Assembly (NCBI RefSeq): GCF_003610235.1
Contig: NZ_RAPR01000001.1
Span: 1,612,001-1,676,000, forward strand
Direction of reading: 5' to 3'
DNA from: Catellatospora citrea
GTDB lineage: Bacteria > Actinomycetota > Actinomycetes > Mycobacteriales > Micromonosporaceae
Length of the DNA stretch: 64,000 bases
Shown: positions 1-64,000 of the stretch, in pieces
How positions within the stretch are numbered: the first letter of the stretch is position 1
Layout: every line of letters starts with the position of its first letter
Translations under genes and position numbers: made by a program
The notes under the pieces: model-generated
The model's input: only the letters and a program-made list of their open reading frames with translations
Told to the model about the DNA's origin: nothing
Databases searched by the model: none

Positions 1-1036
1 CGCCATCCTCGCCGCCTCCCAGGCGCTGAGCTCGCAGACCACCCTCGAGGGCGTACGCGCCCGCGTCGTCGACGTGCTCAGCGAGATGACCGGCGCGACG
101 GCCGTCCACCTGCTGCTGTGGGACGACGACCGGCAGCGCTGGTCGGTGCCCGAGGCGCTGCCGGGCGGCGGGCGACCCACCGTGCCCGCCTCGGTGATCC
201 GTTACGTCGAGCGCACCCGCGAACCGCTCGTCGTCGGGGACGCCACCCGCGACGACCGCTTCTCCCGCGACCCCTACTTCGCCGAGCTGGACTGCTGCTC
301 GCTGCTGGTCGTGCCGATCGCCAGCCGGGGCGCACGGCAGGCCCTGCTGGTGCTGGAGAACCATCTCATCCGGGAGGCGTTCTCCGCCGAGCGCCTCGAT
401 GCGGTCCGGCTGGTCGCGGGGCAGCTCGCGGTGTCGCTGGACAACGCGTCGGTGTACGCGTCGCTGGAGCGCAAGGTCGCCCAGCGCACCGAGGAGCTGA
501 CCGCGGCCAACCGGCGGCTCGAACTGCTCAGCACCACCGACGCGCTCACCGCGCTGGCCAACCGGCGGCGGCTGGAGGAGATCCTGCACGCCGAGTGGGA
601 CAGCGCGCTGCACAGCGGTCGGCCGCTGGCGCTGGCGATGGTCGACATCGACCACTTCAAGCTCTACAACGACCACTACGGCCACCCCGCCGGGGACGAC
701 TGCCTGCAGCGCGTCGCCGCGGAGCTGACCCGCAACCTGCGCGCCGGTGACCTGGTCGCCCGCTACGGCGGTGAGGAGTTCGCGGTGGTCATGCCCGGCC
801 TCGACACCGAGGCCGCCCGCGGGGCCGCCGAGCGGCTGCGCATCGCGATCTCCGACCTCGCCGAGCCGCACGTGCTCGCCCGCTCGGGCATCGTCACGGT
901 CAGCATCGGCGTGGCCGCGATGACGCCGCGCCCCGACCGCGACCCCGACGACCTGGTCGGCCTCGCCGACGTCGAGCTGTACCGCGCCAAGCGCAACGGC
1001 CGCGACCAGGTCCGCGCCGCCGCCGTTCCGCCCTGA
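1..1036 (+). CDS. GAF-GGDEF diguanylate cyclase, 5' end missing
   Basis: C-terminal part of a signalling protein that would make cyclic di-GMP from two GTP. The frame is open from base 2 to the window edge, so the true start lies outside. The visible 344 residues hold a GAF domain (about 15-155), a short coiled linker with the pattern VAQRTEELTAANRRLE, and a GGDEF domain (about 175-340). The active-site signature is GGEEF near residue 255. The metal site is in the DIDHFK segment. An RxxD inhibitory I-site (RAGD) lies five residues before GGEEF, so product inhibition is likely. In related actinobacteria such C-termini are attached to large sensor or ATPase proteins; which one applies here cannot be seen. 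Confidence 0.88.
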   Translation, partial: AILAASQALSSQTTLEGVRARVVDVLSEMTGATAVHLLLWDDDRQRWSVPEALPGGGRPTVPASVIRYVERTREPLVVGDATRDDRFSRDPYFAELDCCSLLVVPIASRGARQALLVLENHLIREAFSAERLDAVRLVAGQLAVSLDNASVYASLERKVAQRTEELTAANRRLELLSTTDALTALANRRRLEEILHAEWDSALHSGRPLALAMVDIDHFKLYNDHYGHPAGDDCLQRVAAELTRNLRAGDLVARYGGEEFAVVMPGLDTEAARGAAERLRIAISDLAEPHVLARSGIVTVSIGVAAMTPRPDRDPDDLVGLADVELYRAKRNGRDQVRAAAVPP

Positions 1037-1043
1037 TCGGGGC

Positions 1044-2369
1044 TCAGGCCGGCGCGAGCAGGTCCGGCGTGAGGTCGGCGAGGCTCGCGCAGCCGGTCAG
1101 GGCCATCGTCAGGTCCAGCTCGGCGCGCAGGTTCTGGATCACCTGGCGTACGCCGTCCGCGCCCGCCAGGGCCAGGCCGTAGAAGTAGGGACGGCCGACG
1201 CAGACCGCCCGGGCGCCCAGGGCCAGCGCCTTGAACACGTCCGCGCCGCCGCGCACGCCGCTGTCGAACAGCACCGGCACCCGCCCGCCGACCGCCTCGA
1301 CGATGCCGGGCAGCGCGTCCAGCGAGCCGGTCGCGCCGTCGACCTGGCGGCCGCCGTGGTTGGACACGATCACGCCGTCGACCCCGGCGTCCAGCGCCCG
1401 GCGCGCGTCGTCGGCGTGCTGCAGACCCTTGAGCAGGATCGGCAGCCGGGTCATCGAGCGCAGCCGGGCCAGGTCGCCCCAGGTCAGGTCCTGCCGCGAG
1501 AAGATGTCGAGGAACGTCTCGACCGCAGCGCGCGGCAGCGGCGAGCGCAGGTTGCGCAGCATCGGCCCGGGGTGGGTGCGCGCGATCGAGAACAGCGAAC
1601 GCACCGCCGCGGGCGTGACCTTCGGCTTCGGCCCGGTCTTCGGCAGCCCGGCCCGTTCGGCTGCCAGCCGCCGGAACACCGGGTCGCTGGTGTACTGCGC
1701 GATGCCCTGGCCCTGGCTGAACGGCAGCGACCCGAGGTCCAGATCGCGGGCGCGCCAGCCGAGCACGGTCGTGTCGAGGGTGACCACCAGCGCCTCGCAG
1801 CCGGCCGCCTCCGCGCGCGCCAGGAAGCTCGCCACCAGCTCCTCGGACTTGCTCCAGTACAGCTGGAACCAGCGCGGGGCGTCGCCCATCGCGGCCGCGC
1901 ACTGCTCCATCGGCCGGGACGCCTGCGTGGACAGGATGTACGGCACGCCCTCCGCCGCCGCGGCCCGCGCCACGGCCACGTCGGCCTCGGGGTGGGCCAG
2001 TTCGAGCACGCCGATCGGGGCCAGCAGCAGCGGCGACGCCAGGCGGCGGCCGAACAGCTCGACGGAGAGGTCGCGCGCCGACACGTCGCGCAGCATCCGG
2101 GGCACGATGCGGTGGCGGTCCAGGGCGCGGCGGTTGGCGTCGGCGGTGCCCTCCAGGCCGGCGCTGCCCGCGACGTAGGCGTACGCCTTGGCCGACAGCA
2201 CCCGGGCGGCACGGCGCTCCAGCTCGGGGAACGCCGTCGGCACGGCCGGGCGGACGCCGCTGACCCCGTCCCGGTAGATCACGCCCTGCCGCAGCCTGCC
2301 CCAGCCGCCCGCGGCGCGCACGGCCGGGTCGGTGTCGTCGGCGGGCGGCAGGTGACCGGTGTCGCTCAT
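1044..2369 (-). CDS. FMN-dependent 2-hydroxyacid oxidase, lactate 2-monooxygenase-like
   Basis: Flavoenzyme of the lactate oxidase / glycolate oxidase family (441 aa) that oxidises a 2-hydroxyacid such as L-lactate in the cytoplasm. The C-terminal half carries the family signature [10 protein letters not shown] with the catalytic histidine, followed by the phosphate-binding segment around VGRPYFYG. The insertion rich in Pro/Lys around residues 210-230 is closer to lactate 2-monooxygenase than to glycolate oxidase. The ATG at 2369 is preferred because GAGGA lies eight bases upstream; the frame continues further upstream without a better site. It lies 85 bp after an unknown gene on the same strand and converges with the diguanylate cyclase. 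The exact substrate is an inference. Confidence 0.88.
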
Positions 2370-2454
2370 CGGGTCCTCGCAGGGGTGCGTCGGCTGGTCC
2401 GCCGCGCCCGGCGGGCTCGCGGCGGTCCGCAGATCATGCCATCCCGGCGGGCGC

Positions 2455-3279
2455 TCAGGCGGCGCGGTGCCGGGCGAGCACGGCAAGCGCCCCGCGGGCC
2501 GCCTGGACGGTCTCGGGACCGGCGTCGCCGGGCAGTTTGGGCAGGCCGGACGTGATGGTGACTTGGTGCCGGAGCACCGGATGGAGCGCGGTGGTGGCCA
2601 CGAACAGGGTCGCCAGGCCGTCGTGCGCGGTGCCCTCGTCCAGCCGGAACACGTACGCCGGGGGCACCACCGGGGTGCCGTAGGTCGCGTGGGCGGCCAG
2701 GTCGTCGGCGATGCACCACCACGGCTGCGGCTCGCGGCCGGACCAGTGGTGGTCGCCGAACAGCCCGTGCACCGCCAGCCGGTACCGGTGGCAGACCGTC
2801 ACCGCCTCGCGCAGCCGCTGCTCCAGCTGTCCCAGCGTCTCGCCGGGCGGGGGCGGGGCCAGCAGGTCGTCCAGCCGTGCGGACAGCCACCCGGCCAGCA
2901 CCTCGTGCAGCACGAACCGCCAGGCGTCGGTGGCCGCGCCGGTGGCGAACGTCAGCGCCTCGCGCAGCAGCCGCAGCCGCTCCGCACAGTCGGGCCACAG
3001 CTCCAGCGGCGGCGGGCCGGTGCACGGCACGGTCGTCGCGTGGCGGCGGGCGGTGAAGTCGACGACCGCCCGCAGCGGGCCGCCCGCGATCAGGTCCACG
3101 TCCTGCCGGTCGTCCGACCACTCCCACTTCGACTGGCCGTCGAGCAGGCTCGTGTACAGGGGATCGGTCAGGCCCTCCTCATAGAGCCAGCCGCCCGGCG
3201 ACCGGGTCGCGGCCCGGGTGACCTCCGTGACGAACAGCAGTGCGTCGGCGTAGCGGCGGGGCGCGTCGCGCACGTCCAT
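2455..3279 (-). CDS. Hypothetical cytoplasmic protein, 274 aa
   Basis: I do not recognise a family. The start at 3279 has a good GGGAGG ribosome-binding site ten bases upstream. The protein is soluble, rich in Trp, Leu and Arg, with no signal peptide or membrane helix. [14 protein letters not shown] segment near residue 55 and a [11 protein letters not shown] segment near residue 185 contain clustered Asp and His that could bind metal or nucleotide, but this is only composition. It precedes the 2-hydroxyacid oxidase by 85 bp and may be co-transcribed with it. It is probably a real gene because codon third positions are GC-rich throughout and the start region is well formed. Confidence 0.7.
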
Positions 3280-3402
3280 CCGTGCTCCCTCCCTGGCGGC
3301 CCATCCACACCGTACCCGTCGTCCGATCCCGACACCGTCCCGCGCGGATCGCCGGGTGTCGGCGGGCTCCCGTGCCGCCGGAGTCTGTCCTACCCTGACG
3401 CG

Positions 3403-3840
3403 GTGACCTTGACGTGGCAGTCCTTCGGGCGGTGGCTCGCGGTGCTGATGCTGCTCGGCGGATGCGCGTGCTGCTGCGGGAGCGCGGGCCCGATCGGATT
3501 CGCGCCCGACCTCGCCGACACCGACGTCGTCGGCACCTGGACCAGCGAGGAGGGCGCCCGGCTGGTGCTGCGCGCCGATCACACGTTCAGCACCCACTCC
3601 CTGGGCGACTGCGCCGACGCCGACGGCGACCACGCGCCCGGCACGGACGGCGAGGGCCTCTGGACACTGGACGAGCCCGAACTCCTGAACCCCTACCAGC
3701 AGCTGAACCTGGCATACCACCCGTACGGCGAGATGCTGCAGAACTGGGGCGCGCAGGACGACGAGATCGTCTACGTGTTCGGCGACACCGACTCCGGCGG
3801 CGTCTGCTTCTTCACCCGCGACGAAACCGGGTCGCGGTGA
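3403..3840 (+). CDS. Small lipoprotein of unknown function
   Basis: 145-residue secreted lipoprotein. A signal peptide of about 20 hydrophobic residues ends in a lipobox-like LGGC, followed by an unusual Cys-rich stretch (CACCCGS). The mature part resembles small actinobacterial proteins that measure roughly 120 residues and contain a VVGTWTSEEGARLVLRADHTF motif, a lipocalin-like strand pattern often seen in lipoproteins of unknown role. The GTG at 3403 is chosen because TACCCT (3391-3396) sits six bases before it, the arrangement of a leaderless actinobacterial transcript, and there is no ribosome-binding site. It is divergent from the unknown gene ending at 2455. Confidence 0.75.
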   Translation: MTLTWQSFGRWLAVLMLLGGCACCCGSAGPIGFAPDLADTDVVGTWTSEEGARLVLRADHTFSTHSLGDCADADGDHAPGTDGEGLWTLDEPELLNPYQQLNLAYHPYGEMLQNWGAQDDEIVYVFGDTDSGGVCFFTRDETGSR

Positions 3841-4007
3841 GCGGTTCTTAACGGGTACGCAACGCGGCCGTCCTGCCGCTGTCACAGCCCGATCGTCTGC
3901 TTCTTGGACCCGCGGACCGCAGCCCTCCCACGGCGCGGCGTGGACCGGCGCACGGCCACCCGTCGAGGTGGCAGGCGCGGCCGCCCGACTCCGATCGGAG
4001 CCACGCC

Positions 4008-5633
4008 ATGGGACAACCTCTCTGGATCACCAGACTCCCCGACGCCGCCGTCGCCGCGTACCGGCGGGACAGCCCCGGCGGCCCGCTGGCCGGGGCCCGG
4101 CTGGCGATCAAGGACAACCTCGACCTGGCCGGAGTGCCGACCACGGCCGCCTGCCCCGCGCTGGACGCCCCGGCCGCGTCGTCCGCGGTCGCGGTCACCC
4201 GGCTCATCGACGCGGGCGCGATCCCCGTCGGCAAGACCAACATGGACCAGTTCGCCACCGGCCTGGTCGGCACCCGCACCCCGTACGGGGCCTGCCACAG
4301 CGTGGCCGATCCGGCGCACGTCAGCGGCGGCAGCAGTTCCGGCAGCGCGATCGCCGTCGCGACGGGTGAGGCCGAGCTCGCCCTCGGCACCGACACCGCC
4401 GGCTCCGGCCGGGTGCCGGCGGCCTTCAACGGCCTCGTCGGCCTCAAACCGACCCGCGGGCTGGTCTCCACCACCGGCCTGCTGCCCGCCTGCCGCTCGC
4501 TGGACTGCGTGACCACGTTCACCCGCACCGTCGCCGAGGCACGGACGGCCCTGGCCGCGCTGGCCGCCTACGACGTCGACGATCCGTGGTCGCGGCCGCG
4601 GCCGCCGCTGCCGCCGCCGGGGGTCGCCGCGCGGATGCGCGTCGTCGGCGTACCGGCCGGGGATCTCGATCTCGACCCCCCGCACGCCGCGGCCTGGCAG
4701 CGGGCCCTGGCGCACGCCCGCGGCGTCGCCGCGCACGTGGTGCCGGTGGACGTGTCGGCGTTCCTGGCGGCCGCGCGACTGCTGTACGAGGGCCCGTGGG
4801 TCGCCGAGCGCTGGGCCGCGTTCGGCGGCCTGCTCGAACCCGACGGACCGCACCTGGACCCGACCGTGCGCGGCATCGTGCTGCCCGGACGGGACCTGCG
4901 CGCCGCGGACGCGTTCGCCGCCGCCGACCGGCTCGCGGCGCTGCGCCGGGCGAGCGAGCAGGTCTGGCCCGACATCGACGCGCTGCTGCTGCCGGTGACG
5001 CCGGGGCATCCGACGTTCGACGAGGTGGCGGCCGCGCCGGTGGCGGTGAACTCGCGGCTGGGCACGTACACCAACTTCGTGAACCTGCTCGACCTGTGCG
5101 CGGTGGCGGTCCCCGCGGGTGAGCGCGCCGACGGCCTGCCGTTCGGGGTGCAGCTGATCGCGCCCGCGTTCGCCGACGAGCCGCTGCTCGACCTGGCCGA
5201 ACGCTGGACCGGCGGGCGGCCGCCGGAGCGGGCCGCGGCGGGGGCGCGGGTCGCGGTGGTGGGCGCGCACCTGACCGGGATGCCGCTGCACCCGCAGCTG
5301 GTCGGGCTGGGCGCGCGGCTGGCGTACCGGGCCCGCACGGCGGGCGGCTACCGGCTCTACCACCTGTCCGGGCCGGGGGTGCACCGTCCGGCGCTGGTGC
5401 ACACCGGGGACGGGCCCGCGGCGGGCATCGCGGTCGAGGTGTACGACCTGCCCGAGCAGGGTCTCGGGACGCTGCTGGGCAGCGTGCCCGCGCCGCTCGG
5501 GCTGGGCCGGGTGGTGCTCGACGACGGCAGCGAGGTCACCGGCTTCATCGCCGAGGCCCCGCGGCTGGGCGGCGCGGCCGACATCACCCACTTCGGCGGC
5601 TGGCGGGCGGCCAACAGCCCGGTCGCGCCATGA
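4008..5633 (+). CDS. atzF: Allophanate hydrolase
   Basis: Amidase-signature enzyme converting allophanate (urea-1-carboxylate) to two ammonia and two CO2. The 541-residue protein has the Ser-cisSer-Lys triad: Lys35 in AIKDN, Ser109 in GGSSSG and Ser133 in TAGSGR, with the spacing expected for the family. After the amidase domain, from about residue 415, comes the extra C-terminal domain of AtzF-type enzymes, ending in the TGFIAEA region. GGAG lies before the ATG. No urea carboxylase gene is next to it. Instead two biuret-hydrolase-type enzymes follow, so the allophanate probably comes from biuret or a related ureide. Its stop overlaps the GntR gene by four bases (ATGA), implying translational coupling. 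Confidence 0.92.
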   Translation: MGQPLWITRLPDAAVAAYRRDSPGGPLAGARLAIKDNLDLAGVPTTAACPALDAPAASSAVAVTRLIDAGAIPVGKTNMDQFATGLVGTRTPYGACHSVADPAHVSGGSSSGSAIAVATGEAELALGTDTAGSGRVPAAFNGLVGLKPTRGLVSTTGLLPACRSLDCVTTFTRTVAEARTALAALAAYDVDDPWSRPRPPLPPPGVAARMRVVGVPAGDLDLDPPHAAAWQRALAHARGVAAHVVPVDVSAFLAAARLLYEGPWVAERWAAFGGLLEPDGPHLDPTVRGIVLPGRDLRAADAFAAADRLAALRRASEQVWPDIDALLLPVTPGHPTFDEVAAAPVAVNSRLGTYTNFVNLLDLCAVAVPAGERADGLPFGVQLIAPAFADEPLLDLAERWTGGRPPERAAAGARVAVVGAHLTGMPLHPQLVGLGARLAYRARTAGGYRLYHLSGPGVHRPALVHTGDGPAAGIAVEVYDLPEQGLGTLLGSVPAPLGLGRVVLDDGSEVTGFIAEAPRLGGAADITHFGGWRAANSPVAP

Positions 5634-6337
5634 CGGCACCCGGCCGCGTGATCGCCGGACGGCAGGGTGCTGGCACACTCGGTGCCGTGACGGACACGGC
5701 CCCCGCGAACGGCGAGATCGAGAGCTACAGCCTGGTCGAGCTCGCGGTGACCCGGCTGCGCCGCGAGATCCTCAGCGGACGCTCCGAGCCCGGCGAGCGC
5801 CTGGTCGAGGAGCAGCTGACCCGCCGGCTGGGCATCAGCCGGGCTCCGCTGCGCGAAGCGCTGCGCCTGCTGGGGCAGCAGGGCCTGGTCGAGCACGTGC
5901 CGCGGCGCGGGGCGCGGGTGGCCACCCTGTCCGACCGGGACGTGCAGGAGCTGTACGCCGTACGCGACATGCTGGAACAACACGCGGTCGAGCAGGCGCT
6001 GCGCGCCCCGCTGAAGCTCGACGGCCTGCGGGCGGCCGTGGACCGGATGCGGGACGCCGCGGCGACCGGGGACCAGCTGGAGGTCGCCAACGCGCACCGG
6101 GCGTTCCACGTCAGCCTGGTCGCGCTGGCGGGCAACGGGCAGCTCACCGCGATCTACGAGTCGATCCTGGTGAAGCTCCAGCTGTACATGGCGATCAACC
6201 TGCGCCGCGAGGCCGAACTGGCGCACGCCGACGACGGGGTGCACCGGCACGAACGCCTGCTGGAGGCGGTCGCGACCGGCGACCCGGCCGCGGTCCTCAC
6301 CGCGCTCGCCGGGCACGGCGCGAGGTCCTATCTGTAG
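5630..6337 (+). CDS. GntR-family (FadR/FCD subfamily) transcriptional regulator
   Basis: DNA-binding regulator with an N-terminal winged helix-turn-helix (about residues 35-95, including the RLGISRAPLREALRLL recognition region) and a C-terminal all-helical FCD ligand domain containing the metal-binding Asp/His pattern (DMLEQHAVEQ, AHRAFHVSL, HRHERLL). The ATG at 5630 overlaps the allophanate hydrolase stop (ATGA), while a second start, GTG at 5687, would give a protein beginning near MTDTAP, closer to typical GntR N-termini. It sits inside the ureide cluster and is the obvious candidate to control it. No convincing operator was found, though TCGACA occurs twice in tandem just before the next gene (6408-6420). 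Confidence 0.9.
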   Translation: MTAPGRVIAGRQGAGTLGAVTDTAPANGEIESYSLVELAVTRLRREILSGRSEPGERLVEEQLTRRLGISRAPLREALRLLGQQGLVEHVPRRGARVATLSDRDVQELYAVRDMLEQHAVEQALRAPLKLDGLRAAVDRMRDAAATGDQLEVANAHRAFHVSLVALAGNGQLTAIYESILVKLQLYMAINLRREAELAHADDGVHRHERLLEAVATGDPAAVLTALAGHGARSYL

Positions 6338-6421
6338 CGTCCCGCCCCATCGGGGCACCAGGTCATGCAAGCGTTACCGAGGCGACCAGACCCCGAAACA
6401 GTTCGGTCGACAATCGACAGT

Positions 6422-7147
6422 ATGCAAACCCTGGTGCCCCAACCTGATCCGCCGACCGGCGTACGCATCGGGCCGGTGCAGGCCGACCCGTACGCGTGGC
6501 CGTACGACGGCTCGGTGCCCGTCGCACGGACGGCACTGCTGTGCATCGACTGGCAGACCGACTTCTGCGGGCCGGGCGGCTACGTCGACGCGATGGGCTA
6601 CGACATCGCGCTGACCCGGGCCGGGCTGCCCGCCACCGCCAAGCTGCTCGACCACGTGCGCTCGCTGGGCATGCTGGTCGTGCACACCCGCGAAGGCCAC
6701 GACCCGGACCTGTCCGACCTGCCCGCCAACAAGCGCTGGCGCTCGGCGCGGATCGGCGCGGAGATCGGCGGGCCCGGCCCGTGCGGGCGCATCCTGATCA
6801 AGGGCGAGCCGGGCTGGGAGATCGTGCCCGAGGTCGCCCCGGCGCCCGGCGAGGTCGTCGTCGACAAGCCCGGCAAGGGCGCGTTCTACGCCACCAACCT
6901 GGACCTGGTGCTGCGCACCCGCGGCATCACGCACCTGATCCTGACCGGCATCACCACCGACGTCTGCGTGCACACCACCATGCGCGAGGCCAACGACCGC
7001 GGCTACGAGTGCCTGATCCTGTCCGACTGCACCGGCGCCACCGACCCCGGCAACCACGCCGCGGCCCTGCACATGGTCACCATGCAGGGCGGCGTCTTCG
7101 GCTGCGTGGCGACGTCCGACGACGTCATCGCGGCCACCACCTCCTGA
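6422..7147 (+). CDS. Isochorismatase-like cysteine hydrolase, probable biuret hydrolase
   Basis: Cysteine hydrolase of the isochorismatase-like family. The triad is Asp43 (CIDWQTDF), Lys149 ([12 protein letters not shown]) and Cys182 (TTDVCVHTT). These spacings, 106 and 33 residues, match what I recall for biuret hydrolase (BiuH). With allophanate hydrolase as neighbour, the likely reaction is biuret to allophanate plus ammonia, which the neighbour would then finish. The alternatives are ureidoacrylate amidohydrolase (RutB) and N-carbamoylsarcosine amidase, which share the fold. The start at 6422 is chosen because the family begins near here; an in-frame ATG at 6365 would add a basic, non-conserved extension. 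The next gene follows after 35 bp. Confidence 0.82.
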
Positions 7148-7182
7148 CGCACCGTTCCGCCTCACAGAAGGCGAGCACCCCT

Positions 7183-7881
7183 TTGACCACCCACGCCACG
7201 GTCGACGCGATGCCGTCGCCGTACACCTTCGATCCTTCGACCACCGCGCTGCTGGTCATCGACATGCAGCGCGACTTCCTGGAACCCGGCGGCTTCGGGG
7301 AGACGCTGGGCAACGACGTGCATCAGCTCCGCTCGGCCATCGCGCCGACCGAGGCCCTGCTCGGCGCGTGCCGCGCGGTCGGCCTGACGATCATCCACAC
7401 CCGCGAGGGGCACCTGCCGGACCTGTCGGACTGCCCGCCCGCGAAGCTGCACCGCGGCGCGCCCTCGATGCGCATCGGCGATCCGGGCCCCAAGGGCCGC
7501 ATCCTGATCCGCGGCGAGTACGGCCACGACATCGTCGACGAGCTCGCCCCGCTGCCCGGCGAGCCGGTCATCGACAAACCGGGCAAGGGCGCGTTCTACG
7601 CCACCGAACTCGGCGAGCTGCTGGCGAGCCGGGGCGTCCGCAGCCTGATCGTCACCGGGGTCACCACCGAGGTCTGCGTGCACACCACCGTGCGGGAGGC
7701 CAACGACCGCGGCTACGAGTGCCTGGTGCTGTCGGACTGCGTGGGCTCGTACTTCCCGGAGTTCCAGCGCGTCGGGCTCCAGATGATCGCCGCCCAGGGC
7801 GGGATCTTCGGCTGGGTGGCGAAGTCACCGGCCTTCATCGGGGCGTTGCAGCGCAGCGCCGCCCTGCCGCAAGCCGCCTGA
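7183..7881 (+). CDS. Second isochorismatase-like cysteine hydrolase (biuret hydrolase paralogue)
   Basis: Tandem paralogue of the preceding enzyme, 232 aa. The triad is conserved: Asp27 (VIDMQRDF), Lys132 ([12 protein letters not shown]) and Cys165 (TTEVCVHTT). The loop after the catalytic Cys is nearly the same in both copies ([11 protein letters not shown]), but the substrate-facing C-terminal loop differs ([14 protein letters not shown] here against [14 protein letters not shown]), suggesting different carbamoyl substrates. A TTG start at 7183 is favoured because AGAAGGCGAG lies about eight bases upstream; an ATG at 7210 is the alternative. It is co-transcribed with the genes on both sides. 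A division of labour between biuret and another carbamoylated amine is inferred, not shown. Confidence 0.82.
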
Positions 7882-7906
7882 TCCCCGCCTCGAAAGCAGG
7901 ACACCC

Positions 7907-9550
7907 ATGACCACATCCACCCCCGCGGCCGGGAAGCTGCCGCACTGGGTCCGCGGCGACACCAACGCGTTCTTCGGTTTCGGCGTGAACGTGCTCGTCA
8001 ACGTGCTGACGCTGACCACGCTGTGCCTGTTCGTGATCAACCTGGCCGAGGGCGACGTGTTCGGCACGATCCTGCCCGCGCTGGGCATCGCCCTGGTCTT
8101 CGGCAACGTGTACTACACGATCCTGGCCCGCCGGCTGGCCGCCCGCGAGGGCCGCACCGACGTCACCGCGCTGCCCTACGGGCCCAGCGTGCCGCACATG
8201 TTCATCGTCATCTTCGTGATCATGCTGCCGATCTACCTGAAGACCAAGGACCCGATGCTGGCCTGGCAGGCCGGCGTCGCCTGGGCCTTCATCATCGGCG
8301 TCATCGTGCTGATCGGCGCGTTCGTCGGGCCGTACATCCGCAAGTACACCCCGCGCGCCGCGCTGCTGGGCACGCTGGCCGGCATCTCCATCACGTTCAT
8401 CTCGATGAACCCGGCCGGGCGCATGTGGGACCTGGCCTGGGTGGCGCTGCCCGTGTTCGCGCTGCTGCTGATCGGCCTGATGACCAACGTCCGGCTGCCG
8501 TTCAACTTCCCCATCGGCCTGGCCGCGCTGCTGCTCGGCACCGCGATCGGCTGGATCGGCGGGGTCATGTCGGTGCCCGACGTCACCGCCGCCGCGAAGA
8601 CCATCGCGTTCGCCGTGCCGGACCTGAAGTTCGGGCTGCTGTTCGACGGGCTCAACGAGATGGCGCCGCTGCTGGCCACCGCGATCCCGCTGGGCGTCTA
8701 CAACTTCACCGAGGCGATGACCAACGTGGAGAGCGCCGCCACCGCCGGCGACAACTACAACCTGCGCAGCGTGCTGCTGGCCGACGGCATCGGCGCGGTC
8801 ATCGGCTCCCTGCTCGGCTCGCCGTTCCCGCCCGCCGTGTACGTCGGGCACCCCGGCTGGAAGGCCGCGGGCGGCCGCACCGGCTACTCCATGGCCACCG
8901 GCATCGTCATCGCGCTGCTGTGCTTCCTGGGCATGTTCGGCCTGCTCGCGGCGATCTTCCCGACCGCCGCGATCGTGCCGATCCTGCTCTACATCGGCCT
9001 GCTCATCGGCGCCCAGGCCTTCCAGGCGACACCACGCGCCCACGCCGCCGCAGTGGTCGCCGCGCTCATCCCCAACCTGGCCTCCTGGGCCACCGGGCAG
9101 ATCGACAACGCGCTCGCCGCGGCGGGCACCTCGGCCGCCGCGGTCGGCGACCAGGCGCTGGCCGGTGCGGGCGTGGTCTATCACGGCCTGCTGGTGCTCG
9201 GGCAGGGTGCGATCCTGGCGGGCCTGGTGTTCGGCGCGATCGTGGTGTTCATCATCGACCGGAAGTTCCTGCACGCCGGGATCTTCGCCCTGGTCGGCGC
9301 GCTGCTCACCTTCGTCGGGCTGATCCACGGCGAGAAGGTCGAGTGGAACGCCAACGGTCCGGTGTCGCTGGGCTACCTGTTCGTCGCGGTCGTCTGCGCG
9401 ATCTTCTACTTCGGTAAGCACGCTCCGCGCGAACCTGACGCCGAGGAGCTCGCCCTCGACCGGTTGCACGGCGGCGCGGACGCACCCGCGCCGGTCTCGC
9501 CGGCACCGGTCGCAGCGGCGGAGCCGGACCGGGCCGCGGCTGCGGCCTGA
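7907..9550 (+). CDS. NCS2-family (nucleobase/ureide) permease
   Basis: Polytopic inner-membrane transporter, 547 aa, with roughly 13-14 hydrophobic helices. It starts with a short cytoplasmic end and a first helix around residues 25-50, and ends in an Ala/Pro-rich soluble tail. The family motif region NFTEAMTNVESAATAGDNYN, followed by the SPFPPAVYVGHPGWK loop, belongs to NCS2 nucleobase:cation symporters, of the branch longer than UraA. Placed between the cysteine hydrolases and the AtzH-like protein, it probably imports the substrate of this operon (biuret, cyanuric-acid-like rings or a ureide); that is inference. AGCAGGA lies before the ATG at a good distance. Confidence 0.88.
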   Translation: MTTSTPAAGKLPHWVRGDTNAFFGFGVNVLVNVLTLTTLCLFVINLAEGDVFGTILPALGIALVFGNVYYTILARRLAAREGRTDVTALPYGPSVPHMFIVIFVIMLPIYLKTKDPMLAWQAGVAWAFIIGVIVLIGAFVGPYIRKYTPRAALLGTLAGISITFISMNPAGRMWDLAWVALPVFALLLIGLMTNVRLPFNFPIGLAALLLGTAIGWIGGVMSVPDVTAAAKTIAFAVPDLKFGLLFDGLNEMAPLLATAIPLGVYNFTEAMTNVESAATAGDNYNLRSVLLADGIGAVIGSLLGSPFPPAVYVGHPGWKAAGGRTGYSMATGIVIALLCFLGMFGLLAAIFPTAAIVPILLYIGLLIGAQAFQATPRAHAAAVVAALIPNLASWATGQIDNALAAAGTSAAAVGDQALAGAGVVYHGLLVLGQGAILAGLVFGAIVVFIIDRKFLHAGIFALVGALLTFVGLIHGEKVEWNANGPVSLGYLFVAVVCAIFYFGKHAPREPDAEELALDRLHGGADAPAPVSPAPVAAAEPDRAAAAA

Positions 9551-9562
9551 TCCGTCTCACCG

Positions 9563-9606
9563 GCCGCCTTCCGGCACGGGCGCATGCGCCTGTGCCGGAA
9601 GGCGGC
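9563..9606 (+). terminator. Strong hairpin between permease and AtzH-like gene
   Basis: A perfect 15-bp inverted repeat (arms 9563-9577 and 9592-9606) with a 14-base loop that is itself palindromic (GGCGCATGCGCC). There is no T-run after it, so it may be a partial or Rho-type terminator, or an mRNA-stabilising hairpin that lowers expression of the last gene. Confidence 0.6.
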
Positions 9607-9628
9607 ACCTTCGAGTCAGGGAGAACCC

Positions 9629-10006
9629 ATGGACCTGGACCGGCCCGACGTGGTCGCCGAGGTGGCCGCCGTGTTCGCCGCCTACGAGAAGGCGCTGCTG
9701 GTCAACGACCCGGACGAGATCATGTCGTTCTTCCACGACAGCCCCGCCACCGTGCGGTTCGGCATCGCCGACCGGCAGACCGGCTGGGCGCAGCAGCACA
9801 CGTGGCGCGCGGCCCAACCGCCGCTGCCACCCGGCCGGGCCCTGCACGACACCCTGATCAGCACGTTCGGCGACGGCTTCGCGGTGGTCACCACCTGTTT
9901 CGGGTACGCGGACGGCGAGGTCACCGGGCGGCAGTCGCAGACCTGGGTGCGGCTGCCCGAGGGCTGGCGCATCGTGCACGCGCACGTGTCACAGCTGCCC
10001 TCGTGA
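9629..10006 (+). CDS. AtzH-like / HpxZ-family small protein (NTF2 fold)
   Basis: 125-residue protein of the AtzH-like (old DUF3225, HpxZ) family, which adopts the SnoaL/NTF2 cone fold. It begins MDLDRPDVVAEV after GGGAGAACCC. Conserved features are FFHDSPATVRFG near residue 35, GRALHDTLISTFGDGFAVVTT in the middle and the terminal GWRIVHAHVS strand. Family members accompany amidases of the AtzE/AtzF type and oxalurate utilisation genes; their precise role is not settled in my knowledge. Being last in the operon, after the hairpin at 9563, it may act as an accessory to the allophanate hydrolase or process an unstable carboxylated intermediate. Confidence 0.8.
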   Translation: MDLDRPDVVAEVAAVFAAYEKALLVNDPDEIMSFFHDSPATVRFGIADRQTGWAQQHTWRAAQPPLPPGRALHDTLISTFGDGFAVVTTCFGYADGEVTGRQSQTWVRLPEGWRIVHAHVSQLPS

Positions 10007-10028
10007 CCTGTAGGTACCGCGCCTGTGG

Positions 10029-10880
10029 TCAGGTCGAGGCCTGGTAGTAGCAGGCGTTCTTGGCCCACTGCAGCGGGCCGACGCGGGTGCCCCAGGCGCT
10101 CCAGGCGGCGGCGCTCGCCGTGTGCCAATAGCGTGCCTGGAAGCTGCCGGTCGCGGTCCGCAGCTCGGTGTGGTCGAGGTCGTCGTCGTACTGGATCTTG
10201 TGCTGGGCGTTCATGGCGACCCCGGATGACTCGTCCACGTCACCGTCGTCGAACGACGAGACGACCGTCCAGTCGGTGCCCATCGCCGATTCGGGACGCG
10301 CCGCCAACCCGTTGAGGAAGCTGCTGCCCGCCTGCATCTCCTTGCACTGCAACCAGAGCGTGAGGCTGCACCAACCCGCAAAGGCCGCGCCCGCGTGCGG
10401 GGTGCCCAGGGTGACGACGTCCTCGACGTAGACGTACGGCGGGTAGCCGGCGGTGCCCTTGGCGACCTCGGTCAGCGCCGAGCGGATCACCAGCCCGCCC
10501 ATGGAGTGGGCGACCACGTCGACCTTCTCCCCGTTGACCGAGTACCTGCTGTAGATCTCGTTGGCCAGCGCCCTGCCCACCGTCTTGATCGACGTGTTCA
10601 TGGTGTCGCCGCCGAACAGGATGTCGCAGTTCGTGTCACCGGAGTAGTAGCCGAACTGGGTGAGCTCACCGGTCCAGCCCGCATTGGCGAACTGGGCCGT
10701 CACCGCCGACCAGTAGGCGTCGCAGTCGGCGTTGCCGTCGGGACTCCAGCCGTGGATGAAGACGACCCGGTTCGCCTGGCCGTTGGCCCGCGCGGGCGCG
10801 GCCTGCGCCGGGGCCTGCGCGGCGAGCACCAGGCTCCCGGCCAGCACCGTCGAGGCGAGCAGTGCCGTGAAACGTCGCAT
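10029..10880 (-). CDS. Secreted lipase / alpha-beta hydrolase
   Basis: 283-residue exported hydrolase. The N-terminus MRRFTALLASTVLAG is a Sec signal peptide, with cleavage likely after AQA near residue 27. The mature enzyme has the oxyanion-hole segment VVFIHGW, the nucleophile elbow AHSMGG (Ser126), and cysteines at 53, 85 and later, likely forming disulfides. LGTPHAGAAF is typical of class I.7 or lipase-2-like actinobacterial triacylglycerol lipases. It probably hydrolyses lipids or esters outside the cell. It converges with the AtzH-like gene, and about 145 bp separate it from the TPR gene upstream. GGGAT precedes the ATG. Confidence 0.86.
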   Translation of the reverse strand: MRRFTALLASTVLAGSLVLAAQAPAQAAPARANGQANRVVFIHGWSPDGNADCDAYWSAVTAQFANAGWTGELTQFGYYSGDTNCDILFGGDTMNTSIKTVGRALANEIYSRYSVNGEKVDVVAHSMGGLVIRSALTEVAKGTAGYPPYVYVEDVVTLGTPHAGAAFAGWCSLTLWLQCKEMQAGSSFLNGLAARPESAMGTDWTVVSSFDDGDVDESSGVAMNAQHKIQYDDDLDHTELRTATGSFQARYWHTASAAAWSAWGTRVGPLQWAKNACYYQAST

Positions 10881-10992
10881 CCGTGGATCCCTGTCCTCGC
10901 GCCGGCAGCAGAGCGCGCACGACGTGACGGGTGCTCACGTCGGCGGCGTCCGGCATTCTGCCCGACCTTGACCTTCGGGTCCACCACGGACG

Positions 10993-11019
10993 GCGGGTGG
11001 GGCCGGCCGCCCCACCCGC
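10993..11019 (-). terminator. Terminator of the HSP90-TPR operon
   Basis: Perfect 11-bp GC-rich hairpin (arms 10993-11003 and 11009-11019, loop CGGCC), eight bases beyond the TPR gene stop on the minus strand. It has no U tract, which is common for high-GC actinobacterial terminators. Confidence 0.6.
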
Positions 11020-11026
11020 GCCGGGA

Positions 11027-13897
11027 TCAGTCGGGTTCGGGCAGGCCGTGCTCCTCGCGCAGCTTGCGGGCCTGGCGAGTCTCGCCCTGGTCGTCGAGCG
11101 CCCGAGCCAGCCATGCGGCGGCCTCCCGACGGGCACCGTGGTCGGCCGGCAGCGCGTCGAGGGCCCGGCGCAGTTCGGCCGCCCCGGCCGCGGCCCGGCC
11201 GGACACGACCAGCACCTGCCCGTGGCGCAGCTCGGCAAGCGCGGCCTCCCCGAACGCACCGATGGAGCGGAACAGCGCGGCCGCCGGCGCGACCCGGTCC
11301 ACCGCCGCGTCGTGGTCCGGGTCGTCGTTGTTGGACAGCACCTGCGCCGCCTCGTACCCGGCCATGGCCCGCTCCCAGGTGAGCCCCGGCTGCTGGTCGG
11401 CGGGCACCTCGGTGACCGCCATCAGCTCCGCGAGCTGCTTCGAGAGGGTGACTGCGTCCTCCTTGCGCCCGGCGTGGAACAGCGCCATCACCTGCCGCCG
11501 GCGGGCGTGCACCGTCGCCAGGGCCAGATCGGCCTGACCGTATGCCTGCGCGGCGGCGTCGAACCGGTCGGCGGCCTCGGCGTCGCGGTCGACCTGCCAC
11601 AGCAGCTCGCCCGCGCGCTCCAGCACGTCGCCCCGGTAGGGCAGCCGCTCCACCCCGCCGACCAGCTCCAGCAGCGTGTCGAGCTGCCCGATCGCGACGT
11701 GCACCTCGCCGAGCTGCGCATACACGCGCGACAGGAGGTCGCGCAGCTCCACGACGATGTCGGCGTGCTCGTCGTCGCGCTGCGCGAGGAACCAGGACAG
11801 CGCCTCCTCGCCCACCTCCGCGGCCTCGGTGAACCGGCCTGTGGTGGCCAGCGCCAGCGCCAGCCGGTGCCGGGTGTACGCGGCCGCGCCGGCCGCACCC
11901 CGCGCCTCCATCAGGCACACGTGCTCGACGATGTCGTCGACGAACTCGCCCGCCCGCTCGGTCGTGACCAGCATGAACCCCGCGTCGGCGCGGGAGCTGC
12001 GGCGCAGCTCCGGGTCCTGCGCCACGGCGGCGGCCTCCTCGAACGCGGCGATCGCGCCGGGGTTGTCGCCGAGGCGGCCGAGCAGGTCGGCGAGCGCCCG
12101 CAGCAGGTTCGCGAGCTGGTCGCGGTGGTCGGTCCCGCGCAGCAGCGTCGCCGCCGCGCGGATCCGCTGGGCGGCCTCCTCGATGCGTTCCTGCGCCTGC
12201 AGCACGCCCGCGCGCAGGTGCAGCAGGCTCGCGTGGCGGGCCGGCGGCAGCGCGCCGGGCTCGGCGTCGGCGCGGTCCAGCAGCGACGTCGCCCGGTCCA
12301 GGTCGCCGGACGCGGCGGCGACCCACGCCGCCCGTACCAGTGCGGCGCGGCGCTGCTTCGGGTCGGTGTTGGCGGACACGGCCAGCTCGGCGGCCTCGAA
12401 CACGGCCGGCACGAGCGAGCCGTCGCCGGTCAGCTGCAGCATGGAGATCTGCCACTGCAGCCGCGCGGCGTGCTCTCGGGCGGTGTCACCGGCCCGCTCG
12501 AACGCCGCCACGGCCTCGGCGAACGCGTCGGCGGTCGCCTGCAGCTCCTCGTCGGGCAGCGCCACCGCGCGCAGCCGGGCCAACCGCCCGCGCTGCTGGT
12601 CGGTGAGCGGCCCGGCGGCGTGCTCGGCCAGCAGTCGCGCGGTCAGCGCCTTCGCCTTGGCCTGCTCCTCGGCGTGGAACAGCTCGTCGACCAGGTCGAG
12701 GCGGCCGTCCAGGGACAGGTCGGCGGGCACCTCGGCCAGGTCGGCCGGCGGCTGCGCATCGGCGCTGTGCGCGATGGGCGCGGCGACCGCGGCGCGGGCG
12801 GCGGTCACCGACAGCGGCAGGTACGCCACCAGCGGCTTCGACTCGATCAGGGCCGCGATGCGGGTGCTCTGGTACGTGTTGCCGTTGCGCTCGTCGAAGC
12901 GCAGCGACAGCGCGACCGCCTGTTCGCGCAACCGCCGCCCGAGCTCGGCGACGGTGCTCTCGCCCGCCACCCGGCGGACCACCAGGTCGCCCTGCCCGGC
13001 CTCGGTGAGCCGGCGCAGCACCAGCGCCGCGGCGGCCGCGAACTCCATCTCCGTCTTCGGGGTCGGCGCCTGGTCCAGCCACGGCAGGTGCCGCTCGATC
13101 AGCTCCAGGCCGCGCAGCTCGTTGCCGGTCACGCCGCAGAACTCGACGTGCCTGGCGACCCGGCCCAGCTCCGCCTTGTTGTCGTCCAGCGCCCGGTAGG
13201 CGCGCCGGTGCGCGTCGCGCGCCTCGTCGAGGCGGCCGGTGCGCAGGTACGGGAACAGCACCGTGGTCAGGATGCCGTGCGGCTGCTCGGAGCAGGTCAG
13301 CCGCCCACTCAGCGCGTCCTGCGCCAGCACGATCGCGTCCTCGTCCCGGCCGCGCCAGGCCAGGTGGTGCGCCTTCGACGACGGGTCACAGCCCGCGCAG
13401 TCCGAGAGCGCGTCACGCGGCGCGCTGTCCCACAGCCGGTACCAGTGGTCGGCCTGCTCCTCGTCGCCCAGGTGCGCGGCGACGTCGTGGCGGTACGCGT
13501 ACACGGCCTGCATGCTGTGCCCGCCCGCCTGGTAGCGGCGCTGCATGTCGTCCAGCACCGCCATCGTGCGGGCCAGCGCCAGCTGCGGGAACAGCGTCAT
13601 CGACGACACCACGTGCTTGAAGTGCCACAGCAGCAGGTGCTCGTCGTGGTGGCTGCGCCGCCCCGGGTCGGCGTCGTAGTCGGTCAGGCAGCGCGCGAAG
13701 GTCATCATCGCCTTCATCGGCTCGCCGCTCTGGTGGTAGCCGCTGGTCGCCGCCGCGTGCGCCGCGTACAGCAGGTCGGGGTCGCCCAGTGCCTCGGCCT
13801 TGGCCAGCACCTGTTCCACGATCGCGACCCGGGCCGGGCCGTCGGGGGTGTCCCAGGAGCGGTGGATCAGGTCGTGGACCTCGTCATAGGTCGTCAT
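11027..13897 (-). CDS. Large tetratricopeptide-repeat protein, partner of HSP90-like gene
   Basis: 956-residue all-helical cytoplasmic protein built of degenerate TPR-like helix pairs along its length, for example AEAADRFDAAAQAYGQADLALA, DPDHDAAVDRVAPAAALFRSI and GAIAAFEEAAAVAQDPE. There is no signal peptide or catalytic motif. A cysteine cluster (DCAGC) lies near residue 188. Its ATG lies inside the end of the HSP90-like gene (14-bp overlap), so the two are translationally coupled. TPR proteins are classical HSP90 co-chaperones in eukaryotes, which makes a functional pair plausible here, but this protein has no recognisable carboxylate-clamp repeat that I can assign. Its client or role is unknown. 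Confidence 0.82.
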   Translation of the reverse strand: MTTYDEVHDLIHRSWDTPDGPARVAIVEQVLAKAEALGDPDLLYAAHAAATSGYHQSGEPMKAMMTFARCLTDYDADPGRRSHHDEHLLLWHFKHVVSSMTLFPQLALARTMAVLDDMQRRYQAGGHSMQAVYAYRHDVAAHLGDEEQADHWYRLWDSAPRDALSDCAGCDPSSKAHHLAWRGRDEDAIVLAQDALSGRLTCSEQPHGILTTVLFPYLRTGRLDEARDAHRRAYRALDDNKAELGRVARHVEFCGVTGNELRGLELIERHLPWLDQAPTPKTEMEFAAAAALVLRRLTEAGQGDLVVRRVAGESTVAELGRRLREQAVALSLRFDERNGNTYQSTRIAALIESKPLVAYLPLSVTAARAAVAAPIAHSADAQPPADLAEVPADLSLDGRLDLVDELFHAEEQAKAKALTARLLAEHAAGPLTDQQRGRLARLRAVALPDEELQATADAFAEAVAAFERAGDTAREHAARLQWQISMLQLTGDGSLVPAVFEAAELAVSANTDPKQRRAALVRAAWVAAASGDLDRATSLLDRADAEPGALPPARHASLLHLRAGVLQAQERIEEAAQRIRAAATLLRGTDHRDQLANLLRALADLLGRLGDNPGAIAAFEEAAAVAQDPELRRSSRADAGFMLVTTERAGEFVDDIVEHVCLMEARGAAGAAAYTRHRLALALATTGRFTEAAEVGEEALSWFLAQRDDEHADIVVELRDLLSRVYAQLGEVHVAIGQLDTLLELVGGVERLPYRGDVLERAGELLWQVDRDAEAADRFDAAAQAYGQADLALATVHARRRQVMALFHAGRKEDAVTLSKQLAELMAVTEVPADQQPGLTWERAMAGYEAAQVLSNNDDPDHDAAVDRVAPAAALFRSIGAFGEAALAELRHGQVLVVSGRAAAGAAELRRALDALPADHGARREAAAWLARALDDQGETRQARKLREEHGLPEPD

Positions 13898-15668
13898 GGG
13901 CGCTCCCGGGGGCGGCGTTGGGCAGGGCGAGGTCGATCAGGTCGAGGAACGAGCGGTTCAGCAGCGCCATGTCCGCGGGGCGCAGCGGGTGGTGGCCGTA
14001 GAGCAGGGCCTGCCCGTACAGCGAGGAGACCGTGACGGCGACCAGCTCCGGGGTCGGCAGCGTGCTCATCCGGCGTACCAGCGGGTTGCGGTGGTTGAGC
14101 ACCAACTGCGGGCGCACCCGCGCCTCAGCCTGCTCGAACGTGGACAGGACCCCCGCCCACAGATCGTCGGCGACCTGCGCGGTCTCGCGCAGCCGCCGCT
14201 GGAACGTGGCGTGCCGATCGGTCAGGTACAGCGCCGGCATGCTCGGCGGGTCGAACGCGCGGATCACCACCTCGCAGCCCAGCGGGTCCATGGCCCGCTG
14301 CGCGGCGGCCACGAACGGGCGCAGGCCCAGGTCGGCGGCCGGGTCGAGGGTGTCGAAGCGGGTGGACAGGTCGCTCGGGTCGAGCCGGTCCACCATGATC
14401 GTGCTGTCCAGCAGCGGCAGGCGCTCGATCAGTTCCGCGTCGAAGATGTAGCCGCCGTTGACCACGGCCAGCCCCTGCGCTGCGGCGACGGCCGCGAGCT
14501 GCCGGAACTCGTCGTTGTTCGCGCTGTAGCGGACGGTGCCGTGGCGGCGGCGGAACTCCTCCAGCGGCATCCGGCCCATGTTGGTCTCCATCGGCCACCA
14601 CTGGTCGACGACGCGCAGCATCTCCTCGTCGTGCATCGCCAAGGCCTTGACGCCCAGGTGGTGCACCGCCAGGAAGCGGTTCATGCGGTCGGCGTCCTGC
14701 CGGGCCAGGTTGACCAGCCAGCCGCGCAGCTGCGCGCCGAGCTGCTCGCGCACCGACTCCAGCAGACCGTCCTCGTACAGAGCCTCACGGCTCGCGGTGG
14801 GGCGCAGCTCGGACGCGTCGACGATGCAGCGGGCGAAGAACGCCCACTCGGGCAGCAGGTCCTCGGCGCCCTCGGCCAGCAGCATGCGCTTGAGGTAGAC
14901 GCGGTGGCCCGACTTCGCCGCCGGGTTCGCGGGCGTGGGCAGCACCAGGGCGACGCCGGTCAGGCCCGCCTCGGGCACGTTCAGCTCGATCGTGTCGAAC
15001 GGGGTGAAGCCGAACGTCTGCTCGGCCGTCCGCATCAGCTCGGCGCGTCCGGCCTGCCACGGCAGCGTCTCGGCGGTGACCAGGTCACCGTCCACCCGCA
15101 CCGGGTAGGGCAGCATCTCGCCGAACAGCGCGGCGAGGTCGCGCACCCGGTCGGCGTCGAGCCAGTCGGCGGCGTCGCGCCGCGGGACCAGGGTGACGGT
15201 GGTGCCGACCTCCTGCCGGTCCGGGCCGGGCAACGTCACGTAGCGGCCGTCGGCGAAGCCGGTCCAGTACACCGTGGGGTGGCCCTCGTGGCGGGTCTGC
15301 ACCCGGATCTCGTCGGCGACCAGGAAGCAGGACAGCAGGCCGATGCCGAACTGGCCGAGGAACTCGTGCCGGGAGAAGCCCAGCTCGTCGCGCTTGCCGC
15401 TGCGGCCGATGGTGGCCAGCAGCTCGTGCACCTGCTGCTCGGTCAGGCCCAGGCCGGTGTCGTGCACGCGCAGGGTGCCGTCGCCGGTGGTCTTCGGCGA
15501 CTCCAGCCAGACCGAGGCGGGGGCGGTCGGGGCGAGTGCCCGCCGGGCGGTGATCGCGTCCACGGCGTTCTGCATCAGCTCGCGCACGTACACCCGCGGG
15601 CTGCTGTAGAGGTGGTGGCTGAGCAGGTCGACGATGCCGCGCAGGTCGACCTGGAAGGACTGGTTCAC
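13884..15668 (-). CDS. HSP90-family GHKL ATPase
   Basis: 594-residue HSP90-like protein. The N-terminal GHKL ATPase has Glu30 and Asn34 in VRELMQNAVDAI, the DTGLGL motif near residue 70 and FGIGLLS near residue 110. The middle domain keeps LKRMLLAEGAEDLLPEW and ELRPTASREAL, as in HtpG. The C-terminal region is divergent from HtpG and the protein is shorter than the usual 620-640 residues. The start is GTG at 15668: TAGCCT (15676-15681) lies seven bases upstream with TTACCG 18 bp further, so the mRNA is probably leaderless. It is followed by the coupled TPR gene. It is likely a specialised chaperone rather than the housekeeping HtpG. Confidence 0.87.
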   Translation of the reverse strand: MNQSFQVDLRGIVDLLSHHLYSSPRVYVRELMQNAVDAITARRALAPTAPASVWLESPKTTGDGTLRVHDTGLGLTEQQVHELLATIGRSGKRDELGFSRHEFLGQFGIGLLSCFLVADEIRVQTRHEGHPTVYWTGFADGRYVTLPGPDRQEVGTTVTLVPRRDAADWLDADRVRDLAALFGEMLPYPVRVDGDLVTAETLPWQAGRAELMRTAEQTFGFTPFDTIELNVPEAGLTGVALVLPTPANPAAKSGHRVYLKRMLLAEGAEDLLPEWAFFARCIVDASELRPTASREALYEDGLLESVREQLGAQLRGWLVNLARQDADRMNRFLAVHHLGVKALAMHDEEMLRVVDQWWPMETNMGRMPLEEFRRRHGTVRYSANNDEFRQLAAVAAAQGLAVVNGGYIFDAELIERLPLLDSTIMVDRLDPSDLSTRFDTLDPAADLGLRPFVAAAQRAMDPLGCEVVIRAFDPPSMPALYLTDRHATFQRRLRETAQVADDLWAGVLSTFEQAEARVRPQLVLNHRNPLVRRMSTLPTPELVAVTVSSLYGQALLYGHHPLRPADMALLNRSFLDLIDLALPNAAPGSAHDDL

Positions 15669-15675
15669 CCGGCAG

Positions 15676-15705
15676 AGGCTACCGGCGCGGGTCCACCTGC
15701 GGTAA
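15676..15705 (-). promoter_or_regulatory. Promoter of the HSP90-TPR operon
   Basis: On the minus strand TTACCG (15700-15705) and TAGCCT (15676-15681) are separated by 18 bp. The -10 ends seven bases before the GTG start, so transcription probably begins at or next to the start codon. Confidence 0.55.
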
Positions 15706-15800
15706 CCGGCCGTCAGTGGTTTGCCCGCGCCCGGAAACACGAGCCACCGGTCGCGTATTGGTCCTGTCTGCCGCGCGCGCGGGCAGGGATCATCAAGTCC

Positions 15801-16949
15801 ATGACCGTCTCCCCCGTGTCCACCCGTCCGGCGAGGTTCCCCGCGGCGTCGATGTCGGACCTGGTGGACCGGCCCGTCCGGTACGACCTGGCCGAGAGCA
15901 CCTGCCCGCCGCTGCGGCTGGGCGAACTGCTCGACGGCGACACCGCCGCCCGGCTCGCCACCCTCGACATCGGCTACGGCACCAGCCAGGGCGAGACCGA
16001 ACTGCGTGCCCTCATCGCCGCCGGCGCGGGCGTGGCGCCGGGCGAGGTGCTCGTCACCGCGGGCGGCAGTTCGGGGATGTTCCTGCTGGCGTTCACGCTC
16101 TGCCGGCCGGAGGACCACGCGGTCGTCGTGACGCCGTGCTTCCCGCCCGCGCGGGCCGCCCTGGACGCGATCGGCTGCCGGGTGACGCCGGTCGCGCTGA
16201 GCTTCGACGACGGATACCGCCTCGACGTCGAGGCCGTGGCGGCCGCGCTGACGCCGCAGACCCGGTTGGTGTCAGTGGCCTCGCCGCAGAATCCGTCCGG
16301 GGTCCGCTTCGCCGAGCACGAGCTGCGCGGCCTGCTCGACCGGATCGAGGCGCTGGCCCCGCAGGCGGTCCTGCTGGTCGACGAGACCTACCGGCAGGCC
16401 GCCTACGGCGCGGCCGCGGTGCCGCGCTCGACCGCGGGCCTGTCACCGCGGGTCGTGACCTGCTCGTCGGTGTCCAAGGCGCACGGTGCGCCCGGCATCC
16501 GGGTCGGCTGGCTGACCGCCACCGATCCGGCGCTGTACGAGTCGTTGCGGTCGGCGAAGTTCCACACCCTGATCACCGGTTCCGGGGTGGACGAGCTGCT
16601 GGCCGCCGAGGTGCTGCGCAGGGAGGAGCAGATCCTCGGCGAACGCCGGCAGGCGCTGGCCGCAGCGCTGGACACCCTCGACCGGTGGGCGGCCGACCAC
16701 GCGGACGCGGTGGAGTTCGTGCGCCCCGACGGCGGCGCGCTGTGCTGCCTGCGGCTGCGCCCCGACCGCTTCGACGACCACGCGGTACGGCGCTTCTACG
16801 ACGCGCTCGCCGAGCGGGAGACGAGGGTCGGGCTCGGCGGCTGGTTCGGCGAGCCGGACCGGGTGTTCCGGCTCGGCTTCGGCCACCTGCCCGCCGCGGA
16901 CTTCCGGACCGCCCTGGACCGGGTGGCCGAGGCGCTGGCCGCCGCCTGA
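15801..16949 (+). CDS. PLP-dependent aminotransferase, class I/II
   Basis: 382-residue fold-type I aminotransferase. The PLP lysine is in SSVSKAHGAPGIRVGW near residue 230. The phosphate/Asn region is SPQNPSGV near residue 160, and VDETY carries the Asp that binds the pyridine nitrogen. The N-terminal YGTSQGETELRALIA and TAGGSSGMFLLA motifs are those of the aspartate aminotransferase superfamily. An ATG at 15801 is used; MSDLVDRP at 15852 would be a shorter alternative. The substrate cannot be told. It stands alone, divergent from the HSP90 operon and convergent with the DinB-fold gene, with no sign of pathway neighbours. Confidence 0.85.
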   Translation: MTVSPVSTRPARFPAASMSDLVDRPVRYDLAESTCPPLRLGELLDGDTAARLATLDIGYGTSQGETELRALIAAGAGVAPGEVLVTAGGSSGMFLLAFTLCRPEDHAVVVTPCFPPARAALDAIGCRVTPVALSFDDGYRLDVEAVAAALTPQTRLVSVASPQNPSGVRFAEHELRGLLDRIEALAPQAVLLVDETYRQAAYGAAAVPRSTAGLSPRVVTCSSVSKAHGAPGIRVGWLTATDPALYESLRSAKFHTLITGSGVDELLAAEVLRREEQILGERRQALAAALDTLDRWAADHADAVEFVRPDGGALCCLRLRPDRFDDHAVRRFYDALAERETRVGLGGWFGEPDRVFRLGFGHLPAADFRTALDRVAEALAAA

Positions 16950-16986
16950 GCGCACACCGACGTCGCGGCGGCGTGCCCGCGCGCCG

Positions 16987-17502
16987 TCAGCGCCTGGACG
17001 CCCGCATGAGGCCGCGCAGGTAGGCGGCCTGCGCGACGTGCGCGACGTCGTCGTTGGCGACACTGACCAGCCGCGCGCCCATGCTCACGGGCGGGTCCCA
17101 GCGCTCGTCGACGATCCGGTCGAGGTCCTTGGGCTTGAGCCCGGCCAGCAGGTCCCGGGTGCGGGCGGCGACCGCGTCGAAGTACTCGATCAGCAGCTCC
17201 GGGCTGTCCGGGCGGACGGCCGCGACCTGCTTGGCGGTGTGCCCGTAGCCGGTGTCGCCGGGATTGGCGCGCAACCCGAACCGCTGCGCCCACGGGCCGG
17301 TGACCCAGAGCTGGTCCTCGCCGAGCAGGTCCGCGATGTGGTCGTCCTGGATGCGGGTGAGGTGCCAGACGAGCCAGCCGATGGTGTTGGTGCCCTGCGC
17401 CGGGGCCCAGTGCAGCTGTTCGGCGGTCAGGCCGTCGACCGCCTCGTAGACCATCTCGGGGATCCGGTCGTACAGCTCGACGAGCAGGCCGTCCACATTC
17501 AC
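16987..17502 (-). CDS. DinB-fold metalloprotein (DUF664 / mycothiol-transferase type)
   Basis: 171-residue four-helix protein of the DinB/YfiT superfamily. Three histidines in the expected places could bind a metal: WLVWHLTRIQDDHIAD gives the pair around residue 50, and DDVAHVAQAAYLRG the third near residue 155. In actinobacteria this family includes mycothiol-dependent enzymes, and mycothiol is made by this organism (mshC lies at 39.8-41.0 kb). The start is GTG at 17502 with GGAAGGG about ten bases upstream. The substrate is unknown. Confidence 0.82.
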   Translation of the reverse strand: MNVDGLLVELYDRIPEMVYEAVDGLTAEQLHWAPAQGTNTIGWLVWHLTRIQDDHIADLLGEDQLWVTGPWAQRFGLRANPGDTGYGHTAKQVAAVRPDSPELLIEYFDAVAARTRDLLAGLKPKDLDRIVDERWDPPVSMGARLVSVANDDVAHVAQAAYLRGLMRASRR

Positions 17503-17573
17503 CCGAGTCAGCCCTTCCCGACGCCCGCGGCCGCCGGTCGGACGCCCGCCGTGTGGACTGTCCGCGAAGTACG

Positions 17574-17611
17574 GTCCGCCACCTTCGCACAGTATCGCGA
17601 AGGTGGCGGAC
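17574..17611 (-). terminator. Terminator hairpin of the pntAB operon
   Basis: Perfect 15-bp inverted repeat (17574-17588 and 17597-17611, loop ACAGTATC) lying 23 bases after the pntB stop codon on the minus strand. It has no U tract. Confidence 0.65.
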
Positions 17612-17634
17612 GCAGACCGTGAAGCGCGAAGGTC

Positions 17635-19098
17635 CTACCGGCCCGCCGCCACCGGCACCCGGCGGGCGTCGCCCGACTCGCGCTGCGCGCCGACCACCGG
17701 GCCGAGCGCGCCGACGATGTCCTCGACCCGCGCCTTGGCGTCGCCGAACAGCATCCGGGTGTTGTCCCGGTAGAACAGCGGGTTCTGCACCCCGGCGTAG
17801 CCCGCGGCCATGGACCGCTTGAAGACGATCACGTGCTCGGCCTCCCACACCCGCAGCACCGGCATGCCGGCGATCGGGCTGCCCGGATCGGCGGCCGCCG
17901 GGTTGACGGTGTCGTTCGCACCGATCACCAGGACCACCGAGGTGCCCGCGAAGTCGTCGTTGATCTCGTCCATCTCCAGCACGATGTCGTACGGCACGTC
18001 CGCCTCGGCCAGCAGCACGTTCATGTGCCCCGGCAGCCGCCCGGCCACCGGGTGGATGCCGAATCTGACCTGCACGCCCCGCGCCCGCAGCCGCCGGGTC
18101 AGCTCGGCCACCGGCGCCTGCGCCTGCGCCACGGCCATGCCGTAACCCGGCGTGATGATCACCGAGGTGGCGTCGCGCAGCAGGGCGGCGACGTCGGCGG
18201 CCGAGGTCTCGCGGTGCTCGCCGAGGTCGACGGCCTCCCCGGCGGCCTGCTCGGTGCCGAACCCGCCCGCGATCACCGACACGAACGAGCGGTTCATCGC
18301 CTGGCACATGATGTACGACAGGTACGCGCCCGACGAGCCGACCAGCGCGCCGGTCACGATCAGCAGATCGTTGTCCAGCAGGAAGCCCGACGCCGCGGCC
18401 GCCCAGCCGGAGTAGCTGTTCAGCATCGACACCACCACCGGCATGTCGCCGCCGCCGATGGAGGCGACCAGGTGCCAGCCGAGCGCGAGCGCGATCACGG
18501 TGACCGCGATCAGGAGCCCCAGCTGCGGCTGGACGACGAACCACACGGTCAGCGCGACGAACGCGACCAGCGCACCGAGATTCAGCACGTGCCGGCCGGG
18601 CAGCATGAGCGGCCGGGACGCGATGCGCGCCGACAGCTTCAGGTACGCCACGATCGAGCCGGTGAAGGTGACCGCGCCGATGAAGACGCCGACGAACACC
18701 TCCGCGTGGTGGATGTGCAGCAGGGCACCGGTGAGCCCGGCCGGGGCGGCGTGCGCCACCTCCAGGTAGCCGTTCCAGCCGACCAGCACGGCGGCCAGCC
18801 CGACGAGGCTGTGCAGCACGGCGATCAGCTCGGGCATCCCGGTCATCTGCACGACCCGGGCCCGCCACAGCCCGATGCCGCCACCGATCAGCATGGCGAG
18901 CACCAGCAGCGCGGCGGCCGCGGTGGTCATGTCGCGGGTGGCGAGCGCGATGGTCGCGCCGAGCGCGACGGTCATGCCGGCGATGCCGTACACGACACCG
19001 GCGCGGGCCGTCTCGTGCTTGGACAGCCCGGCCAGGCTCAGGACGAACAGCAGCGCCGCGACGATGTACGCGGCCTGCACGGCGGTCATGGCGGTCAT
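17635..19098 (-). CDS. pntB: NAD(P) transhydrogenase subunit beta
   Basis: 487-residue membrane subunit of proton-translocating transhydrogenase, which reduces NADP+ with NADH using the proton gradient. About the first 280 residues form eight or nine membrane helices. The C-terminal 180 residues form the NADP(H)-binding dIII domain with [13 protein letters not shown] near residue 310, [10 protein letters not shown] near 420 and [14 protein letters not shown] near 455. It starts three bases after the pntA stop, so the two genes form one operon, with a hairpin terminator downstream. It probably balances NADPH supply for reductive pathways. Confidence 0.95.
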
Positions 19099-19101
19099 GG
19101 A

Positions 19102-20718
19102 TCAGCCCTTCGAGAACATGCCGAGCATGCGCCGGGTGACGGCGAACCCGCCGATGATGTTGACGGTGGCCAGCAGGATCGCCGCGGCGGCGAGCACGGT
19201 CACGGCGAGGCTGCCGCCCTGCCCGAGCTGCAGCAGCGCGCCGACCACGATGATCCCGGAGATCGCGTTGGTCACCGACATCAGCGGGGTGTGCAGCGCG
19301 TGGTGCACCTTGCCGACGACGTAGTAGCCGATGACAACGGCCAGCGCGAACACGGTGAAGTTGCCGACGAACTCCTTCGGCGCGAACGCGGTCAGCCCGA
19401 ACAGCACCGCCGCGCCCAGGCCCACGTACGCGAAGGTCCGCCCTGGCGAGGCCGGTCTCTTCACCGCAGCGGCCACGGGCGCGGGTGCGGCGGCCTGCGG
19501 CGCGGCCGACACCTGCACCGGCGGCGGGGGCCAGGTCACCGCGCCGTCGCGGGCCACCGTCATGGACCGCTGCACGACGTCGTCGAAGTCGAGCACCAGC
19601 CGGCCGTCCCGGCCCGGGGTGAGCAGCTTCATCAGGTTCAGCAGGTTCGTCGCGTACAGCTGCGAGGCCTGGGCCGGCAGCCGCGCGGGCAGGTCGGTGT
19701 ACCCGATGATGGACACCCCGTTGCCGGTGACGACCAGCTCGCCGGGGACCGTGCCCTCGACGTTGCCGCCCTGCGCCGCGCCCATGTCGACGATGACGCT
19801 GCCGGGGCGCATGCTCGCCACGTGCTCGGCGGTCAGCAGTCGCGGCGCCGGGCGGCCCGGGATCAGCGCCGTCGTGATGATGATGTCGACCTCGGCGGCC
19901 TGCTCGGCGTAGAGCTCCGCGGCGCGGCGGTCGTAGTCGGCCGAGGTCTGCTTGGCGTACCCGTCGCCGCCGCCCTGCTGCTCGACGGCCACGGCCAGGA
20001 ACTCGCCGCCCATCGAGCGCACCTGCTCGGCCACCTCCGGCCGGGGGTCGGTGGCCCGCACGATCGCGCCCAGGCTCTTCGCCGCGCCGATCGCGGCCAG
20101 CCCGGCCACGCCGGCTCCGGCGACCAGCACCTTGGCCGGCGGGACCTTGCCCGCGGCGGTGACCTGCCCGGCGAAGAACCGGCCGAAGGTGTGCGCGGCC
20201 TCGACCACCGCGCGGTAGCCGGCGATGTTCGCCATCGAGCTGAGCACGTCCATCGACTGGGCGCGGGAGATGCGCGGCACCGCGTCCATCGCCAGCACGC
20301 TGACCTCCCGGCGGGCCAGCGCGTCGACCAGCTCCGGGTTGACGGCCGGTCCGATCAGGCTGATCAGCGTCGTGCCCGCGCGCAGCGCGTCGACCTCGGC
20401 CGGCGACGGCGGATTGACCTTGAGCAGGACGTCGGCCTGCCAGCAGTCGTCGCGGCTGCAGATCTTCGCGCCCGCGGCCTCGTACGCGTCGTCGGAGAAG
20501 CTCGACCGCAGGCCCGCGCCGGACTCGACCTCGACCTCGTAACCGAGCTCCACGAGCTGCCGCACCACCGCCGGCGTCACCGCCACCCGTGTCTCCGCCG
20601 CGGCCGACTCGGCGGCGACGCCGAGTCGCTGCGTCGTGGCCGGACCTTCTCTGGTACCCGTGAGCCCGTCCGGCTCCCCCAGGTCATGCTGCTGCCCCAC
20701 CACGACTCCCGTCGACAT
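19102..20718 (-). CDS. pntA: NAD(P) transhydrogenase subunit alpha (fused form)
   Basis: 538-residue alpha subunit. The N-terminal part (to about residue 400) is the NAD(H)-binding dI domain, related to alanine dehydrogenase, with [12 protein letters not shown], the Rossmann motif [23 protein letters not shown] and [11 protein letters not shown]. The last 110 residues form membrane helices ending with the [16 protein letters not shown] segment. Here dI and the membrane segment are fused in one polypeptide, as in enteric PntA; many other bacteria split them into PntAA and PntAB. The ATG at 20718 has no clear ribosome-binding site, so the transcript may be leaderless or the start slightly downstream. 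It is divergent from the EamA gene. Confidence 0.94.
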
Positions 20719-20877
20719 TGACTAGATCAATCGAGATGACAGTCATGGTGTGGCCACGACACAGCGGACGTCAATGAACGCACCCAGTAATCGAAACCAC
20801 ACTTACGCGGTCACCCCGCACGGCGAGCACCGATGCCCGCCCCGAGTTACCAACTCCACACGGCGGTCGCGGTGACC

Positions 20878-20928
20878 GTTCGGCATCCGCCGAACCGACC
20901 CGGGCATACTGTTCGGCGCGCGCCGAAC
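20878..20928 (+). promoter_or_regulatory. Two identical-arm palindromic operators before the EamA gene
   Basis: GTTCGGC-N4-GCCGAAC occurs twice, at 20878-20895 and 20911-20928. The centres are 33 bp apart, about three helical turns, so a regulator would bind the same face. A -10-like TACTGT lies at 20908-20913 between and partly within them; the first palindrome covers the -35 position and the second the start point. This is the layout of a repressor site controlling the exporter gene, and perhaps pntA on the other side. The regulator is not identified. Confidence 0.6.
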
Positions 20929-20951
20929 CTTCCGGGGCATACCGTCGTGCC

Positions 20952-21866
20952 ATGACGATCAAGACTGCTCCGCGTGCCGACCACCGGCTGCTGCCGCTCG
21001 CCGCGGCACTCGTGACGGTGCTGCTGTGGGCCTCGGCGTTCGTGGCGATCCGCTACGTCGGACGGGAGCTGTCCGCCGGCGCGCTGTCCCTGGGCCGGCT
21101 GGTCGTGGCCGCGGTGGTGCTGGGCCTGATGATGCTGGTCGACGACCGCCGCGCCGCCGTGCGCACCCCGTGGCCGGGCCGCCGGCACTGGCCACGGCTG
21201 CTCACCGTCGGCGTCGTCTGGTTCGGGCTCTACAACATCGCGCTCAACCAGGCCGAGCGGCTGGTCGACGCCGGCACCGCCGCGATGCTGGTCAACGTCG
21301 GGCCGCTGCTGATCGCGATCCTGGCCGGGCTGCTGCTCGGCGAGGGCTTCCCGCGGTCGCTGATCACCGGCAGCCTCGTCGCGTTCGCCGGGGTCGTCCT
21401 GATCGGCACCGCCACGTCGACCACCGCGGGCGTCGACCCGTGGGGTGTCGTGCTGTGCCTGGTCGCCGCAGTGGCGTACGCGGTAGGCGTGGTCGCGCAG
21501 AAGCCGCTGCTGGCCGACCTGTCGGGACTGCGGGTCACCTGGCTGGCGTGCGTGATCGGGGCGGTGTGCTGCCTGCCGTACGCCCCGGCGCTGGTCCGCG
21601 AACTCGGCACGGCCCAGCCGTCGACGGTGGGCTGGCTGGTGTACCTCGGCGTGTTCCCCACCGCGCTGGGCTTCACGACCTGGGCGTACGCGTTGGCCCG
21701 CACCACCGCCGGCAAGCTCGGCGCGACGACGTACCTGGTCCCGGCGGTCGCGATCGTGCTGGCGTGGGCGCTGCTCGGCGAGACGCCGCCGGTGCTCGCG
21801 CTCGCGGGCGGCGCGCTGTGCCTGGTCGGCGTCGCCGTCTCCCGGCGCACCGGCCGGACGCGATGA
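20952..21866 (+). CDS. EamA/DMT-family transporter
   Basis: 304-residue inner-membrane protein with ten hydrophobic helices in two repeated EamA halves (about 15-150 and 160-295). Typical motifs are WASAFVAIRYVGRELS at the first helix and LNQAERLVDAGTAAMLVNVGPLLIAILAGLLLGE, with the second-repeat equivalent in ALARTTAGKLGATTYLVPAVAIVLAWALLGE. Members export amino acids, metabolites or drugs; the substrate here is unknown. The two palindromic operators immediately upstream suggest tight induction by a ligand. The gene converges with an unknown minus-strand gene through a shared hairpin terminator. Confidence 0.88.
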   Translation: MTIKTAPRADHRLLPLAAALVTVLLWASAFVAIRYVGRELSAGALSLGRLVVAAVVLGLMMLVDDRRAAVRTPWPGRRHWPRLLTVGVVWFGLYNIALNQAERLVDAGTAAMLVNVGPLLIAILAGLLLGEGFPRSLITGSLVAFAGVVLIGTATSTTAGVDPWGVVLCLVAAVAYAVGVVAQKPLLADLSGLRVTWLACVIGAVCCLPYAPALVRELGTAQPSTVGWLVYLGVFPTALGFTTWAYALARTTAGKLGATTYLVPAVAIVLAWALLGETPPVLALAGGALCLVGVAVSRRTGRTR

Positions 21867-21885
21867 CCCGGCTCGGCCGCGGCTG

Positions 21886-21924
21886 CCGGCCGGGCCGCGC
21901 GTTTGCCGCCCGCGGCCCGGCCGG
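21886..21924. terminator. Bidirectional terminator between convergent genes
   Basis: Perfect 14-bp inverted repeat (21886-21899 and 21911-21924, 11-base loop) between the stop codons of the EamA gene and the minus-strand unknown gene. It could end both transcripts. Confidence 0.65.
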
Positions 21925-21932
21925 TTCAGCGT

Positions 21933-22463
21933 TCACACATGGTCCGCGCAGCAGGGCGTCGGGTTCGGCACCTCGAACGGCGCGATCCGCCCGCCGGGCG
22001 CCGGGGTGGTGACCAGGGTCAGCACGCCGTCCCGCCACTGCGGGCGGACGTGGTCACGGGTGTCGACCAGGGTGTCCGGCCCCGCCGGCGCGCCCCCGAT
22101 GACCGTGACCCGCTCGATCGCGCTGACGTCGAGCAGCTCGGCGACCGGCAGCGTGCCGGTGAGCCGTTCGACGCCGGGGAAGACCGTCGCCCGGCCGCCC
22201 CGTCCGGCCGCGTGCGCCGCGGCCGCGTGCTCGGCGGCCTCCCGCAGCTCGGGTGCGACCGGCGGCAGGGCGGCCAGGAGTTCGGCCGCGACAGCGCCGC
22301 GGGGCACTGCCAGGCTGGCCGCGACGTGCGGCACCGGGCGGTGCGTCAGATGCGTGCAGGCCACCGCCCCGGCCGGGCGGCCGAGCTGCTGTACGAGGTC
22401 GTACAGCCAGTGCTCGGCCGCCCGCTCCGACTCGTGCCCGAGATCGAGTCCGAGGTGGATCAT
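21933..22463 (-). CDS. Hypothetical protein coupled to PHP-domain protein
   Basis: 176-residue soluble protein of unknown family. The start is ATG at 22463, which shares one base with the stop of the upstream PHP gene (TGATG), so translation is coupled; the frame continues further upstream but inside the PHP gene. Features are an Ala/Leu-rich helical first half with AVACTHLTHRPVPHVAAS, and a second half with GGAPAGPDTLVDTRDHVRPQWRDG that looks like a beta-rich domain. It ends with PTPCCADHV, a Cys pair and His near the C-terminus that might bind metal. The coupling suggests it works with the exported PHP protein, although it has no signal peptide itself. Confidence 0.68.
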   Translation of the reverse strand: MIHLGLDLGHESERAAEHWLYDLVQQLGRPAGAVACTHLTHRPVPHVAASLAVPRGAVAAELLAALPPVAPELREAAEHAAAAHAAGRGGRATVFPGVERLTGTLPVAELLDVSAIERVTVIGGAPAGPDTLVDTRDHVRPQWRDGVLTLVTTPAPGGRIAPFEVPNPTPCCADHV

Positions 22464-24169
22464 CAGCTCGGCAGCACCCAGATCGGGTTGCCGTAGAACC
22501 ACAGGTCCAGCCACGGGTCGGCGGCGCCGATCACGTCCATGGCCGGCCCGGACGGGTCGACCCCCGCGCCCATCAGGCCCGGCGCGCTGCGGTTGCCGTC
22601 AGTGCCACGGACTCGCAGGTAACACGGCTCGTCGACGCGGCCGAGCGCGTACGTGAACGACACCCGGCCGGTCCCCTTGCCGACCTCGAAGGACTTCACG
22701 ACCTTCGCGGTCGGGGCGGTGAACGTGTCGCGGTCGGCGACCGGGCCGGTCACCAGGCCGGCGATCACGTCGACCCGGGCCAGCACCGGCACGAACTGCG
22801 ACCAGTTCGGCGTACCGGCCAGGTCGACGTCGATGGTCAGCTCCACGCTCGTGCCGCGCTTGACCCGCAGCACCCCGCCGAGCGGCGTGCCGGAGTCGCG
22901 CCGCCGGTCCCCGGCCACCCGCGCCCGCACGTCCAGCCCGCTGATCAGGCCGCCGTGGTCGACCCAGACCCGCCCGGCGCGCAGGCCGTCCATGACCGCC
23001 CGGTAGCTGAACGAGCCCGCCCCCACGTGGGTCCGGCTGTACTGGCCCGGCCAGTAGTCACCGGCCTCGGTGAGCAGCGGCCCGTACACCGGGTCGGGGT
23101 AGCGGCCGTCGGTGTTGAAGTCGCCGCCCGGGCCGCGCTGCGCGGTGTCCAGGTAGTTGACGTGCGAGTCGGAGTTCGCGCTGATCCACCAGGGCTTGCC
23201 CTCGGCGAGCAGGCTGTCCCACAGGCCGCCCACGGTGGCGGTCATCCAGTCGAACCCGCCCCAGGTGCGGTAGCTCTCCAGCGGGTAGCCGGGGAACGAC
23301 GCGGCGGACGGGTTGTTGTCGTAGTAGCCGCGGGCCCGGCCCGCGGTCGCCCGGGGCAGGCCGGCGGCCTGGTGACCCGGGGCGCCCTCCATGCCGATCG
23401 CGACGCTGGGGTCGGCGTCGCGCCACCCGCGCACCTCGTGCGGCGAGTCGATGCCGCGCCGCGCCGGGTGGTTGGCCAGGAACAGCGCACCGTCGATGCG
23501 CCGCTTGCGCACCGCCTCGCCGAGGAACCGGATGCCCGCGATGGCGAGCGCCTCGTTCGCGGGCGTCGGGTCGCCCGCGCCCACGACGCTGCCGTCGTAC
23601 GCGTTCTCGAACTCCTTGAGCACGGCCACCTCGTTGCGGCCGGGCGCGACGAAGACGGTGGCGTGCTCGGCCGCCGGGATGTTCCACTCCAGACCCTGGT
23701 AGATCAGCAGGTCCTTGAGCTGCTCCCGGGCGGCGCGGATGTCCGGGTTGACCTTCTCGACGCCGATCTTCGCGTGCGCGACGCTGCCGTGGTCGGTCAC
23801 CACCATCCAGTCCAGGCCGTTGGCACGCGCGTGCCGGGCCTGGTCGACGACCCGGTACATGGCGTCGGAGCTGTACTGCGTGTGGATGTGGTGGTCACCG
23901 GCGAGCCAGTGGAAGCCGCCCTTGGCCTCGCGCTGCCCGCCGTCGCCGTGGGCGTGGGCCGGGGACGGCTGCGCGAGCACGCTGCCCGCGGCGACGCCCG
24001 CGCCGAGCAGGCCGGCGCCGCGCAGCAGCCCGCGCCGCGACACGTCGGCCGGGGACAGCTCGCTGTCCGGCACCGACAGGTCGAGGGCGGGCGGCACATC
24101 GCTCGGCCCGGCGTGGTGATCGTGATCGTGGTCGTGCGGGTGGGTGTGGGGGTGGTGCGAGTGGCCCAT
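22463..24169 (-). CDS. Tat-exported PHP-domain phosphoesterase with His-rich leader
   Basis: 568-residue protein. The first 19 residues contain ten histidines (GHSHHPHTHPHDHDHDHH). A twin-arginine signal follows, with SRRGLLRG at residues 44-51, a hydrophobic stretch and an AHA cleavage site near 73. The mature part is a PHP metallohydrolase: HIH near residues 94-96, VVTDHG near 120, HPARRG near 235 and NSDSH near 325 are the metal ligands, probably for two or three Mn, Fe or Zn ions. A beta-sandwich-like C-terminal region follows. It should act outside the membrane on phosphate esters. The start has AGAAGG nine bases upstream. The His-rich region before the Tat signal is unusual and may load metal before export. 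Confidence 0.85.
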   Translation of the reverse strand: MGHSHHPHTHPHDHDHDHHAGPSDVPPALDLSVPDSELSPADVSRRGLLRGAGLLGAGVAAGSVLAQPSPAHAHGDGGQREAKGGFHWLAGDHHIHTQYSSDAMYRVVDQARHARANGLDWMVVTDHGSVAHAKIGVEKVNPDIRAAREQLKDLLIYQGLEWNIPAAEHATVFVAPGRNEVAVLKEFENAYDGSVVGAGDPTPANEALAIAGIRFLGEAVRKRRIDGALFLANHPARRGIDSPHEVRGWRDADPSVAIGMEGAPGHQAAGLPRATAGRARGYYDNNPSAASFPGYPLESYRTWGGFDWMTATVGGLWDSLLAEGKPWWISANSDSHVNYLDTAQRGPGGDFNTDGRYPDPVYGPLLTEAGDYWPGQYSRTHVGAGSFSYRAVMDGLRAGRVWVDHGGLISGLDVRARVAGDRRRDSGTPLGGVLRVKRGTSVELTIDVDLAGTPNWSQFVPVLARVDVIAGLVTGPVADRDTFTAPTAKVVKSFEVGKGTGRVSFTYALGRVDEPCYLRVRGTDGNRSAPGLMGAGVDPSGPAMDVIGAADPWLDLWFYGNPIWVLPS

Positions 24170-24310
24170 GCGATGCCTTCTCTCCAGAGAGCGGTGCGCG
24201 CCTTCGCGGGCGGCACGTGCCTGCCCATGACACGGGGCTGGAGCGAACGGCAGGTGACCGGAAGCCACCGCGACGCGGGCATACGGATGACCGCATGATC
24301 GGTGGCGGGG

Positions 24311-24348
24311 TTCCGGGAGGCGGGCCCGTCGGCGGCCGCCTCCCGGAA
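24311..24348 (-). terminator. Terminator of the pyrimidine catabolism operon
   Basis: Perfect 13-bp inverted repeat (24311-24323 and 24336-24348, 12-base loop) located 11 bases after the luciferase-like gene stop on the minus strand. It is the expected position for the operon terminator. Confidence 0.65.
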
Positions 24349-24359
24349 CAGGGATCCGG

Positions 24360-25361
24360 TCAGCGTGACTTGATCGCGGGGATGACCTGTTCGCCGTACG
24401 CGCGCAGGGTCTCCTCCTTCGCGTCGTGCTGCAGGTAGACCGCGAACTGGTCCACGCCCAGCTCCTTGAGCCGGGTCAGCTTCTCGACGTGCGCCTGCAC
24501 GGGGCCGAGCACGCAGAACCGGTCCACGATCTCGTCGGGCACGAAGTCGGCGTGGCTGTTGCCGGCCCGCCCGTGCTCGGCGTAGTCGTATCCCTTGCGG
24601 CCCTTGATGTAGTCGGTCAGCGCCTGCGGCACCGCGCCGGTGTCGCCGTAGCGGGCCACGATGTCGGCGATGTGGTTGCCGACCATGCCGCCGAACCAGC
24701 GCGTCTGCGCCCGCTGGTAGGGCAGGTCGTCGCCGACGTAGGCCGGGGCGGCGACGCAGAACTTCACCGCCATCGGGTCCCGCCCGGCGCGCTCGGCCGC
24801 GTCCCGTACCGCTTTGATCATCCAGGCGGCGATGTCGAGGTCGGCGAGCTGCAGGATGAAGCCGTCGGCGACCTCGCCGGTCAGCTTCAGCGCCTTCGGC
24901 CCGTACGCCGCGACCCACACCTCGAGCTGCGAGTCCGTGACCCACGGGAAGCGCAGCGGCGACCCGCGGTGCGTGATCTCCCGGCCGTTGCCGAGTTCGC
25001 GGATCACGTGCACCGACTCGCGCAGTTCGGCCAGGTTCATCGGCGGTAGGCCGAGGGTGCGCCGGGCGGAGTCGCCGCGGCCGATGCCACAGACGGTGCG
25101 GTTGCCGTACATCTCGTTGAGGGTGGCGAAGGTGCTGGCGGTGACGGTGACGTCACGGGTGCCGGGGTTGGTCACCATCGGGCCGACGACCACCCGCTCG
25201 GTGGCCGCCAGGATCGCGCTGTAGACGACGTACGGCTCCTGCCACAGCAGGTGCGAGTCGAACGACCACACGTGACTGAACCCGGCCGCCTCGGCCCGCT
25301 GGGCGAGCTCGACGACGCGCCTGGCCGGCGGATCGAGCTGGAACACGACTCCGATGTCCAT
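24360..25361 (-). CDS. Luciferase-like (LLM) probable F420-dependent oxidoreductase of pyrimidine operon
   Basis: 333-residue TIM-barrel oxidoreductase of the LLM class, probably using coenzyme F420. The N-terminus MDIGVVFQLDPPARRVVELAQ and the core GPMVTNPGTRDVTVTAS, CGIGRGDSA and WVAAYGPKALKLTGEVADG are typical of the F420 branch (methylene-H4MPT reductase-like). It begins nine bases after the dihydropyrimidinase stop, with GGAGGG before the ATG. No dihydropyrimidine dehydrogenase is visible, so this enzyme could supply a redox step of pyrimidine or hydantoin breakdown; that is a hypothesis. A hairpin terminator follows. Confidence 0.85.
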   Translation of the reverse strand: MDIGVVFQLDPPARRVVELAQRAEAAGFSHVWSFDSHLLWQEPYVVYSAILAATERVVVGPMVTNPGTRDVTVTASTFATLNEMYGNRTVCGIGRGDSARRTLGLPPMNLAELRESVHVIRELGNGREITHRGSPLRFPWVTDSQLEVWVAAYGPKALKLTGEVADGFILQLADLDIAAWMIKAVRDAAERAGRDPMAVKFCVAAPAYVGDDLPYQRAQTRWFGGMVGNHIADIVARYGDTGAVPQALTDYIKGRKGYDYAEHGRAGNSHADFVPDEIVDRFCVLGPVQAHVEKLTRLKELGVDQFAVYLQHDAKEETLRAYGEQVIPAIKSR

Positions 25362-25370
25362 GGTGCCCTC

Positions 25371-26777
25371 CTAGACCAGGTAGCTCGACAGGCCGCGCGG
25401 CAGGTAGCGGCCGTGGCCCTTGCGGCCGTGGTACTGCCCGCCGGACACCAGCACGCTGCCCCGGGAGAGCACCGTGTCGACCCTGCCCGCGATCTCGTAG
25501 CCCTCGTACGCGGAGTGGTCCATGTTCATGTGGTGCGTGTCGACGCTGATCCGGGTGCGGCCGTTCGGGTCGTAGACGACGATGTCGGCGTCGGAGCCCG
25601 GCGCGATCGCGCCCTTGCGCGGGTACAGGCCGAACATGCGCGCCGGCGTCGTCGCGATCGTCTCCACCCAGCGCTCCAGCGACAGCTTGCCGTCGACGAC
25701 GCCTTGGTAGAGCAGGTCGACGCGGTGTTCGACGCCGCCGATGCCGTTGGGGATCTTCGAGAAGTCGCCGAGGCCGAGTTCCTTCTGGTCCTTGAAGCAG
25801 AACGGGCAGTGGTCCGTCGACACGATCGCGAGATCGTTGCTGCGCAGCCCGCGCCACAGATCCCGCTGGTGGCTCTCCTGCTTCGAGCGCAGCGGCGTCG
25901 AGCACACCCACTTCGCGCCCTCGAACCCCGGTGCGCCGAGCTGGTCTTCGAGAGTCAGGTAGAGGTATTGGGGGCAGGTCTCGGCGAAGACGTTGCGGCC
26001 GGTGTCGCGGGCGGCGGCGACGGCTTCGAGGGCTTGGGACGCCGACAGGTGCACGATGTAGAGCGGGGTGTCGCCGGCGACCTGAGCGAGGGAGATCGCG
26101 CGTCGGGTGGCTTCGGCTTCGAGTTCGGCGGGTCTGGTGAGGCCGTGGTTGATCGGGTCGGTTTCACCGCGGGACAGGGCCTGGCCGATGAGGACGTCGA
26201 TGGCGATGCCGTTCTCGGCATGCATCATGATCATGGAGCCGTTGTCGCGGGCCTTCTGCATGGCGCGCAGGATCTGGCCGTCGTCGCTGTAGAACACGCC
26301 GGGGTATGCCATGAACAGCTTGAAGCTGCTGATGCCCTCGGCGTCGACGAGGGAGTCCATGGCCTTCAACGACTCGTCGTCGACCCCGCCGATGATCATG
26401 TGGAAGCCGTAGTCGATGTGGCAGTTGCCCTCGGCCTTGGCGTGCCAGGCCGCGAGGCCCTCGTGCACGTTCTCGCCGGAACGCTGCACCGCGAAGTCGA
26501 TGATCGTGGTGGTCCCGCCGAACGCGGCCGCGCGGGTGCCGGACTCGAAGGTGTCGGACGCGAACGTGCCGCCGAACGGCAGCTCCATGTGGGTGTGCGC
26601 GTCCACGCCGCCGGGGATGACGTACTTGCCGGTCGCGTCGATGACCTCGACATCGGCGCCGACCGGCGCGAGACCGGGGGCGAACAGGGCGGCGATCGTC
26701 TCGCCGTCGACGAGCACGTCGGCGGCGTGGCGTCCGGTGGGCGTGACGACGGTGCCGCCGGTGATCAGGATGGCCAT
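25371..26777 (-). CDS. hydA: Dihydropyrimidinase / D-hydantoinase
   Basis: 468-residue cyclic amidohydrolase that opens dihydrouracil or dihydrothymine to the N-carbamoyl-beta-amino acid. Binuclear metal-site motifs are GGVDAHTHMELPFGG (near residue 55), the carboxylated lysine in SSFKLFMAYPG (near 150), HAENG (near 182), YIVHLSAS (near 235) and STDHCPF (near 315). The start at 26777 has GGAG upstream. It is second in an operon after beta-ureidopropionase (14-bp gap) and before the LLM oxidoreductase. Family members also act on hydantoins, so substrate range is uncertain, but the pairing with a ureidopropionase favours pyrimidine catabolism. Confidence 0.93.
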   Translation of the reverse strand: MAILITGGTVVTPTGRHAADVLVDGETIAALFAPGLAPVGADVEVIDATGKYVIPGGVDAHTHMELPFGGTFASDTFESGTRAAAFGGTTTIIDFAVQRSGENVHEGLAAWHAKAEGNCHIDYGFHMIIGGVDDESLKAMDSLVDAEGISSFKLFMAYPGVFYSDDGQILRAMQKARDNGSMIMMHAENGIAIDVLIGQALSRGETDPINHGLTRPAELEAEATRRAISLAQVAGDTPLYIVHLSASQALEAVAAARDTGRNVFAETCPQYLYLTLEDQLGAPGFEGAKWVCSTPLRSKQESHQRDLWRGLRSNDLAIVSTDHCPFCFKDQKELGLGDFSKIPNGIGGVEHRVDLLYQGVVDGKLSLERWVETIATTPARMFGLYPRKGAIAPGSDADIVVYDPNGRTRISVDTHHMNMDHSAYEGYEIAGRVDTVLSRGSVLVSGGQYHGRKGHGRYLPRGLSSYLV

Positions 26778-26791
26778 GGGGGTCTCCGCTC

Positions 26792-27631
26792 TCAGGCCTG
26801 GGTCAGCGGGCCATAGGCGTCGGGCCGGCGGTCCCGGTAGAACGCCCACCGGTCGCGCACCTCGGCCAGCAGACCGAGATCCAGGTCCCGCACCACCAGC
26901 TCCGGCTGATGCGCATCGGCGGGCTCGCCGACGAACCTGCCCTCGGGGTCGACGAAGTAGGAGGTGCCGTAGAAGTCGTCGTCGCCCAGGTCCTCGATGC
27001 CCACCCGGTTGATCGCCCCGATGAAGTACTCGTTGGCCACCGCGGACGCGGGCTGCTCCAGCTTCCAGAGATACGAGGACAGGCCGCGGCTGGTCGCGGA
27101 CGGGTTGAACACCAGCTGCGCGCCGTTGAGGCCGAGCGCGCGCCAGCCCTCGGGGAAGTGCCGGTCGTAGCAGATGTACACCCCGACCCTGCCCACCGCC
27201 GTGTCGAACACCGGGTAGCCCAGGTTGCCCGGCCGGAAGTAGAACTTCTCCCAGAACCCCTTCACCTGCGGAATATGGGTCTTGCGGTACTTGCCCAGAT
27301 AGGAGCCGTCGGCGTCGACCACCGCCGCGGTGTTGTACAGCACGCCGGGCTGCTCCTGCTCGTACATCGGCAGCACCATCACCATGCCCAGCTCACGAGC
27401 CAACGCCTGGAACCGCTCGGTCGTCGGACCCGGAATCGACTCCGCGTAGGAGTAGTACTGCGCATCCTGCACCTGGCAGAAGTACGGGCCGTAGAACAGC
27501 TCCTGAAAGCAGATCACCTTCGCGCCCTGCGCGGCGGCCTGCCGCGCGTACTCCTCATGCGCCTTGATCATTGATTCCTTGTCACCGGTCCAGGTCGTCT
27601 GGACCAGCGCGGCACGGATGATGTCTGACAT
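26792..27631 (-). CDS. Beta-ureidopropionase (nitrilase superfamily)
   Basis: 279-residue carbon-nitrogen hydrolase. The Glu-Lys-Cys triad is Glu44 (CFQELFYGPYF), Lys117 (KYRKTHIPQ) and Cys154 (VYICYDRHFPE). The sequence is of the branch containing N-carbamoyl-beta-alanine amidase and N-carbamoylputrescine amidase. Adjacent dihydropyrimidinase makes N-carbamoyl-beta-alanine to beta-alanine plus ammonia and CO2 the likely reaction. It is the first gene of the operon; GGACGGAG lies before the ATG. The 400-bp region upstream contains a candidate operator. Confidence 0.9.
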   Translation of the reverse strand: MSDIIRAALVQTTWTGDKESMIKAHEEYARQAAAQGAKVICFQELFYGPYFCQVQDAQYYSYAESIPGPTTERFQALARELGMVMVLPMYEQEQPGVLYNTAAVVDADGSYLGKYRKTHIPQVKGFWEKFYFRPGNLGYPVFDTAVGRVGVYICYDRHFPEGWRALGLNGAQLVFNPSATSRGLSSYLWKLEQPASAVANEYFIGAINRVGIEDLGDDDFYGTSYFVDPEGRFVGEPADAHQPELVVRDLDLGLLAEVRDRWAFYRDRRPDAYGPLTQA

Positions 27632-28040
27632 GGTGCGGTCTCCGTCCTGCTAGCGGTTCGGCTCGGCGAGACGCCCGCCCGCGGCCTGGTCCGCCGGCGC
27701 CGACGGGCTCCTCACCACCAGGCCCGTCGCGCGGCGCCGGATGCGGACGGCGAGGTCGGCATGGTTGGAGTCAACCGGCACGGCAGCAGCGGCGGAATTG
27801 GCGCATGGTCCGACATCGGTCTGCCCGGCCCCTAAGCCGTTTGTACTGTCCTACAAACCGTTCGCCGCGAACTGCTACGCCGTCCAGGCTCCGCCCCGTG
27901 GGTCATGAGGCTCGATGGCGACACAGCGTTTCCTTTCCCGTCGACTGTCGCCTATGTTGGTGCCGCGGGCCCCTGACCGGCTCAGCGCTGAATCCGGCCG
28001 GGCCTCACCCTGCCGTGGCACCGATCAGGGGGAGAAACCG
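27632..28040. promoter_or_regulatory. Divergent regulatory region between pyrimidine operon and FN3 gene
   Basis: A 409-bp gap with no convincing gene. It contains GGTTG-N4-CAACC (27763-27776), a palindrome GTTTGTA-N6-TACAAAC (27839-27858), and for the plus strand TTCCTT (27930-27935) and TATGTT (27953-27958), 17 bp apart, about 80 bases before the FN3 gene start. The GTTTGTA palindrome is AT-rich against its surroundings and is a candidate operator for the pyrimidine operon or its divergent neighbour. Confidence 0.5.
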
Positions 28041-29381
28041 GTGGCGCAGCCACATCCCGGGCAGGCAGCTCAAGCACGCAAACTGGTCATCCAGCTGGGG
28101 CAGCTGCTCACCGACGTCACGGCCGGACGCCCGGTCGCCAAGGTGCACCAGCACCTGCTCGACCAGTTCGACGCCGCCGTGCACGACTACCGCATCGACG
28201 CGATGGAAGTCGGCCAGCAGGAATTCGCCGAGACCTGGCACGCACTTCAATACGGGCTCGCCCTCCCCGTAGGCACCTGGGACCAGATCGTCCTGCCCAC
28301 GGTCGTGGGCTTCAGCAGCGCCCAGAAGTTGAAGATGCACCTGGAGCTGGCCACCTCTTACTGGCTGGCCGCCCGCGCCGCCGTCGACGCGGTGCCCGAC
28401 TACCCGGCCGCCGTCGCCGAGCTGGCCGCACCCGAAGCCTTCACCACCGACCACACGCTGCCTGTCGTGCCACCGGCCCCCGCCCCCACCCAGCCGAGCA
28501 CGCCCCTGCGGCCCTCCACCGCCGAGGCCGCCCCGACCGACGCGCCGCCCTCCGACACCGCGCCGTCGCCCACCGCCGAACGCCCGGCACCGACCGGACC
28601 CGACCGCCGGGTGCTGGTCGCCGTCGCGGTCGCCGTGCTGGCCACTGTCACCGTCATGCTGGTGCTCATCATCAGGCCGACCGGCGACGGCCAGCCCGTG
28701 TCGCTCCAGGACGGACTACCCTCCCCGATCCTGTCGGCGGGCGTCATGGCCGACGAAAGCGGCCAGCCGGTCACCCTGCCGACCGCGCCACCGTCGACCA
28801 GCCCAGAGCCCGCGCCGATGATCACCAACGAGCCCCTGCCGAAGCCCAGCTGGACCCCGCCGGCACCACCCACCACGAAGCCTGGCACGACGACCCCGCC
28901 CCCGGCCCCGCCGGTCGCTCCGTCCGCGCCCACGCGCCTGACCGCGGTCGCCGCCGTCGAGCACAAGATCTGGCTCTCCTGGTCCGCCCCGGCCACCGGC
29001 GGGTCGGGCGGCGTCGCCTACTACCGCATCCTGCGCGACGGACAGTTCATCGGCTGGACCCGCGACACCAGCGCGACCGTCGCCGACCTCGCGCCGGGCA
29101 CCTCCTACGTGTTCGTGGTCATCGCCGTCAACGCCGCCGGGCTGCAGTCCGGGCCGAGCAACCAGATCACGACCATGACCGCGTCCCCGTCACCGCTTCC
29201 CGCACCATCACCGACCAATCCGGCTTCGCCTCCGCCGTCGCCGAGCGAGTCCCCGTCACCGTCACCGGCGGAGACGACCGACGAGCCGTCACCGTCGCCG
29301 AGCGAGCCGGAGGCCTCGCCGTCACCGGAGGCCACGTCACCGGACCCCGACCCGCCGACCGAGCCCGCGGACGCAACCTGA
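28041..29381 (+). CDS. Single-pass membrane protein with fibronectin type III domain
   Basis: 446-residue protein. The cytoplasmic N-terminal 140 residues are helical (QARKLVIQLGQLLTDV onward). A Pro/Ala/Thr-rich linker follows, then one membrane helix (RRVLVAVAVAVLATVTVMLVLII, about 195-217), a proline-rich external stalk, one fibronectin type III domain (about 295-380, with YYRILRDG and GTSYVFVVIAVNAAG) and a Pro/Ser tail (PSPSPSE). The GTG at 28041 has an excellent site (AGGGGGAG). It probably acts at the cell surface or in a structural or adhesion role; no enzyme domain is seen. A degenerate copy of its tail lies at 30144-30252. Confidence 0.82.
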   Translation: MAQPHPGQAAQARKLVIQLGQLLTDVTAGRPVAKVHQHLLDQFDAAVHDYRIDAMEVGQQEFAETWHALQYGLALPVGTWDQIVLPTVVGFSSAQKLKMHLELATSYWLAARAAVDAVPDYPAAVAELAAPEAFTTDHTLPVVPPAPAPTQPSTPLRPSTAEAAPTDAPPSDTAPSPTAERPAPTGPDRRVLVAVAVAVLATVTVMLVLIIRPTGDGQPVSLQDGLPSPILSAGVMADESGQPVTLPTAPPSTSPEPAPMITNEPLPKPSWTPPAPPTTKPGTTTPPPAPPVAPSAPTRLTAVAAVEHKIWLSWSAPATGGSGGVAYYRILRDGQFIGWTRDTSATVADLAPGTSYVFVVIAVNAAGLQSGPSNQITTMTASPSPLPAPSPTNPASPPPSPSESPSPSPAETTDEPSPSPSEPEASPSPEATSPDPDPPTEPADAT

Positions 29382-29560
29382 CCCTGGTTCATCCGAGCCG
29401 TGTCCGATCCCGACCGCCGCCAAGCCCACGGCTGCTCACGCAAGGTTCAACCACGGTTCGTCGCCCAGCGGATGTGCCGGGCCCACGGAACACGGCAACC
29501 TACGTTCGCCCCGCCACACCCCGGCGGGGGCAGAACTAAAGGCACAAACCGGAGGTTCCC

Positions 29561-30052
29561 GTGAGTCGTCCCCTCAAGCTGTCGATCGCCTCGGCGGTGC
29601 TGGCACTGACCGCAGTCCTGTTCTCCGCCGGCCCGGCCCTGGCGGCACCCGCCGACAAGCCCCAGGTGCTGAGCTCCTGGACCCAGACCAGTGCGGCCAG
29701 CTACAACGCCTGGTGGTCCGCGCGTCAGAACCAGGGCGCGTGGTCCGCGTACGGCTTCGACTGGTCCACCGACTACTGCTCGACCTCACCCGACAACCCG
29801 TTCGGCTTCCCGTTCCAGAACGCCTGCGCACGCCACGACTTCGGCTACCGCAACTACAAGGCCGCGGGCACCTTCACCGCCAACAAGTCCCGGCTCGACT
29901 CCGCGTTCTACGAAGACCTCAAGCGGGTCTGCAACACCTACTCGGGCGCCACCCGCTCGGTGTGCAACGGCACGGCGTGGACCTACTACCAGGCCGTTGT
30001 CGCGTTCGGCAAGAGCACGCTCGTCGACGGCACCGCCGACGTCACCTCCTGA
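29561..30052 (+). CDS. Secreted phospholipase A2
   Basis: 163-residue exported enzyme of the prokaryotic PLA2 family known from Streptomyces. A Sec signal peptide covers residues 1-28 (cut after ALA). The mature protein has the Ca-binding loop and the catalytic CxRHDFGYRNY motif (His92-Asp93, Cys89). Additional cysteines at about 73, 129 and 140 would form two disulfides. It should hydrolyse the sn-2 ester of phospholipids outside the cell. The start is GTG with GGAGG seven bases upstream. It stands alone between the FN3 protein and a stretch of gene scraps. Confidence 0.92.
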   Translation: MSRPLKLSIASAVLALTAVLFSAGPALAAPADKPQVLSSWTQTSAASYNAWWSARQNQGAWSAYGFDWSTDYCSTSPDNPFGFPFQNACARHDFGYRNYKAAGTFTANKSRLDSAFYEDLKRVCNTYSGATRSVCNGTAWTYYQAVVAFGKSTLVDGTADVTS

Positions 30053-30124
30053 GTACGCCGTCCGCTGCCCGGGGTGCCTCCGCACACCCGGGCAGTGTCG
30101 GCACCGGCCACCTCGCACGCCCCC

Positions 30125-30146
30125 GAGCCGTACGTGTTCCACGGGA
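30125..30146 (+). repeat. 22-bp direct repeat, left copy
   Basis: Exact match to 35245-35266. The two copies are 5.1 kb apart and bracket the small Cys-containing protein, the XRE regulator and most of the helicase gene. Confidence 0.7.
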
Positions 30147-30252
30147 GACCACCGAGCCGTCACCGTCGCCGAACGAGCCTGAGGCCATGCCGACGCCGGA
30201 ACCCTCGTCACCGGATCCGGAATCGGCCGTCGGGCCCGAGGACGCGGCTTAG
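30125..30252 (+). pseudogene. Gene scraps: helicase-like fragment joined to FN3-protein tail fragment
   Basis: Bases 30125-30146 are identical to 35245-35266 in the DUF3427 helicase (reading EPYVFHG in the same frame). Directly after, 30144-30252 is about 80 percent similar to the 3' end of the FN3 gene (29270-29381) and reads ETTEPSPSPNEPEAMP to a TAG stop. Neither piece has a start or the rest of its gene. This looks like debris of duplication and deletion rather than a functional gene. Confidence 0.6.
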
Positions 30253-30606
30253 GCCAGCCCTCAGCACATCGAGGACCCGCCCGCGACCAGCCCGCCGGTG
30301 GCCCGTCCCAGGTTCGCCACGGCACTCGTGCGTCCCGAGCCGCCACGCGGCCGCCTTCGCAGCAGGCGCCTGGACACGACCGGGGCTCACGACCGGAAGT
30401 CGTGTGGTGGCCTCGATGAGTGCCAGCCTGGCTAGGAAGTGCTCCCGCATCTGCACACACGTCGCGACGACAGGGCATGGCCAAAGACGGCCACAGCCGC
30501 ACAGGTCGCCCCGCAACCTGCCATGACGGCCGAGGATGTCGTCCGCTGCCGCAATCTGCCGGCGGGCGTAGACCCCGAACTGTTCGGTGGTCAGCGAGCG
30601 CATCAT
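30208..30606 (-). CDS. Small actinobacterial protein with Cys motif (GDLCGCGRLWPCP)
   Basis: About 132 residues. The first 70 residues follow a pattern common in short actinobacterial proteins found beside XRE regulators: a helix ending DDILGRHG, then CGCGRLWPCPV, a later Cys and H(F)LARLALIE. The three or four cysteines could bind zinc. The C-terminal 50 residues are Arg-rich and not conserved in appearance, partly running antisense over the FN3 scrap, so the true end may have been changed by rearrangement. AGGAGG precedes the paired ATG codons (30606 and 30603). It is divergent from the XRE gene, suggesting a regulator-partner pair. Confidence 0.68.
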   Translation of the reverse strand: MMRSLTTEQFGVYARRQIAAADDILGRHGRLRGDLCGCGRLWPCPVVATCVQMREHFLARLALIEATTRLPVVSPGRVQAPAAKAAAWRLGTHECRGEPGTGHRRAGRGRVLDVLRAGLSRVLGPDGRFRIR

Positions 30607-30742
30607 TCCTCCTGGTCGGCGTGAGGCCCCACGACGCGCACCTCCGAGTGCGCGTCGTGGGGCCAATCGGCAGGGCGAGCTGGGAGACAAACCGCTGCGA
30701 GATCAGCCTCCGGCGGTTGAGGTCGGTTGTGAACAGGTCTGC

Positions 30743-30755
30743 TGTTGCGGCAACA
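30743..30755 (+). promoter_or_regulatory. Palindrome before the XRE regulator
   Basis: TGTTGC-G-GCAACA, a perfect 13-bp palindrome 27 bp before the XRE start, with further GCAAC copies right after it. It is a candidate autoregulatory operator in the divergent intergenic region. Confidence 0.4.
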
Positions 30756-30782
30756 TCGGCAACAACAGATGGGGGCGACGGC

Positions 30783-32153
30783 GTGGATCGCTACGACGAA
30801 TCGATGTGCCGACTGTTCGGCGCGGCCCTTCGGCGACTACGCGTGCAGGCCGGCATCTCTCTGCGCGAGCTCGGCAGACGTTGCCTCTACGACTACAGCC
30901 GGATCTCGCGAGTGGAACGGGGCGAACACCTCATCAACGCGGCCTTGGTGCCCGCCCTCGACCGGGCGCTCGACGCGGGAGGCCTGCTGACATCGCTCCG
31001 CTCGCTGATGCCGGAGCCCGGAGACGCTGCGGCCCCCTCGGCGTTCGGCCGCATAGCCGCGATACATGAGGTCGGCGGCGATACCGTGGAATTGGAGCTC
31101 AGTTCGCCAGGCGGGAGGATGATCCGGGTGAACCTGCCTAGGCGCGAGTTCAACGGCCTTCTGACCGCAGGTGTGCTCAGGGCACTGTTGCCGGACGGAC
31201 TTATCGACCTCGACCAGGTTGAACGCATCAGCGGCGCGATCAACAGCCCGCAGCGCACCGACGCACAGGTCCTCGGCTACTTTCGCGCCCTCCTCACCCA
31301 GCACTACACCGCCGACAAGGCGCTCGGACCACGGCACCTGGTCGAGGTCGTCCTCACCCAGATCGCCGTGCTCGACAAACTTCGATACGGGAGTAGGCCG
31401 GGCACCGCCGAGCCGGCGATGCGGCTGCTGGCCCAGTACGCCGAGTTCGCCGGCTGGCTATACCAGGACCTGGGGAACACAGCGGCGGCCATGCACTGGA
31501 CCGACCAGGCCGGACAGCGAGCACAGGCCATCGGCGATCATCAGCTGGCGGCATATCTTCTGGTGCGTAGGAGCAACATCGCACTGCTCGACCACGACGC
31601 CGTCGACGTGATCGAACTGGCAGCGGCAGCAAGGCGGATGCCGGCGATCAGCCCCAAGCTGGCGGCGCTCGCCGCGCAGCAGGAAGCTCGCGGTTGGGCG
31701 CTGAACACCGAGACCGACCGGTTCCGCCGGTTGATCGATTCCGCAGCGGACCTGCTGCTCGATCACCCCGACGGCGTCGACGATGACGCTCCGGTGTACC
31801 TGCACAGCTACGACGTGGAGACGCTGGACGAACAGTCCGCGAGCGGCTATCGCGCCTGCGGACAACCGGAAACCGCGGTCGCGATTCTCGAACGAAGGAT
31901 CACCGCCACGCCCATCGATCAGCACCGTGACCGGGCCCACCAACTCGCGAAGCTCGCCAATGCCGTGCTGCAGACCAGGCAACCCGACCCGGAGCGAGCC
32001 GCTGACATCGGGCTGAGCTGCATCGATTCCGCCCGCTCAACAGGATCGGCCCGGATCAGCAAGGAACTTCGCACGCTCGACCAGGCACTTTCACACCGCT
32101 GGCCGGATCTGGCGGGGACCAGGCAACTCCGAGAAGCCCTGACCTTCGCGTGA
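30783..32153 (+). CDS. XRE-family regulator with TPR-like C-terminal domain
   Basis: 456-residue protein. An N-terminal HTH of the XRE/lambda-repressor type (about 10-65; LRRLRVQAGISLRELGRRCLY then SRISRVERG) is followed by a long helical domain with TPR-like repeats (for example YQDLGNTAAAMHWTDQAGQRAQAIGD and CGQPETAVAILERR). Such proteins are abundant in actinobacteria and often sense peptides or pair with small neighbouring genes. The GTG at 30783 is used; an ATG at 30804 is possible. It is divergent from the small Cys protein and 133 bp upstream of the helicase gene, which it may control. Confidence 0.83.
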   Translation: MDRYDESMCRLFGAALRRLRVQAGISLRELGRRCLYDYSRISRVERGEHLINAALVPALDRALDAGGLLTSLRSLMPEPGDAAAPSAFGRIAAIHEVGGDTVELELSSPGGRMIRVNLPRREFNGLLTAGVLRALLPDGLIDLDQVERISGAINSPQRTDAQVLGYFRALLTQHYTADKALGPRHLVEVVLTQIAVLDKLRYGSRPGTAEPAMRLLAQYAEFAGWLYQDLGNTAAAMHWTDQAGQRAQAIGDHQLAAYLLVRRSNIALLDHDAVDVIELAAAARRMPAISPKLAALAAQQEARGWALNTETDRFRRLIDSAADLLLDHPDGVDDDAPVYLHSYDVETLDEQSASGYRACGQPETAVAILERRITATPIDQHRDRAHQLAKLANAVLQTRQPDPERAADIGLSCIDSARSTGSARISKELRTLDQALSHRWPDLAGTRQLREALTFA

Positions 32154-32286
32154 TCGTCATCAACCACGACAGCCGGGCCATCGACTCGGCCTGCGGGTCG
32201 TTCCACCATGACAGCCGGGTGATCTCACCCGGTCGGACGACCTCGACCGGCCCGCGTGTGGCTGTCGACGCCTCTACGATCTCGTA

Positions 32287-35200
32287 GTGGCCGACTCCCC
32301 GATCCTCGGGCTGTACGACAGCCTGTTGACCCAGACCCTGGCCGAGCAGGTCGCCCGATGGCAGGCCGACGGCCACGTCGTCCACCTCGACAAGGTGGCG
32401 GAGCCCGAGGTCGCCCACCTGCTCGGTCGCTTCGTCGGCGAGGCCGCGGCACGCGCGCTGGCCGCCGTCCGCGGCACGGAGGCACGGGTCGAGCTTGCGA
32501 ACCAGCTCCTCCGCCTGTTCGACGATCCCGAACTCGTCACCGCCGGCCCGCAGAAGCTGTTGGCCGTTACCGCCGGAACGCTGGGCTCCGCCGCGCCGGA
32601 GCGGCCGTCCACCTCACTGTCCGAGGCGGCACTGCTGACCAACGCGCGCGAGGACCCGAACCTCGCGCACGAGCTGACCGCGGAGCTGGCCAGCGCCGAC
32701 CGCGTAGACCTGCTGTGCGCGTTCGTCAAGTGGTCCGGCCTGCGCATCTTGGAGCGGCGGCTGGAGGAGTTGCGACGCCGGGGGGTGCCGCTACGCGTCA
32801 TCACCACCACCTACCTGGGCGCCACCGAACGGCGCGCGCTGGATCGGCTGGTCAACGACTTCGGCGCCCAGGTCAAGATCAGCTACGAACAGAACTCCAC
32901 CAGGCTGCACGCCAAGGCCTGGCTGCTGCGACGTGACAGCGGGTTCGACACCGCCTACGTCGGCAGTTCGAACCTGTCCCGTGCCGCGCTGCTCGACGGG
33001 CTGGAGTGGAACGTACGCCTGTCCGCGGTCACCACGCCCCGGCTGCTCGACAAGTTCAGCGCGACTTTCGACTCCTACTGGGACCGCGCGGAGTTCGAGT
33101 CGTACGACCCGTCAACCGACGGAGCCCGGCTCGACGAAGCACTTGCTGTCACCACCTCGGACAGACGCCTCATCGACGTGCCGGCGCTCGTGCCGCATCC
33201 CTTCCCGCACCAGCGCGAGATGCTCGAAGACCTCGACCTCCAGCGCACTGCCTACCACCAGCACCGCAATCTGCTGGTCGCGGCAACCGGCACGGGTAAG
33301 ACCGTCACCGCGGCGTTCGACTACCGCAACCTCCAGCAGCGCCTGGGCAAGCTGCCCAGCCTGCTGTTCGTCGCACACCGGCAGGAGATCCTCGCCCAGG
33401 CGCTGAGCACCTACCGGCAGGTCCTGGCCACCCCCGCCTTTGGCGAACTGCACGTCGGCGAGTCCCGCAGCCGCGAGTGGCGGCACGTCTTCGCCTCGGT
33501 GCAGTCACTGCACCGCGCCATCGCCGGACTGGCCCCGGACCAGTTCGACGTGGTGGTCATCGACGAGTTCCACCATGCCGAAGCCGCCACCTACCGGCAG
33601 ATCCTCGATCATCTCCAGCCGCAGGAACTGATTGGGCTGACCGCGACACCAGAACGGGCCGACGGCAAGTCGGTGCAGGACACCTTCTTCGGTGGCCGTA
33701 TCGCCTCCGAACTGCGGCTCTGGGACGCGCTGCACGCCGACCTGCTGTGCCCCTTCCATTACTTCGGCATCAACGACGAAACAGACCTCAGCGGCCTCGC
33801 CTGGACTCGCGGCGCCTACGAAACCCGCGATCTGGAGGCAGCCTTCACCGGCAACGAACAGCGGGCGCGGCTGATCTTCAACGCCGTGCTGGACAAGGTC
33901 GGCAACCTGGACGAGACTCGCGGCCTGGGCTTCTGCGTCTCCGTAAGCCACGCGCACTACATGGCCGACTTCTTCAGCAACAACGGCATCCCGTCCCGGG
34001 CGGTCGACGGCTCGACGCCCGCCGACGAGCGCAAGGCGGCCCTCGCCGCCTTGCGGGCAGGCGACATCAAGTTCCTCTTCGCCGTGGACATCTTCAACGA
34101 AGGCCTGGACATCCCCGACATCAACACCATCCTGATGTTGCGGCCCACCCAGAGTTCCACGATCTTCCTCCAGCAACTCGGCCGCGGGCTGCGCCGCACG
34201 CCGGACAAGGCGGTGCTCACCGTCTTGGACTTCGTCGGCCTGCACCGGGCGGAGTTCCGGCTGGAGAACCGCTTCCAGGGCCTCACCGGGTTCAGCCGTG
34301 GCCGGCTGGAGACTCAGGCCGAGGCCGACTTTCCGCTGCTGCCACCGGGCTGTCAGGTCGTGCTCGACCGGGTCGCCAAGGAACGGCTACTCGGCAGCCT
34401 GAAGGAACGCCTCAGCGTCAACGTCAACACGCTGACCAAGGAGATCGGCAGCTACGCCGAACGCACGCTAGCCGGCTACCTGGAGGCCAGCGGCCGCGAC
34501 ATCGCCGACATCTACCGCAACGACCGCTCCTGGACCGCGCTGCTGGCACGCGCCGGCCTCGTACCACCGCAGGCGTCCCCGCTGGAGGCCGAACTCGGCA
34601 GGCGGCTGCGTACGCTGCTGCACGTCGACGACGAGGGACGCGCGGCCGCATACGCACGCCTGGTCAAGCCGCACGCGCCCGCGTATGACGAGCTAGGGGA
34701 TGTCGATCAGGCGTACGCCCGCATGCTGGTCTTCTCGATCTGGCGCGACGGCGGCAAGTTCACCAGCTATGACGACGCGCTCGACCGGCTCCGCAGCGAC
34801 CAGCTGATCCGCGACGAAATCCGGCAGATCGTCGAGTACGGCGCCGAGCGCCCGCGCCGGGTCGCCAAGCGGCTCCCAGAGGCCCTGTCCCGGGTGCCGC
34901 TCGCGGTCAACTCCCGGTACTCCGCCAACGAGGTGCTGAGCGCACTCGCGTGGGTGAAACTCGGCACCGGCAAGGTGCCCGACAACATGCGCGAAGGCGT
35001 CGCCTGGTCCGTGGCCACTCGATGCGATGCGCTGCTGGTCACGCTACGAAAGAACGAGAAGGAGTTCTCCCCGCAGACGATGTATCGCGACTACGCGCTC
35101 ACCCCCGACCTGTTCTATTGGGAGTCGCAGAACAGCACCCGCGAGAACTCCGCCACCGGGTTGCGCTACCGCACGCACGCGGTGGAAGGCAGTCACGTGC

Positions 35201-35373
35201 TGCTGTTCACCCGTGAACGCACCACCACCGATGCCGGTCATCCAGAGCCGTACGTGTTCCACGGGACCGCACGCTATGTCGAACACCGCGGCGAGCGGCC
35301 GATGGCCATCACCTGGCGGCTCGATGAGCCGATGCCCGAGGACCTGTTCCGCCGTGCCGCAGTGGCCGCATGA
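32287..35373 (+). CDS. PLD-domain / superfamily 2 helicase / DUF3427 protein
   Basis: 1028-residue protein. About residues 100-260 form a phospholipase D-like nuclease domain with the LHAKAWL half-motif and YVGSSNLSRAALLDGLEWN. Residues 300-480 are a ResIII-type DEAD helicase: Walker A AATGTGKTVTA, DEFHH box and GLTATPER. A helicase C domain follows with LDIPDINTILMLRPTQS and QQLGRGLRR. The last 350 residues are DUF3427, ending EPYVFHGTARYVEHRGERPMAITWRL-like. The order suggests a DNA-processing or defence enzyme that translocates and cuts DNA. The GTG start has TACGAT six bases upstream, hence probably a leaderless mRNA. It contains the right copy of a 22-bp direct repeat. Confidence 0.88.
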   Translation: MADSPILGLYDSLLTQTLAEQVARWQADGHVVHLDKVAEPEVAHLLGRFVGEAAARALAAVRGTEARVELANQLLRLFDDPELVTAGPQKLLAVTAGTLGSAAPERPSTSLSEAALLTNAREDPNLAHELTAELASADRVDLLCAFVKWSGLRILERRLEELRRRGVPLRVITTTYLGATERRALDRLVNDFGAQVKISYEQNSTRLHAKAWLLRRDSGFDTAYVGSSNLSRAALLDGLEWNVRLSAVTTPRLLDKFSATFDSYWDRAEFESYDPSTDGARLDEALAVTTSDRRLIDVPALVPHPFPHQREMLEDLDLQRTAYHQHRNLLVAATGTGKTVTAAFDYRNLQQRLGKLPSLLFVAHRQEILAQALSTYRQVLATPAFGELHVGESRSREWRHVFASVQSLHRAIAGLAPDQFDVVVIDEFHHAEAATYRQILDHLQPQELIGLTATPERADGKSVQDTFFGGRIASELRLWDALHADLLCPFHYFGINDETDLSGLAWTRGAYETRDLEAAFTGNEQRARLIFNAVLDKVGNLDETRGLGFCVSVSHAHYMADFFSNNGIPSRAVDGSTPADERKAALAALRAGDIKFLFAVDIFNEGLDIPDINTILMLRPTQSSTIFLQQLGRGLRRTPDKAVLTVLDFVGLHRAEFRLENRFQGLTGFSRGRLETQAEADFPLLPPGCQVVLDRVAKERLLGSLKERLSVNVNTLTKEIGSYAERTLAGYLEASGRDIADIYRNDRSWTALLARAGLVPPQASPLEAELGRRLRTLLHVDDEGRAAAYARLVKPHAPAYDELGDVDQAYARMLVFSIWRDGGKFTSYDDALDRLRSDQLIRDEIRQIVEYGAERPRRVAKRLPEALSRVPLAVNSRYSANEVLSALAWVKLGTGKVPDNMREGVAWSVATRCDALLVTLRKNEKEFSPQTMYRDYALTPDLFYWESQNSTRENSATGLRYRTHAVEGSHVLLFTRERTTTDAGHPEPYVFHGTARYVEHRGERPMAITWRLDEPMPEDLFRRAAVAA
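35245..35266 (+). repeat. 22-bp direct repeat, right copy, inside the helicase 3' end
   Basis: Identical to 30125-30146. It encodes the EPYVFHG motif of the DUF3427 domain. Whether it is a recombination scar or an attachment-like site cannot be decided from sequence. Confidence 0.7.
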
Positions 35374-35405
35374 GCGGCCATTGCGTTCACGCCGCCAGGT
35401 CGTGG

Positions 35406-36487
35406 TCACTGGAGGCCCTGGGTCTGGTCACCCGCGAACCCGACCCCGCCGACCGCCGCGCCAAACTCATCGTGCCCACCGCCAAGGGCAGTTCCGGTGG
35501 GGCGGGGGGACGACGCCCGAGTGAGCACCTCGCGGACGGCCTGGATGACGGCGTCGGGTCGCTGGTTCTGCACGTAGTGCGAGGTGTCGGGCACGGTGAC
35601 GTGCTCAGCGCCGGGTATGCCCGCGGCCAGCCCGTCCTGGCCCGCGCGCCACGCACGTTCGAGGTCCGCGCCCTCGGCGGCCGCGTACGGCGAAGGCATG
35701 GGGTCGGGCAGGGCGAGGCCGCTCGACGACAGCACGACCACCGGCATGGCACGCAAAGCCGGGGCGGCTTCGATCTGGTCGTAGACGGCGCCCAGGTCGT
35801 AGGCCTCGGTCCGGTAGCCGGGCACCGTGTCCGGGGCGAGTGCCGGATACCGGCCCTTCTCGAACAACTGCGGCGACTGCGCCGCCCGGTGCGCCGGTGA
35901 TCCGGCGTCGACCAGGACCATTCCGCTGACCTGGTCAGGGTGGGTCCGGGCGTACAGCTGGCTGAGCGCCCCGCCCAGCGAGTGGCCGACCAGCACGTAC
36001 GGTCCGGGCACCTCGGCGACCGCCAGCAGGCTGTGCAGCTCGGCGACCAGCTCGGCCGGGTCGCGGGGCATGGGCGGCACGGGCGTGCTGCGCCCCGCCG
36101 CCGGCGACGGGCCGACGTCACGGTGCCGCCGGCGCTCGTGGTGGTGATCAGCGAGCCGGGTCGGTCGTAGACGCAGACCCTGGCGAACGCCGCGACGCCG
36201 GGCGCGACCGCCGGCGGGTGGGCCTCGGCGAGACTCCAGATGTCGCCAGCGTTGCCGAAGCCGGACTGCATGACGACGGTCGGGCTGCCGGTGCCGTGGC
36301 ATTCCAGGTAGAGCCTGCGGCCGCCGCCGATGTCGACCAGACCGGCGAAGTCCCCGGGTGCGGCGGCCGGTGAGGTGGGGGCGGTCGACGACGCCGGGCC
36401 GGCGGCCACCCGGCTGCAGGAGCCCGCCGCCAGTGTCAGCGCACCGACGGCCACCAGGGCGGCCAGGCGTCGCCCGGCTTGTGCCAT
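35406..36487 (-). pseudogene. Frameshifted lipoprotein alpha/beta hydrolase
   Basis: Two overlapping frames together encode one hydrolase. The first part (from ATG 36487) has a lipoprotein signal (LTLAAGSC) and then RRLYLECHGTGSPTVVMQSG and VCVYDRPGS. The second part, in another frame, continues with PPMPRDPAELVAELHSLL, the nucleophile elbow GHSLGG, VLVDAGSP and the catalytic His in DTSHYVQNQRP, ending at 35406. The frames switch near 36119-36123, where adding one base (reading GTCGAC instead of GTGAC) restores a continuous protein of about 360 residues. It is either a recent pseudogene or a sequencing error. It is intact otherwise. Confidence 0.78.
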
Positions 36488-36681
36488 CACCCACCCCCCC
36501 GAGGACGCGGCGTGCGGGCGGTGCGCACCTGGTGGCGGCGGTGGAGCCGGACACCGGTCCGGTCCTCAATCTACGCCCGGCCGGAGTGTCTCCCGCCACA
36601 GCTCACGATCATCGCCCTGCGTACCGCCTGTTGCGACACGCTTGCGGACCCGACCCGCCTGGACGATCCGGCGCAGCGCCG

Positions 36682-36697
36682 TAGGCTGACAGGCGTG
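36682..36697 (+). promoter_or_regulatory. Leaderless promoter of the PAC2 gene
   Basis: TAGGCT at 36682-36687 lies seven bases before the GTG start at 36695, with TGGACG 16 bp upstream as a weak -35. There is no ribosome-binding site. Confidence 0.55.
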
Positions 36698-37561
36698 ACC
36701 GAGTTCGACGGCCTTCCTGTCCTGCGTTCCCCCGTCGCCATCGCCGCCTTCGAGGGGTGGAACGATGCCGCTGACGCGTCCACTGCCGTGGTCGAACACC
36801 TCGAGCAGGTGTGGGACGCGCGTGAGGTGGCGTCGGTGGACCCGGAGGAGTTCTACGACTTCCAGGTGAACCGGCCGCTGATCACCCTGGTCGACGACAC
36901 CCGGCGCATCGAGTGGCCGAGCACCAAGTTCATGGTCGCCTCGCCGCCCGGGGCGCAGCACGACGTGGTCCTGATCCGCGGCATCGAGCCGAGCCTGCGC
37001 TGGCGCACGTTCTGCAACGAGATCCTGGAGATCTGCCACAGCCTGGGCATCGAGAAGATCGTGCTGCTGGGCGCCCTGCTGGCCGACGTGCCCTACAGCC
37101 GGCCGCTGCCGATCAGCGGCACGGTGACCGGCAAGCACGCCGGCGAGGAGAAGATCGAGCTGACCCCCACCCGGTACGAGGGTCCGACCGGCATCGTCGG
37201 GGTGCTCCAGGACAGCGCCTCCCGCGCCGAGATCGACGCGATGTCGTTCTGGGTGCACGTGCCGCACTACGCGAACAACCCGCCGTGCCCGAAGGCGACG
37301 CTCGCCCTGCTGCACCGCATCGAGGAGGTCCTCGACCTGCCGGTGCCGATGCTGGACCTGGCCGAGGAGTCCGCCGAGTGGGAGGACCGGGTCCGGGCCG
37401 CCGCCGCCCAGGACGCCGAGCTGGCCGAATACCTCCGCGACCTCGAAGAGCGCGCCGGTGACGTCGCCAAGCCGCTGTCCGGCGACGAGATCGCCGTCGA
37501 GTTCGAGAAGTACCTCCGCCGCCGCGGCGGCTCCCCCGGCCCCACCCACGGCACCTGGTAA
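36695..37561 (+). CDS. PAC2-family protein (proteasome assembly chaperone-like)
   Basis: 288-residue cytoplasmic protein of the PAC2 family, a conserved actinobacterial gene near mshC. Recognisable parts are IAAFEGWNDAADAST near the N-terminus, FYDFQVNRPLI, DVVLIRGIEPSLRWRTFCNEIL, LLGALLADVPYSRPLPISG and WVHVPHYANNPPCPKATLALL. The family is related to archaeal and eukaryotic proteasome assembly chaperones; actinobacteria have proteasomes, but the bacterial role is unproven. Translation probably starts at GTG 36695 on a leaderless mRNA. A double-hairpin repeat 43 bp downstream, with a TTT after its first stem, may terminate it. Confidence 0.9.
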   Translation: MTEFDGLPVLRSPVAIAAFEGWNDAADASTAVVEHLEQVWDAREVASVDPEEFYDFQVNRPLITLVDDTRRIEWPSTKFMVASPPGAQHDVVLIRGIEPSLRWRTFCNEILEICHSLGIEKIVLLGALLADVPYSRPLPISGTVTGKHAGEEKIELTPTRYEGPTGIVGVLQDSASRAEIDAMSFWVHVPHYANNPPCPKATLALLHRIEEVLDLPVPMLDLAEESAEWEDRVRAAAAQDAELAEYLRDLEERAGDVAKPLSGDEIAVEFEKYLRRRGGSPGPTHGTW

Positions 37562-37603
37562 CCCGCCCGCCACCGCCAACCCCCGCCGGCCCGCCCGCCA
37601 CCA

Positions 37604-37670
37604 GGCGCAACTCTTAAAGAGTTGCGCCTTTCGGCGTGGTCGCAGGCCGCGACTCTTCAAGAGTTGCGGC
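37604..37670 (+). repeat. 67-bp double-hairpin repeat, copy 1
   Basis: Hairpin A, 37604-37628, is a perfect palindrome (12-bp arms around a central A, containing AACTCTTAAAGAGTT) followed by TTT. After 17 bases comes hairpin B, 37646-37670, with one wobble (GACTCTTCAAGAGTT core). The same layout with the same 17-base spacing recurs at 56401-56467. Here it lies just after the PAC2 gene, and hairpin A may serve as an intrinsic terminator. Confidence 0.8.
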
Positions 37671-37745
37671 ACGGGGCGGACGCCGCGCGGTACGGCGGGG
37701 CGGGGTCGGGCGGCGTGTGGGAGGCGACACGCCGTGCAAGGGCTT

Positions 37746-37759
37746 CCTAGGTCGCTAGG
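37746..37759 (+). promoter_or_regulatory. Candidate GntR operator
   Basis: CCTAG-N4-CTAGG palindrome 31 bases before the GntR start. A -10-like CATGAT lies six bases before the ATG, so the palindrome would sit at the -35 region, fitting autorepression. Confidence 0.45.
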
Positions 37760-37790
37760 TATTCGGACATTCGTGCGGCATGATCGCCTC

Positions 37791-38612
37791 ATGACCGAGA
37801 CGGGCATCGACGGGATCAATCCGGGCGCGGCGGAGCACCCGCACCGGCAGATCGCCGCCCAGCTGCGCGCCAAGATCAGACGAGGCGACTGGGCCGCCGG
37901 AGAGCAGCTGCCCTCCATCCCGGCGCTGGCGCAGTTGTTCGGCGTCGCGAAGCAGACCGTGCAGCGCACCATCGACCAGCTGCGGGTCGAGGGGCTGCTG
38001 ATCACCAAGCCGGGCTCCGGCACGTACGTGCGCGGCACCCGGCGGCGGCTCAACCGGCTGTCCCGCGGCCGCTACGGCGCGCACCGCGGCTACCACGCCG
38101 ATCTGGCGGCCCGCTATCGCCAGCAGCTCACCGAGGTCACCCGGGCCACCCCGCCGGCGGAGGTCGCCGACGCGTACGGCGTGCCGGACTCGACCCTGCT
38201 GGTGGTGCGCCGGCACCTGGTGCGCACCCAGGACGCCGTGGTCGAGGTCGGCGCCGCCTGGCTGCGCCCACAGGACACCGCGGGCACCCCGCTGGAGCGC
38301 CTGGAGTCCTTCGGCCGGCCGCTCTACCAGGAGGTCGAGGAGGTCACCGGCCGCCGCTACGTCACCGCCACCGACACCATCACCGCCCGGCTGCCCACCC
38401 GCGAGGAGGCCGAGACGCTGCAGATCCGGCCGGACACGCCGGTGCTGCACCTGCTGCACGTCGCGTACGACGGCGAGCACAAGGTGATCGAGGTGGCGCA
38501 GGCGACGTGGCCGGGACCGATGACGACACTGACGGAGGAATACCGGGTGCCCACGCCACGCCCGGACGCCGACCTGGACGGAGATCCCGATCCTGGCCTT
38601 GTCCTGGGCTAA
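37791..38612 (+). CDS. GntR-family (HutC/UTRA) regulator
   Basis: 273-residue regulator. The N-terminal winged HTH (about 17-85) includes LPSIPALAQLFGVAKQTVQRTIDQLRVEGLL and the wing KPGSGTYV. The C-terminal UTRA ligand domain (about 110-255) has VVRRHLVRTQD, the GRPLYQEVEEVTGRRY region and LLHVAYDGEHKVIEV. HutC-type regulators sense small metabolites such as sugars, amino acids or phosphonates. Target genes are not evident; the CCTAG-N4-CTAGG palindrome in its promoter suggests autoregulation. It ends with an acidic tail. The ATG at 37791 is preferred because the protein then begins like family members. Confidence 0.88.
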   Translation: MTETGIDGINPGAAEHPHRQIAAQLRAKIRRGDWAAGEQLPSIPALAQLFGVAKQTVQRTIDQLRVEGLLITKPGSGTYVRGTRRRLNRLSRGRYGAHRGYHADLAARYRQQLTEVTRATPPAEVADAYGVPDSTLLVVRRHLVRTQDAVVEVGAAWLRPQDTAGTPLERLESFGRPLYQEVEEVTGRRYVTATDTITARLPTREEAETLQIRPDTPVLHLLHVAYDGEHKVIEVAQATWPGPMTTLTEEYRVPTPRPDADLDGDPDPGLVLG

Positions 38613-38681
38613 TCTGCGGACTGTCGGGTGCCCGACACCTTTTCGCCTGCGCACCCGCGCGTTCGCCGCAAGGATGGTTGC

Positions 38682-39050
38682 ATGACCCTTCGCCGATTCT
38701 CCAACGGAGCGCAGCGAGGTGCCGGGAATCGGCCTGACGGCGCGGTTCCACACTCCCCGCAGGCGCTGGTGGCGCTGCTCGGCGCGCTCGTCGTGCTCGT
38801 GATCGGAATAGCGCTGCTCGCCGTCCTGGTGGTCGGCATCGTCGACGGCGTGCCCAGCACCGGCGTGCTGCTGCTCGGCGCACTGACCGTCGGCGTGTTC
38901 GCCCTGGCCGCGCGGCTGGGTCACGTCGCGCTGACGTTGCGCCGGCAGGCAGCGGCACCCGCCCGCCCGGCCCGGGCGCGCCAGGCGCCGCCGCAGCGGC
39001 CGTCCCGGGTGGCCGTCCGGCCCCGCCCGCAGCCCCGCCCCCGCGGCTAG
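38682..39050 (+). CDS. Small two-helix membrane protein
   Basis: 122-residue protein of unknown function. Two hydrophobic helices (about residues 28-52 and 58-82) are followed by a basic, Pro/Arg/Ala-rich cytoplasmic tail. CAAGGA lies nine bases before the ATG. It follows the GntR gene by 69 bp and may be co-transcribed. Confidence 0.7.
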   Translation: MTLRRFSNGAQRGAGNRPDGAVPHSPQALVALLGALVVLVIGIALLAVLVVGIVDGVPSTGVLLLGALTVGVFALAARLGHVALTLRRQAAAPARPARARQAPPQRPSRVAVRPRPQPRPRG

Positions 39051-39202
39051 CCTCGCGGTCGGGTCGGCGTCGCCGCGCCGCGCGGTGTGCGCCGACGGGT
39101 GACCGCGACAGACTTGCCACGCCCACGGGTGGCGGCGGTGTCCTCACTCCCGTGACACGCGCCACCTGGTAGTCCTTGCGTCCTCGACGCAGACTGTCGG
39201 GC

Positions 39203-39670
39203 ATGACGAGCGACGCGCCAGGTGACCGGCTGACACCGCGGCCGGTGGGCTACCTGGCGATGCTGACCGCCCTGCCGGTCTGCGGCATCGGACTGATGTG
39301 GTCGTTGTCGAGCATGGTCCGACACCGGGGCATCGGCGTCGTCCCCCTGCTGCTGACAGCGGCAGTCGCGGCGGCCGCCGTGTACTGCGCCCGGATGCTG
39401 AAGCGGGGCGTGCACGCCACGTACGCCTACGTGTACATCGTCGACGGCCGGGTCCAGCCGGTGCACTTCAACCAGGTGCAGGCGTTCAGCGTCCGCCCCG
39501 ACAGCGGCGCCCCGACCCTGTGGATCGACCTGACCGACGGCAGCACCCTGCCCACCCCCGTCACCGAGGACCCAAAAGCCGCCCTGGGCAAGGTCCGCGT
39601 CACCCCCACCGAAATGACCACCCTCACCACCGAACTGAACCGCCGCCGCCTGCTCCCGTACCACTCATGA
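39203..39670 (+). CDS. Membrane protein of unknown function, 155 aa
   Basis: Two membrane helices (about 17-40 and 48-68) followed by a roughly 85-residue soluble domain, probably beta-rich (YAYVYIVDGRVQPVHFNQVQAF, TLWIDLTDGSTLPTPV), reminiscent of a PH-like membrane-associated domain; I cannot assign it firmly. There is no strong ribosome-binding site; GACTGT lies shortly upstream. It converges with mshC through a large hairpin. Confidence 0.68.
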   Translation: MTSDAPGDRLTPRPVGYLAMLTALPVCGIGLMWSLSSMVRHRGIGVVPLLLTAAVAAAAVYCARMLKRGVHATYAYVYIVDGRVQPVHFNQVQAFSVRPDSGAPTLWIDLTDGSTLPTPVTEDPKAALGKVRVTPTEMTTLTTELNRRRLLPYHS

Positions 39671-39673
39671 TCA

Positions 39674-39748
39674 CGACGATCTTGCGCGAACTGTTGCCCT
39701 TTTGTCCGGTACGAGTGTGTCGTACCCGCAGTTCACGCAAGATCGTCG
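39674..39748. repeat. Nested hairpin between convergent genes
   Basis: Outer arms 39674-39693 and 39729-39748 pair over 20 bp with one mismatch (CGACGATCTTGCG...). Inside lies a second perfect hairpin, GGTACGA-GTGTG-TCGTACC (39708-39726), and a TTTT. It can act as a bidirectional terminator for the gene ending at 39670 and for mshC. The complex structure looks like an interspersed repeat rather than a simple terminator. Confidence 0.65.
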
Positions 39749-39761
39749 CGGCGAGCGGTGG

Positions 39762-41003
39762 CTAGAGCTTGAGGCCGAGGAGGGCGTCGAGGGTTTCGGT
39801 CATGAGGGCGGGGGCCTGGCGGTCGGTGCCGACGCCGGCGAGGGTGTCGTCGACCCAGGCGTCGATCAGGGCCAGGGCGCCGGGGGTGTCGAGGTCTTCG
39901 GCGAGTTTGGCGCGTACGCCGGCCAGCAGTTCGGCGCCCGACGGCGCGACGGCGGCGCGGGCGGCCTGCCGCCAGCGGCCCAGTCGGTGCGCGGCGGTCT
40001 CGAAGACCTCGTCGGTCCACTGGCGGTCGGCGCGGTAGTGGTCGCTGAGCAGGGCCAGGCGCACCGCCATCGGGTCGACCCTGTCGGAGCGCAGGCGGGA
40101 CACGAACACCAGGTTGCCGCGGGACTTGCTCATCTTCTCGCCGTCCAGGCCGATCATGCCGGCGTGCACGTAGTGCGCCGCGAACGGCGCCTTGCCGGTG
40201 AGCACCTCGGCGTGCGCGGCGGAGCACTCGTGGTGCGGGAACAGCAGGTCGTTGCCGCCGCCCTGCACGTCGATGGTCTCGCCGAGCAGTTCCAGCGCGA
40301 TCACGGCGCACTCGATGTGCCAGCCGGGGCGGCCCGCGCCGAGCGCCCCGCCGGGCCAGGACGGCTCCCCGTCGCGGCGGCCGCGCCACAGCAGCGGGTC
40401 GAGTTTGTCGCGCTTGCCGGCGCGCTCGGGGTCGCCGCCGCGTTCGGCGAAGAAGGCCAGCATCTGCTCGCGGGACAGGTTCGACTCGTACCCGAACCGG
40501 GGCGCCGCGGCGATGTCGAAGTACACGTCGCCGGTGCCGTCCTCGAGCCGGTAGGCCGCGCCCTGGTCGAGCAGCTCGACGACCTTCTCCGCGATGACCG
40601 GGATCGATTCGACCGCGCCCACGTAGTGGCTCGGCGGGATGATCCGCAGGGCCTCCATGTCCTCGCGGAACAGGGCGGTCTCGCGCATGGCGAGGACCTT
40701 CCAGTCCTCGCCGTCCCGGGCGGCCCGCTCCAGCAGCGGGTCGTCGATGTCGGTGACGTTCTGGACGTAGACGACGTCGTGCCCGGCGTCGCGCCACATC
40801 CGGTTCACCAGGTCGAATGTGATCATGGTCGCCGCGTGGCCGAGATGTGTCGCGTCGTACGGCGTGATGCCGCAGACGTACATCGTCGCGTGTCCGCCCA
40901 CCGGGCGGCTCGGGAAGGCGCCCTGGCGTGCGGAGTCGAACAGAGCCAGCGGCTGTCCGGCGCCGGGCAGGCGCGGGACGTCAAGACCGGACCACGTTTC
41001 CAT
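39762..41003 (-). CDS. mshC: Cysteine:1D-myo-inosityl 2-amino-2-deoxyglucopyranoside ligase (mycothiol synthesis)
   Basis: 413-residue ATP-dependent ligase that joins cysteine to GlcN-Ins, the third step of mycothiol synthesis. It resembles cysteinyl-tRNA synthetase without the tRNA-binding part: [14 protein letters not shown] holds the zinc-ligand Cys and a HIGH-like motif. [14 protein letters not shown] and [12 protein letters not shown] hold the other zinc ligands, and [10 protein letters not shown] is the KMSKS loop. Length and motifs match MshC. The ATG is probably leaderless: TAGGCT lies seven bases upstream on the minus strand (41011-41016). It is divergent from the DUF3090 gene, as in other actinobacteria. 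Confidence 0.95.
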
Positions 41004-41092
41004 GCCCGCCAGCCTAACCAGCTTTATGCCGAGAGCGGATCTCCCCTGGCGCGGTTACCCGCTTGCGCGGGCGTGACGCTAGGGTCGCAGGT
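41004..41092. promoter_or_regulatory. Back-to-back leaderless promoters for mshC and DUF3090 gene
   Basis: Minus strand: TAGGCT (41011-41016) seven bases before the mshC ATG. Plus strand: TAGGGT (41080-41085) seven bases before the ATG at 41093, with TTACCC 19 bp upstream. Both promoters have the same geometry and no ribosome-binding sites. Confidence 0.55.
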
Positions 41093-41680
41093 ATGACCCA
41101 TCAGGTGTACGCATTCGAGCCGCCGGAGCGGTTCGTCGCCGGTACGGTGGGTCCGCCGGGCGAGCGCACGTTCTATCTGCAGGCTCGCGGCGGCGGCCGC
41201 CTGGTCAGCGTGGCTCTGGAGAAGATGCAGGTCGCACTGCTGGCGGAGAAGCTCGAGGAGCTGCTCGCCGAGGCGCATCAGCGGTTCGGCGCGGAGCTGC
41301 CCGCCGCCGCCGAGGGCCCTGCCGACAACGAGCCGCTGGACACCCCCGTCGACGAGGAGTTCCGCGTCGGCACGCTGGGACTGGCCTTCGACGTCGAGAC
41401 CAGCACGGTCATCATCGAGGCGATCGCGGCCGAGGAGGCCGAGTTCGACGCCGAAACCGAGACCGCCGACGACGAGGACGAAGACGAGGACGCGACGCCG
41501 GAGATCTCCGACGATCTCGACCGGCTGCGGGTGCGGCTGACCCCGGCGGAGGTGCGGCAGTTCATCGACCGCGCCAAGCGGGTGGTGGCCGCGGGCCGGC
41601 CGCCGTGCCCGCTGTGCGGGCAGCCGCTGGACCCGGCCGGGCACCTGTGCCCGCGGCACAACGGCTATCACCGCAGGTGA
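41093..41680 (+). CDS. DUF3090-family protein
   Basis: 195-residue conserved actinobacterial protein. The N-terminal half is beta-rich (QVYAFEPPERFVAGTVGPPGERTFYLQ-type start, then GRLVSVALEKMQVALLAEKLEELL). A very acidic segment lies near residues 120-140 (DDEDEDEDA), and the C-terminus has a likely zinc ribbon PCPLCGQPLDPAGHLCPRHNGY, with two CxxC-like pairs. The function is unknown. The gene stays next to the SCO1664-like gene and mshC in many actinobacteria, which suggests a link to mycothiol or to protein turnover. Confidence 0.88.
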   Translation: MTHQVYAFEPPERFVAGTVGPPGERTFYLQARGGGRLVSVALEKMQVALLAEKLEELLAEAHQRFGAELPAAAEGPADNEPLDTPVDEEFRVGTLGLAFDVETSTVIIEAIAAEEAEFDAETETADDEDEDEDATPEISDDLDRLRVRLTPAEVRQFIDRAKRVVAAGRPPCPLCGQPLDPAGHLCPRHNGYHRR

Positions 41681-41733
41681 GAACGCTGGTGGCGGAGTAG
41701 CGTCACCCGGATAGCACGCAGTCCCATCCGAAG

Positions 41734-42678
41734 GTGAGGTCCGCCATCCCTCCCACCGGCGACCAGACGCACACCGGCAGCGCCGGTGAGCACGACGTGT
41801 CCCATGGCCCCGGCAGGCAGGCCGGGCCCGGCGCTGTCGATGATCACGACCGGCTCCCCGGCGGTGCGGCCGTGCCCGGCCGATCCCCCGGCGAGACGCC
41901 GCCCGGGGACGCGGCCGGTCGGGCCGAGCTGGGTCGGCTGCTGCGGGACGCCGACATGGAGATCGAGGGTCGGCTGGTCGAAGCCTCGAACACGACGCTG
42001 CGGGTGATCCTTTCCGGCGGTGGGCGTTCGGTGCGGGCGGTGTACAAGCCGGTGCGCGGCGAGCGCCCGCTATGGGACTTCCCACACGGCACCCTGGCCG
42101 CCCGCGAGGTCGCCGCGTACGCGGTGAGCGAGTCGCTGGGGTGGGACCTGGTGCCGCCGACGGTGCTGCGCGACGGGCCGCTCGGTCCGGGGTCGTGCCA
42201 GCTGTGGCTGGACGAGACGATCGAGCCGCCGGTGGACTTCGTGCCCGCCGACGAGCTGCCGCAGGGCTGGCTGCCGATCGCCGCCGCGCAGGACGAGGAC
42301 GGGCGGCCGTATCTGCTGGCGCACGCCGACGACGCGAGGCTGGCCCGGCTGGCCGCGTTCGACGCTGTGATCAACAACGCGGACCGCAAGGGCGGCCACG
42401 TGCTGGCCACGCCGGACCAGCGGCTGTACGGCGTCGATCACGGGATCTGCTTCCACACCGAGGACAAGCTGCGCACGGTGCTGTGGGGGTTCGCGGGACG
42501 GGCGGTGCCGCCGGAGGTCGCCGCGGCGCTGCGCGCGTTCGACCCGGGAGTGCTGGACGACCTGCTGACCACGGCGGAGGTCGACGCGGTCGGCACCCGC
42601 ATCAAGCAGCTGGTCGCCGATGGCCGCCTCCCCCAGCCGCCCGAGGACCGCCACGCCATCCCGTGGCCCCCGATCTGA
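41734..42678 (+). CDS. SCO1664-family protein (PI3/PI4-kinase-like fold)
   Basis: About 314 residues from GTG 41734, or about 293 from GTG 41797; the first 55 residues are disordered and Pro/Gly-rich, so the start is uncertain. The core resembles a HipA/PI3K-like kinase: VYKPVRGERPLWDFPHGTLAAREVAAY contains a Lys and a downstream Glu, AAFDAVINNADRKGGHVL carries the catalytic-loop NNADRK, and YGVDHGICFH has the metal-binding Asp. The family is conserved beside DUF3090 and mshC. It may phosphorylate a protein or metabolite, but no substrate is known to me. Confidence 0.85.
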   Translation: MRSAIPPTGDQTHTGSAGEHDVSHGPGRQAGPGAVDDHDRLPGGAAVPGRSPGETPPGDAAGRAELGRLLRDADMEIEGRLVEASNTTLRVILSGGGRSVRAVYKPVRGERPLWDFPHGTLAAREVAAYAVSESLGWDLVPPTVLRDGPLGPGSCQLWLDETIEPPVDFVPADELPQGWLPIAAAQDEDGRPYLLAHADDARLARLAAFDAVINNADRKGGHVLATPDQRLYGVDHGICFHTEDKLRTVLWGFAGRAVPPEVAAALRAFDPGVLDDLLTTAEVDAVGTRIKQLVADGRLPQPPEDRHAIPWPPI

Positions 42679-42684
42679 CCGGGG

Positions 42685-42990
42685 CTACTTGATCCGCTTG
42701 GTGCCGTGCGCGGTGATGTCGGCGTACTCGGGGTGCTTCTCCAGCCAGCCGGCCAGGAACGGACACATCGGCACCACGGTGCGGCCCTTGGCCCGGGAGT
42801 CGTCCATCACCGTGCGGGCCAGCTTGCTGCCGACGCCCTGGCCCTCGTACGCCGGCGACACCTCGGTGTGGGTGAACACGATGACATTGCCGGTGAGCTG
42901 GTAGGTCATGAACCCGGCCACCGCCTGGTCCGCGCTGTCGCGGGCCTCGAAGCGCTCGCGCCCGGGCGCGTCCGTCACGTCGATCGACAT
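42685..42990 (-). CDS. Small GNAT acetyltransferase (YjdJ-like)
   Basis: 101-residue protein of the short GNAT group. VFTHTEVSPAYEGQGVGSKLARTVMDDSRAKG contains the acetyl-CoA-binding QGVGSKL turn, followed by VVPMCPFLAGWLEKHPEY, typical of this family. The substrate is unknown. The start at 42990 has TACGAT six bases upstream, fitting a leaderless mRNA. It converges with the SCO1664-like gene. Confidence 0.87.
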   Translation of the reverse strand: MSIDVTDAPGRERFEARDSADQAVAGFMTYQLTGNVIVFTHTEVSPAYEGQGVGSKLARTVMDDSRAKGRTVVPMCPFLAGWLEKHPEYADITAHGTKRIK

Positions 42991-43121
42991 CCGGTCATCG
43001 TAGCCCCGGCGCCGGGCACGTCCGGCGTTCACGCCGGTGGCGGCGGTGCGCGCGGAGTCCGGGGACCGGACGCGTGAGAGGATCGGCGGCGGTCCCCCGC
43101 TCCCGAACCAGGAGGTCACGC

Positions 43122-46100
43122 GTGTTGGTCGCGCACTGCGTGTACAGCGGCGACGGCAGCTGGGAGTTCTGGGCCGAGGACGCGGACCTGCAGGCCACCC
43201 TGCCCGCGCAGCGGGGACGGCTGCGCACGCGGGGGCCGGGGCTGCACCCGTTCGCGGTGTCCACCGAGCAGCTGGGCGCGGCACTCGGCGCGCCCGGCGG
43301 CACCGGTGACGAGGCGGGCTGGTCGGTCCTGGCGCTGCCCGCGCAGCACAACCGGCCGACGCCGTCGGCGGACCTCGGCACCGGGCCGGAGCCGGATCGG
43401 CTCGCCCCGTTCCTCGTCCCGACGCTGCGCATGGACGCCACGGCGGCGCTGCGGCTGCTGCCCGGCCTCGCCCCGATCGGCGGGGCCACCGTGCGCTTCG
43501 CGGCGGCGCTCGCCCGCGCCGCCGCCCACCTGGTCGGCAGCGGGCTGGTGACCCCGGCGCTCACCTGGGACGAGGAGAGCGAGTACTGGTTCGCCGACTG
43601 GCGTGCGGCGTCGTCGCTGCAGGTCGCCGCCGTACGCATCCCGTTGCTCGCGGCGATGCCGCCCGCGATGCGGTGCTGGCTGTACGACGACCAGGTGGCG
43701 CTGGCGCCCGCCGAGGCCGTGTTCGACGCCGCGCTCGACTCGATGGTGGACGCGCTGGTCACCGAGGCGGTGTCGGGCCTGGGCGCGGCCTTGCTGCCGG
43801 AGCCCCGGGGCCGGGTCACCCGCCAGAGCCAGGCCGCCGAACGGGTGCTCACGGCGCTCACCTCCACCGACAACGTCATCGACGCGGAGCAGCTCCACCC
43901 GTACGAAGCGAACCGCCTGTCGCAGGACCTGGACACCTGGCGAGCCGGCGGCAGGTCGCGGGCCGGCGGGCTGGTGCGCACCTGCCTGCGCCTGGTCGCC
44001 CCCGGCGACGCCGAGCCGGACGGCCCGGCCGGGCCCGGCGCGGCGACCGACCGGGCGGACGCGGCCGGTGACGGGGACGGCACCGGCATCTGGCGGCTGG
44101 AGCTGCTGCTGCAGTCGCACGAGGACCCGTCCCTGATCGCCGGGGCGGACGAGGTGTGGCGGCTCGACGGCAACGCCCTGCTGTTCGCCGAGGCCGGGTT
44201 GGACCCGCAGGCCGCGCTGCTGGCCGGGCTCGGCCGGGCCGCGCAGCACTACCCGCCGCTGGCGAGGGTGCTGCGGCAGGCCGCGCCGGTCGGTATGGCC
44301 ATGGACGGCGAGGACGCGCTGATCTTCCTGCGCCGGCATGCCGCGGCGCTGACCGCGGCGGGCCTCGGGGTGCTGCTGCCCGCCTGGTGGAGCGGTCCGC
44401 GGCCACGGCTCGGGCTGCGCCTGAGCGCGCAGACGCCGCCGCAGCCCGGCATCGTCGCCAAGGACTCCCAGCTCGGCCTGGACTCCCTCGTGGAGTACGC
44501 CTGGCAGGTGGCCCTCGGCGACGAGGTGCTCACCCCGCAGGAGCTGGCGGCGCTGGCCGAGGCGAAGTCGCCGCTGGTCCGGGTGCGGGGGCAGTGGGTC
44601 GAGGTGGACCAGGCGCGGCTGGCCGCCGGGCTCCGGCAGCTCGGCAGGTCCGGGCGGCGCCAGATGACCGCCCGCGAGGTGCTGCGCGCGAGCCTGCTCG
44701 GCGAGGGCGCCGAGACCGGGCTGCCGATGATCGGCGTCGCCGCCACCGGCTGGCTCGGCGAGCTGCTGGCCGGTGGCCCGGCCGGGAGCTTCCAGGCGCT
44801 GCCGACCCCGGACGGATTCGGCGCGCGACTGCGCCCGTACCAGGAGCGCGGCCTGGGCTGGCTGTCGTTCATGGACGCGCTCGGCTCGGGCGCGGTGCTG
44901 GCCGACGACATGGGCCTGGGCAAGACCATCCAGGTCCTGGCGCTGCTGGAGCGCGAACGCCAGCAGGCTCCGGGGCTGGGCCCGACACTGCTGGTCTGCC
45001 CGATGTCGCTGGTCGCGAACTGGCAGCGGGAGGCGGCGAAGTTCGCGCCGAAGCTCGCCGTGCACGTGCACCACGGCGCGGAGCGGCTGACGGGCGAGCA
45101 GTTCCGGGACGCGGTCGCGGGCGTGGACCTGGTGCTGACCACGTACAGCCTGGCCTTGCGCGACCAGCAGGAGCTGGCCGAGGTCGGCTGGCGGCGCGTC
45201 GTCGTCGACGAGGCGCAGGCGATCAAGAACGCGGCGGCCAAGCAGTCGCGGGCGATCCGGGCGCTGCCCGCGCCGCGGCGGATCGCGCTGACCGGCACCC
45301 CCGTGGAGAACCGGCTGGCCGACCTGCACTCGATCATGGAGTTCGCCAGCCCGGGGCTGCTCGGCAGCGCGGAGTCGTTCAAGCGGCGCTTCGCCGTGCC
45401 GATCGAACGCGACGGCGACGAGCAGGCGGCCGCGCGGCTGCGCCGGGTGACCGGGGCGTTCATGCTGCGCCGGGTCAAGACCGACCCGAACATCATCTCC
45501 GACCTGCCCGACAAGATCGAGATGACCGTCGCCTGCAACCTGACCCGCGAGCAGGCCTCGCTCTACCAGGCGGTGCTCGACGACATGATGCGCCAGGTCG
45601 AGCAGGCCGACGGCATCGACCGCCGGGGCCTGATCCTGGCCACCCTGACCAAGCTGAAGCAGGTCTGCAACCACCCCGCCCAGCTGCTCAAGGACGGCTC
45701 GCGGATGGCCGGGCGGTCGGGCAAGGTCGCCCGGGTCGAGGAGATCTGCGAGGAGGTGCTCGCCGCCGGCGAGAAGGCACTGCTGTTCACGCAGTTCGCC
45801 GAGTTCGGCGGGATGCTGTCCGAGCACCTTGCGGAGGTCTTCGGGCAGCCGGTGCCGTTCCTGCACGGCGGGGTGGACCGCAAGACCCGCGACGGCATGG
45901 TCGCCGCGTTCCAGGGCGAGGGCGGGCCGGGGCTGTTCGTGCTGTCGCTCAAGGCCGGCGGCGTCGGGCTGAACCTGACCGCGGCCAACCACGTCATCCA
46001 CGTCGACCGGTGGTGGAACCCGGCCGTCGAGAACCAGGCCACCGACCGGGCGTTCCGCATCGGGCAGCGCCGCGACGTGCAGGTGCGCAAGCTGATGTGT

Positions 46101-46256
46101 GCGGGGACCCTGGAGGAGCGCATCGACGCCGTGCTGGAGCAGAAGAAGGCCCTCGCCGAGGCGACCGTCGGCAACGGCGAGGCGTGGCTGACCGAGCTGT
46201 CCACCGACGCGCTGCGCGACCTCGTCGCGCTCACCCGCGACGCGGTCGTCGAGTAG
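43122..46256 (+). CDS. SNF2/RapA-type DEAD helicase
   Basis: 1044-residue ATPase. The N-terminal 550 residues include the actinobacterial SNF2-N domain (DUF3670-like, with WEFWAED and LTWDEESEYWF). The motor spans about 575-1030: Walker A DDMGLGKTIQ, VVDEAQAIKN, LTGTPVENRL, FKRRFAVPIE, LLFTQFAEFGGML, LKAGGVGLNLTAANHVIHVD and the motif VI region DRAFRIGQRRDV. It would translocate on DNA and remodel protein-DNA complexes. The GTG at 43122 has GGAGG upstream. The SWIM protein gene begins nine bases after its stop, a pairing common in actinobacteria and suggesting a complex. Confidence 0.92.
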   Translation: MLVAHCVYSGDGSWEFWAEDADLQATLPAQRGRLRTRGPGLHPFAVSTEQLGAALGAPGGTGDEAGWSVLALPAQHNRPTPSADLGTGPEPDRLAPFLVPTLRMDATAALRLLPGLAPIGGATVRFAAALARAAAHLVGSGLVTPALTWDEESEYWFADWRAASSLQVAAVRIPLLAAMPPAMRCWLYDDQVALAPAEAVFDAALDSMVDALVTEAVSGLGAALLPEPRGRVTRQSQAAERVLTALTSTDNVIDAEQLHPYEANRLSQDLDTWRAGGRSRAGGLVRTCLRLVAPGDAEPDGPAGPGAATDRADAAGDGDGTGIWRLELLLQSHEDPSLIAGADEVWRLDGNALLFAEAGLDPQAALLAGLGRAAQHYPPLARVLRQAAPVGMAMDGEDALIFLRRHAAALTAAGLGVLLPAWWSGPRPRLGLRLSAQTPPQPGIVAKDSQLGLDSLVEYAWQVALGDEVLTPQELAALAEAKSPLVRVRGQWVEVDQARLAAGLRQLGRSGRRQMTAREVLRASLLGEGAETGLPMIGVAATGWLGELLAGGPAGSFQALPTPDGFGARLRPYQERGLGWLSFMDALGSGAVLADDMGLGKTIQVLALLERERQQAPGLGPTLLVCPMSLVANWQREAAKFAPKLAVHVHHGAERLTGEQFRDAVAGVDLVLTTYSLALRDQQELAEVGWRRVVVDEAQAIKNAAAKQSRAIRALPAPRRIALTGTPVENRLADLHSIMEFASPGLLGSAESFKRRFAVPIERDGDEQAAARLRRVTGAFMLRRVKTDPNIISDLPDKIEMTVACNLTREQASLYQAVLDDMMRQVEQADGIDRRGLILATLTKLKQVCNHPAQLLKDGSRMAGRSGKVARVEEICEEVLAAGEKALLFTQFAEFGGMLSEHLAEVFGQPVPFLHGGVDRKTRDGMVAAFQGEGGPGLFVLSLKAGGVGLNLTAANHVIHVDRWWNPAVENQATDRAFRIGQRRDVQVRKLMCAGTLEERIDAVLEQKKALAEATVGNGEAWLTELSTDALRDLVALTRDAVVE

Positions 46257-46264
46257 GGGTGGGG

Positions 46265-47317
46265 ATGGCACGGCACGACGAGGACACCTGGGGGCGCGGC
46301 GGCTTCCCGTCCGCCAAGCCGCGGCTGCCCGCCGACGGCATCCGGGCCCGCAGCCGGCGCGGCGACATCGCCACGACCTGGTGGTCACGCCGTTTCCTGA
46401 AGGCCATCGAGTCGCCGGAGACCGCGAGCCGGCTCAGCCGCGGCAAGTCGTACGCGCGTTCCGGCCAGGTGCTCTCGCTCACGGTCGCGCCCGGCGAGGT
46501 GGCCGCGCAGGTGCAGGGCTCCCGGCCCGAGCCCTACACGGTCACCCTCGCCGTCGCGACGTTCATGCCCATCGAGTGGCGGCGAGCCGTCGACGCGCTG
46601 GCGCAGCAGGCCGTGTTCAGCGCCGAACTGCTGGCCGGACGCATGCCCACCGACGTCGAGCAGGCGCTGGAGCCGCTGGGCATGTCGCTGTTCCCGACCA
46701 TGCGGCAGCTGGACCTGGCCTGTTCGTGCCCGGACTGGGGCAACCCGTGCAAGCACGCGGCGGCGGTGTGCTACCTGCTGGCCGAGCTGTTCGACGAGGA
46801 CCCCTTCGTCATCCTGCACTGGCGCGGCATGCCCCGCGCCGAACTGCTCGACGCGCTGCGGGCGCACCGCGCGGGGCAGGCCGACGGCGCGACCGAGGAC
46901 GCCGGCGAGCCCGACGAGCTGCGCGGGTTCTGGACCGCCGGCCCGCTGCCCGCGCCGCCGCCCGCCGATCCGGCCGCGGTCACCCGGCTGCTGCAACGCC
47001 TGGGCCCGGTCGGCCACACCGTCCGCGGCGTGGACTTCGCGCAGGCCCTGGCTTCGGCGTACGAGGCGATGACACGGCACCGCTGGTCGTCCCCCCTACT
47101 GTCGGGCGACCTCGACGAACTGCTCCCGCCGGTCGCACCGGTCGCCACGCCGCAAGAACCGGTGACCCCGCCGGACACGGCCCGTGCGGGCGTGACACCG
47201 CCGGGCGCGGCCGCGGTGCGGGCCTGGGCGCGGAGCAACGGGATCGAGGTCAACGAGCGTGGCCGCCTGCGCGGCGAGGTGCTACAGGCCTACCTGGACG
47301 CGCACGCGCCCGGTTGA
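46265..47317 (+). CDS. SWIM zinc-finger protein with Lsr2-like C-terminus
   Basis: 350-residue partner of the SNF2 protein. After an N-terminal domain (WWSRRFLKAIES, SRGKSYARSGQVLSL) comes a SWIM zinc finger, CSCPDWGNPCKHAAAVC, near residue 158. The C-terminal 35 residues (VRAWARSNGIEVNERGRLRGEVLQAYLDA) closely follow the DNA-binding domain of the nucleoid protein Lsr2, including the RGR minor-groove hook. This would direct the SNF2 motor to AT-rich or silenced DNA. The start at 46265 has a G-rich site upstream. A long Pro/Ala linker separates the two domains. Confidence 0.88.
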   Translation: MARHDEDTWGRGGFPSAKPRLPADGIRARSRRGDIATTWWSRRFLKAIESPETASRLSRGKSYARSGQVLSLTVAPGEVAAQVQGSRPEPYTVTLAVATFMPIEWRRAVDALAQQAVFSAELLAGRMPTDVEQALEPLGMSLFPTMRQLDLACSCPDWGNPCKHAAAVCYLLAELFDEDPFVILHWRGMPRAELLDALRAHRAGQADGATEDAGEPDELRGFWTAGPLPAPPPADPAAVTRLLQRLGPVGHTVRGVDFAQALASAYEAMTRHRWSSPLLSGDLDELLPPVAPVATPQEPVTPPDTARAGVTPPGAAAVRAWARSNGIEVNERGRLRGEVLQAYLDAHAPG

Positions 47318-47321
47318 CGGG

Positions 47322-48458
47322 TCAGTGACCCAGCGGTCCGGCGCGGTGGATCGGACCGGCCGTGTCGGACAGGACCGCGCCGGTGCCGCCCCAGCGCAGC
47401 GCCACGATCTCCGCGGCGATGCTGACCGCGGTCTCCTCCGGGGTGCGCGCCCCCAGGTCCAGGCCGATCGGCGAGCGCAGCCGGCCCAGCTCGGCCTCGG
47501 TGAGGCCGTCCTCGCGCAGCCGGGCCAGCCGGTCGTCGTGGGTGCGGCGGGAACCCATCGCGCCGATGTACGCCACGGGCAGCCGCAGGGCCAGCTCCAG
47601 CAGCGGCACGTCGAACTTCGGGTCATGGGTGAGCACGCACAGCACGGTGCGCCCGTCGATCCGCTGCGCGCTCGCCTCGCCCTCCAGGTAGCGGTGCGGC
47701 CATTCGACGACGACCTCGTCGGCGGACGGGAAGCGCTTCGGGGTGGCGAACACGGCCCGGGCGTCGCAGACCGTCACGTGGTAGCCCATGAACGAGCCGA
47801 TGCGGGCCACCGCGGCGGCGAAGTCGATCGCCCCGAACACGATCATGCGCGCGGGCGGGGCGTACGAGTTCACGAACACGGCCAGCTCGTCGCCGCGGCG
47901 CTCGCCGTCGGGGCCGTAGTGCAGCATCCCGGTGCGCCCGGCGGCCAGCAGCCCGCGCGCGTCGTCGGCGACGGCGGCGTCGAGCCGCGCGGAGCCGAAC
48001 GTGCCGGCGGTCCCGTCGCCGTGGACGACCATCCGGTGCCCGAAGCGCGGCGAGTCGGCCGGGGCGATGCAGGTCGCCACGGCCACGGGACGGCCCGCCC
48101 GGACCGCCGTCACCACCTCGCCGAGCTGCGGAAACGTCTCGCGTGACACCTGCTCGACGAACACCTCGATGATGCCGCCACAGGTCAGGCCGATGGCGTA
48201 CGCGTCGTCGTCGCTGACGCCGTAGCGCTGCAGCACCGGCCGCGCCCCCGGATCGGCGGCGACGTCGGTGGCCAGCTCGTACACGGCGCCCTCGACGCAG
48301 CCGCCGGAGACGCTGCCGACGGCCTCCCCGTCCGGGGCGACGAGCATCGACGCGCCCGGTCGCCGCGGCGCGGACTGCCAGGTGCGCACCACGGTCGCCA
48401 CGCCCGCGACCGCCCCGGACGCCCAGCCGCGGAACAGGTCGTCGAGCACGTCACGCAC
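47322..48458 (-). CDS. xdhC: XdhC/CoxI-family molybdoenzyme maturation factor
   Basis: 378-residue protein. The N-terminal XdhC/CoxI domain has SVSGGCVEGAVYE near residue 45 and GLTCGGIIEVFVE near 87. The C-terminal Rossmann-like domain has IGAMGSRRTHDDR near residue 305. XdhC binds molybdenum cofactor, promotes its sulfuration and inserts it into xanthine dehydrogenase, whose subunits are encoded upstream. It is the last gene of the purine operon. Its GTG start lies eight bases inside the MobA-like gene. Confidence 0.92.
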   Translation of the reverse strand: MRDVLDDLFRGWASGAVAGVATVVRTWQSAPRRPGASMLVAPDGEAVGSVSGGCVEGAVYELATDVAADPGARPVLQRYGVSDDDAYAIGLTCGGIIEVFVEQVSRETFPQLGEVVTAVRAGRPVAVATCIAPADSPRFGHRMVVHGDGTAGTFGSARLDAAVADDARGLLAAGRTGMLHYGPDGERRGDELAVFVNSYAPPARMIVFGAIDFAAAVARIGSFMGYHVTVCDARAVFATPKRFPSADEVVVEWPHRYLEGEASAQRIDGRTVLCVLTHDPKFDVPLLELALRLPVAYIGAMGSRRTHDDRLARLREDGLTEAELGRLRSPIGLDLGARTPEETAVSIAAEIVALRWGGTGAVLSDTAGPIHRAGPLGH

Positions 48459-49002
48459 GGGGGACGTCCAGGTCCGCGCCGTCGGAGACGTCGTCGCACG
48501 GCACCGTCTCCACCTCGTGCCGGGCCAGGTACGGCCGGGCCCCGACGTCGCCCACGGCGAGTTCGGCCGCCCCGGCCCAGTGGTCGCGGCCGAGCAGCAC
48601 CGGATGCCCGCCGTCCCCGCCGTAGGTCGCCACCCGCAGCGTGTCCGGCTTGGCTCCCGCACCGACCCGGCGCACCGCCTCGGCGGTGATCCCCGGTGTG
48701 TCCACCAGCAGCACCACTACAGCGTCCACCTGCGGCGGCAGTGCCGCCAAACCGGCCCGCAGGGACGAGCCCATACCGGTCCGCCACTCCTTGTTGATCA
48801 CCACGAGCGCGCCGGGCAGCGCCGGGGCACGCCCGGCTCCCGCACCGAGCACGACCACGACCGGATCGCACTGTCCGTCGCGCAGCGTCCGCAGCGCGTG
48901 CTGCACCATCAGCTCCCCGTCGCCCGGCACCACGGCCAGCGCCTTGGGCATCCCGTACCGCCGCCCGGCCCCCGCCGCGAGCAGCAATCCCCCGACAGCC
49001 AT
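48451..49002 (-). CDS. MobA-like nucleotidyltransferase (molybdopterin cytidylyltransferase type)
   Basis: 183-residue NTP transferase. The signature LLLAAGAGRRYGMPKAL at the N-terminus binds NTP. VVVLGAGAGRAP, the EWRTGMGSSLRAGL segment and VVLLVDTPGI (metal-binding Asp) follow the MocA/MobA pattern. Its place between allantoicase and xdhC suggests it makes the cytosine dinucleotide form of molybdenum cofactor for xanthine dehydrogenase. GGGGGAGG lies before the ATG. It starts two bases after allantoicase ends. Confidence 0.88.
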   Translation of the reverse strand: MAVGGLLLAAGAGRRYGMPKALAVVPGDGELMVQHALRTLRDGQCDPVVVVLGAGAGRAPALPGALVVINKEWRTGMGSSLRAGLAALPPQVDAVVVLLVDTPGITAEAVRRVGAGAKPDTLRVATYGGDGGHPVLLGRDHWAGAAELAVGDVGARPYLARHEVETVPCDDVSDGADLDVPRA

Positions 49003-49004
49003 AC

Positions 49005-49991
49005 TCAGCCTCCCCCAGCCTCCTGATCCGTCCACGGTGCGGCGAGCCTCTCCCGGGCGGCGGCCGTCAGGCTGCCGTACAGGCGCAGCCGGGCCATGCC
49101 GCCGTCGGGATAGATGTCCAGGCGTGCCCCGTCGACCGGGCCGTCGTACGACAGCCGGAACCGGTGGCGGGTGTCGGGCTGCAGCCGGGTGCGTGCCAGC
49201 AGCGGTTCGCCGCCGGACCCGGTCAGCGCCGCCCAGCCGGGGGCGTTGCCTTTGAAGTGCGAGGTGTCCAGCTCGGCCAGCGCGAGCACGCCCGGCGCGG
49301 CGAGCCGCACCTGGACCCAGTCGTTGCCGCCGTCGCGCCGCCGCCGGGTCTCCCAGCCCTCGCCCATGCTGGTTGCGAGTCCAGGCAGCAGCAGGTTGCC
49401 GGGTGAGCCGTAGAAGCGGTCGCTGCAGTCGACGACCCGGCCGCCCAGCTCGGCGGCCGCCAGGTCGACCGTGTCGGGCAGCAGGCGCGGATCGGGGGCC
49501 GGGGTGCCGTGCACCCGCAGCCGGGCCACCCCGCCGTCGGGGTGGATGGTCAGCCGGACATGGGTGACCAGCGGGCCGGCGTCGACCGGGAAGCGGTTGC
49601 GGGTGTCGCCGAGCAGGGCCGAGCGCTCGACCAGCGGGAACCAGTCCGCGCCGGCCAGCTCGGCGGGCGAGGGGTAGCCGTCCGCCCGGCAGCCCTCGAC
49701 GGACGCCTCGGGCGGGTAGTTGCCGGTGAAGAACGCGGTGTCGACGACGACGCCGTGCACGTGGCCGGGCGCGCCGAGCCGCAGCACGGCGAGGTCGTGG
49801 CCGGGTTCGCGGCGGCGGCGCGTCTCCCAGCCGTCGTACACCTGGCCTTTCGCGCCGAAGGTGCGCGGGGTGAAGGTCGGCGCCCACGGGTTGACCAGGT
49901 TGTCACGCTCGGCGAAGAACTCGTTGTTGGCCGCGACGACGCTGCCCCCGACGGCCCGCGACGCGAGGTCGAGCAACTCCTCAAAACTCAT
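49005..49991 (-). CDS. alc: Allantoicase
   Basis: 328-residue enzyme hydrolysing allantoate to ureidoglycolate and urea. It consists of two similar jelly-roll halves: the first has NPWAPTFTPRTFGAKGQVYDGWETRRRREPGHDL, the second SMGEGWETRRRRDGGNDWVQVRLAAPG, both with the GWETRRRR motif and followed by DTAFFTGNYPP or DTSHFKGNAPG. Length and duplicated motifs identify the family. Its ATG overlaps the stop of a 24-codon mini-ORF (ATGA), which is itself coupled to allantoinase. Confidence 0.95.
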   Translation of the reverse strand: MSFEELLDLASRAVGGSVVAANNEFFAERDNLVNPWAPTFTPRTFGAKGQVYDGWETRRRREPGHDLAVLRLGAPGHVHGVVVDTAFFTGNYPPEASVEGCRADGYPSPAELAGADWFPLVERSALLGDTRNRFPVDAGPLVTHVRLTIHPDGGVARLRVHGTPAPDPRLLPDTVDLAAAELGGRVVDCSDRFYGSPGNLLLPGLATSMGEGWETRRRRDGGNDWVQVRLAAPGVLALAELDTSHFKGNAPGWAALTGSGGEPLLARTRLQPDTRHRFRLSYDGPVDGARLDIYPDGGMARLRLYGSLTAAARERLAAPWTDQEAGGG

Positions 49992-50062
49992 GCCCGCTCC
50001 TCGCTGCGCTCGTCGCGTGCACGAGTGACGTGCCTGCTGATTCGCTCGCGAAGCTCGCTCAT
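49988..50062 (-). CDS. 24-codon mini-ORF bridging allB and alc
   Basis: Reads MSELRERISRHVTRARDERS plus EERA and stop. Its ATG overlaps the allantoinase stop (ATGA) and its TGA overlaps the allantoicase ATG (ATGA), so one ribosome could pass through all three frames. The DNA contains the actinobacterial intergenic repeat type built from GAGCGAGC/GACGAGCGCAGCGAGGAG; a relative lies at 60405-60473. It may be a translational bridge rather than a functional peptide. Peptide function is not claimed. Confidence 0.55.
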   Translation of the reverse strand: MSELRERISRHVTRARDERSEERA

Positions 50063-51360
50063 GCCCCTCCCCCCGGCCGGATCAGGCGGCCGATCGGCTC
50101 GACGCCGGCGAGGCGGCCGCGCAGCCAGGTGTCGCGGACGACGCCGCGCAGGTGGCGGCCGTCGTACGGCGAGACGTGGTGGCGGTGCAGCAGCCGCGTC
50201 GCGTCGACGGTGAACTCGGCGTCCGGATCGAACGCGACCAGGTCCGCGTCGGCGCCCTCGGCGATGCGCCCCTTGCGGGGCAGGCCGACCAGGTCGGCGG
50301 TGTTGCCGGCCATCCAGCGCACCACGTCGGCCAGGCTGTGCCCGCGCTGCGCCGCGGCGGTCCAGATCAGCGGCAGCCCGAGCTGCACGGACGCGATGCC
50401 GCCCCAGGCGGTGCCGAAGTCGCCCGCCTTCAGCTCGGGCGGGCACGGCGAGTGGTCGGACACCACACAGTCGATCACGCCGTCGGCCAGCGCCTGCCAC
50501 AGCGCGTCCTGATGGGACTTGTCCCGGATCGGCGGGCAGCACTTGTACTGCGTGGCGCCGTCGGGCACCTGGGACGCGTCCAGGGTCAGGTAGTGCGGGC
50601 AGGTCTCGGCGGTGATGCGGACGCCCTCCCGGCGGGCCGCGGCGATCAGCGGGAGCGCGTCGGCGGCGGCCAGGTGCAGGATGTGCACCCGCGCCCCGGT
50701 GCGCTGGGCCGCGTCGATCACGGCGGCGACGGCCCGGCGCTCGGCGCGCGGCGGGCGCGAGGCGACGAAGTCCGTGAAGTGCTCGCCGTGCGCGGCGGTG
50801 ACCAGGGACGGGTCCTCGGCGTGCAGCACGAACAGGGCGTCGACCGCGCCGAGCGCCTCCTCCAGCCCAGCCGGGTCCAGCGGCGGGAACTCGGGCACGC
50901 CCGAGTCGACGAGGAATGCCTTGAACCCGAACACGCCTTGGCTGTGCAGGGCGGGCAGCTGCCGGGCGTTGCCGGGCACCGCGCCGCCCCAGAAACCGAC
51001 GTCCACGAAGCACTGCTCGACGGCCGCGGCGCGCTTGACGTGCAGCGCCTGCACGTCGACCGTCGGCGGAATCGAGTTCAGCGGCATGTCGACGATGGTG
51101 GTCACGCCGCCCGCGGCGGCCGCCCGGGTGGCGCTGTCGAAGCCCTCCCACTGGGTGCGCCCCGGCTCGTTGACGTGCACGTGGGTGTCGACCAGGCCGG
51201 GCAGCAGCGCGCAGTCCCCCAGGTCGATGGCGTCGTTGCCGGCCAGCGCCTGGAATCCGGCGACCGTGGCGATGACGCCGTCGCGGATGCCGACGTCGGC
51301 GGGCCGTTCACCGTCCGGGGTGAACGTGCGGTGCGAGCGCAGGATGAGGTCGTAGTTCAC
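50059..51360 (-). CDS. allB: Allantoinase
   Basis: 433-residue cyclic amidohydrolase opening allantoin to allantoate. Metal-site motifs are LVDTHVHVNEPGR (near residue 58), the carboxylated Lys in GFKAFLVDSGVPEFP (near 145), HAEDPS (near 180), HILHLAAADA (near 237), TAETCPHYLTL and VVSDHSPCP (near 310). GRTQWEGF and the GVPEFPPL loop distinguish it from hydantoinases. The start is GTG, overlapping the stop of the preceding gene (GTGA). Confidence 0.95.
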   Translation of the reverse strand: MNYDLILRSHRTFTPDGERPADVGIRDGVIATVAGFQALAGNDAIDLGDCALLPGLVDTHVHVNEPGRTQWEGFDSATRAAAAGGVTTIVDMPLNSIPPTVDVQALHVKRAAAVEQCFVDVGFWGGAVPGNARQLPALHSQGVFGFKAFLVDSGVPEFPPLDPAGLEEALGAVDALFVLHAEDPSLVTAAHGEHFTDFVASRPPRAERRAVAAVIDAAQRTGARVHILHLAAADALPLIAAARREGVRITAETCPHYLTLDASQVPDGATQYKCCPPIRDKSHQDALWQALADGVIDCVVSDHSPCPPELKAGDFGTAWGGIASVQLGLPLIWTAAAQRGHSLADVVRWMAGNTADLVGLPRKGRIAEGADADLVAFDPDAEFTVDATRLLHRHHVSPYDGRHLRGVVRDTWLRGRLAGVEPIGRLIRPGGGA

Positions 51361-52589
51361 AGCGGCTCCAGCATAGATCGATCGACGCCGAATTCACCGA
51401 CATCCAGCGCGCCGCACTGCACGGCGCGTCGCAGGAATCCGGACAGCGCCCTTGCCGTCGCGGGTTCGTCCAGGTAACCGGTGCCCCGCGCACCGCTGTC
51501 GCGCTGCGCGGCGCTGTCGCGCCCGGCCAGCCAGGCCCGCAACCGGGTCGCGGCCGACGGCGCGCCCTGGCGAAAGAAGCCGTACGCTGCCGCGTAGCGC
51601 GTCGGGAGCTGCGCCGGATGCAGGTCCCAACCCTGGTAGAAGCCGCGTTCGAGGCTGCGGCGGACCAGTCGCAGGTGCAGCGCCCAGGCGGCCTGCACGG
51701 CGGCGGTGTCCCCGATCGGCAGCACGTTGGTGGAGCCGTCGACCACGCGTACGCCGGTGCCCGCCGCGGCGACCTGCATCACCTGCTTGGCGTGGTCGGC
51801 GGCGGGATGCTCCATGGACTGGTACGCCGCCGCGATGCCCAGTGCCGCCGAGTAGTCGTAGGTGCCGTAGTGCAGCCCCACGCAGCGCCCCTGCGACAAA
51901 TGAATCATCGCGGGCAGCGGGCAGACCCCGTCCGGCCCGAGGATCGCCTGCGGCATCTCCACCTGCAGTTCGAAGCGCAGCTGCCCGGCGGCCGGTTCGA
52001 GGTGGCGGCACAGCCACACCAGCGCCTCGACCTGCTCCACCGAGCTGACCTTCGGCAGTGTGATCACGAAGTTCGGCGGGATCGTGCCCAGCGCGTCGAG
52101 CAGCCGTTCGAGGGTGCGCAGCGCGCGGGGGCGGGTGTCGGGCTCCAGGCTCTTGATCCGTACCCCGGTGAACGGGGCCGGGCGGGCGGCCAGGAATGCG
52201 GCGACGCTGCGGGCGTGCGCGTCTTCCGTGGCGTCCTCGCGGCGGCCGTAGCCGTCCTCGAAGTCCACCCGCAGGTCCTCGATCGGCTCGGTGGCGAGCT
52301 TGCGGGTGATCCGCTCGTGCAGCTCGTCCGGATACGGCAGGCCGTGCTCGGCCAGCGCAGCGAGGGCCTGCTCGCCCCAGCGCTGCCCCAGGCCGGTGCG
52401 CACCCGGTCGGCGGGCACGTACACGGTGTGCAGCGGCTGGCGGCCGGGATCCTCGCCCGGGTAGCGGTCGCGGCGCAGCCCGTCGGCCACGGCCAGGATG
52501 CGGTCCAGTTCCCGCGCGGGGACCCGGGCCGTCCCGTCGCGCGGCTCGCGCGGCACGCCGAGGAACTCGTCGGTTCCGGCGGGCGTCAT
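51357..52589 (-). CDS. HpcH/HpaI-type aldolase/lyase homologue (DUF6986-like)
   Basis: 410-residue TIM-barrel protein of the citrate lyase beta / HpcH aldolase superfamily, in a branch annotated DUF6986 as far as I recall. Motifs are DLRVDFEDGYGRREDATED near residue 120 (metal-binding Asp/Glu), FVITLPKVSSVEQVEALV, LQVEMPQAIL (Glu) and GLHYGTYDYSAALGI. It overlaps malate synthase by one base (TGATG) and allantoinase by four (GTGA). Relatives cleave or condense glyoxylate or acetyl units, so a role in glyoxylate or ureidoglycolate metabolism is likely. No ureidoglycolate lyase is seen in the operon, making this a candidate for that missing step. Confidence 0.8.
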   Translation of the reverse strand: MTPAGTDEFLGVPREPRDGTARVPARELDRILAVADGLRRDRYPGEDPGRQPLHTVYVPADRVRTGLGQRWGEQALAALAEHGLPYPDELHERITRKLATEPIEDLRVDFEDGYGRREDATEDAHARSVAAFLAARPAPFTGVRIKSLEPDTRPRALRTLERLLDALGTIPPNFVITLPKVSSVEQVEALVWLCRHLEPAAGQLRFELQVEMPQAILGPDGVCPLPAMIHLSQGRCVGLHYGTYDYSAALGIAAAYQSMEHPAADHAKQVMQVAAAGTGVRVVDGSTNVLPIGDTAAVQAAWALHLRLVRRSLERGFYQGWDLHPAQLPTRYAAAYGFFRQGAPSAATRLRAWLAGRDSAAQRDSGARGTGYLDEPATARALSGFLRRAVQCGALDVGEFGVDRSMLEPL

Positions 52590-54109
52590 CAGTCGATCAG
52601 CTCCCCGGCCGGCAGGGTCAGGAACTCCACGAAGTCGTCGGCGAGCGCGACCTGCTCGAAGATCCTGCGGGCGGGGGCGTACTCCGGCCCCAGCACGGCC
52701 ATCTCGCCCTCGATCAGCTCTTCCAGCAGCTCGCGGGTGACCGGGGTGGTGCCGCCGTCGAGAAGCGCGCCGTTGTGCAGCCACTGCCACAGCTGGGAGC
52801 GGGAGATCTCGGCGGTGGCGGCGTCCTCCATCAGGTTGTCGATCGCGGCCGCGCCGTTGCCGTTCAGCCAGGACTGGATGTAGCGGATGCCGACGTGGAT
52901 GTTGGCGCGGGCCCCGACCATCGTCGGCTCGCCCTCGGTGGTCCGCACGTCGAGCAGGTCGTGTGCGTCGACGTGCACGTCCGGGCGCTGACGGGAGAGC
53001 TGGTTCGGCGCGCCGCCCAGGGCCTTGTCGAACACCTCCAGGCAGAGCGGCACCAGGTCGGGGTGCGCCACCCAGGAGCCGTCGAAGCCGTCGGCGGCCT
53101 CACGTTCCTTGTCCTGGCGGACCTTGGCCAGCGCGGTCGCGGTGACCCCCGGGTCGCGCCGGTTCGGGATGAAGGCGGCCATGCCCCCCATCGCGTACGC
53201 GCCGCGACGGTGACACGTCTTGACCAGCAGCTGCGCGTACGCCCGCAGGAACGGCGCGGCCATCGTCACCTGCCCCCGGTCGGGCAGCGTGTACGCCGGG
53301 AACGCGCGGAACTTCTTGATCAGGCTGAACAGGTAGTCCCAGCGCCCCGCGTTCAGGCCGCTGGCGTGGTCGCGCAGCTCCCACAGGATCTCGTCCATCT
53401 CGAACGCGGCCGTGATCGTCTCGATGAGCACGGTGGCCCGGATGCTGCCGTACGGAATGCCCTGCAGCTCCTGCGCGGCCGTGAACACGTCCTGCCAGAG
53501 CCGCGCTTCGCGGTGGCTCTCCATCTTCGGCAGGTAGAAGTACGGACCGCTGCCCCGGGCCAGCAGCTCGGCGGCGTTGTGGAAGAAGTGCAGCCCGAAG
53601 TCGACCAGCGCGGCGACGCCGGGCGCACCGTCGACCTCGAAGTGCCGCTCGTCGAGGTGCCAGCCGCGCGGCCGCACCACGATGGTCGGCAGCGGGCCGG
53701 GATGCAGGGCGTACAGCTTGTCGCCCTGCTGCAGGCTGATGGTCCGGCGGACGGCCTCGTACAGGCTCTGCTGGCCGCCGATCACGTTGGCCCAGTGCGG
53801 GGTGTTGGCGTCCTCCAGGTCGGCCAGCCACACCTTCGCGCCCGAGTTCAGCGCGTTGATGGTCATCTTGCGGTCGGTCGGGCCGGTGATCTCGACCCGG
53901 CGATCGACCAGGTCGGCCGGGGCGGGGGCGACGGTCCACTCGCTCTCGCGGATCCGCGCGGTCTCCGGCAGGAAGTCCAGCGTGCCGGTGCGGTCGATCT
54001 CGGCCTGCCGGGCCTGGCGCGCCGCGAGCAGTTCGTCCCGGCGGGGGCGGAAGCGGCGCTGCAGTTCGGTGACGAACTGGACCGCCTCGGGCGTCAGGAT
54101 CTCGGTCAC
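52589..54109 (-). CDS. aceB: Malate synthase A
   Basis: 506-residue isoform A malate synthase, condensing glyoxylate with acetyl-CoA to malate. Recognisable parts are [43 protein letters not shown] (Asp/Glu acid pair), [38 protein letters not shown] and GMAAFIPNR. Its position inside the purine operon, directly after the xanthine dehydrogenase large subunit (TGA then GTG start), shows it is dedicated to the glyoxylate released from allantoate. No isocitrate lyase is nearby. Confidence 0.95.
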
Positions 54110-56380
54110 TCATACCCCCACGATGTGTTCGGGCCGGACCGGCACCCTGGTCAGCGCGGCACCGGTGGCCGCCCGGATCGCCGCGACGACGGCGGGTGTG
54201 GACGAGATCGTGGGCGGCTCGCCCACCCCGCGCAGGCCGTAGGGCGAGTGCGGGTCGGCCAGTTCGAGCACGTCCACTGTCATCGGCGGCATGTCCATGA
54301 TCGTAGGGAGCAGATAGTCGGTGAAGGAGGGATTGCGCACCTTCCCGTCCACGAGCTGAATCTCCTCCATCAGCGCCAGGCCCAGTCCCTGGGCGGTGCC
54401 GCCGTGGATCTGGCCGGTGACCGCGGCCGGGTTGACGGCCTTGCCGACGTCCTGCGCGGTGACGATCTCGACGACTTTCACCAGGCCGAGCTCGGTGTCG
54501 ACGTCGACGGTGGCGCGGTGCGCGGCGAAGGCGTACTGCACGTGCGCGTCCCCCTGGCCCGTCTCCGGGTCGAGCGGATGGGTCGGCCGGTGCCGCCACT
54601 GCACCGTCTCCTCGATCGCCTCGTCGCCGAGCACGTCCGCGAGGTCCGCGACGACCTCGCCCTCGGCGTCGACCACCCGTCCGTCGACCAGGCGCAGCTC
54701 GCCCGCGATGCCGTCGACGCGGTCCAGCAGGCGGGTGCGGATCGCCTGGCAGGCGGCGCGGACGGCGCCGCCGGTCATGTAGGTCTGGCGGGAGGCCGAG
54801 GAGGAGCCGGCGCTGCCGACGGCGGTGTCGGCGGGGGCGATGGTGACCTGGTCGACGCCGAGCTCGGTGCGCACGATCTGCGCCTGGACGGTGACCAGGC
54901 CCTGGCCCACCTCGGCGGCGGCGGTGTGCACCAGCACCGCGGGACGGCCGCCGACCAGTTCCAGGCGCACGCGGGCGGTGGCGTAGTCGTCGAAGCCCTC
55001 GGAGAAGCAGACGTTCTTGATGCCGATGCCGTAGCCGACGCCGCGGACCACGCCCTCGCCGCGGGTGGTGTTGGCGGTGCCGCCGGGCGGGAAGTCGGCC
55101 TGCCCGGCCGGCGGCTTCGACTGGACCAGGCGGAGCAGCTCGGCGACCGGGGCGGGGCCCTCGACGAGCTGGCCGGTGGGCATGCGGTCACCGGTGTGCA
55201 GGGCGTTGCGGACCCGGACCTCCACCGGGTCCAGGCCGAGGGCCGCGGCGAGCTTGTCCATCTGCGACTCGTACGCGAAGCACGCCTGCACCGCGCCGAA
55301 GCCCCGCATCGCCCCGCACGGCGGGTTGTTGGTGTAGAGCCCGTACGCGTCCATCACCACGTTCGGCACGTCGTAGGGGCCGATGCCCAGCGTCGCCGCG
55401 TTGGCCACGACCGCGCCGGAGCTGGACGCGTACGCGCCGCCGTCGAGCAGGATGCGGGCCTTCACGTACACCAGGCGGCCGTGGGAGTCCGCGCCGTGCT
55501 CGTAGCGCAGCCGGGCCGGGTGCCGGTGCACGTGGCCGAAGAACGACTCCTCGCGGCCGTACACCATCTTCACCGGGCGGCCCGTACGCAGCGCCAGCAG
55601 GCAGGCGTGCACCTGCATGGACAGGTCCTCGCGCGCGCCGAACGCCCCGCCCACCCCGGCCAGGGTGAGCCGGACCTTGTCGGCGGGCATGCCCAGGCAC
55701 GCGGCGACCTGCTGCTGGTCGACGTGCAGCCACTGGGTGGCGATGTAGAGGTCGACGCCGCCGTCGTCGGCGGGCACGGCCAGCCCCGACTCGGGGCCGA
55801 GGAAGGCCTGGTCCTGCATGCCGACCTCGTACTCCCCGGTCACCACGACCGCGGCGGTCGCGTGCGGGTCGCCGCGGCGGATCGGCACGTGGCGCAGCAG
55901 GTTCGGCCGGTCGGCGTGCACCCGGGGCGCGCCGTCGTCGTGCAGCGCCGCCTCGGGATCGGTGACCGGGTCGAGCACGTCGTAGGAGATCCCGATCGCC
56001 TTGACGGCGCGGCGCGCGGTCTCCGGGTGGTCGGCGGCCACGATCACGATCGGCTCGCCCTGGTAACGGACCTCGTCGGCGGCCAGCACCGGCTGGTCGA
56101 CGTGCTCCAGCCCGTACAGCCGCCGCCCAGGCACGTCTTCGTGCGTGAGCACCGCGTACACCCCCGGGATGCGCAGCGCGGGGCCGAGATCCAGGTGCGT
56201 GATCCGCGCCCGCGGATGCGGGCTGCGCAGCGTCGCCCCCCACAGCATGTCATCGGCCCACAGATCGGACGAGAACGCGAACTCCCCCGTCACCTTCAGC
56301 CGCCCGTCCGGCCGCACCGGCGACGCCCCCACCCCACCCGCCACGGTTGCCGCCAACCCCACATGCACCGTCGCGCTCAC
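54110..56380 (-). CDS. Xanthine dehydrogenase, molybdopterin-binding subunit
   Basis: 756-residue large subunit. It has SPHPRARITHLD near residue 50, QDQAFLGPESGLA, GGAFGAREDLSMQVHA (Mo-pterin binding), PPCGAMRGFGAVQACFAYES and EVGQGLVTVQAQI. The active-site Glu is in YGLRGVGEPPTIS near the C-terminus. The start GTG at 56380 overlaps the TGA of a 45-codon mini-ORF that contains a palindromic repeat. It is separated from the other two dehydrogenase subunits by the 8-oxoguanine deaminase gene, an unusual order. Confidence 0.92.
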   Translation of the reverse strand: MSATVHVGLAATVAGGVGASPVRPDGRLKVTGEFAFSSDLWADDMLWGATLRSPHPRARITHLDLGPALRIPGVYAVLTHEDVPGRRLYGLEHVDQPVLAADEVRYQGEPIVIVAADHPETARRAVKAIGISYDVLDPVTDPEAALHDDGAPRVHADRPNLLRHVPIRRGDPHATAAVVVTGEYEVGMQDQAFLGPESGLAVPADDGGVDLYIATQWLHVDQQQVAACLGMPADKVRLTLAGVGGAFGAREDLSMQVHACLLALRTGRPVKMVYGREESFFGHVHRHPARLRYEHGADSHGRLVYVKARILLDGGAYASSSGAVVANAATLGIGPYDVPNVVMDAYGLYTNNPPCGAMRGFGAVQACFAYESQMDKLAAALGLDPVEVRVRNALHTGDRMPTGQLVEGPAPVAELLRLVQSKPPAGQADFPPGGTANTTRGEGVVRGVGYGIGIKNVCFSEGFDDYATARVRLELVGGRPAVLVHTAAAEVGQGLVTVQAQIVRTELGVDQVTIAPADTAVGSAGSSSASRQTYMTGGAVRAACQAIRTRLLDRVDGIAGELRLVDGRVVDAEGEVVADLADVLGDEAIEETVQWRHRPTHPLDPETGQGDAHVQYAFAAHRATVDVDTELGLVKVVEIVTAQDVGKAVNPAAVTGQIHGGTAQGLGLALMEEIQLVDGKVRNPSFTDYLLPTIMDMPPMTVDVLELADPHSPYGLRGVGEPPTISSTPAVVAAIRAATGAALTRVPVRPEHIVGV

Positions 56381-56514
56381 CCCGCCACCGCCCCACTCCT
56401 GGCGCAACTCTTAAAGAGTCGCGCCTTCCAAAAGGTTCTGAGGCCGCGACTCTTTAAGAGTTGCGGCGGGTAGGGCGGGCGGGGGGCGCGCGAGGGCGGC
56501 ACGGGCTTGGTCAT
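56377..56514 (-). CDS. 45-codon mini-ORF containing the double-hairpin repeat
   Basis: The ATG at 56514 overlaps the 8-oxoguanine deaminase stop (ATGA) and the TGA at 56379-56377 overlaps the GTG of the dehydrogenase large subunit (GTGA). The frame runs uninterrupted through both hairpins of the 67-bp repeat, giving LLKSRGL and LFKSCAR peptides. It is probably a translational bridge that keeps coupling across the inserted repeat. Confidence 0.5.
   Translation of the reverse strand: MTKPVPPSRAPRPPYPPQLLKSRGLRTFWKARLFKSCARSGAVAG
56401..56467 (-). repeat. 67-bp double-hairpin repeat, copy 2
   Basis: Two 25-bp palindromes, 56401-56425 and 56443-56467, separated by 17 bases, matching copy 1 at 37604-37670 in arm sequence and spacing. 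Differences are mostly compensated or wobble positions, while the 17-base spacer differs in sequence. It lies in the only wide gap of the purine operon. Confidence 0.8.
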
Positions 56515-57863
56515 CGGCCGGCCTTCCGGAGCAGGGTGCGGCTGACGCGGGTCAGGTCGCGGGCCAGGGACTCCTCGTCGGTGTGCACGAGGCGGCCGCC
56601 GCGGACGACGACGTCGCCGCCGACGAGCAGCGCTTCGACCCGGGCGGGCGGGCCGAAGACGAGGGCGGCGACCGGATCCTCGATGCCGGCGTGGCCGAGG
56701 CCGTCGATCCGCCACAGGGCGAGGTCGGCGAGCCGGCCCGGCTCCAGGACGCCGAGTTCGCCGTCGCGGCCCAGGCAGCGGGCCCCGCCGGTGGTGGCCA
56801 GGGCGAGCGCTTCGCGGGCGGTCAGCGCGGCCGGGCCGCCGCGCAGCCGCGCGGCCAGCATCGCCTGGCGCAGCTCCGGGCCCAGCTCACCGGCCTCCTG
56901 CGAGGCCGCGCCGTCGACGCCGAGGCCGACCGGCGCGCCGGCGTCGAGCAGGTCGCGCACCCGGGCGATGCCCGCGCCGAGGCGGGCGTTGGAGCTCGGG
57001 CAGTGCGCCACGCCGGTGCCGGTCGCGCCGAGCCGGGCCACCGCGGCGTCGTCGAGGTGCACCCCGTGCGCGAGCCACACGTCGTCACCGAGCCAGCCGA
57101 GCTTCTCCGCGTACTCCACCGGGGTGACGCCGAAACGGTCGCGGCAGAACGCATCCTCCTCGACCGTCTCGGCCAGGTGCGTGTGCAGCCGTACGCCGTG
57201 GGCGCGGGCCAGGGACGCGGCCTCGCGCATCAGGTCGGAGGTGACCGAGAACGGCGAGCACGGCGCGACGGCGACGCGCACCATCGCCGACGGCGACGGG
57301 TCGTGGTGCTGCTCGATCGCGGCCGCGGTCGCCGCGAGCGCGGCGTCGGTCGACTCGACGACGTTGTCCGGCGGCAGCCCGCCCTGCGACACGCCGAGGT
57401 CCATCGAGCCGCGGCAGGCGTGCAGCCGTACGCCGACCGACGCGGCCGCCTCGACCTGGGTCCCGATCAGGTCACCCGAGCCGCGCGGGAACACGTAGTG
57501 GTGGTCGGCGGCGGTGGTGCAGCCCGACAGCGCCAGCGCGCTCAGGCCCGCGGTGGTGGTGACGTACACGAGTTCGTCGTCGAGCCCGGCCCACACCGGA
57601 TACAGCTCGACCAGCCAGTCGAACAGGTTGCTCTGCTGGGCCAGCCCGCGGGTGGCCCACTGGTAGAGGTGGTGGTGGGTGTTGACCAGGCCGGGCGTGG
57701 CCAGGCAGCCCCGGCCGTCGATGACCTGGTCGGCGGGTCCCGCGAAGTCCCCGCCGCCGACCTCGGTGATCCGGTCGCCGTCGACCACGACATGCCCGCG
57801 CGGGTATTCCGCGCCCGCCGCGTCGACGGTCGCGATCGCACAGCCGTTGATGACGGTCCTCAT
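56511..57863 (-). CDS. 8-oxoguanine deaminase
   Basis: 450-residue amidohydrolase converting 8-oxoguanine to urate plus ammonia. Motifs are LVNTHHHLYQWATRGLAQ near residue 65 (HxH metal site), TTAADHHYVFPRG near 115, HTHLAETVEEDAF near 225, AHGVHLDDAAVARLG near 260 and GLGVDGAASQEAGEL (metal Asp) near 320. The family also includes guanine- and triazine-type deaminases, but the QQSNLFDWL and DHHYVFP signature and the operon point to 8-oxoguanine deaminase, which feeds urate to the uricase encoded upstream. Confidence 0.88.
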   Translation of the reverse strand: MRTVINGCAIATVDAAGAEYPRGHVVVDGDRITEVGGGDFAGPADQVIDGRGCLATPGLVNTHHHLYQWATRGLAQQSNLFDWLVELYPVWAGLDDELVYVTTTAGLSALALSGCTTAADHHYVFPRGSGDLIGTQVEAAASVGVRLHACRGSMDLGVSQGGLPPDNVVESTDAALAATAAAIEQHHDPSPSAMVRVAVAPCSPFSVTSDLMREAASLARAHGVRLHTHLAETVEEDAFCRDRFGVTPVEYAEKLGWLGDDVWLAHGVHLDDAAVARLGATGTGVAHCPSSNARLGAGIARVRDLLDAGAPVGLGVDGAASQEAGELGPELRQAMLAARLRGGPAALTAREALALATTGGARCLGRDGELGVLEPGRLADLALWRIDGLGHAGIEDPVAALVFGPPARVEALLVGGDVVVRGGRLVHTDEESLARDLTRVSRTLLRKAGR

Positions 57864-58342
57864 CGAATCCCCGTCTCCGTCACGCCGCCGGCGGCGGCCA
57901 GGCGTACCGCATCCATGATCTTCTCGTAGCCCGTGCAGCGGCACAGGTTGCCGGCCAGGGCCTCGCGGATCTGCGGGTCGGTGGGCTTCGGCACGCGGGC
58001 GAGCAGGTCGTGCACCGAGACGATCAGCCCCGGCGTGCAGAAGCCGCACTGCACCGCCCCGGCCTGCAGGAAGGCCCGCTGCACCGGATCCAGCTCGCCC
58101 TCGGGCGCCAGGCCCTCGACGGTGCGCACGTCGCGCCCGGCGGCCTGCCCCGCGGCGACCAGGCAGGCGCAGACCGCGGTCCCGTCCAGGTACACCGTGC
58201 ACGAACCGCACTCGCCCTGCTCGCAGGCGTTCTTGCTGCCGGCCAGGCCGAGCCGCTCGCGCAGCACGTAGAGCAGGCTCTCGCCCGGCCACACGTCGTC
58301 GGCGGTCCGGGTCGTGCCGTTGACCGTGCAGGTCAGCCGCAT
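57860..58342 (-). CDS. Xanthine dehydrogenase, iron-sulfur subunit
   Basis: 160-residue two [2Fe-2S] subunit. The plant-type ferredoxin cluster lies in KNACEQGECGSCTVYLDGTAVCAC (near residues 38-60) and the second cluster in CGFCTPGLIV and GNLCRCTGYEKI (near 100-140). Electrons pass from the molybdenum site to FAD. It overlaps both neighbours: ten bases with the FAD subunit and ATGA with 8-oxoguanine deaminase. Confidence 0.94.
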   Translation of the reverse strand: MRLTCTVNGTTRTADDVWPGESLLYVLRERLGLAGSKNACEQGECGSCTVYLDGTAVCACLVAAGQAAGRDVRTVEGLAPEGELDPVQRAFLQAGAVQCGFCTPGLIVSVHDLLARVPKPTDPQIREALAGNLCRCTGYEKIMDAVRLAAAGGVTETGIR

Positions 58343-59184
58343 AGGTCCCTCCAGGCCCAGGTCAGGGTGCGCCGGGCCAGGACGGCCAGCGCATGGCGGC
58401 GGTACGCGGCCGTGCCGCGCACGTCGTCGATCGGGGCGGCGGACGCGGCGACCAGCTCGCCGAAGCGCCGCGCCACGTCGGGGTCGAGCGCGGCGAGGGT
58501 GTCCCAGGGCAGTTGCCCGGCGGCGAACAGCTCCGCCTCGACGGCCCGGCGCGGGGTCGGCGCGGCCGAACCGATGCCGGTGCCCACCGTGCGGCGGCCG
58601 GGGTGCAGCGCGAGGGCGAACGAGCTGACCGCGATCACCATCGCGTTGCGGGTGCCGATCTTCGCGAACTGCTCCGGACCCGCGGCGGGCCGCACCCACA
58701 CCGCGGCGATCAGCTCGTCCGGGGCGAGCACGCTGCGCTTGGGGCCGGTGAAGAACTCGCCGATCGGCACCAGGCGGGTGCCGCGCACCGACGCCAGCTC
58801 CACCTGCGCACCGGCGGCCAGCAGCGGCGGGTGGCCGTCCCCGGCGGGCGACGCCGAGCCCAGGTTGCCGCCGAGCGTGCCCCGGTTGCGGATCTGCGGC
58901 GATCCGACCGTGCGCGCGGCCATCGCCAGCCCCGGCAGCCGGTCGCCCAGCTCCTCGATGAGCCGGGTGTACGAGACGCCCGCGCCGACGCGCAGCAGCT
59001 CCCCGTCCATCGCCCAGGTGGTCAGGTCGCCGATGCGGGTCAGGTCGAGCAGCACGCCCGGTCGCCGCCGGTGGAAGTTCAGCTCGACCATCACGTCGGT
59101 GCCACCGGCGAGCGGCACCGCGTCCGGCCGGTCGGCCCTGATCGCCAGGGCGTCGGCCCAGGTCGACGGCGTCATGAAGTCCAT
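58333..59184 (-). CDS. Xanthine dehydrogenase, FAD-binding subunit
   Basis: 283-residue FAD subunit. VPLAGGTDVMVELN near residue 25 binds FAD pyrophosphate; TVGSPQIRNRGTLGGNLGSASPAGD near 90-115 is the second FAD motif. A CO-dehydrogenase-type C-terminal domain ends the protein. It shares one base with the uricase stop (TGATG). Confidence 0.94.
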   Translation of the reverse strand: MDFMTPSTWADALAIRADRPDAVPLAGGTDVMVELNFHRRRPGVLLDLTRIGDLTTWAMDGELLRVGAGVSYTRLIEELGDRLPGLAMAARTVGSPQIRNRGTLGGNLGSASPAGDGHPPLLAAGAQVELASVRGTRLVPIGEFFTGPKRSVLAPDELIAAVWVRPAAGPEQFAKIGTRNAMVIAVSSFALALHPGRRTVGTGIGSAAPTPRRAVEAELFAAGQLPWDTLAALDPDVARRFGELVAASAAPIDDVRGTAAYRRHALAVLARRTLTWAWRDLCG

Positions 59185-60050
59185 CAGGCCGCCCCCAGGT
59201 CCCACGCCGGCCCCGGCGGTGGCGCGTCGTCGCGCAGCACGGTGCCCTCGATCAGGCCGTACGGCCGGTCGGCCGCGACATAGACCGCGTCCGGGTTGTC
59301 CAGGCCGAACGGGGACAGGTCGACCAGGAAGTGGTGCCGGTTCGGCAGGGCCAGCCGCACCTCGGCCACCTCGGGCACCCGCTGGAGCACCCGCTCCCCC
59401 ATCGCGTACAGGGTCTGCTGCAGCGAGCGGCTGTACGTGTCGACGAACGCGCCCACCAGAGCGTCCCGCACCGCCTCGAACGCGGCGTTCCAGTCGACGT
59501 CGGCCGAGGCGAACCGCCAGCGGGCGTCGACCGCCGTGGCGAGGATGCGGTCGTCGGCCTCCGGCAGCGTGGTGTACCGGTCCCGCGGGAAGCCCTTGAA
59601 CATCGAGCCCGTCGTGTTCAGCAGCGTCAGCCCGTGCAGCCCGCCCACGACCCAGGCCTGCTCGGCGGTCGCGGTCACCGTCGCGGTGCGCACCTCGTCC
59701 CCGGCGCGGGCGAACGAGTGGCCGCCCAGGCGCCGCCAGCCGTACGACTCGACGTGCACCTGCGCCTGCTCGATCGCGTCCTGCCCGGCGACGAAATGGC
59801 GGGCCAGGCGCAGGCCGAACTGCTCGATGCTCGCGAAGCCGTCCCGGGCGAACGCGTACACCGTGTTCTTCTGCGTGTCGGTGGGCAGCACGTCGGCGTT
59901 GTCGCCGGTCAGGTGCGTGGCGTCGAGGCGGCCCGCGAGCCGGGTGCTGACGTTGAGGTCGGTCAGCTCGTGGCGCTCGCCGTCGCGGACCACGGTGACC
60001 AGGCGGCACTCGGCCTTGCCGTAGCGGTTGGGGCCCAGTCGGATCGTCAT
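59184..60050 (-). CDS. Urate oxidase (uricase)
   Basis: 288-residue cofactor-free uricase, urate to 5-hydroxyisourate. Motifs are NRYGKAECRL (catalytic Lys12), TGDNADVLPTDTQKNTVYAFA (catalytic Thr), the two T-fold halves, RDRYTTLPEADDRILAT, and LPNRHHFLVDLSPFGLDN near the C-terminus. It is translationally coupled to HIU hydrolase (TGATG). Having its own uricase distinguishes this aerobic route from anaerobic purine degradation. Confidence 0.96.
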   Translation of the reverse strand: MTIRLGPNRYGKAECRLVTVVRDGERHELTDLNVSTRLAGRLDATHLTGDNADVLPTDTQKNTVYAFARDGFASIEQFGLRLARHFVAGQDAIEQAQVHVESYGWRRLGGHSFARAGDEVRTATVTATAEQAWVVGGLHGLTLLNTTGSMFKGFPRDRYTTLPEADDRILATAVDARWRFASADVDWNAAFEAVRDALVGAFVDTYSRSLQQTLYAMGERVLQRVPEVAEVRLALPNRHHFLVDLSPFGLDNPDAVYVAADRPYGLIEGTVLRDDAPPPGPAWDLGAA

Positions 60051-60376
60051 CAGGACCCCCGGTAGGTGGTGTAGCCGAACTTGCTCAGCAGCAGCGGCAC
60101 ATGCAGGTGCCGGTCGGGGTCGGTGACGTCGAAGACCACGGTCACCTCGGGGAAGAAACTGCCGAGCCCCTGGTATGCGGCGACGTCGAAGCGCAGCCCG
60201 TACCGGCCCACCAGCCACTGCTCGGCCGGCACCCAGTCGGCGAGCCGCCCGTCGGTGTTCGTGATCCCGGTCGCCACCGTGACCCAGCCGTACTGCCCCA
60301 GCCGCTGCAACGTCACCTGCACGTCCGCAGCGGGCTCGCCCCGGCAGGTGTCCAGCACATGCGTCGACAGGGTCAT
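60050..60376 (-). CDS. uraH: 5-Hydroxyisourate hydrolase
   Basis: 108-residue transthyretin-related protein hydrolysing 5-hydroxyisourate to OHCU. The N-terminal STHVLDTCRG (catalytic His6), the central YGLRFDVAAY and the terminal YRGS signature are diagnostic. GAGGGG lies upstream of the ATG. A gap of about 93 bp to the upstream decarboxylase gene is filled by a repeat-derived mini-ORF. Confidence 0.96.
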   Translation of the reverse strand: MTLSTHVLDTCRGEPAADVQVTLQRLGQYGWVTVATGITNTDGRLADWVPAEQWLVGRYGLRFDVAAYQGLGSFFPEVTVVFDVTDPDRHLHVPLLLSKFGYTTYRGS

Positions 60377-60404
60377 CGCGGGTATCCCCTCATCGCTCGC
60401 TCAT

Positions 60405-60473
60405 GCCTTCTCCTCGCTACGCTCGTCGGCGGCATGACACCTGCGACATGATTCGCTCGCTGCGCTCGTTCAT
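60405..60473 (-). repeat. GAGCG-type intergenic repeat with 18-codon mini-ORF
   Basis: Resembles 49984-50062: both contain CTCCTCGCT(G/A)CGCTCGTCG and GATTCGCTCGC followed by a CTC(A/G)-CATG end. On the minus strand an ATG overlapping the OHCU decarboxylase stop (ATGA, 60473) opens MNERSERIMSQVSCRRRA, ending in TAG at 60417. A second tiny ORF (MSER) follows just before the HIU hydrolase gene. It is probably an interspersed element tolerated at operon junctions. Confidence 0.55.
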
Positions 60474-60967
60474 GTCCCGAACAACCGATCGAGCCGCAAC
60501 AAGGTGATCGCCGTGAGCTCGTCGCGTACCACCTCGCGCTCGGCGGGCTCGTCGTTGGCCAGCCGCTGCCGCGCCGCGGCGAGCATCTGTTCGGCCGATC
60601 TGCCACTGGCGAAGATCAGGAACACGTGGCCGAACCGGTCCTCGTACGCCCTGTTGGCCTCGACCAGCGCGGCCGCGGTCTGCTCGTCGGCGGAGGCGGC
60701 ACCGGACTGCTCGCGCCGCGACCAGGCCGCCTCGCGGCTCGTGCCCGCCACCCGCTCGCCGATGCGCGGGTGGGCGGCGAGAGCCTGCAGCACGTCCGGC
60801 CAGGACAGTGCCGCGACCGCCCCGGCGGCCACCTCGCGCAGCTCCTCACGGTCGGCATAGGGCCGCGCGGCCGTCACCGCCCGCGCCCACGCACTCGACG
60901 CGTTGCAGGTCAGCAACTCGCGTTCGGCGTCGGGAGCGGGCAGAGCGTTGAACTCGGCCGGCGACAT
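60470..60967 (-). CDS. uraD: OHCU decarboxylase
   Basis: 165-residue helical enzyme turning 2-oxo-4-hydroxy-4-carboxy-5-ureidoimidazoline into S-allantoin. Motifs are FNALPAPDAERELL at the N-terminus, LAAHPRIGERVAG (catalytic His), EQSGAASADEQTAAALVEANRAYEDRFGHVFLIFASGRSAEQML, and a Glu-rich C-terminal helix. ATG 60967 is chosen because family members begin near here; TTG 60979 is possible. It is the first gene of the purine operon, divergent from pucR. Confidence 0.94.
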   Translation of the reverse strand: MSPAEFNALPAPDAERELLTCNASSAWARAVTAARPYADREELREVAAGAVAALSWPDVLQALAAHPRIGERVAGTSREAAWSRREQSGAASADEQTAAALVEANRAYEDRFGHVFLIFASGRSAEQMLAAARQRLANDEPAEREVVRDELTAITLLRLDRLFGT

Positions 60968-61072
60968 GGAATGAGTCAACTGCCCCGCCCCCTGGCGCTG
61001 AAGGGTGAGAAGGACCGAAACTGCAACAAAGCCTGGCTAGGCTCTTTGGAGGTTACGACAAAGGCGGTGCGC
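60968..61072. promoter_or_regulatory. Divergent control region of the purine operon and pucR
   Basis: Contains ACAAAG twice, 32 bp apart (61026-61031 and 61058-61063), an imperfect palindrome AAAGCCT-GGCT-AGGCTCTTT (61028-61047), and CCGAAACTGCA (61015-61025), which recurs in the inverted repeat inside pucR. AAAGGCGG precedes the pucR ATG. These are candidate PucR sites; the promoter elements themselves are not clear. Confidence 0.45.
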
Positions 61073-62638
61073 ATGCGGCTACGTGACGTGCTGGAACAGC
61101 CGGGTGTCCGGCTGCCGGTGCTCGCCGGGGAGGGCGAGCTGGACCGTCCCGCCCACCTCGCCTACACGACCGACCTGCTCGATCCGGCGCGTTATCTGGC
61201 GGGCGGTGAGGTCGTGCTGACCGGCATGATGTGGCGGCGCGAACCCGCCGACTCCGAGCTGTTCGTCGCCGCGCTGGCCGGGGCCGGGGTGGCCGCGCTC
61301 GGCGCGGGCGAGGCGCTGCTCGGGCCGGTCCCCGCCGACCTGGTGGAAGCCTGCCGGCGGCACCGGCTGCCGCTGTTCGCGGTGCCCGCCGAGGTGTCGT
61401 TCCGCGAGGTGACCGACCGGATCAACACGGTGCTCTGGGCCGAACGTGAAGCCGGCGCGGTGGCCGCCCGGAGCCGCCGCCGCGGCCTGGTCGCCACCCT
61501 CGCCGCCGGGGCCGACCTGGCCGAGGTGTGGCCCGGCACGGGTGCCTGGGTGCTCACCAGCACCGGCCGCGTCATCGTCGGCGACCCCGCCGGCACGCCG
61601 CACGACCTCGCCGTCGGGCGGCGGCTCGCCACGGCGTTCCTGCGCGCGGACACCCTGCCGACCCGCTGCCGGATCGGCGACCGCGAGTTCCACCTCGACG
61701 CGCCCGCCCCGGCCGCGACGCCGGGCACCCGCTTCATCGCGTGCGCCGACCCCGCGCTGCTCGAAGAACTCGTCGAACTGACCGCCCTGGACGCGGCCCG
61801 CTCCGAACGCGCCCGCCGCATCGAACGCCGCCTCGCCGCCCAGCTCGCCGACGTCCTCACCGCCGCCGCCGACCCACCCGAACTGGCCGCCGCCCTCCAC
61901 GCCTGCGGCCTGCCCACCACCGGCCCCTACACCGTCCTCGTCGCCTCCCTCCCCACCCCGCCGGGCCCCGGCCCCGGCCCCGGCCCCGGCAGTTTCGGGG
62001 AAACTGCACGAAAAGGGTGCGCGGATCGTGCAGTTTCCCCGAAACTGCACGCCGCGGACGGCGCTGCCGTCGCGGTGGTGGAGGAGATGGTGCCGGGGGC
62101 CGTTGTGGCGAGCATGGGGGGTGAGGTTGTTGCGGTGGTGGCGGGGCCGGGTGGGGTCGGGGGGTTGCGGGAGGCGGCGCGGCATCTGACCGCGGCGGCC
62201 CGCGGGACGCGATTCGTGGCCGGGCTGAGTGAGCCCGCGACGGACGTCGCCGCGCTGCCCGGGGCGTTGTCCCAGGCCCGGCACGCCCACCGGTACGCCC
62301 TCGATCGGCCGGACCGGGTGTCCGTCATCGGCAGCGACGAGCTGGCCTCGCATGATCTGCTGCTGGCGAGCGTGCCCCGGGCGACGCGGCAGGCGTTCGC
62401 CGACCGGCTGCTCGCGCCGCTGCGCGCCTACGACGCCGACCACCACGCCGACCTGGTCCGCACCCTGCAGACCTTCCTGGCCTGCGACGGCTCCTGGACC
62501 CGCTGCGCGAGCGCGATGCACCTGCACGTCAACACGCTGCGCTACCGCGTACGCCGCATCGCCGACCTCACCGGCCGCGACCTCGACCGCTTCACCGACC
62601 GCGTAGACCTCTACCTCGCCCTACGCCTGGACGCGTAG
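61073..62638 (+). CDS. pucR: PucR-family regulator of purine catabolism
   Basis: 521-residue regulator. The N-terminal PucR domain (about 1-130) begins MRLRDVLEQPGVRLPVLAGE. The middle region is a diverged GGDEF-like (CdaR) domain, and the C-terminal HTH_30 domain has LVRTLQTFLACDGSWTRCASAMHLHVNTLRYRVRRI. Family members activate purine genes when allantoin or related products accumulate. Divergence from the purine operon supports this. Near residues 300-325 a 60-bp inverted repeat is inserted in frame (GSFGETARKGC and RAVSPKLHAADG), preceded by a GPGPGPG linker, an unusual feature. Confidence 0.92.
   Translation: MRLRDVLEQPGVRLPVLAGEGELDRPAHLAYTTDLLDPARYLAGGEVVLTGMMWRREPADSELFVAALAGAGVAALGAGEALLGPVPADLVEACRRHRLPLFAVPAEVSFREVTDRINTVLWAEREAGAVAARSRRRGLVATLAAGADLAEVWPGTGAWVLTSTGRVIVGDPAGTPHDLAVGRRLATAFLRADTLPTRCRIGDREFHLDAPAPAATPGTRFIACADPALLEELVELTALDAARSERARRIERRLAAQLADVLTAAADPPELAAALHACGLPTTGPYTVLVASLPTPPGPGPGPGPGSFGETARKGCADRAVSPKLHAADGAAVAVVEEMVPGAVVASMGGEVVAVVAGPGGVGGLREAARHLTAAARGTRFVAGLSEPATDVAALPGALSQARHAHRYALDRPDRVSVIGSDELASHDLLLASVPRATRQAFADRLLAPLRAYDADHHADLVRTLQTFLACDGSWTRCASAMHLHVNTLRYRVRRIADLTGRDLDRFTDRVDLYLALRLDA
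61989..62048 (+). repeat. 60-bp inverted repeat inside pucR
   Basis: Perfect 23-bp arms (61989-62011 and 62026-62048) with a 14-base loop. Each arm holds its own small palindrome (GCAGTTT-CGGGG-AAACTGC), so the DNA can form one long or two short hairpins. It is translated in frame in the linker between the middle and C-terminal regions. Confidence 0.8.
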
Positions 62639-62654
62639 CCTCCCGGCCGTCGCG

Positions 62655-63641
62655 TCAGGCGTGGGCCGGGGACATCGCCTCGGCGAGCAGGGCGACCGAG
62701 CGCAGGCGGGCCTCGCCGGTGGCGTGGTGGGCCACGATCAGCTCGTCCGCGCCCGCGTGCCGGACGAACGCGTCGAGGTAGTCGCGCACCTCGGCGGGCG
62801 TGCCGAGCGCGGAGTACTGCAGCATCTGGTCGACGTGCGCGCCCGCGCCCTGCGCCAGGAGCTGGTCGGCCTGCTCGTCGGTGAAGGTCTGCCCGCGCCC
62901 GAACAGGCCCGTGGCGAACGCCCGCCGGGTGCCCTGGAACTGCTCCCGGGCGGCGGCCGCGGTGTCCGCGGCGACGACGTTGACCCCCGCGATCACGTAC
63001 GGCCGGTCGAGCTGCTCGGAGGGCCGGAACTCCCGCCGGTACGCGGCCACCGCGGCCTCCAGGGCCTGCGGCGCGAAGTGCGAGGCGAACGCGTACGGCA
63101 GGCCGAGCGCGGCGGCCAGCGTCGCGCCGAACATCGACGAGCCCAGGATGTACAGCGGGACCTGGGAGCCCTTGCCCGGCACCGCGTCCACGCCGGGGAT
63201 CCGCGACTTGCCGGCCAGGTAGGCCTGCAGTTCCAGCACGTCGTTCGGGAAGCCCTCAGCCGACTGGGCGTCGCGGCGCAGCGCGCGCATGGTGTTCTGG
63301 TCCGAGCCGGGAGCCCGGCCCAGGCCCAGGTCGATGCGCCCCGGGTACATCGCGTCGAGCGTGCCGTACTGCTCGGCGATGGTCAGCGGCGTGTGGTTGG
63401 GCAGCATGACGCCGCCCGCGCCGAGCCGGATCTCGCGGGTGAACGTGCCGACGTGCGCGATCAGCACCGCCGGGGCCGAGGACGCGATCGTGGGCATGTT
63501 GTGGTGCTCGGCGTACCAGACGCGCCGGTAGCCGTGCTCCTCCGCGGTGCGGGCGAGGTCGACGCTGGCCGCGATGCTCTCGTGCGCGGTCTCGCCGGGG
63601 CCGATGCGGGCCAGGTCGAGGATGGAGAGCGGGATCGTCAT
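62655..63641 (-). CDS. LLM-class flavin-dependent oxidoreductase
   Basis: 328-residue luciferase-like monooxygenase of the short single-chain group (YhbW-like). Motifs are PLSILDLARIGPGETAHESI, RRVWYAEHHNMPTIASSAP, GAGGVMLPNHTPLTIAEQYGTLDAMYPGRIDLGLGRAPGSDQNT and VPLYILGSSMFGATLAA. It likely uses FMN. GAAGGACA lies upstream of the ATG at 63641. It is divergent from the TetR gene, with two palindromes between them, so it is probably regulated by that TetR. Confidence 0.9.
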   Translation of the reverse strand: MTIPLSILDLARIGPGETAHESIAASVDLARTAEEHGYRRVWYAEHHNMPTIASSAPAVLIAHVGTFTREIRLGAGGVMLPNHTPLTIAEQYGTLDAMYPGRIDLGLGRAPGSDQNTMRALRRDAQSAEGFPNDVLELQAYLAGKSRIPGVDAVPGKGSQVPLYILGSSMFGATLAAALGLPYAFASHFAPQALEAAVAAYRREFRPSEQLDRPYVIAGVNVVAADTAAAAREQFQGTRRAFATGLFGRGQTFTDEQADQLLAQGAGAHVDQMLQYSALGTPAEVRDYLDAFVRHAGADELIVAHHATGEARLRSVALLAEAMSPAHA

Positions 63642-63744
63642 ACGGCTGTCCTTCTGGCTCGAACGGGCACCGGCGGGCCGGTCGGCCCGCGAGACCTGGC
63701 ACGGTCTCGCGGGCCGCGGCCGGTGTCGCCGGTCCGGCGTGAAA

Positions 63745-63809
63745 CGGAGCACTTGCTCCGCCTGCTCCCCGACCGTAGCACCGAAACGGAGCAGCCGCTC
63801 CGGTAGGGT
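63745..63809 (+). promoter_or_regulatory. Two TetR-type operators and leaderless promoter
   Basis: CGGAGCA-CT-TGCTCCG (63745-63760) and CGGAGC-AGCC-GCTCCG (63787-63802), each preceded by GAAA, have centres 42 bp apart (four turns). The second abuts TAGGGT (63804-63809), which lies six bases before the TetR ATG. This fits autoregulation and control of the divergent monooxygenase. Confidence 0.65.
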
Positions 63810-63815
63810 GTGTGC

Positions 63816-64000
63816 ATGACGTCACTCCCGGCCGCCGCGGCCAAAGCAGCGCGCAGCGACGCCGCCCGCAACCGCGGCCGGCTGCTCGACGCCGCCGCCG
63901 GGCTGATCGCCGAGCGGGGCAGCGACGTCGACGTACGCGAGATCGCGCGCCGGGCCGAGGTCGGCATGGGCACCCTCTACCGCCACTTCCCGACCAAGGA
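63816..64000 (+). CDS. TetR-family regulator, 3' end missing
   Basis: Only the first 61 residues are inside the window. They contain the TetR HTH: RLLDAAAGLIAERGSDVDVREIARRAEVGMGTLYRHFPTK. The protein begins MTSLPAAAAKAARSDAARN. It is probably a leaderless mRNA (TAGGGT six bases before the ATG). It is the likely repressor of the divergent luciferase-like gene through the two palindromes upstream. Confidence 0.88.
   Translation, partial: MTSLPAAAAKAARSDAARNRGRLLDAAAGLIAERGSDVDVREIARRAEVGMGTLYRHFPTK

Follow-up and report, generated by a model that had tools for sequence, protein, structure and literature searches.

Interspersed units with a mini-ORF and a start-codon hairpin at stop/start overlaps of Catellatospora genes: probable portable adaptors of translational coupling

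Do short open reading frames at the junctions of a bacterial operon exist to pass ribosomes from one gene to the next, and can repeats act as the bridges? The question is raised by the purine operon of Catellatospora citrea, a soil actinomycete, lying in the 64,000-nt stretch that we analysed (the window, to which the coordinates of the listed features refer). A sequence-only reading had described mini-ORFs at three junctions, and all three translate as it reported. From allB to alc, positions 50062-49988 run from ATGA to ATGA over 24 codons with the product MSELRERISRHVTRARDERSEERA followed by a stop; 56514-56377 lead over 45 codons from the deaminase ATGA to the dehydrogenase GTGA; and 60473-60417, after uraD, end after 18 codons at an in-frame TAG. 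Read by eye, the remaining junctions do overlap or abut, with a 2-base gap at alc/mobA. The features concerned are as follows:

49988..50062, minus strand: allB/alc mini-ORF and type A unit, NTGA-to-NTGA spacing 71
60401..60473, minus strand: type A unit at uraD/uraH, spacing 69, frame broken, mini-ORF 60473-60417 stopping at TAG
56377..56514, minus strand: deaminase/dehydrogenase mini-ORF, reading through a type B palindrome, spacing 134
56398..56470, no strand: type B palindrome at deaminase/dehydrogenase, of a family distinct from type A
37592..37682, no strand: second type B element of the window, in a gap flanked by two genes of one strand

The inserts had been treated as a single repeat class, but gene context and bridge rates rule this out for the three junctions: two unrelated families had been merged, with a type A repeat at allB/alc and uraD/uraH and a type B palindrome at deaminase/dehydrogenase. 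Comparison of the three junctions across 11 genomes gave 33 states, 32 of them readable and one cut by a contig end, and an unbroken stop/start chain, an overlap or an in-frame fusion was kept in 30 of the 32. Both broken states are the frame-broken uraD/uraH unit, in C. citrea and in C. sichuanensis.

The palindrome between the deaminase and dehydrogenase genes measures about 73 bp rather than the 67 bp first given, with two 31-nt arms (56398-56428 and 56440-56470) that are 87% complementary, and it is a separate gene-end element that here occupies a coupled junction and leaves the frame open. We rather favor the view that it is terminator-like or REP-like, tolerated there because translation through the element prevents polarity. 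The 69 type B elements counted are never found inside called genes and 40 of them lie between convergent genes, versus 291 of 1,526 background gene pairs; the copy at this junction folds at -83 kcal/mol, its spacer is open in the bridging frame in both C. citrea (134) and C. vulcania (143), and in 5 of 11 genomes the junction without the insert is a simple ATGA overlap. Against this view, no U-tract was seen at the deaminase/dehydrogenase copy, and only 17 co-directional gaps were countable, three of them with ATGA/GTGA stops (two bridges and one in-frame fusion). The insert is present in C. citrea, G010 and G003 and absent from the sister genomes G004 and G005, a scattered distribution over the gene tree that would fit gain, loss or exchange. 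REP and REPIN elements are extragenic palindromes occurring in many copies, and type B resembles them in being extragenic, multicopy and made of paired palindromic arms (69 elements; neighboring arms 42 nt apart in 62 cases), but differs in lying mainly between convergent genes.

Type A is another matter. The unit, about 70 bp long, begins on one NTGA stop/start upstream and ends on another NTGA downstream. It brings with it a mini-ORF that stays open, a Shine-Dalgarno sequence and the downstream gene's start codon. We found 84 matches in 2.25 Mb of the C. citrea genome. The 3' NTGA of 80 units opens into a called gene in 62 cases, into a next unit in 15 and into neither in 3, and the 5' NTGA of 65 units lies on a gene stop in 38 cases and on a preceding unit in 15. 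Among the 65 two-ended units, taken from sampled C. citrea DNA, an open ORF ends in the 3' NTGA in 61, and the spacing from NTGA to NTGA is 2 mod 3, which defines the bridging frame, in 62. The in-frame spacings take nine lengths (50, 59, 62, 65, 68, 71, 74, 77 and 95) and the off-frame ones are 69, 73 and 75. Counting one unit per array leaves 47 of 50 in frame, and first units of lengths other than 68 and 71 are in frame in 14 of 17 cases (binomial p = 5e-5 against 1/3). The congener G002 has 28 of 30 units in frame. Over five congener genomes, 121 of 135 exact-match spacings are in frame and 2, of length 49, are off; the other 12 have length 50, and the copies of that length that were checked, two from C. 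citrea and both from G002, are in frame overall through a compensating base upstream.

A single bridging mini-ORF is weak evidence, since chance provides many. Applying one loose rule for an exact bridge to gaps of 8-250 bp, we counted bridges at 62 of 347 non-repeat gaps whose upstream stop is CTGA, which holds no start codon, and at 26 of 154 with TAA or TAG stops. Type A gaps lie far above these controls, with exact bridges at 51 of 55 where the upstream stop is ATGA or GTGA, and at 54 of 64 whatever the stop. The same count for type B gives 4 of 17 co-directional gaps, near the 141 of 712 at non-repeat gaps. The proposal of translational bridging is supported for type A, by its NTGA sites and three-base length steps, but not for repeats in general. 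The case that bridging mini-ORFs are over-represented at coupled gaps of every kind is weak: they occur at 48 of 191 non-repeat ATGA/GTGA gaps, a count that takes in some type A variants missed by the filter (e.g., 4013426, 3367403 and 2207340).

In the genus comparison, the insertion sites of type A appear in relatives as single NTGA overlaps. Spacing is 0 in G002 at the site of C. citrea unit 7605421 and, reciprocally, 0 in C. citrea at the site of one G002 unit, and three further empty sites have spacings of 3, 3 and 9 nt. Presence and copy number differ between species, one locus carrying one unit in one species and three in tandem in another. Among 30 named genomes searched with up to 2 mismatches, C. 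sichuanensis has 115 matches, C. vulcania 66, C. methionotrophica 26 and Plantactinospora endophytica 12, the others 0-8; the genus survey (G000 to G010, in order) gave 72, 4, 77, 18, 101, 98, 10, 1, 1, 3 and 52. The 3' block has 0, 0 and 1 matches in three mycobacterial genomes other than M. tuberculosis and M. leprae. A search of 200 family genomes with 21-nt spacing returned 7 matches in 5 genomes, but 21 nt is the frame-broken length, and distribution is read from the 30-genome and 11-genome surveys.

The 3' end of type A is a covarying hairpin with the downstream start codon in its stem, exemplified by the alc unit:

49989..50023, minus strand: 3' hairpin, with 5' arm 50023-50015, Shine-Dalgarno-bearing 18-mer 50014-49997 and 3' arm containing the alc ATG (49991-49989)
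49997..50002, minus strand: GAGGAG, 5 nt before the alc ATG, which we take to be its Shine-Dalgarno sequence

Across the alignment, 87.0% of cells are paired in the 6-bp stem to which the start codon belongs, versus 79.1 ± 0.5 in shuffles (0 of 500 reach it) and at most 40.7% in slid controls, and it shows 39 double-change cells versus 6.5 ± 2.1, an excess over shuffles that relatedness among the units may inflate. Where the start begins with G, its partner is C in 9 cases and a wobble U in 3. Counted as stem pairs with any double change, there is no excess (4 versus 3.2, 205 of 500 shuffles reaching), nor is there in a second test (7 versus 5.7, 81 of 500), and RNAalifold on all 130 segments returned only a 3-bp stem, with no benefit from the covariance term. 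For individual copies, a 54-nt stretch at alc (50028-49975) folds with z = -2.36, whereas the whole 75-nt unit prefers a different fold (z = -1.09); taken by itself, the hairpin at uraD scores z = -1.28. Start codons are less accessible in type A (0.31) than at native overlap starts (0.45, p = 8e-5), and the difference from native gap starts (0.36) is not significant (p = 0.054). An Rfam search of the 64-kb window at gathering thresholds matched no known RNA family.

We consider it likely that type A units are MIRU-like interspersed elements of NTGA overlaps, each a portable coupling adaptor. A unit would insert at an NTGA stop/start overlap and leave an NTGA at each end. A ribosome finishing the upstream gene would restart on the ATG of the unit and read the mini-ORF, open the 3' hairpin around the downstream start codon, terminate on the 3' NTGA and restart on the downstream gene, aided by the Shine-Dalgarno sequence in the hairpin loop. 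Translation of the mini-ORF, reinitiation, the action of the hairpin in mRNA and the mobility of the unit are all predicted here from sequence; a role of the hairpin in DNA-level mobility could be an alternative.

That alternative belongs to a broader one, which we find doubtful: selfish insertion with no role in coupling, in which an in-frame master was copied, NTGA is the target of the units' mobility enzyme, the hairpin is a transposition end, and neither the frame nor the pairing of the start codon is more than a by-product. Small mobile elements typically have hairpin ends. The frame is also kept in 11 of 12 units whose 5' end misses an upstream stop, bridging nothing, so that it belongs to the unit itself and does not result solely from filtering where junctions are bridged. 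By eye, two internal GAGCGNAGCGAG-like copies lie in the same frame, and slippage between them would keep the frame automatically; yet the variable middle, where no such repeats are visible, also changes by three-base steps (spacings 48, 51, 54 and 60). The compensating bases of the length-50 copies, the depletion of stops in the bridging frame (1 over 62 units, versus 9 in one alternative frame and 41 in the other) and the matching of G-starts by C across the stem likewise argue against mere by-products, as do allB/alc spacers without a repeat that still hold the bridging frame (spacings 53 and 107 in the genus comparison).

That the unit merely gives the downstream gene a promoter or a strong Shine-Dalgarno sequence, uncoupled, is improbable: its most conserved part is indeed an 18-base block ending in GAGGAG (a conservation that partly stems from selection of the matches, the block being also the search key), placed 5 nt from the NTGA in 137 of 139 segments, but a covarying stem engages the start codon, a fixed frame is unneeded for such a role, and variants with a different 3' half keep a spacing of 71 or 65 without the block, some retaining GGAG or GGAGG nearby. 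For MIRUs, those of senX3-regX3 can drive regX3 independently of senX3, according to the excerpt of PMC4213456.

Returning to the coupling adaptor, the uraD/uraH unit departs from the usual frame. Repeats had been proposed to persist only where they preserve coupling; the chain is mostly intact at the three junctions, but "only if in frame" is too strong as a rule because this unit is out of frame in two species. Two micro-ORFs were overlooked at the same junction:

60390..60404, minus strand: MSER followed by a stop, beginning on the 3' ATGA of the uraD unit
60373..60393, minus strand: MRGYPR followed by a stop, ending on the uraH ATGA

Through exact ATGA overlaps, they form a chain from the 3' ATGA of the unit (60404) to the uraH start.

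The core idea, an insertable mini-ORF that bridges a junction, is already known from MIRUs, the mycobacterial interspersed repetitive units (Supply et al. 1997, as cited in PMC12548453), and what looks new is the type A version and its hairpin. The excerpts at hand mention MIRU units of 77 bp and 53 bp (PMC4213456) and insertion at start codons with little harm (PMC12548453, PMC4213456). Like MIRUs as described there, type A units are short, intergenic and interspersed, single or in tandem (84 matches, 15 on a preceding unit), their ORF ends overlap the flanking stop and start (61 of 65; 51 of 55), and they occupy NTGA coupling sites (empty as single NTGAs). The likeness is one of description, and the host is of the Micromonosporaceae rather than mycobacterial; a covarying start-codon hairpin and palindromic 3' variants go unmentioned in those portions of the MIRU accounts (PMC12548453, PMC4213456). 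Among the matches listed, in a search covering few subscription journals, none was a paper describing units of this kind in Catellatospora or elsewhere in the Micromonosporaceae. Type A also resembles RNA-unfolding translational coupling, in which, as excerpted from PMC12548453, structure around the downstream start is opened by the upstream ribosome, as we propose here; the difference is that structure, upstream ORF and Shine-Dalgarno sequence would form one insertable cassette.

More tentatively, type A may be an insertable RNA device for strict coupling, its mini-ORF, Shine-Dalgarno sequence and start-codon-locking hairpin being selected as one cassette. If so, each insertion would tie the downstream gene to the passage of upstream ribosomes, and the hairpin sequence would turn over freely, even to long palindromic 3' forms that lack the usual GAGGAG block, while start-codon pairing and reading frame are kept. 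Type A carries the MIRU idea outside the mycobacteria, and its statistics on frame are strong. With dozens to about 100 natural replicates per genome, in several genomes, the units bear on whether short ORFs may exist only to pass ribosomes on and on whether coupling proceeds by unfolding or by reinitiation, a question that the covarying start-codon hairpin opens to compensatory mutants.

The sequence-only reading of this DNA held that repeat-derived mini-ORFs bridge junctions of the purine operon by exact stop/start overlaps, and the three mini-ORFs it described were confirmed exactly. The single repeat class that it assumed for all three junctions resolves into two families: type A, a unit of ~70 bp running from NTGA to NTGA, at allB/alc and uraD/uraH, and type B, a separate palindromic repeat, at the deaminase/dehydrogenase junction. 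Two micro-ORFs absent from that reading (60404-60390 and 60393-60373) follow the broken uraD unit and reach uraH by ATGA overlaps.

The core of type A is an 18-base block, GACGAGCGYAGCGAGGAG, which at ≤1 mismatch occurs in 72 places in the whole genome, versus 1 place for its reversed control. A conserved 5' block precedes it, and NTGA follows 5 nt after it in 137 of 139 segments from this genome, the congener G002, and other loci. The 72 places are uneven along the 8.9-Mb contig G000:C1, with none below 1.04 Mb, two in 5.9-7.4 Mb, and one beyond 7.7 Mb. Our sample of the genome covered 2.25 Mb (93 stretches aimed at copies, 20 spaced ones, and the window), with genes called by a simple custom codon-usage caller whose starts are approximate. 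It contained 84 matches at ≤2 mismatches; the match at 4099990 is an apparent chance match in a gene. The 3' NTGA, present in 80 units, leads into a called gene in 62 cases (46 of the 62 called starts lie exactly on it), into the next unit in 15, and into neither in 3. A recognizable 5' NTGA is found as well in 65 of the 80, where it coincides with the stop of a called gene (38) or belongs to the preceding unit (15), or else lies past a same-strand gene without contact to its stop (9) or past an opposite-strand gene (3); between tandem units, the NTGA is common to both neighbors.

NTGA-to-NTGA spacings, counted without the 19 matches lacking two ends (4 without 3' NTGA and 15 without 5' NTGA), were 71 (28 units), 68 (19), 59 (5), 65 (3), 74 (2), 62 (2), and 50, 77, and 95 (1 each), every one of these being 2 mod 3 and in frame for a bridging mini-ORF; 69, 73, and 75, with one unit each, are off frame. 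An open ORF terminates in the 3' NTGA in 61 of the 65 two-ended units. When one unit per array is counted, 47/50 are in frame, as are 14/17 of the first units with spacings other than 68 or 71, 36/38 units on an upstream stop, and 11/12 off any stop. In G002, 28 of the 30 two-ended units (35 matches altogether) are in frame. Five congener genomes yielded 135 matches with exact 5' and 3' blocks, of lengths 48 (56), 51 (55), 54 (9), 60 (1), 50 (12), and 49 (2). The length-50 copies have one extra upstream base, and the overall frame is kept in those for which it was read, 2/2 in our tiles and 2/2 in G002 (2 of the 12).

The nine bases preceding the 18-mer are predicted to pair with a stretch of equal length whose last three bases are the downstream ATG. 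Of the 846 positions in 94 distinct arm pairs, 624 were paired, versus 549 ± 6.5 in 2000 shuffles (maximum, 576). The 9-bp stem was 74.9% paired, versus 67.2 ± 0.6 in shuffles and ≤47.0 in slid controls, and for the outer 6-bp stem, assessed on 114 of 130 distinct segments, the paired share of cells was 87.0%, with ≤40.7% in slid controls and 39 double-change cells versus 6.5 ± 2.1 in shuffles. The count of stem pairs with any double change was not above shuffles (205 and 81 of 500 attain it). At the first base of the start codon, the pair is U-A in 76 sequences, C-G in 9, and U-G in 3, with 26 unpaired. Ten more 5' blocks are without the usual 3' block: six finish in a predicted hairpin around ATG or GTG at a spacing of 71 or 65, three have no such hairpin, and one continues into a gene. 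Start-codon accessibility was 0.31 for type A (79), 0.45 for native NTGA overlaps (150 sampled), 0.36 for native gap starts (150 sampled; p 0.054), and 0.58 for type A with shuffled upstream sequence. RNAalifold did not recover the type A start-codon stem, and the whole alc unit favors a different fold. We consider the putative start-codon pairing to be supported by covariation and only weakly by folding energy.

Flanks were compared between our tiles and those of relatives, using 20 and 22 flank pairs (some ragged-ended) drawn from 65 and 35 arrays. This gave two perfect empty type A sites (spacing 0) and another three with spacings of 3, 3, and 9 nt; pairs with negative spacing estimates, of which there were several, were left out of this count. 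One locus carries one unit here versus three in C. sichuanensis, and another has a spacing of 68 versus 59 in G002. At G000:C1 1814728 (L116), a unit that is whole in C. sichuanensis (L225) has lost its 5' half here, and the upstream frame reads across the remaining 3' half to stop on the 3' ATGA of the next gene; the half unit has been captured as the C-terminal tail of the upstream gene. Outside the genus, single type A-like units with an open bridging frame were seen in three genomes:
L234, Yinghuangia soli: type A-like unit, spacing 77
L240, Plantactinospora endophytica: type A-like unit, spacing 74
L239, Micromonospora sp. ATCC 39149: type A-like unit, spacing 68

The 9.33-Mb genome holding the window is assigned to Catellatospora (Micromonosporaceae) by its allantoinase, whose best-segment identity to the allantoinases of C. 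sichuanensis (L009), C. vulcania (L010), and C. methionotrophica (L011) is 91-96%; alc of the congeners G005, G010, and G003 is letter-identical to alc in L009, L010, and L011, respectively. The purine-degradation operon lies on the minus strand, and Pfam scans of ten proteins identified OHCU decarboxylase, HIUase/transthyretin, uricase, two amidohydrolases, molybdopterin-binding domains, malate synthase, allantoicase, and a MobA-like domain, with PucR as the divergent regulator. Malate synthase falls in 51357-54109, within the operon, alongside a second operon gene that we take to be HpcH/citrate-lyase-like; the two would fit glyoxylate use from allantoin.

The three junctions were read by script in this genome and ten congeners. 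Of the 33 states, one is unreadable and two are broken; in the other 30 the genes stay linked, whether by an unbroken chain, by an overlap, or by an in-frame fusion. At uraD/uraH, five genomes have a direct overlap, and chains of 17 (G003), 20 (G002), 14+35 (G010), and 83+20 (G004) occur; in this genome and G005 the chain is interrupted by TAG, with the last links to uraH still exact. At allB/alc, three genomes have a direct overlap and two a spacing of 29, while the spacing is 71 here, 44+71 in G004, and 26 in G002, the last being a type A unit shortened in frame; the spacers of 53 (G005) and 107 (G010) are DNA other than type A, and in G003 the overlap ATG shares its frame with alc itself. 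At deaminase/dehydrogenase, the overlap is direct in G001, G002, G004, G005, and G006, the sister species G004 having no type B insert; type B bridges of 134 and 143 are found here and in G010, G007 to G009 have an in-frame N-terminal extension, and a contig end cuts the junction in G003 (the unreadable state). In G007 and G008 (L261 and L262), the junction that has type B here is occupied by another palindrome, AGATCTTGTGCGT.../ACGCACAAGATCT, along with a relative, and this is read in frame into the dehydrogenase.

Type B has paired palindromic arms 42 nt apart. The 69 elements in our tiles, 0 of which lie inside called genes, are distributed over convergent (40), co-directional (27), and divergent (2) positions, against background gene pairs (gaps ≤400 bp) of 291, 959, and 276, respectively. 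Bridging at co-directional gaps was found in 4/17 with type B versus 141/712 without a repeat; three type B gaps with ATGA/GTGA stops comprise two bridges and one fusion. Given the great stability of the deaminase/dehydrogenase hairpin (-83 kcal/mol; z, -7.35), its translation may help to avoid polarity. A third palindrome family, with arms GCAGTTTC..GGAAACTGC 41 nt apart, is represented in our tiles by 11 elements, of which 1 is in a gene, 5 are convergent, and 5 are co-directional; one element of the family lies in the window:
61088-62638, plus strand: PucR-type regulator, with the third-family palindrome at 61989-62048 within its open frame

According to a 2025 review (PMC12548453, citing Supply et al. 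1997), mycobacterial interspersed repetitive units (MIRUs) are apparently mobile and insert at start codons, giving an internal ORF coupled at -4 nt; the central idea of the sequence-only reading is therefore, on this account, already in print for mycobacteria. Among the matches listed in a literature search, we found no account of the Catellatospora family, its frame statistics, or the covarying start-codon hairpin. At the level of anatomy, it is well supported that type A works like a MIRU.
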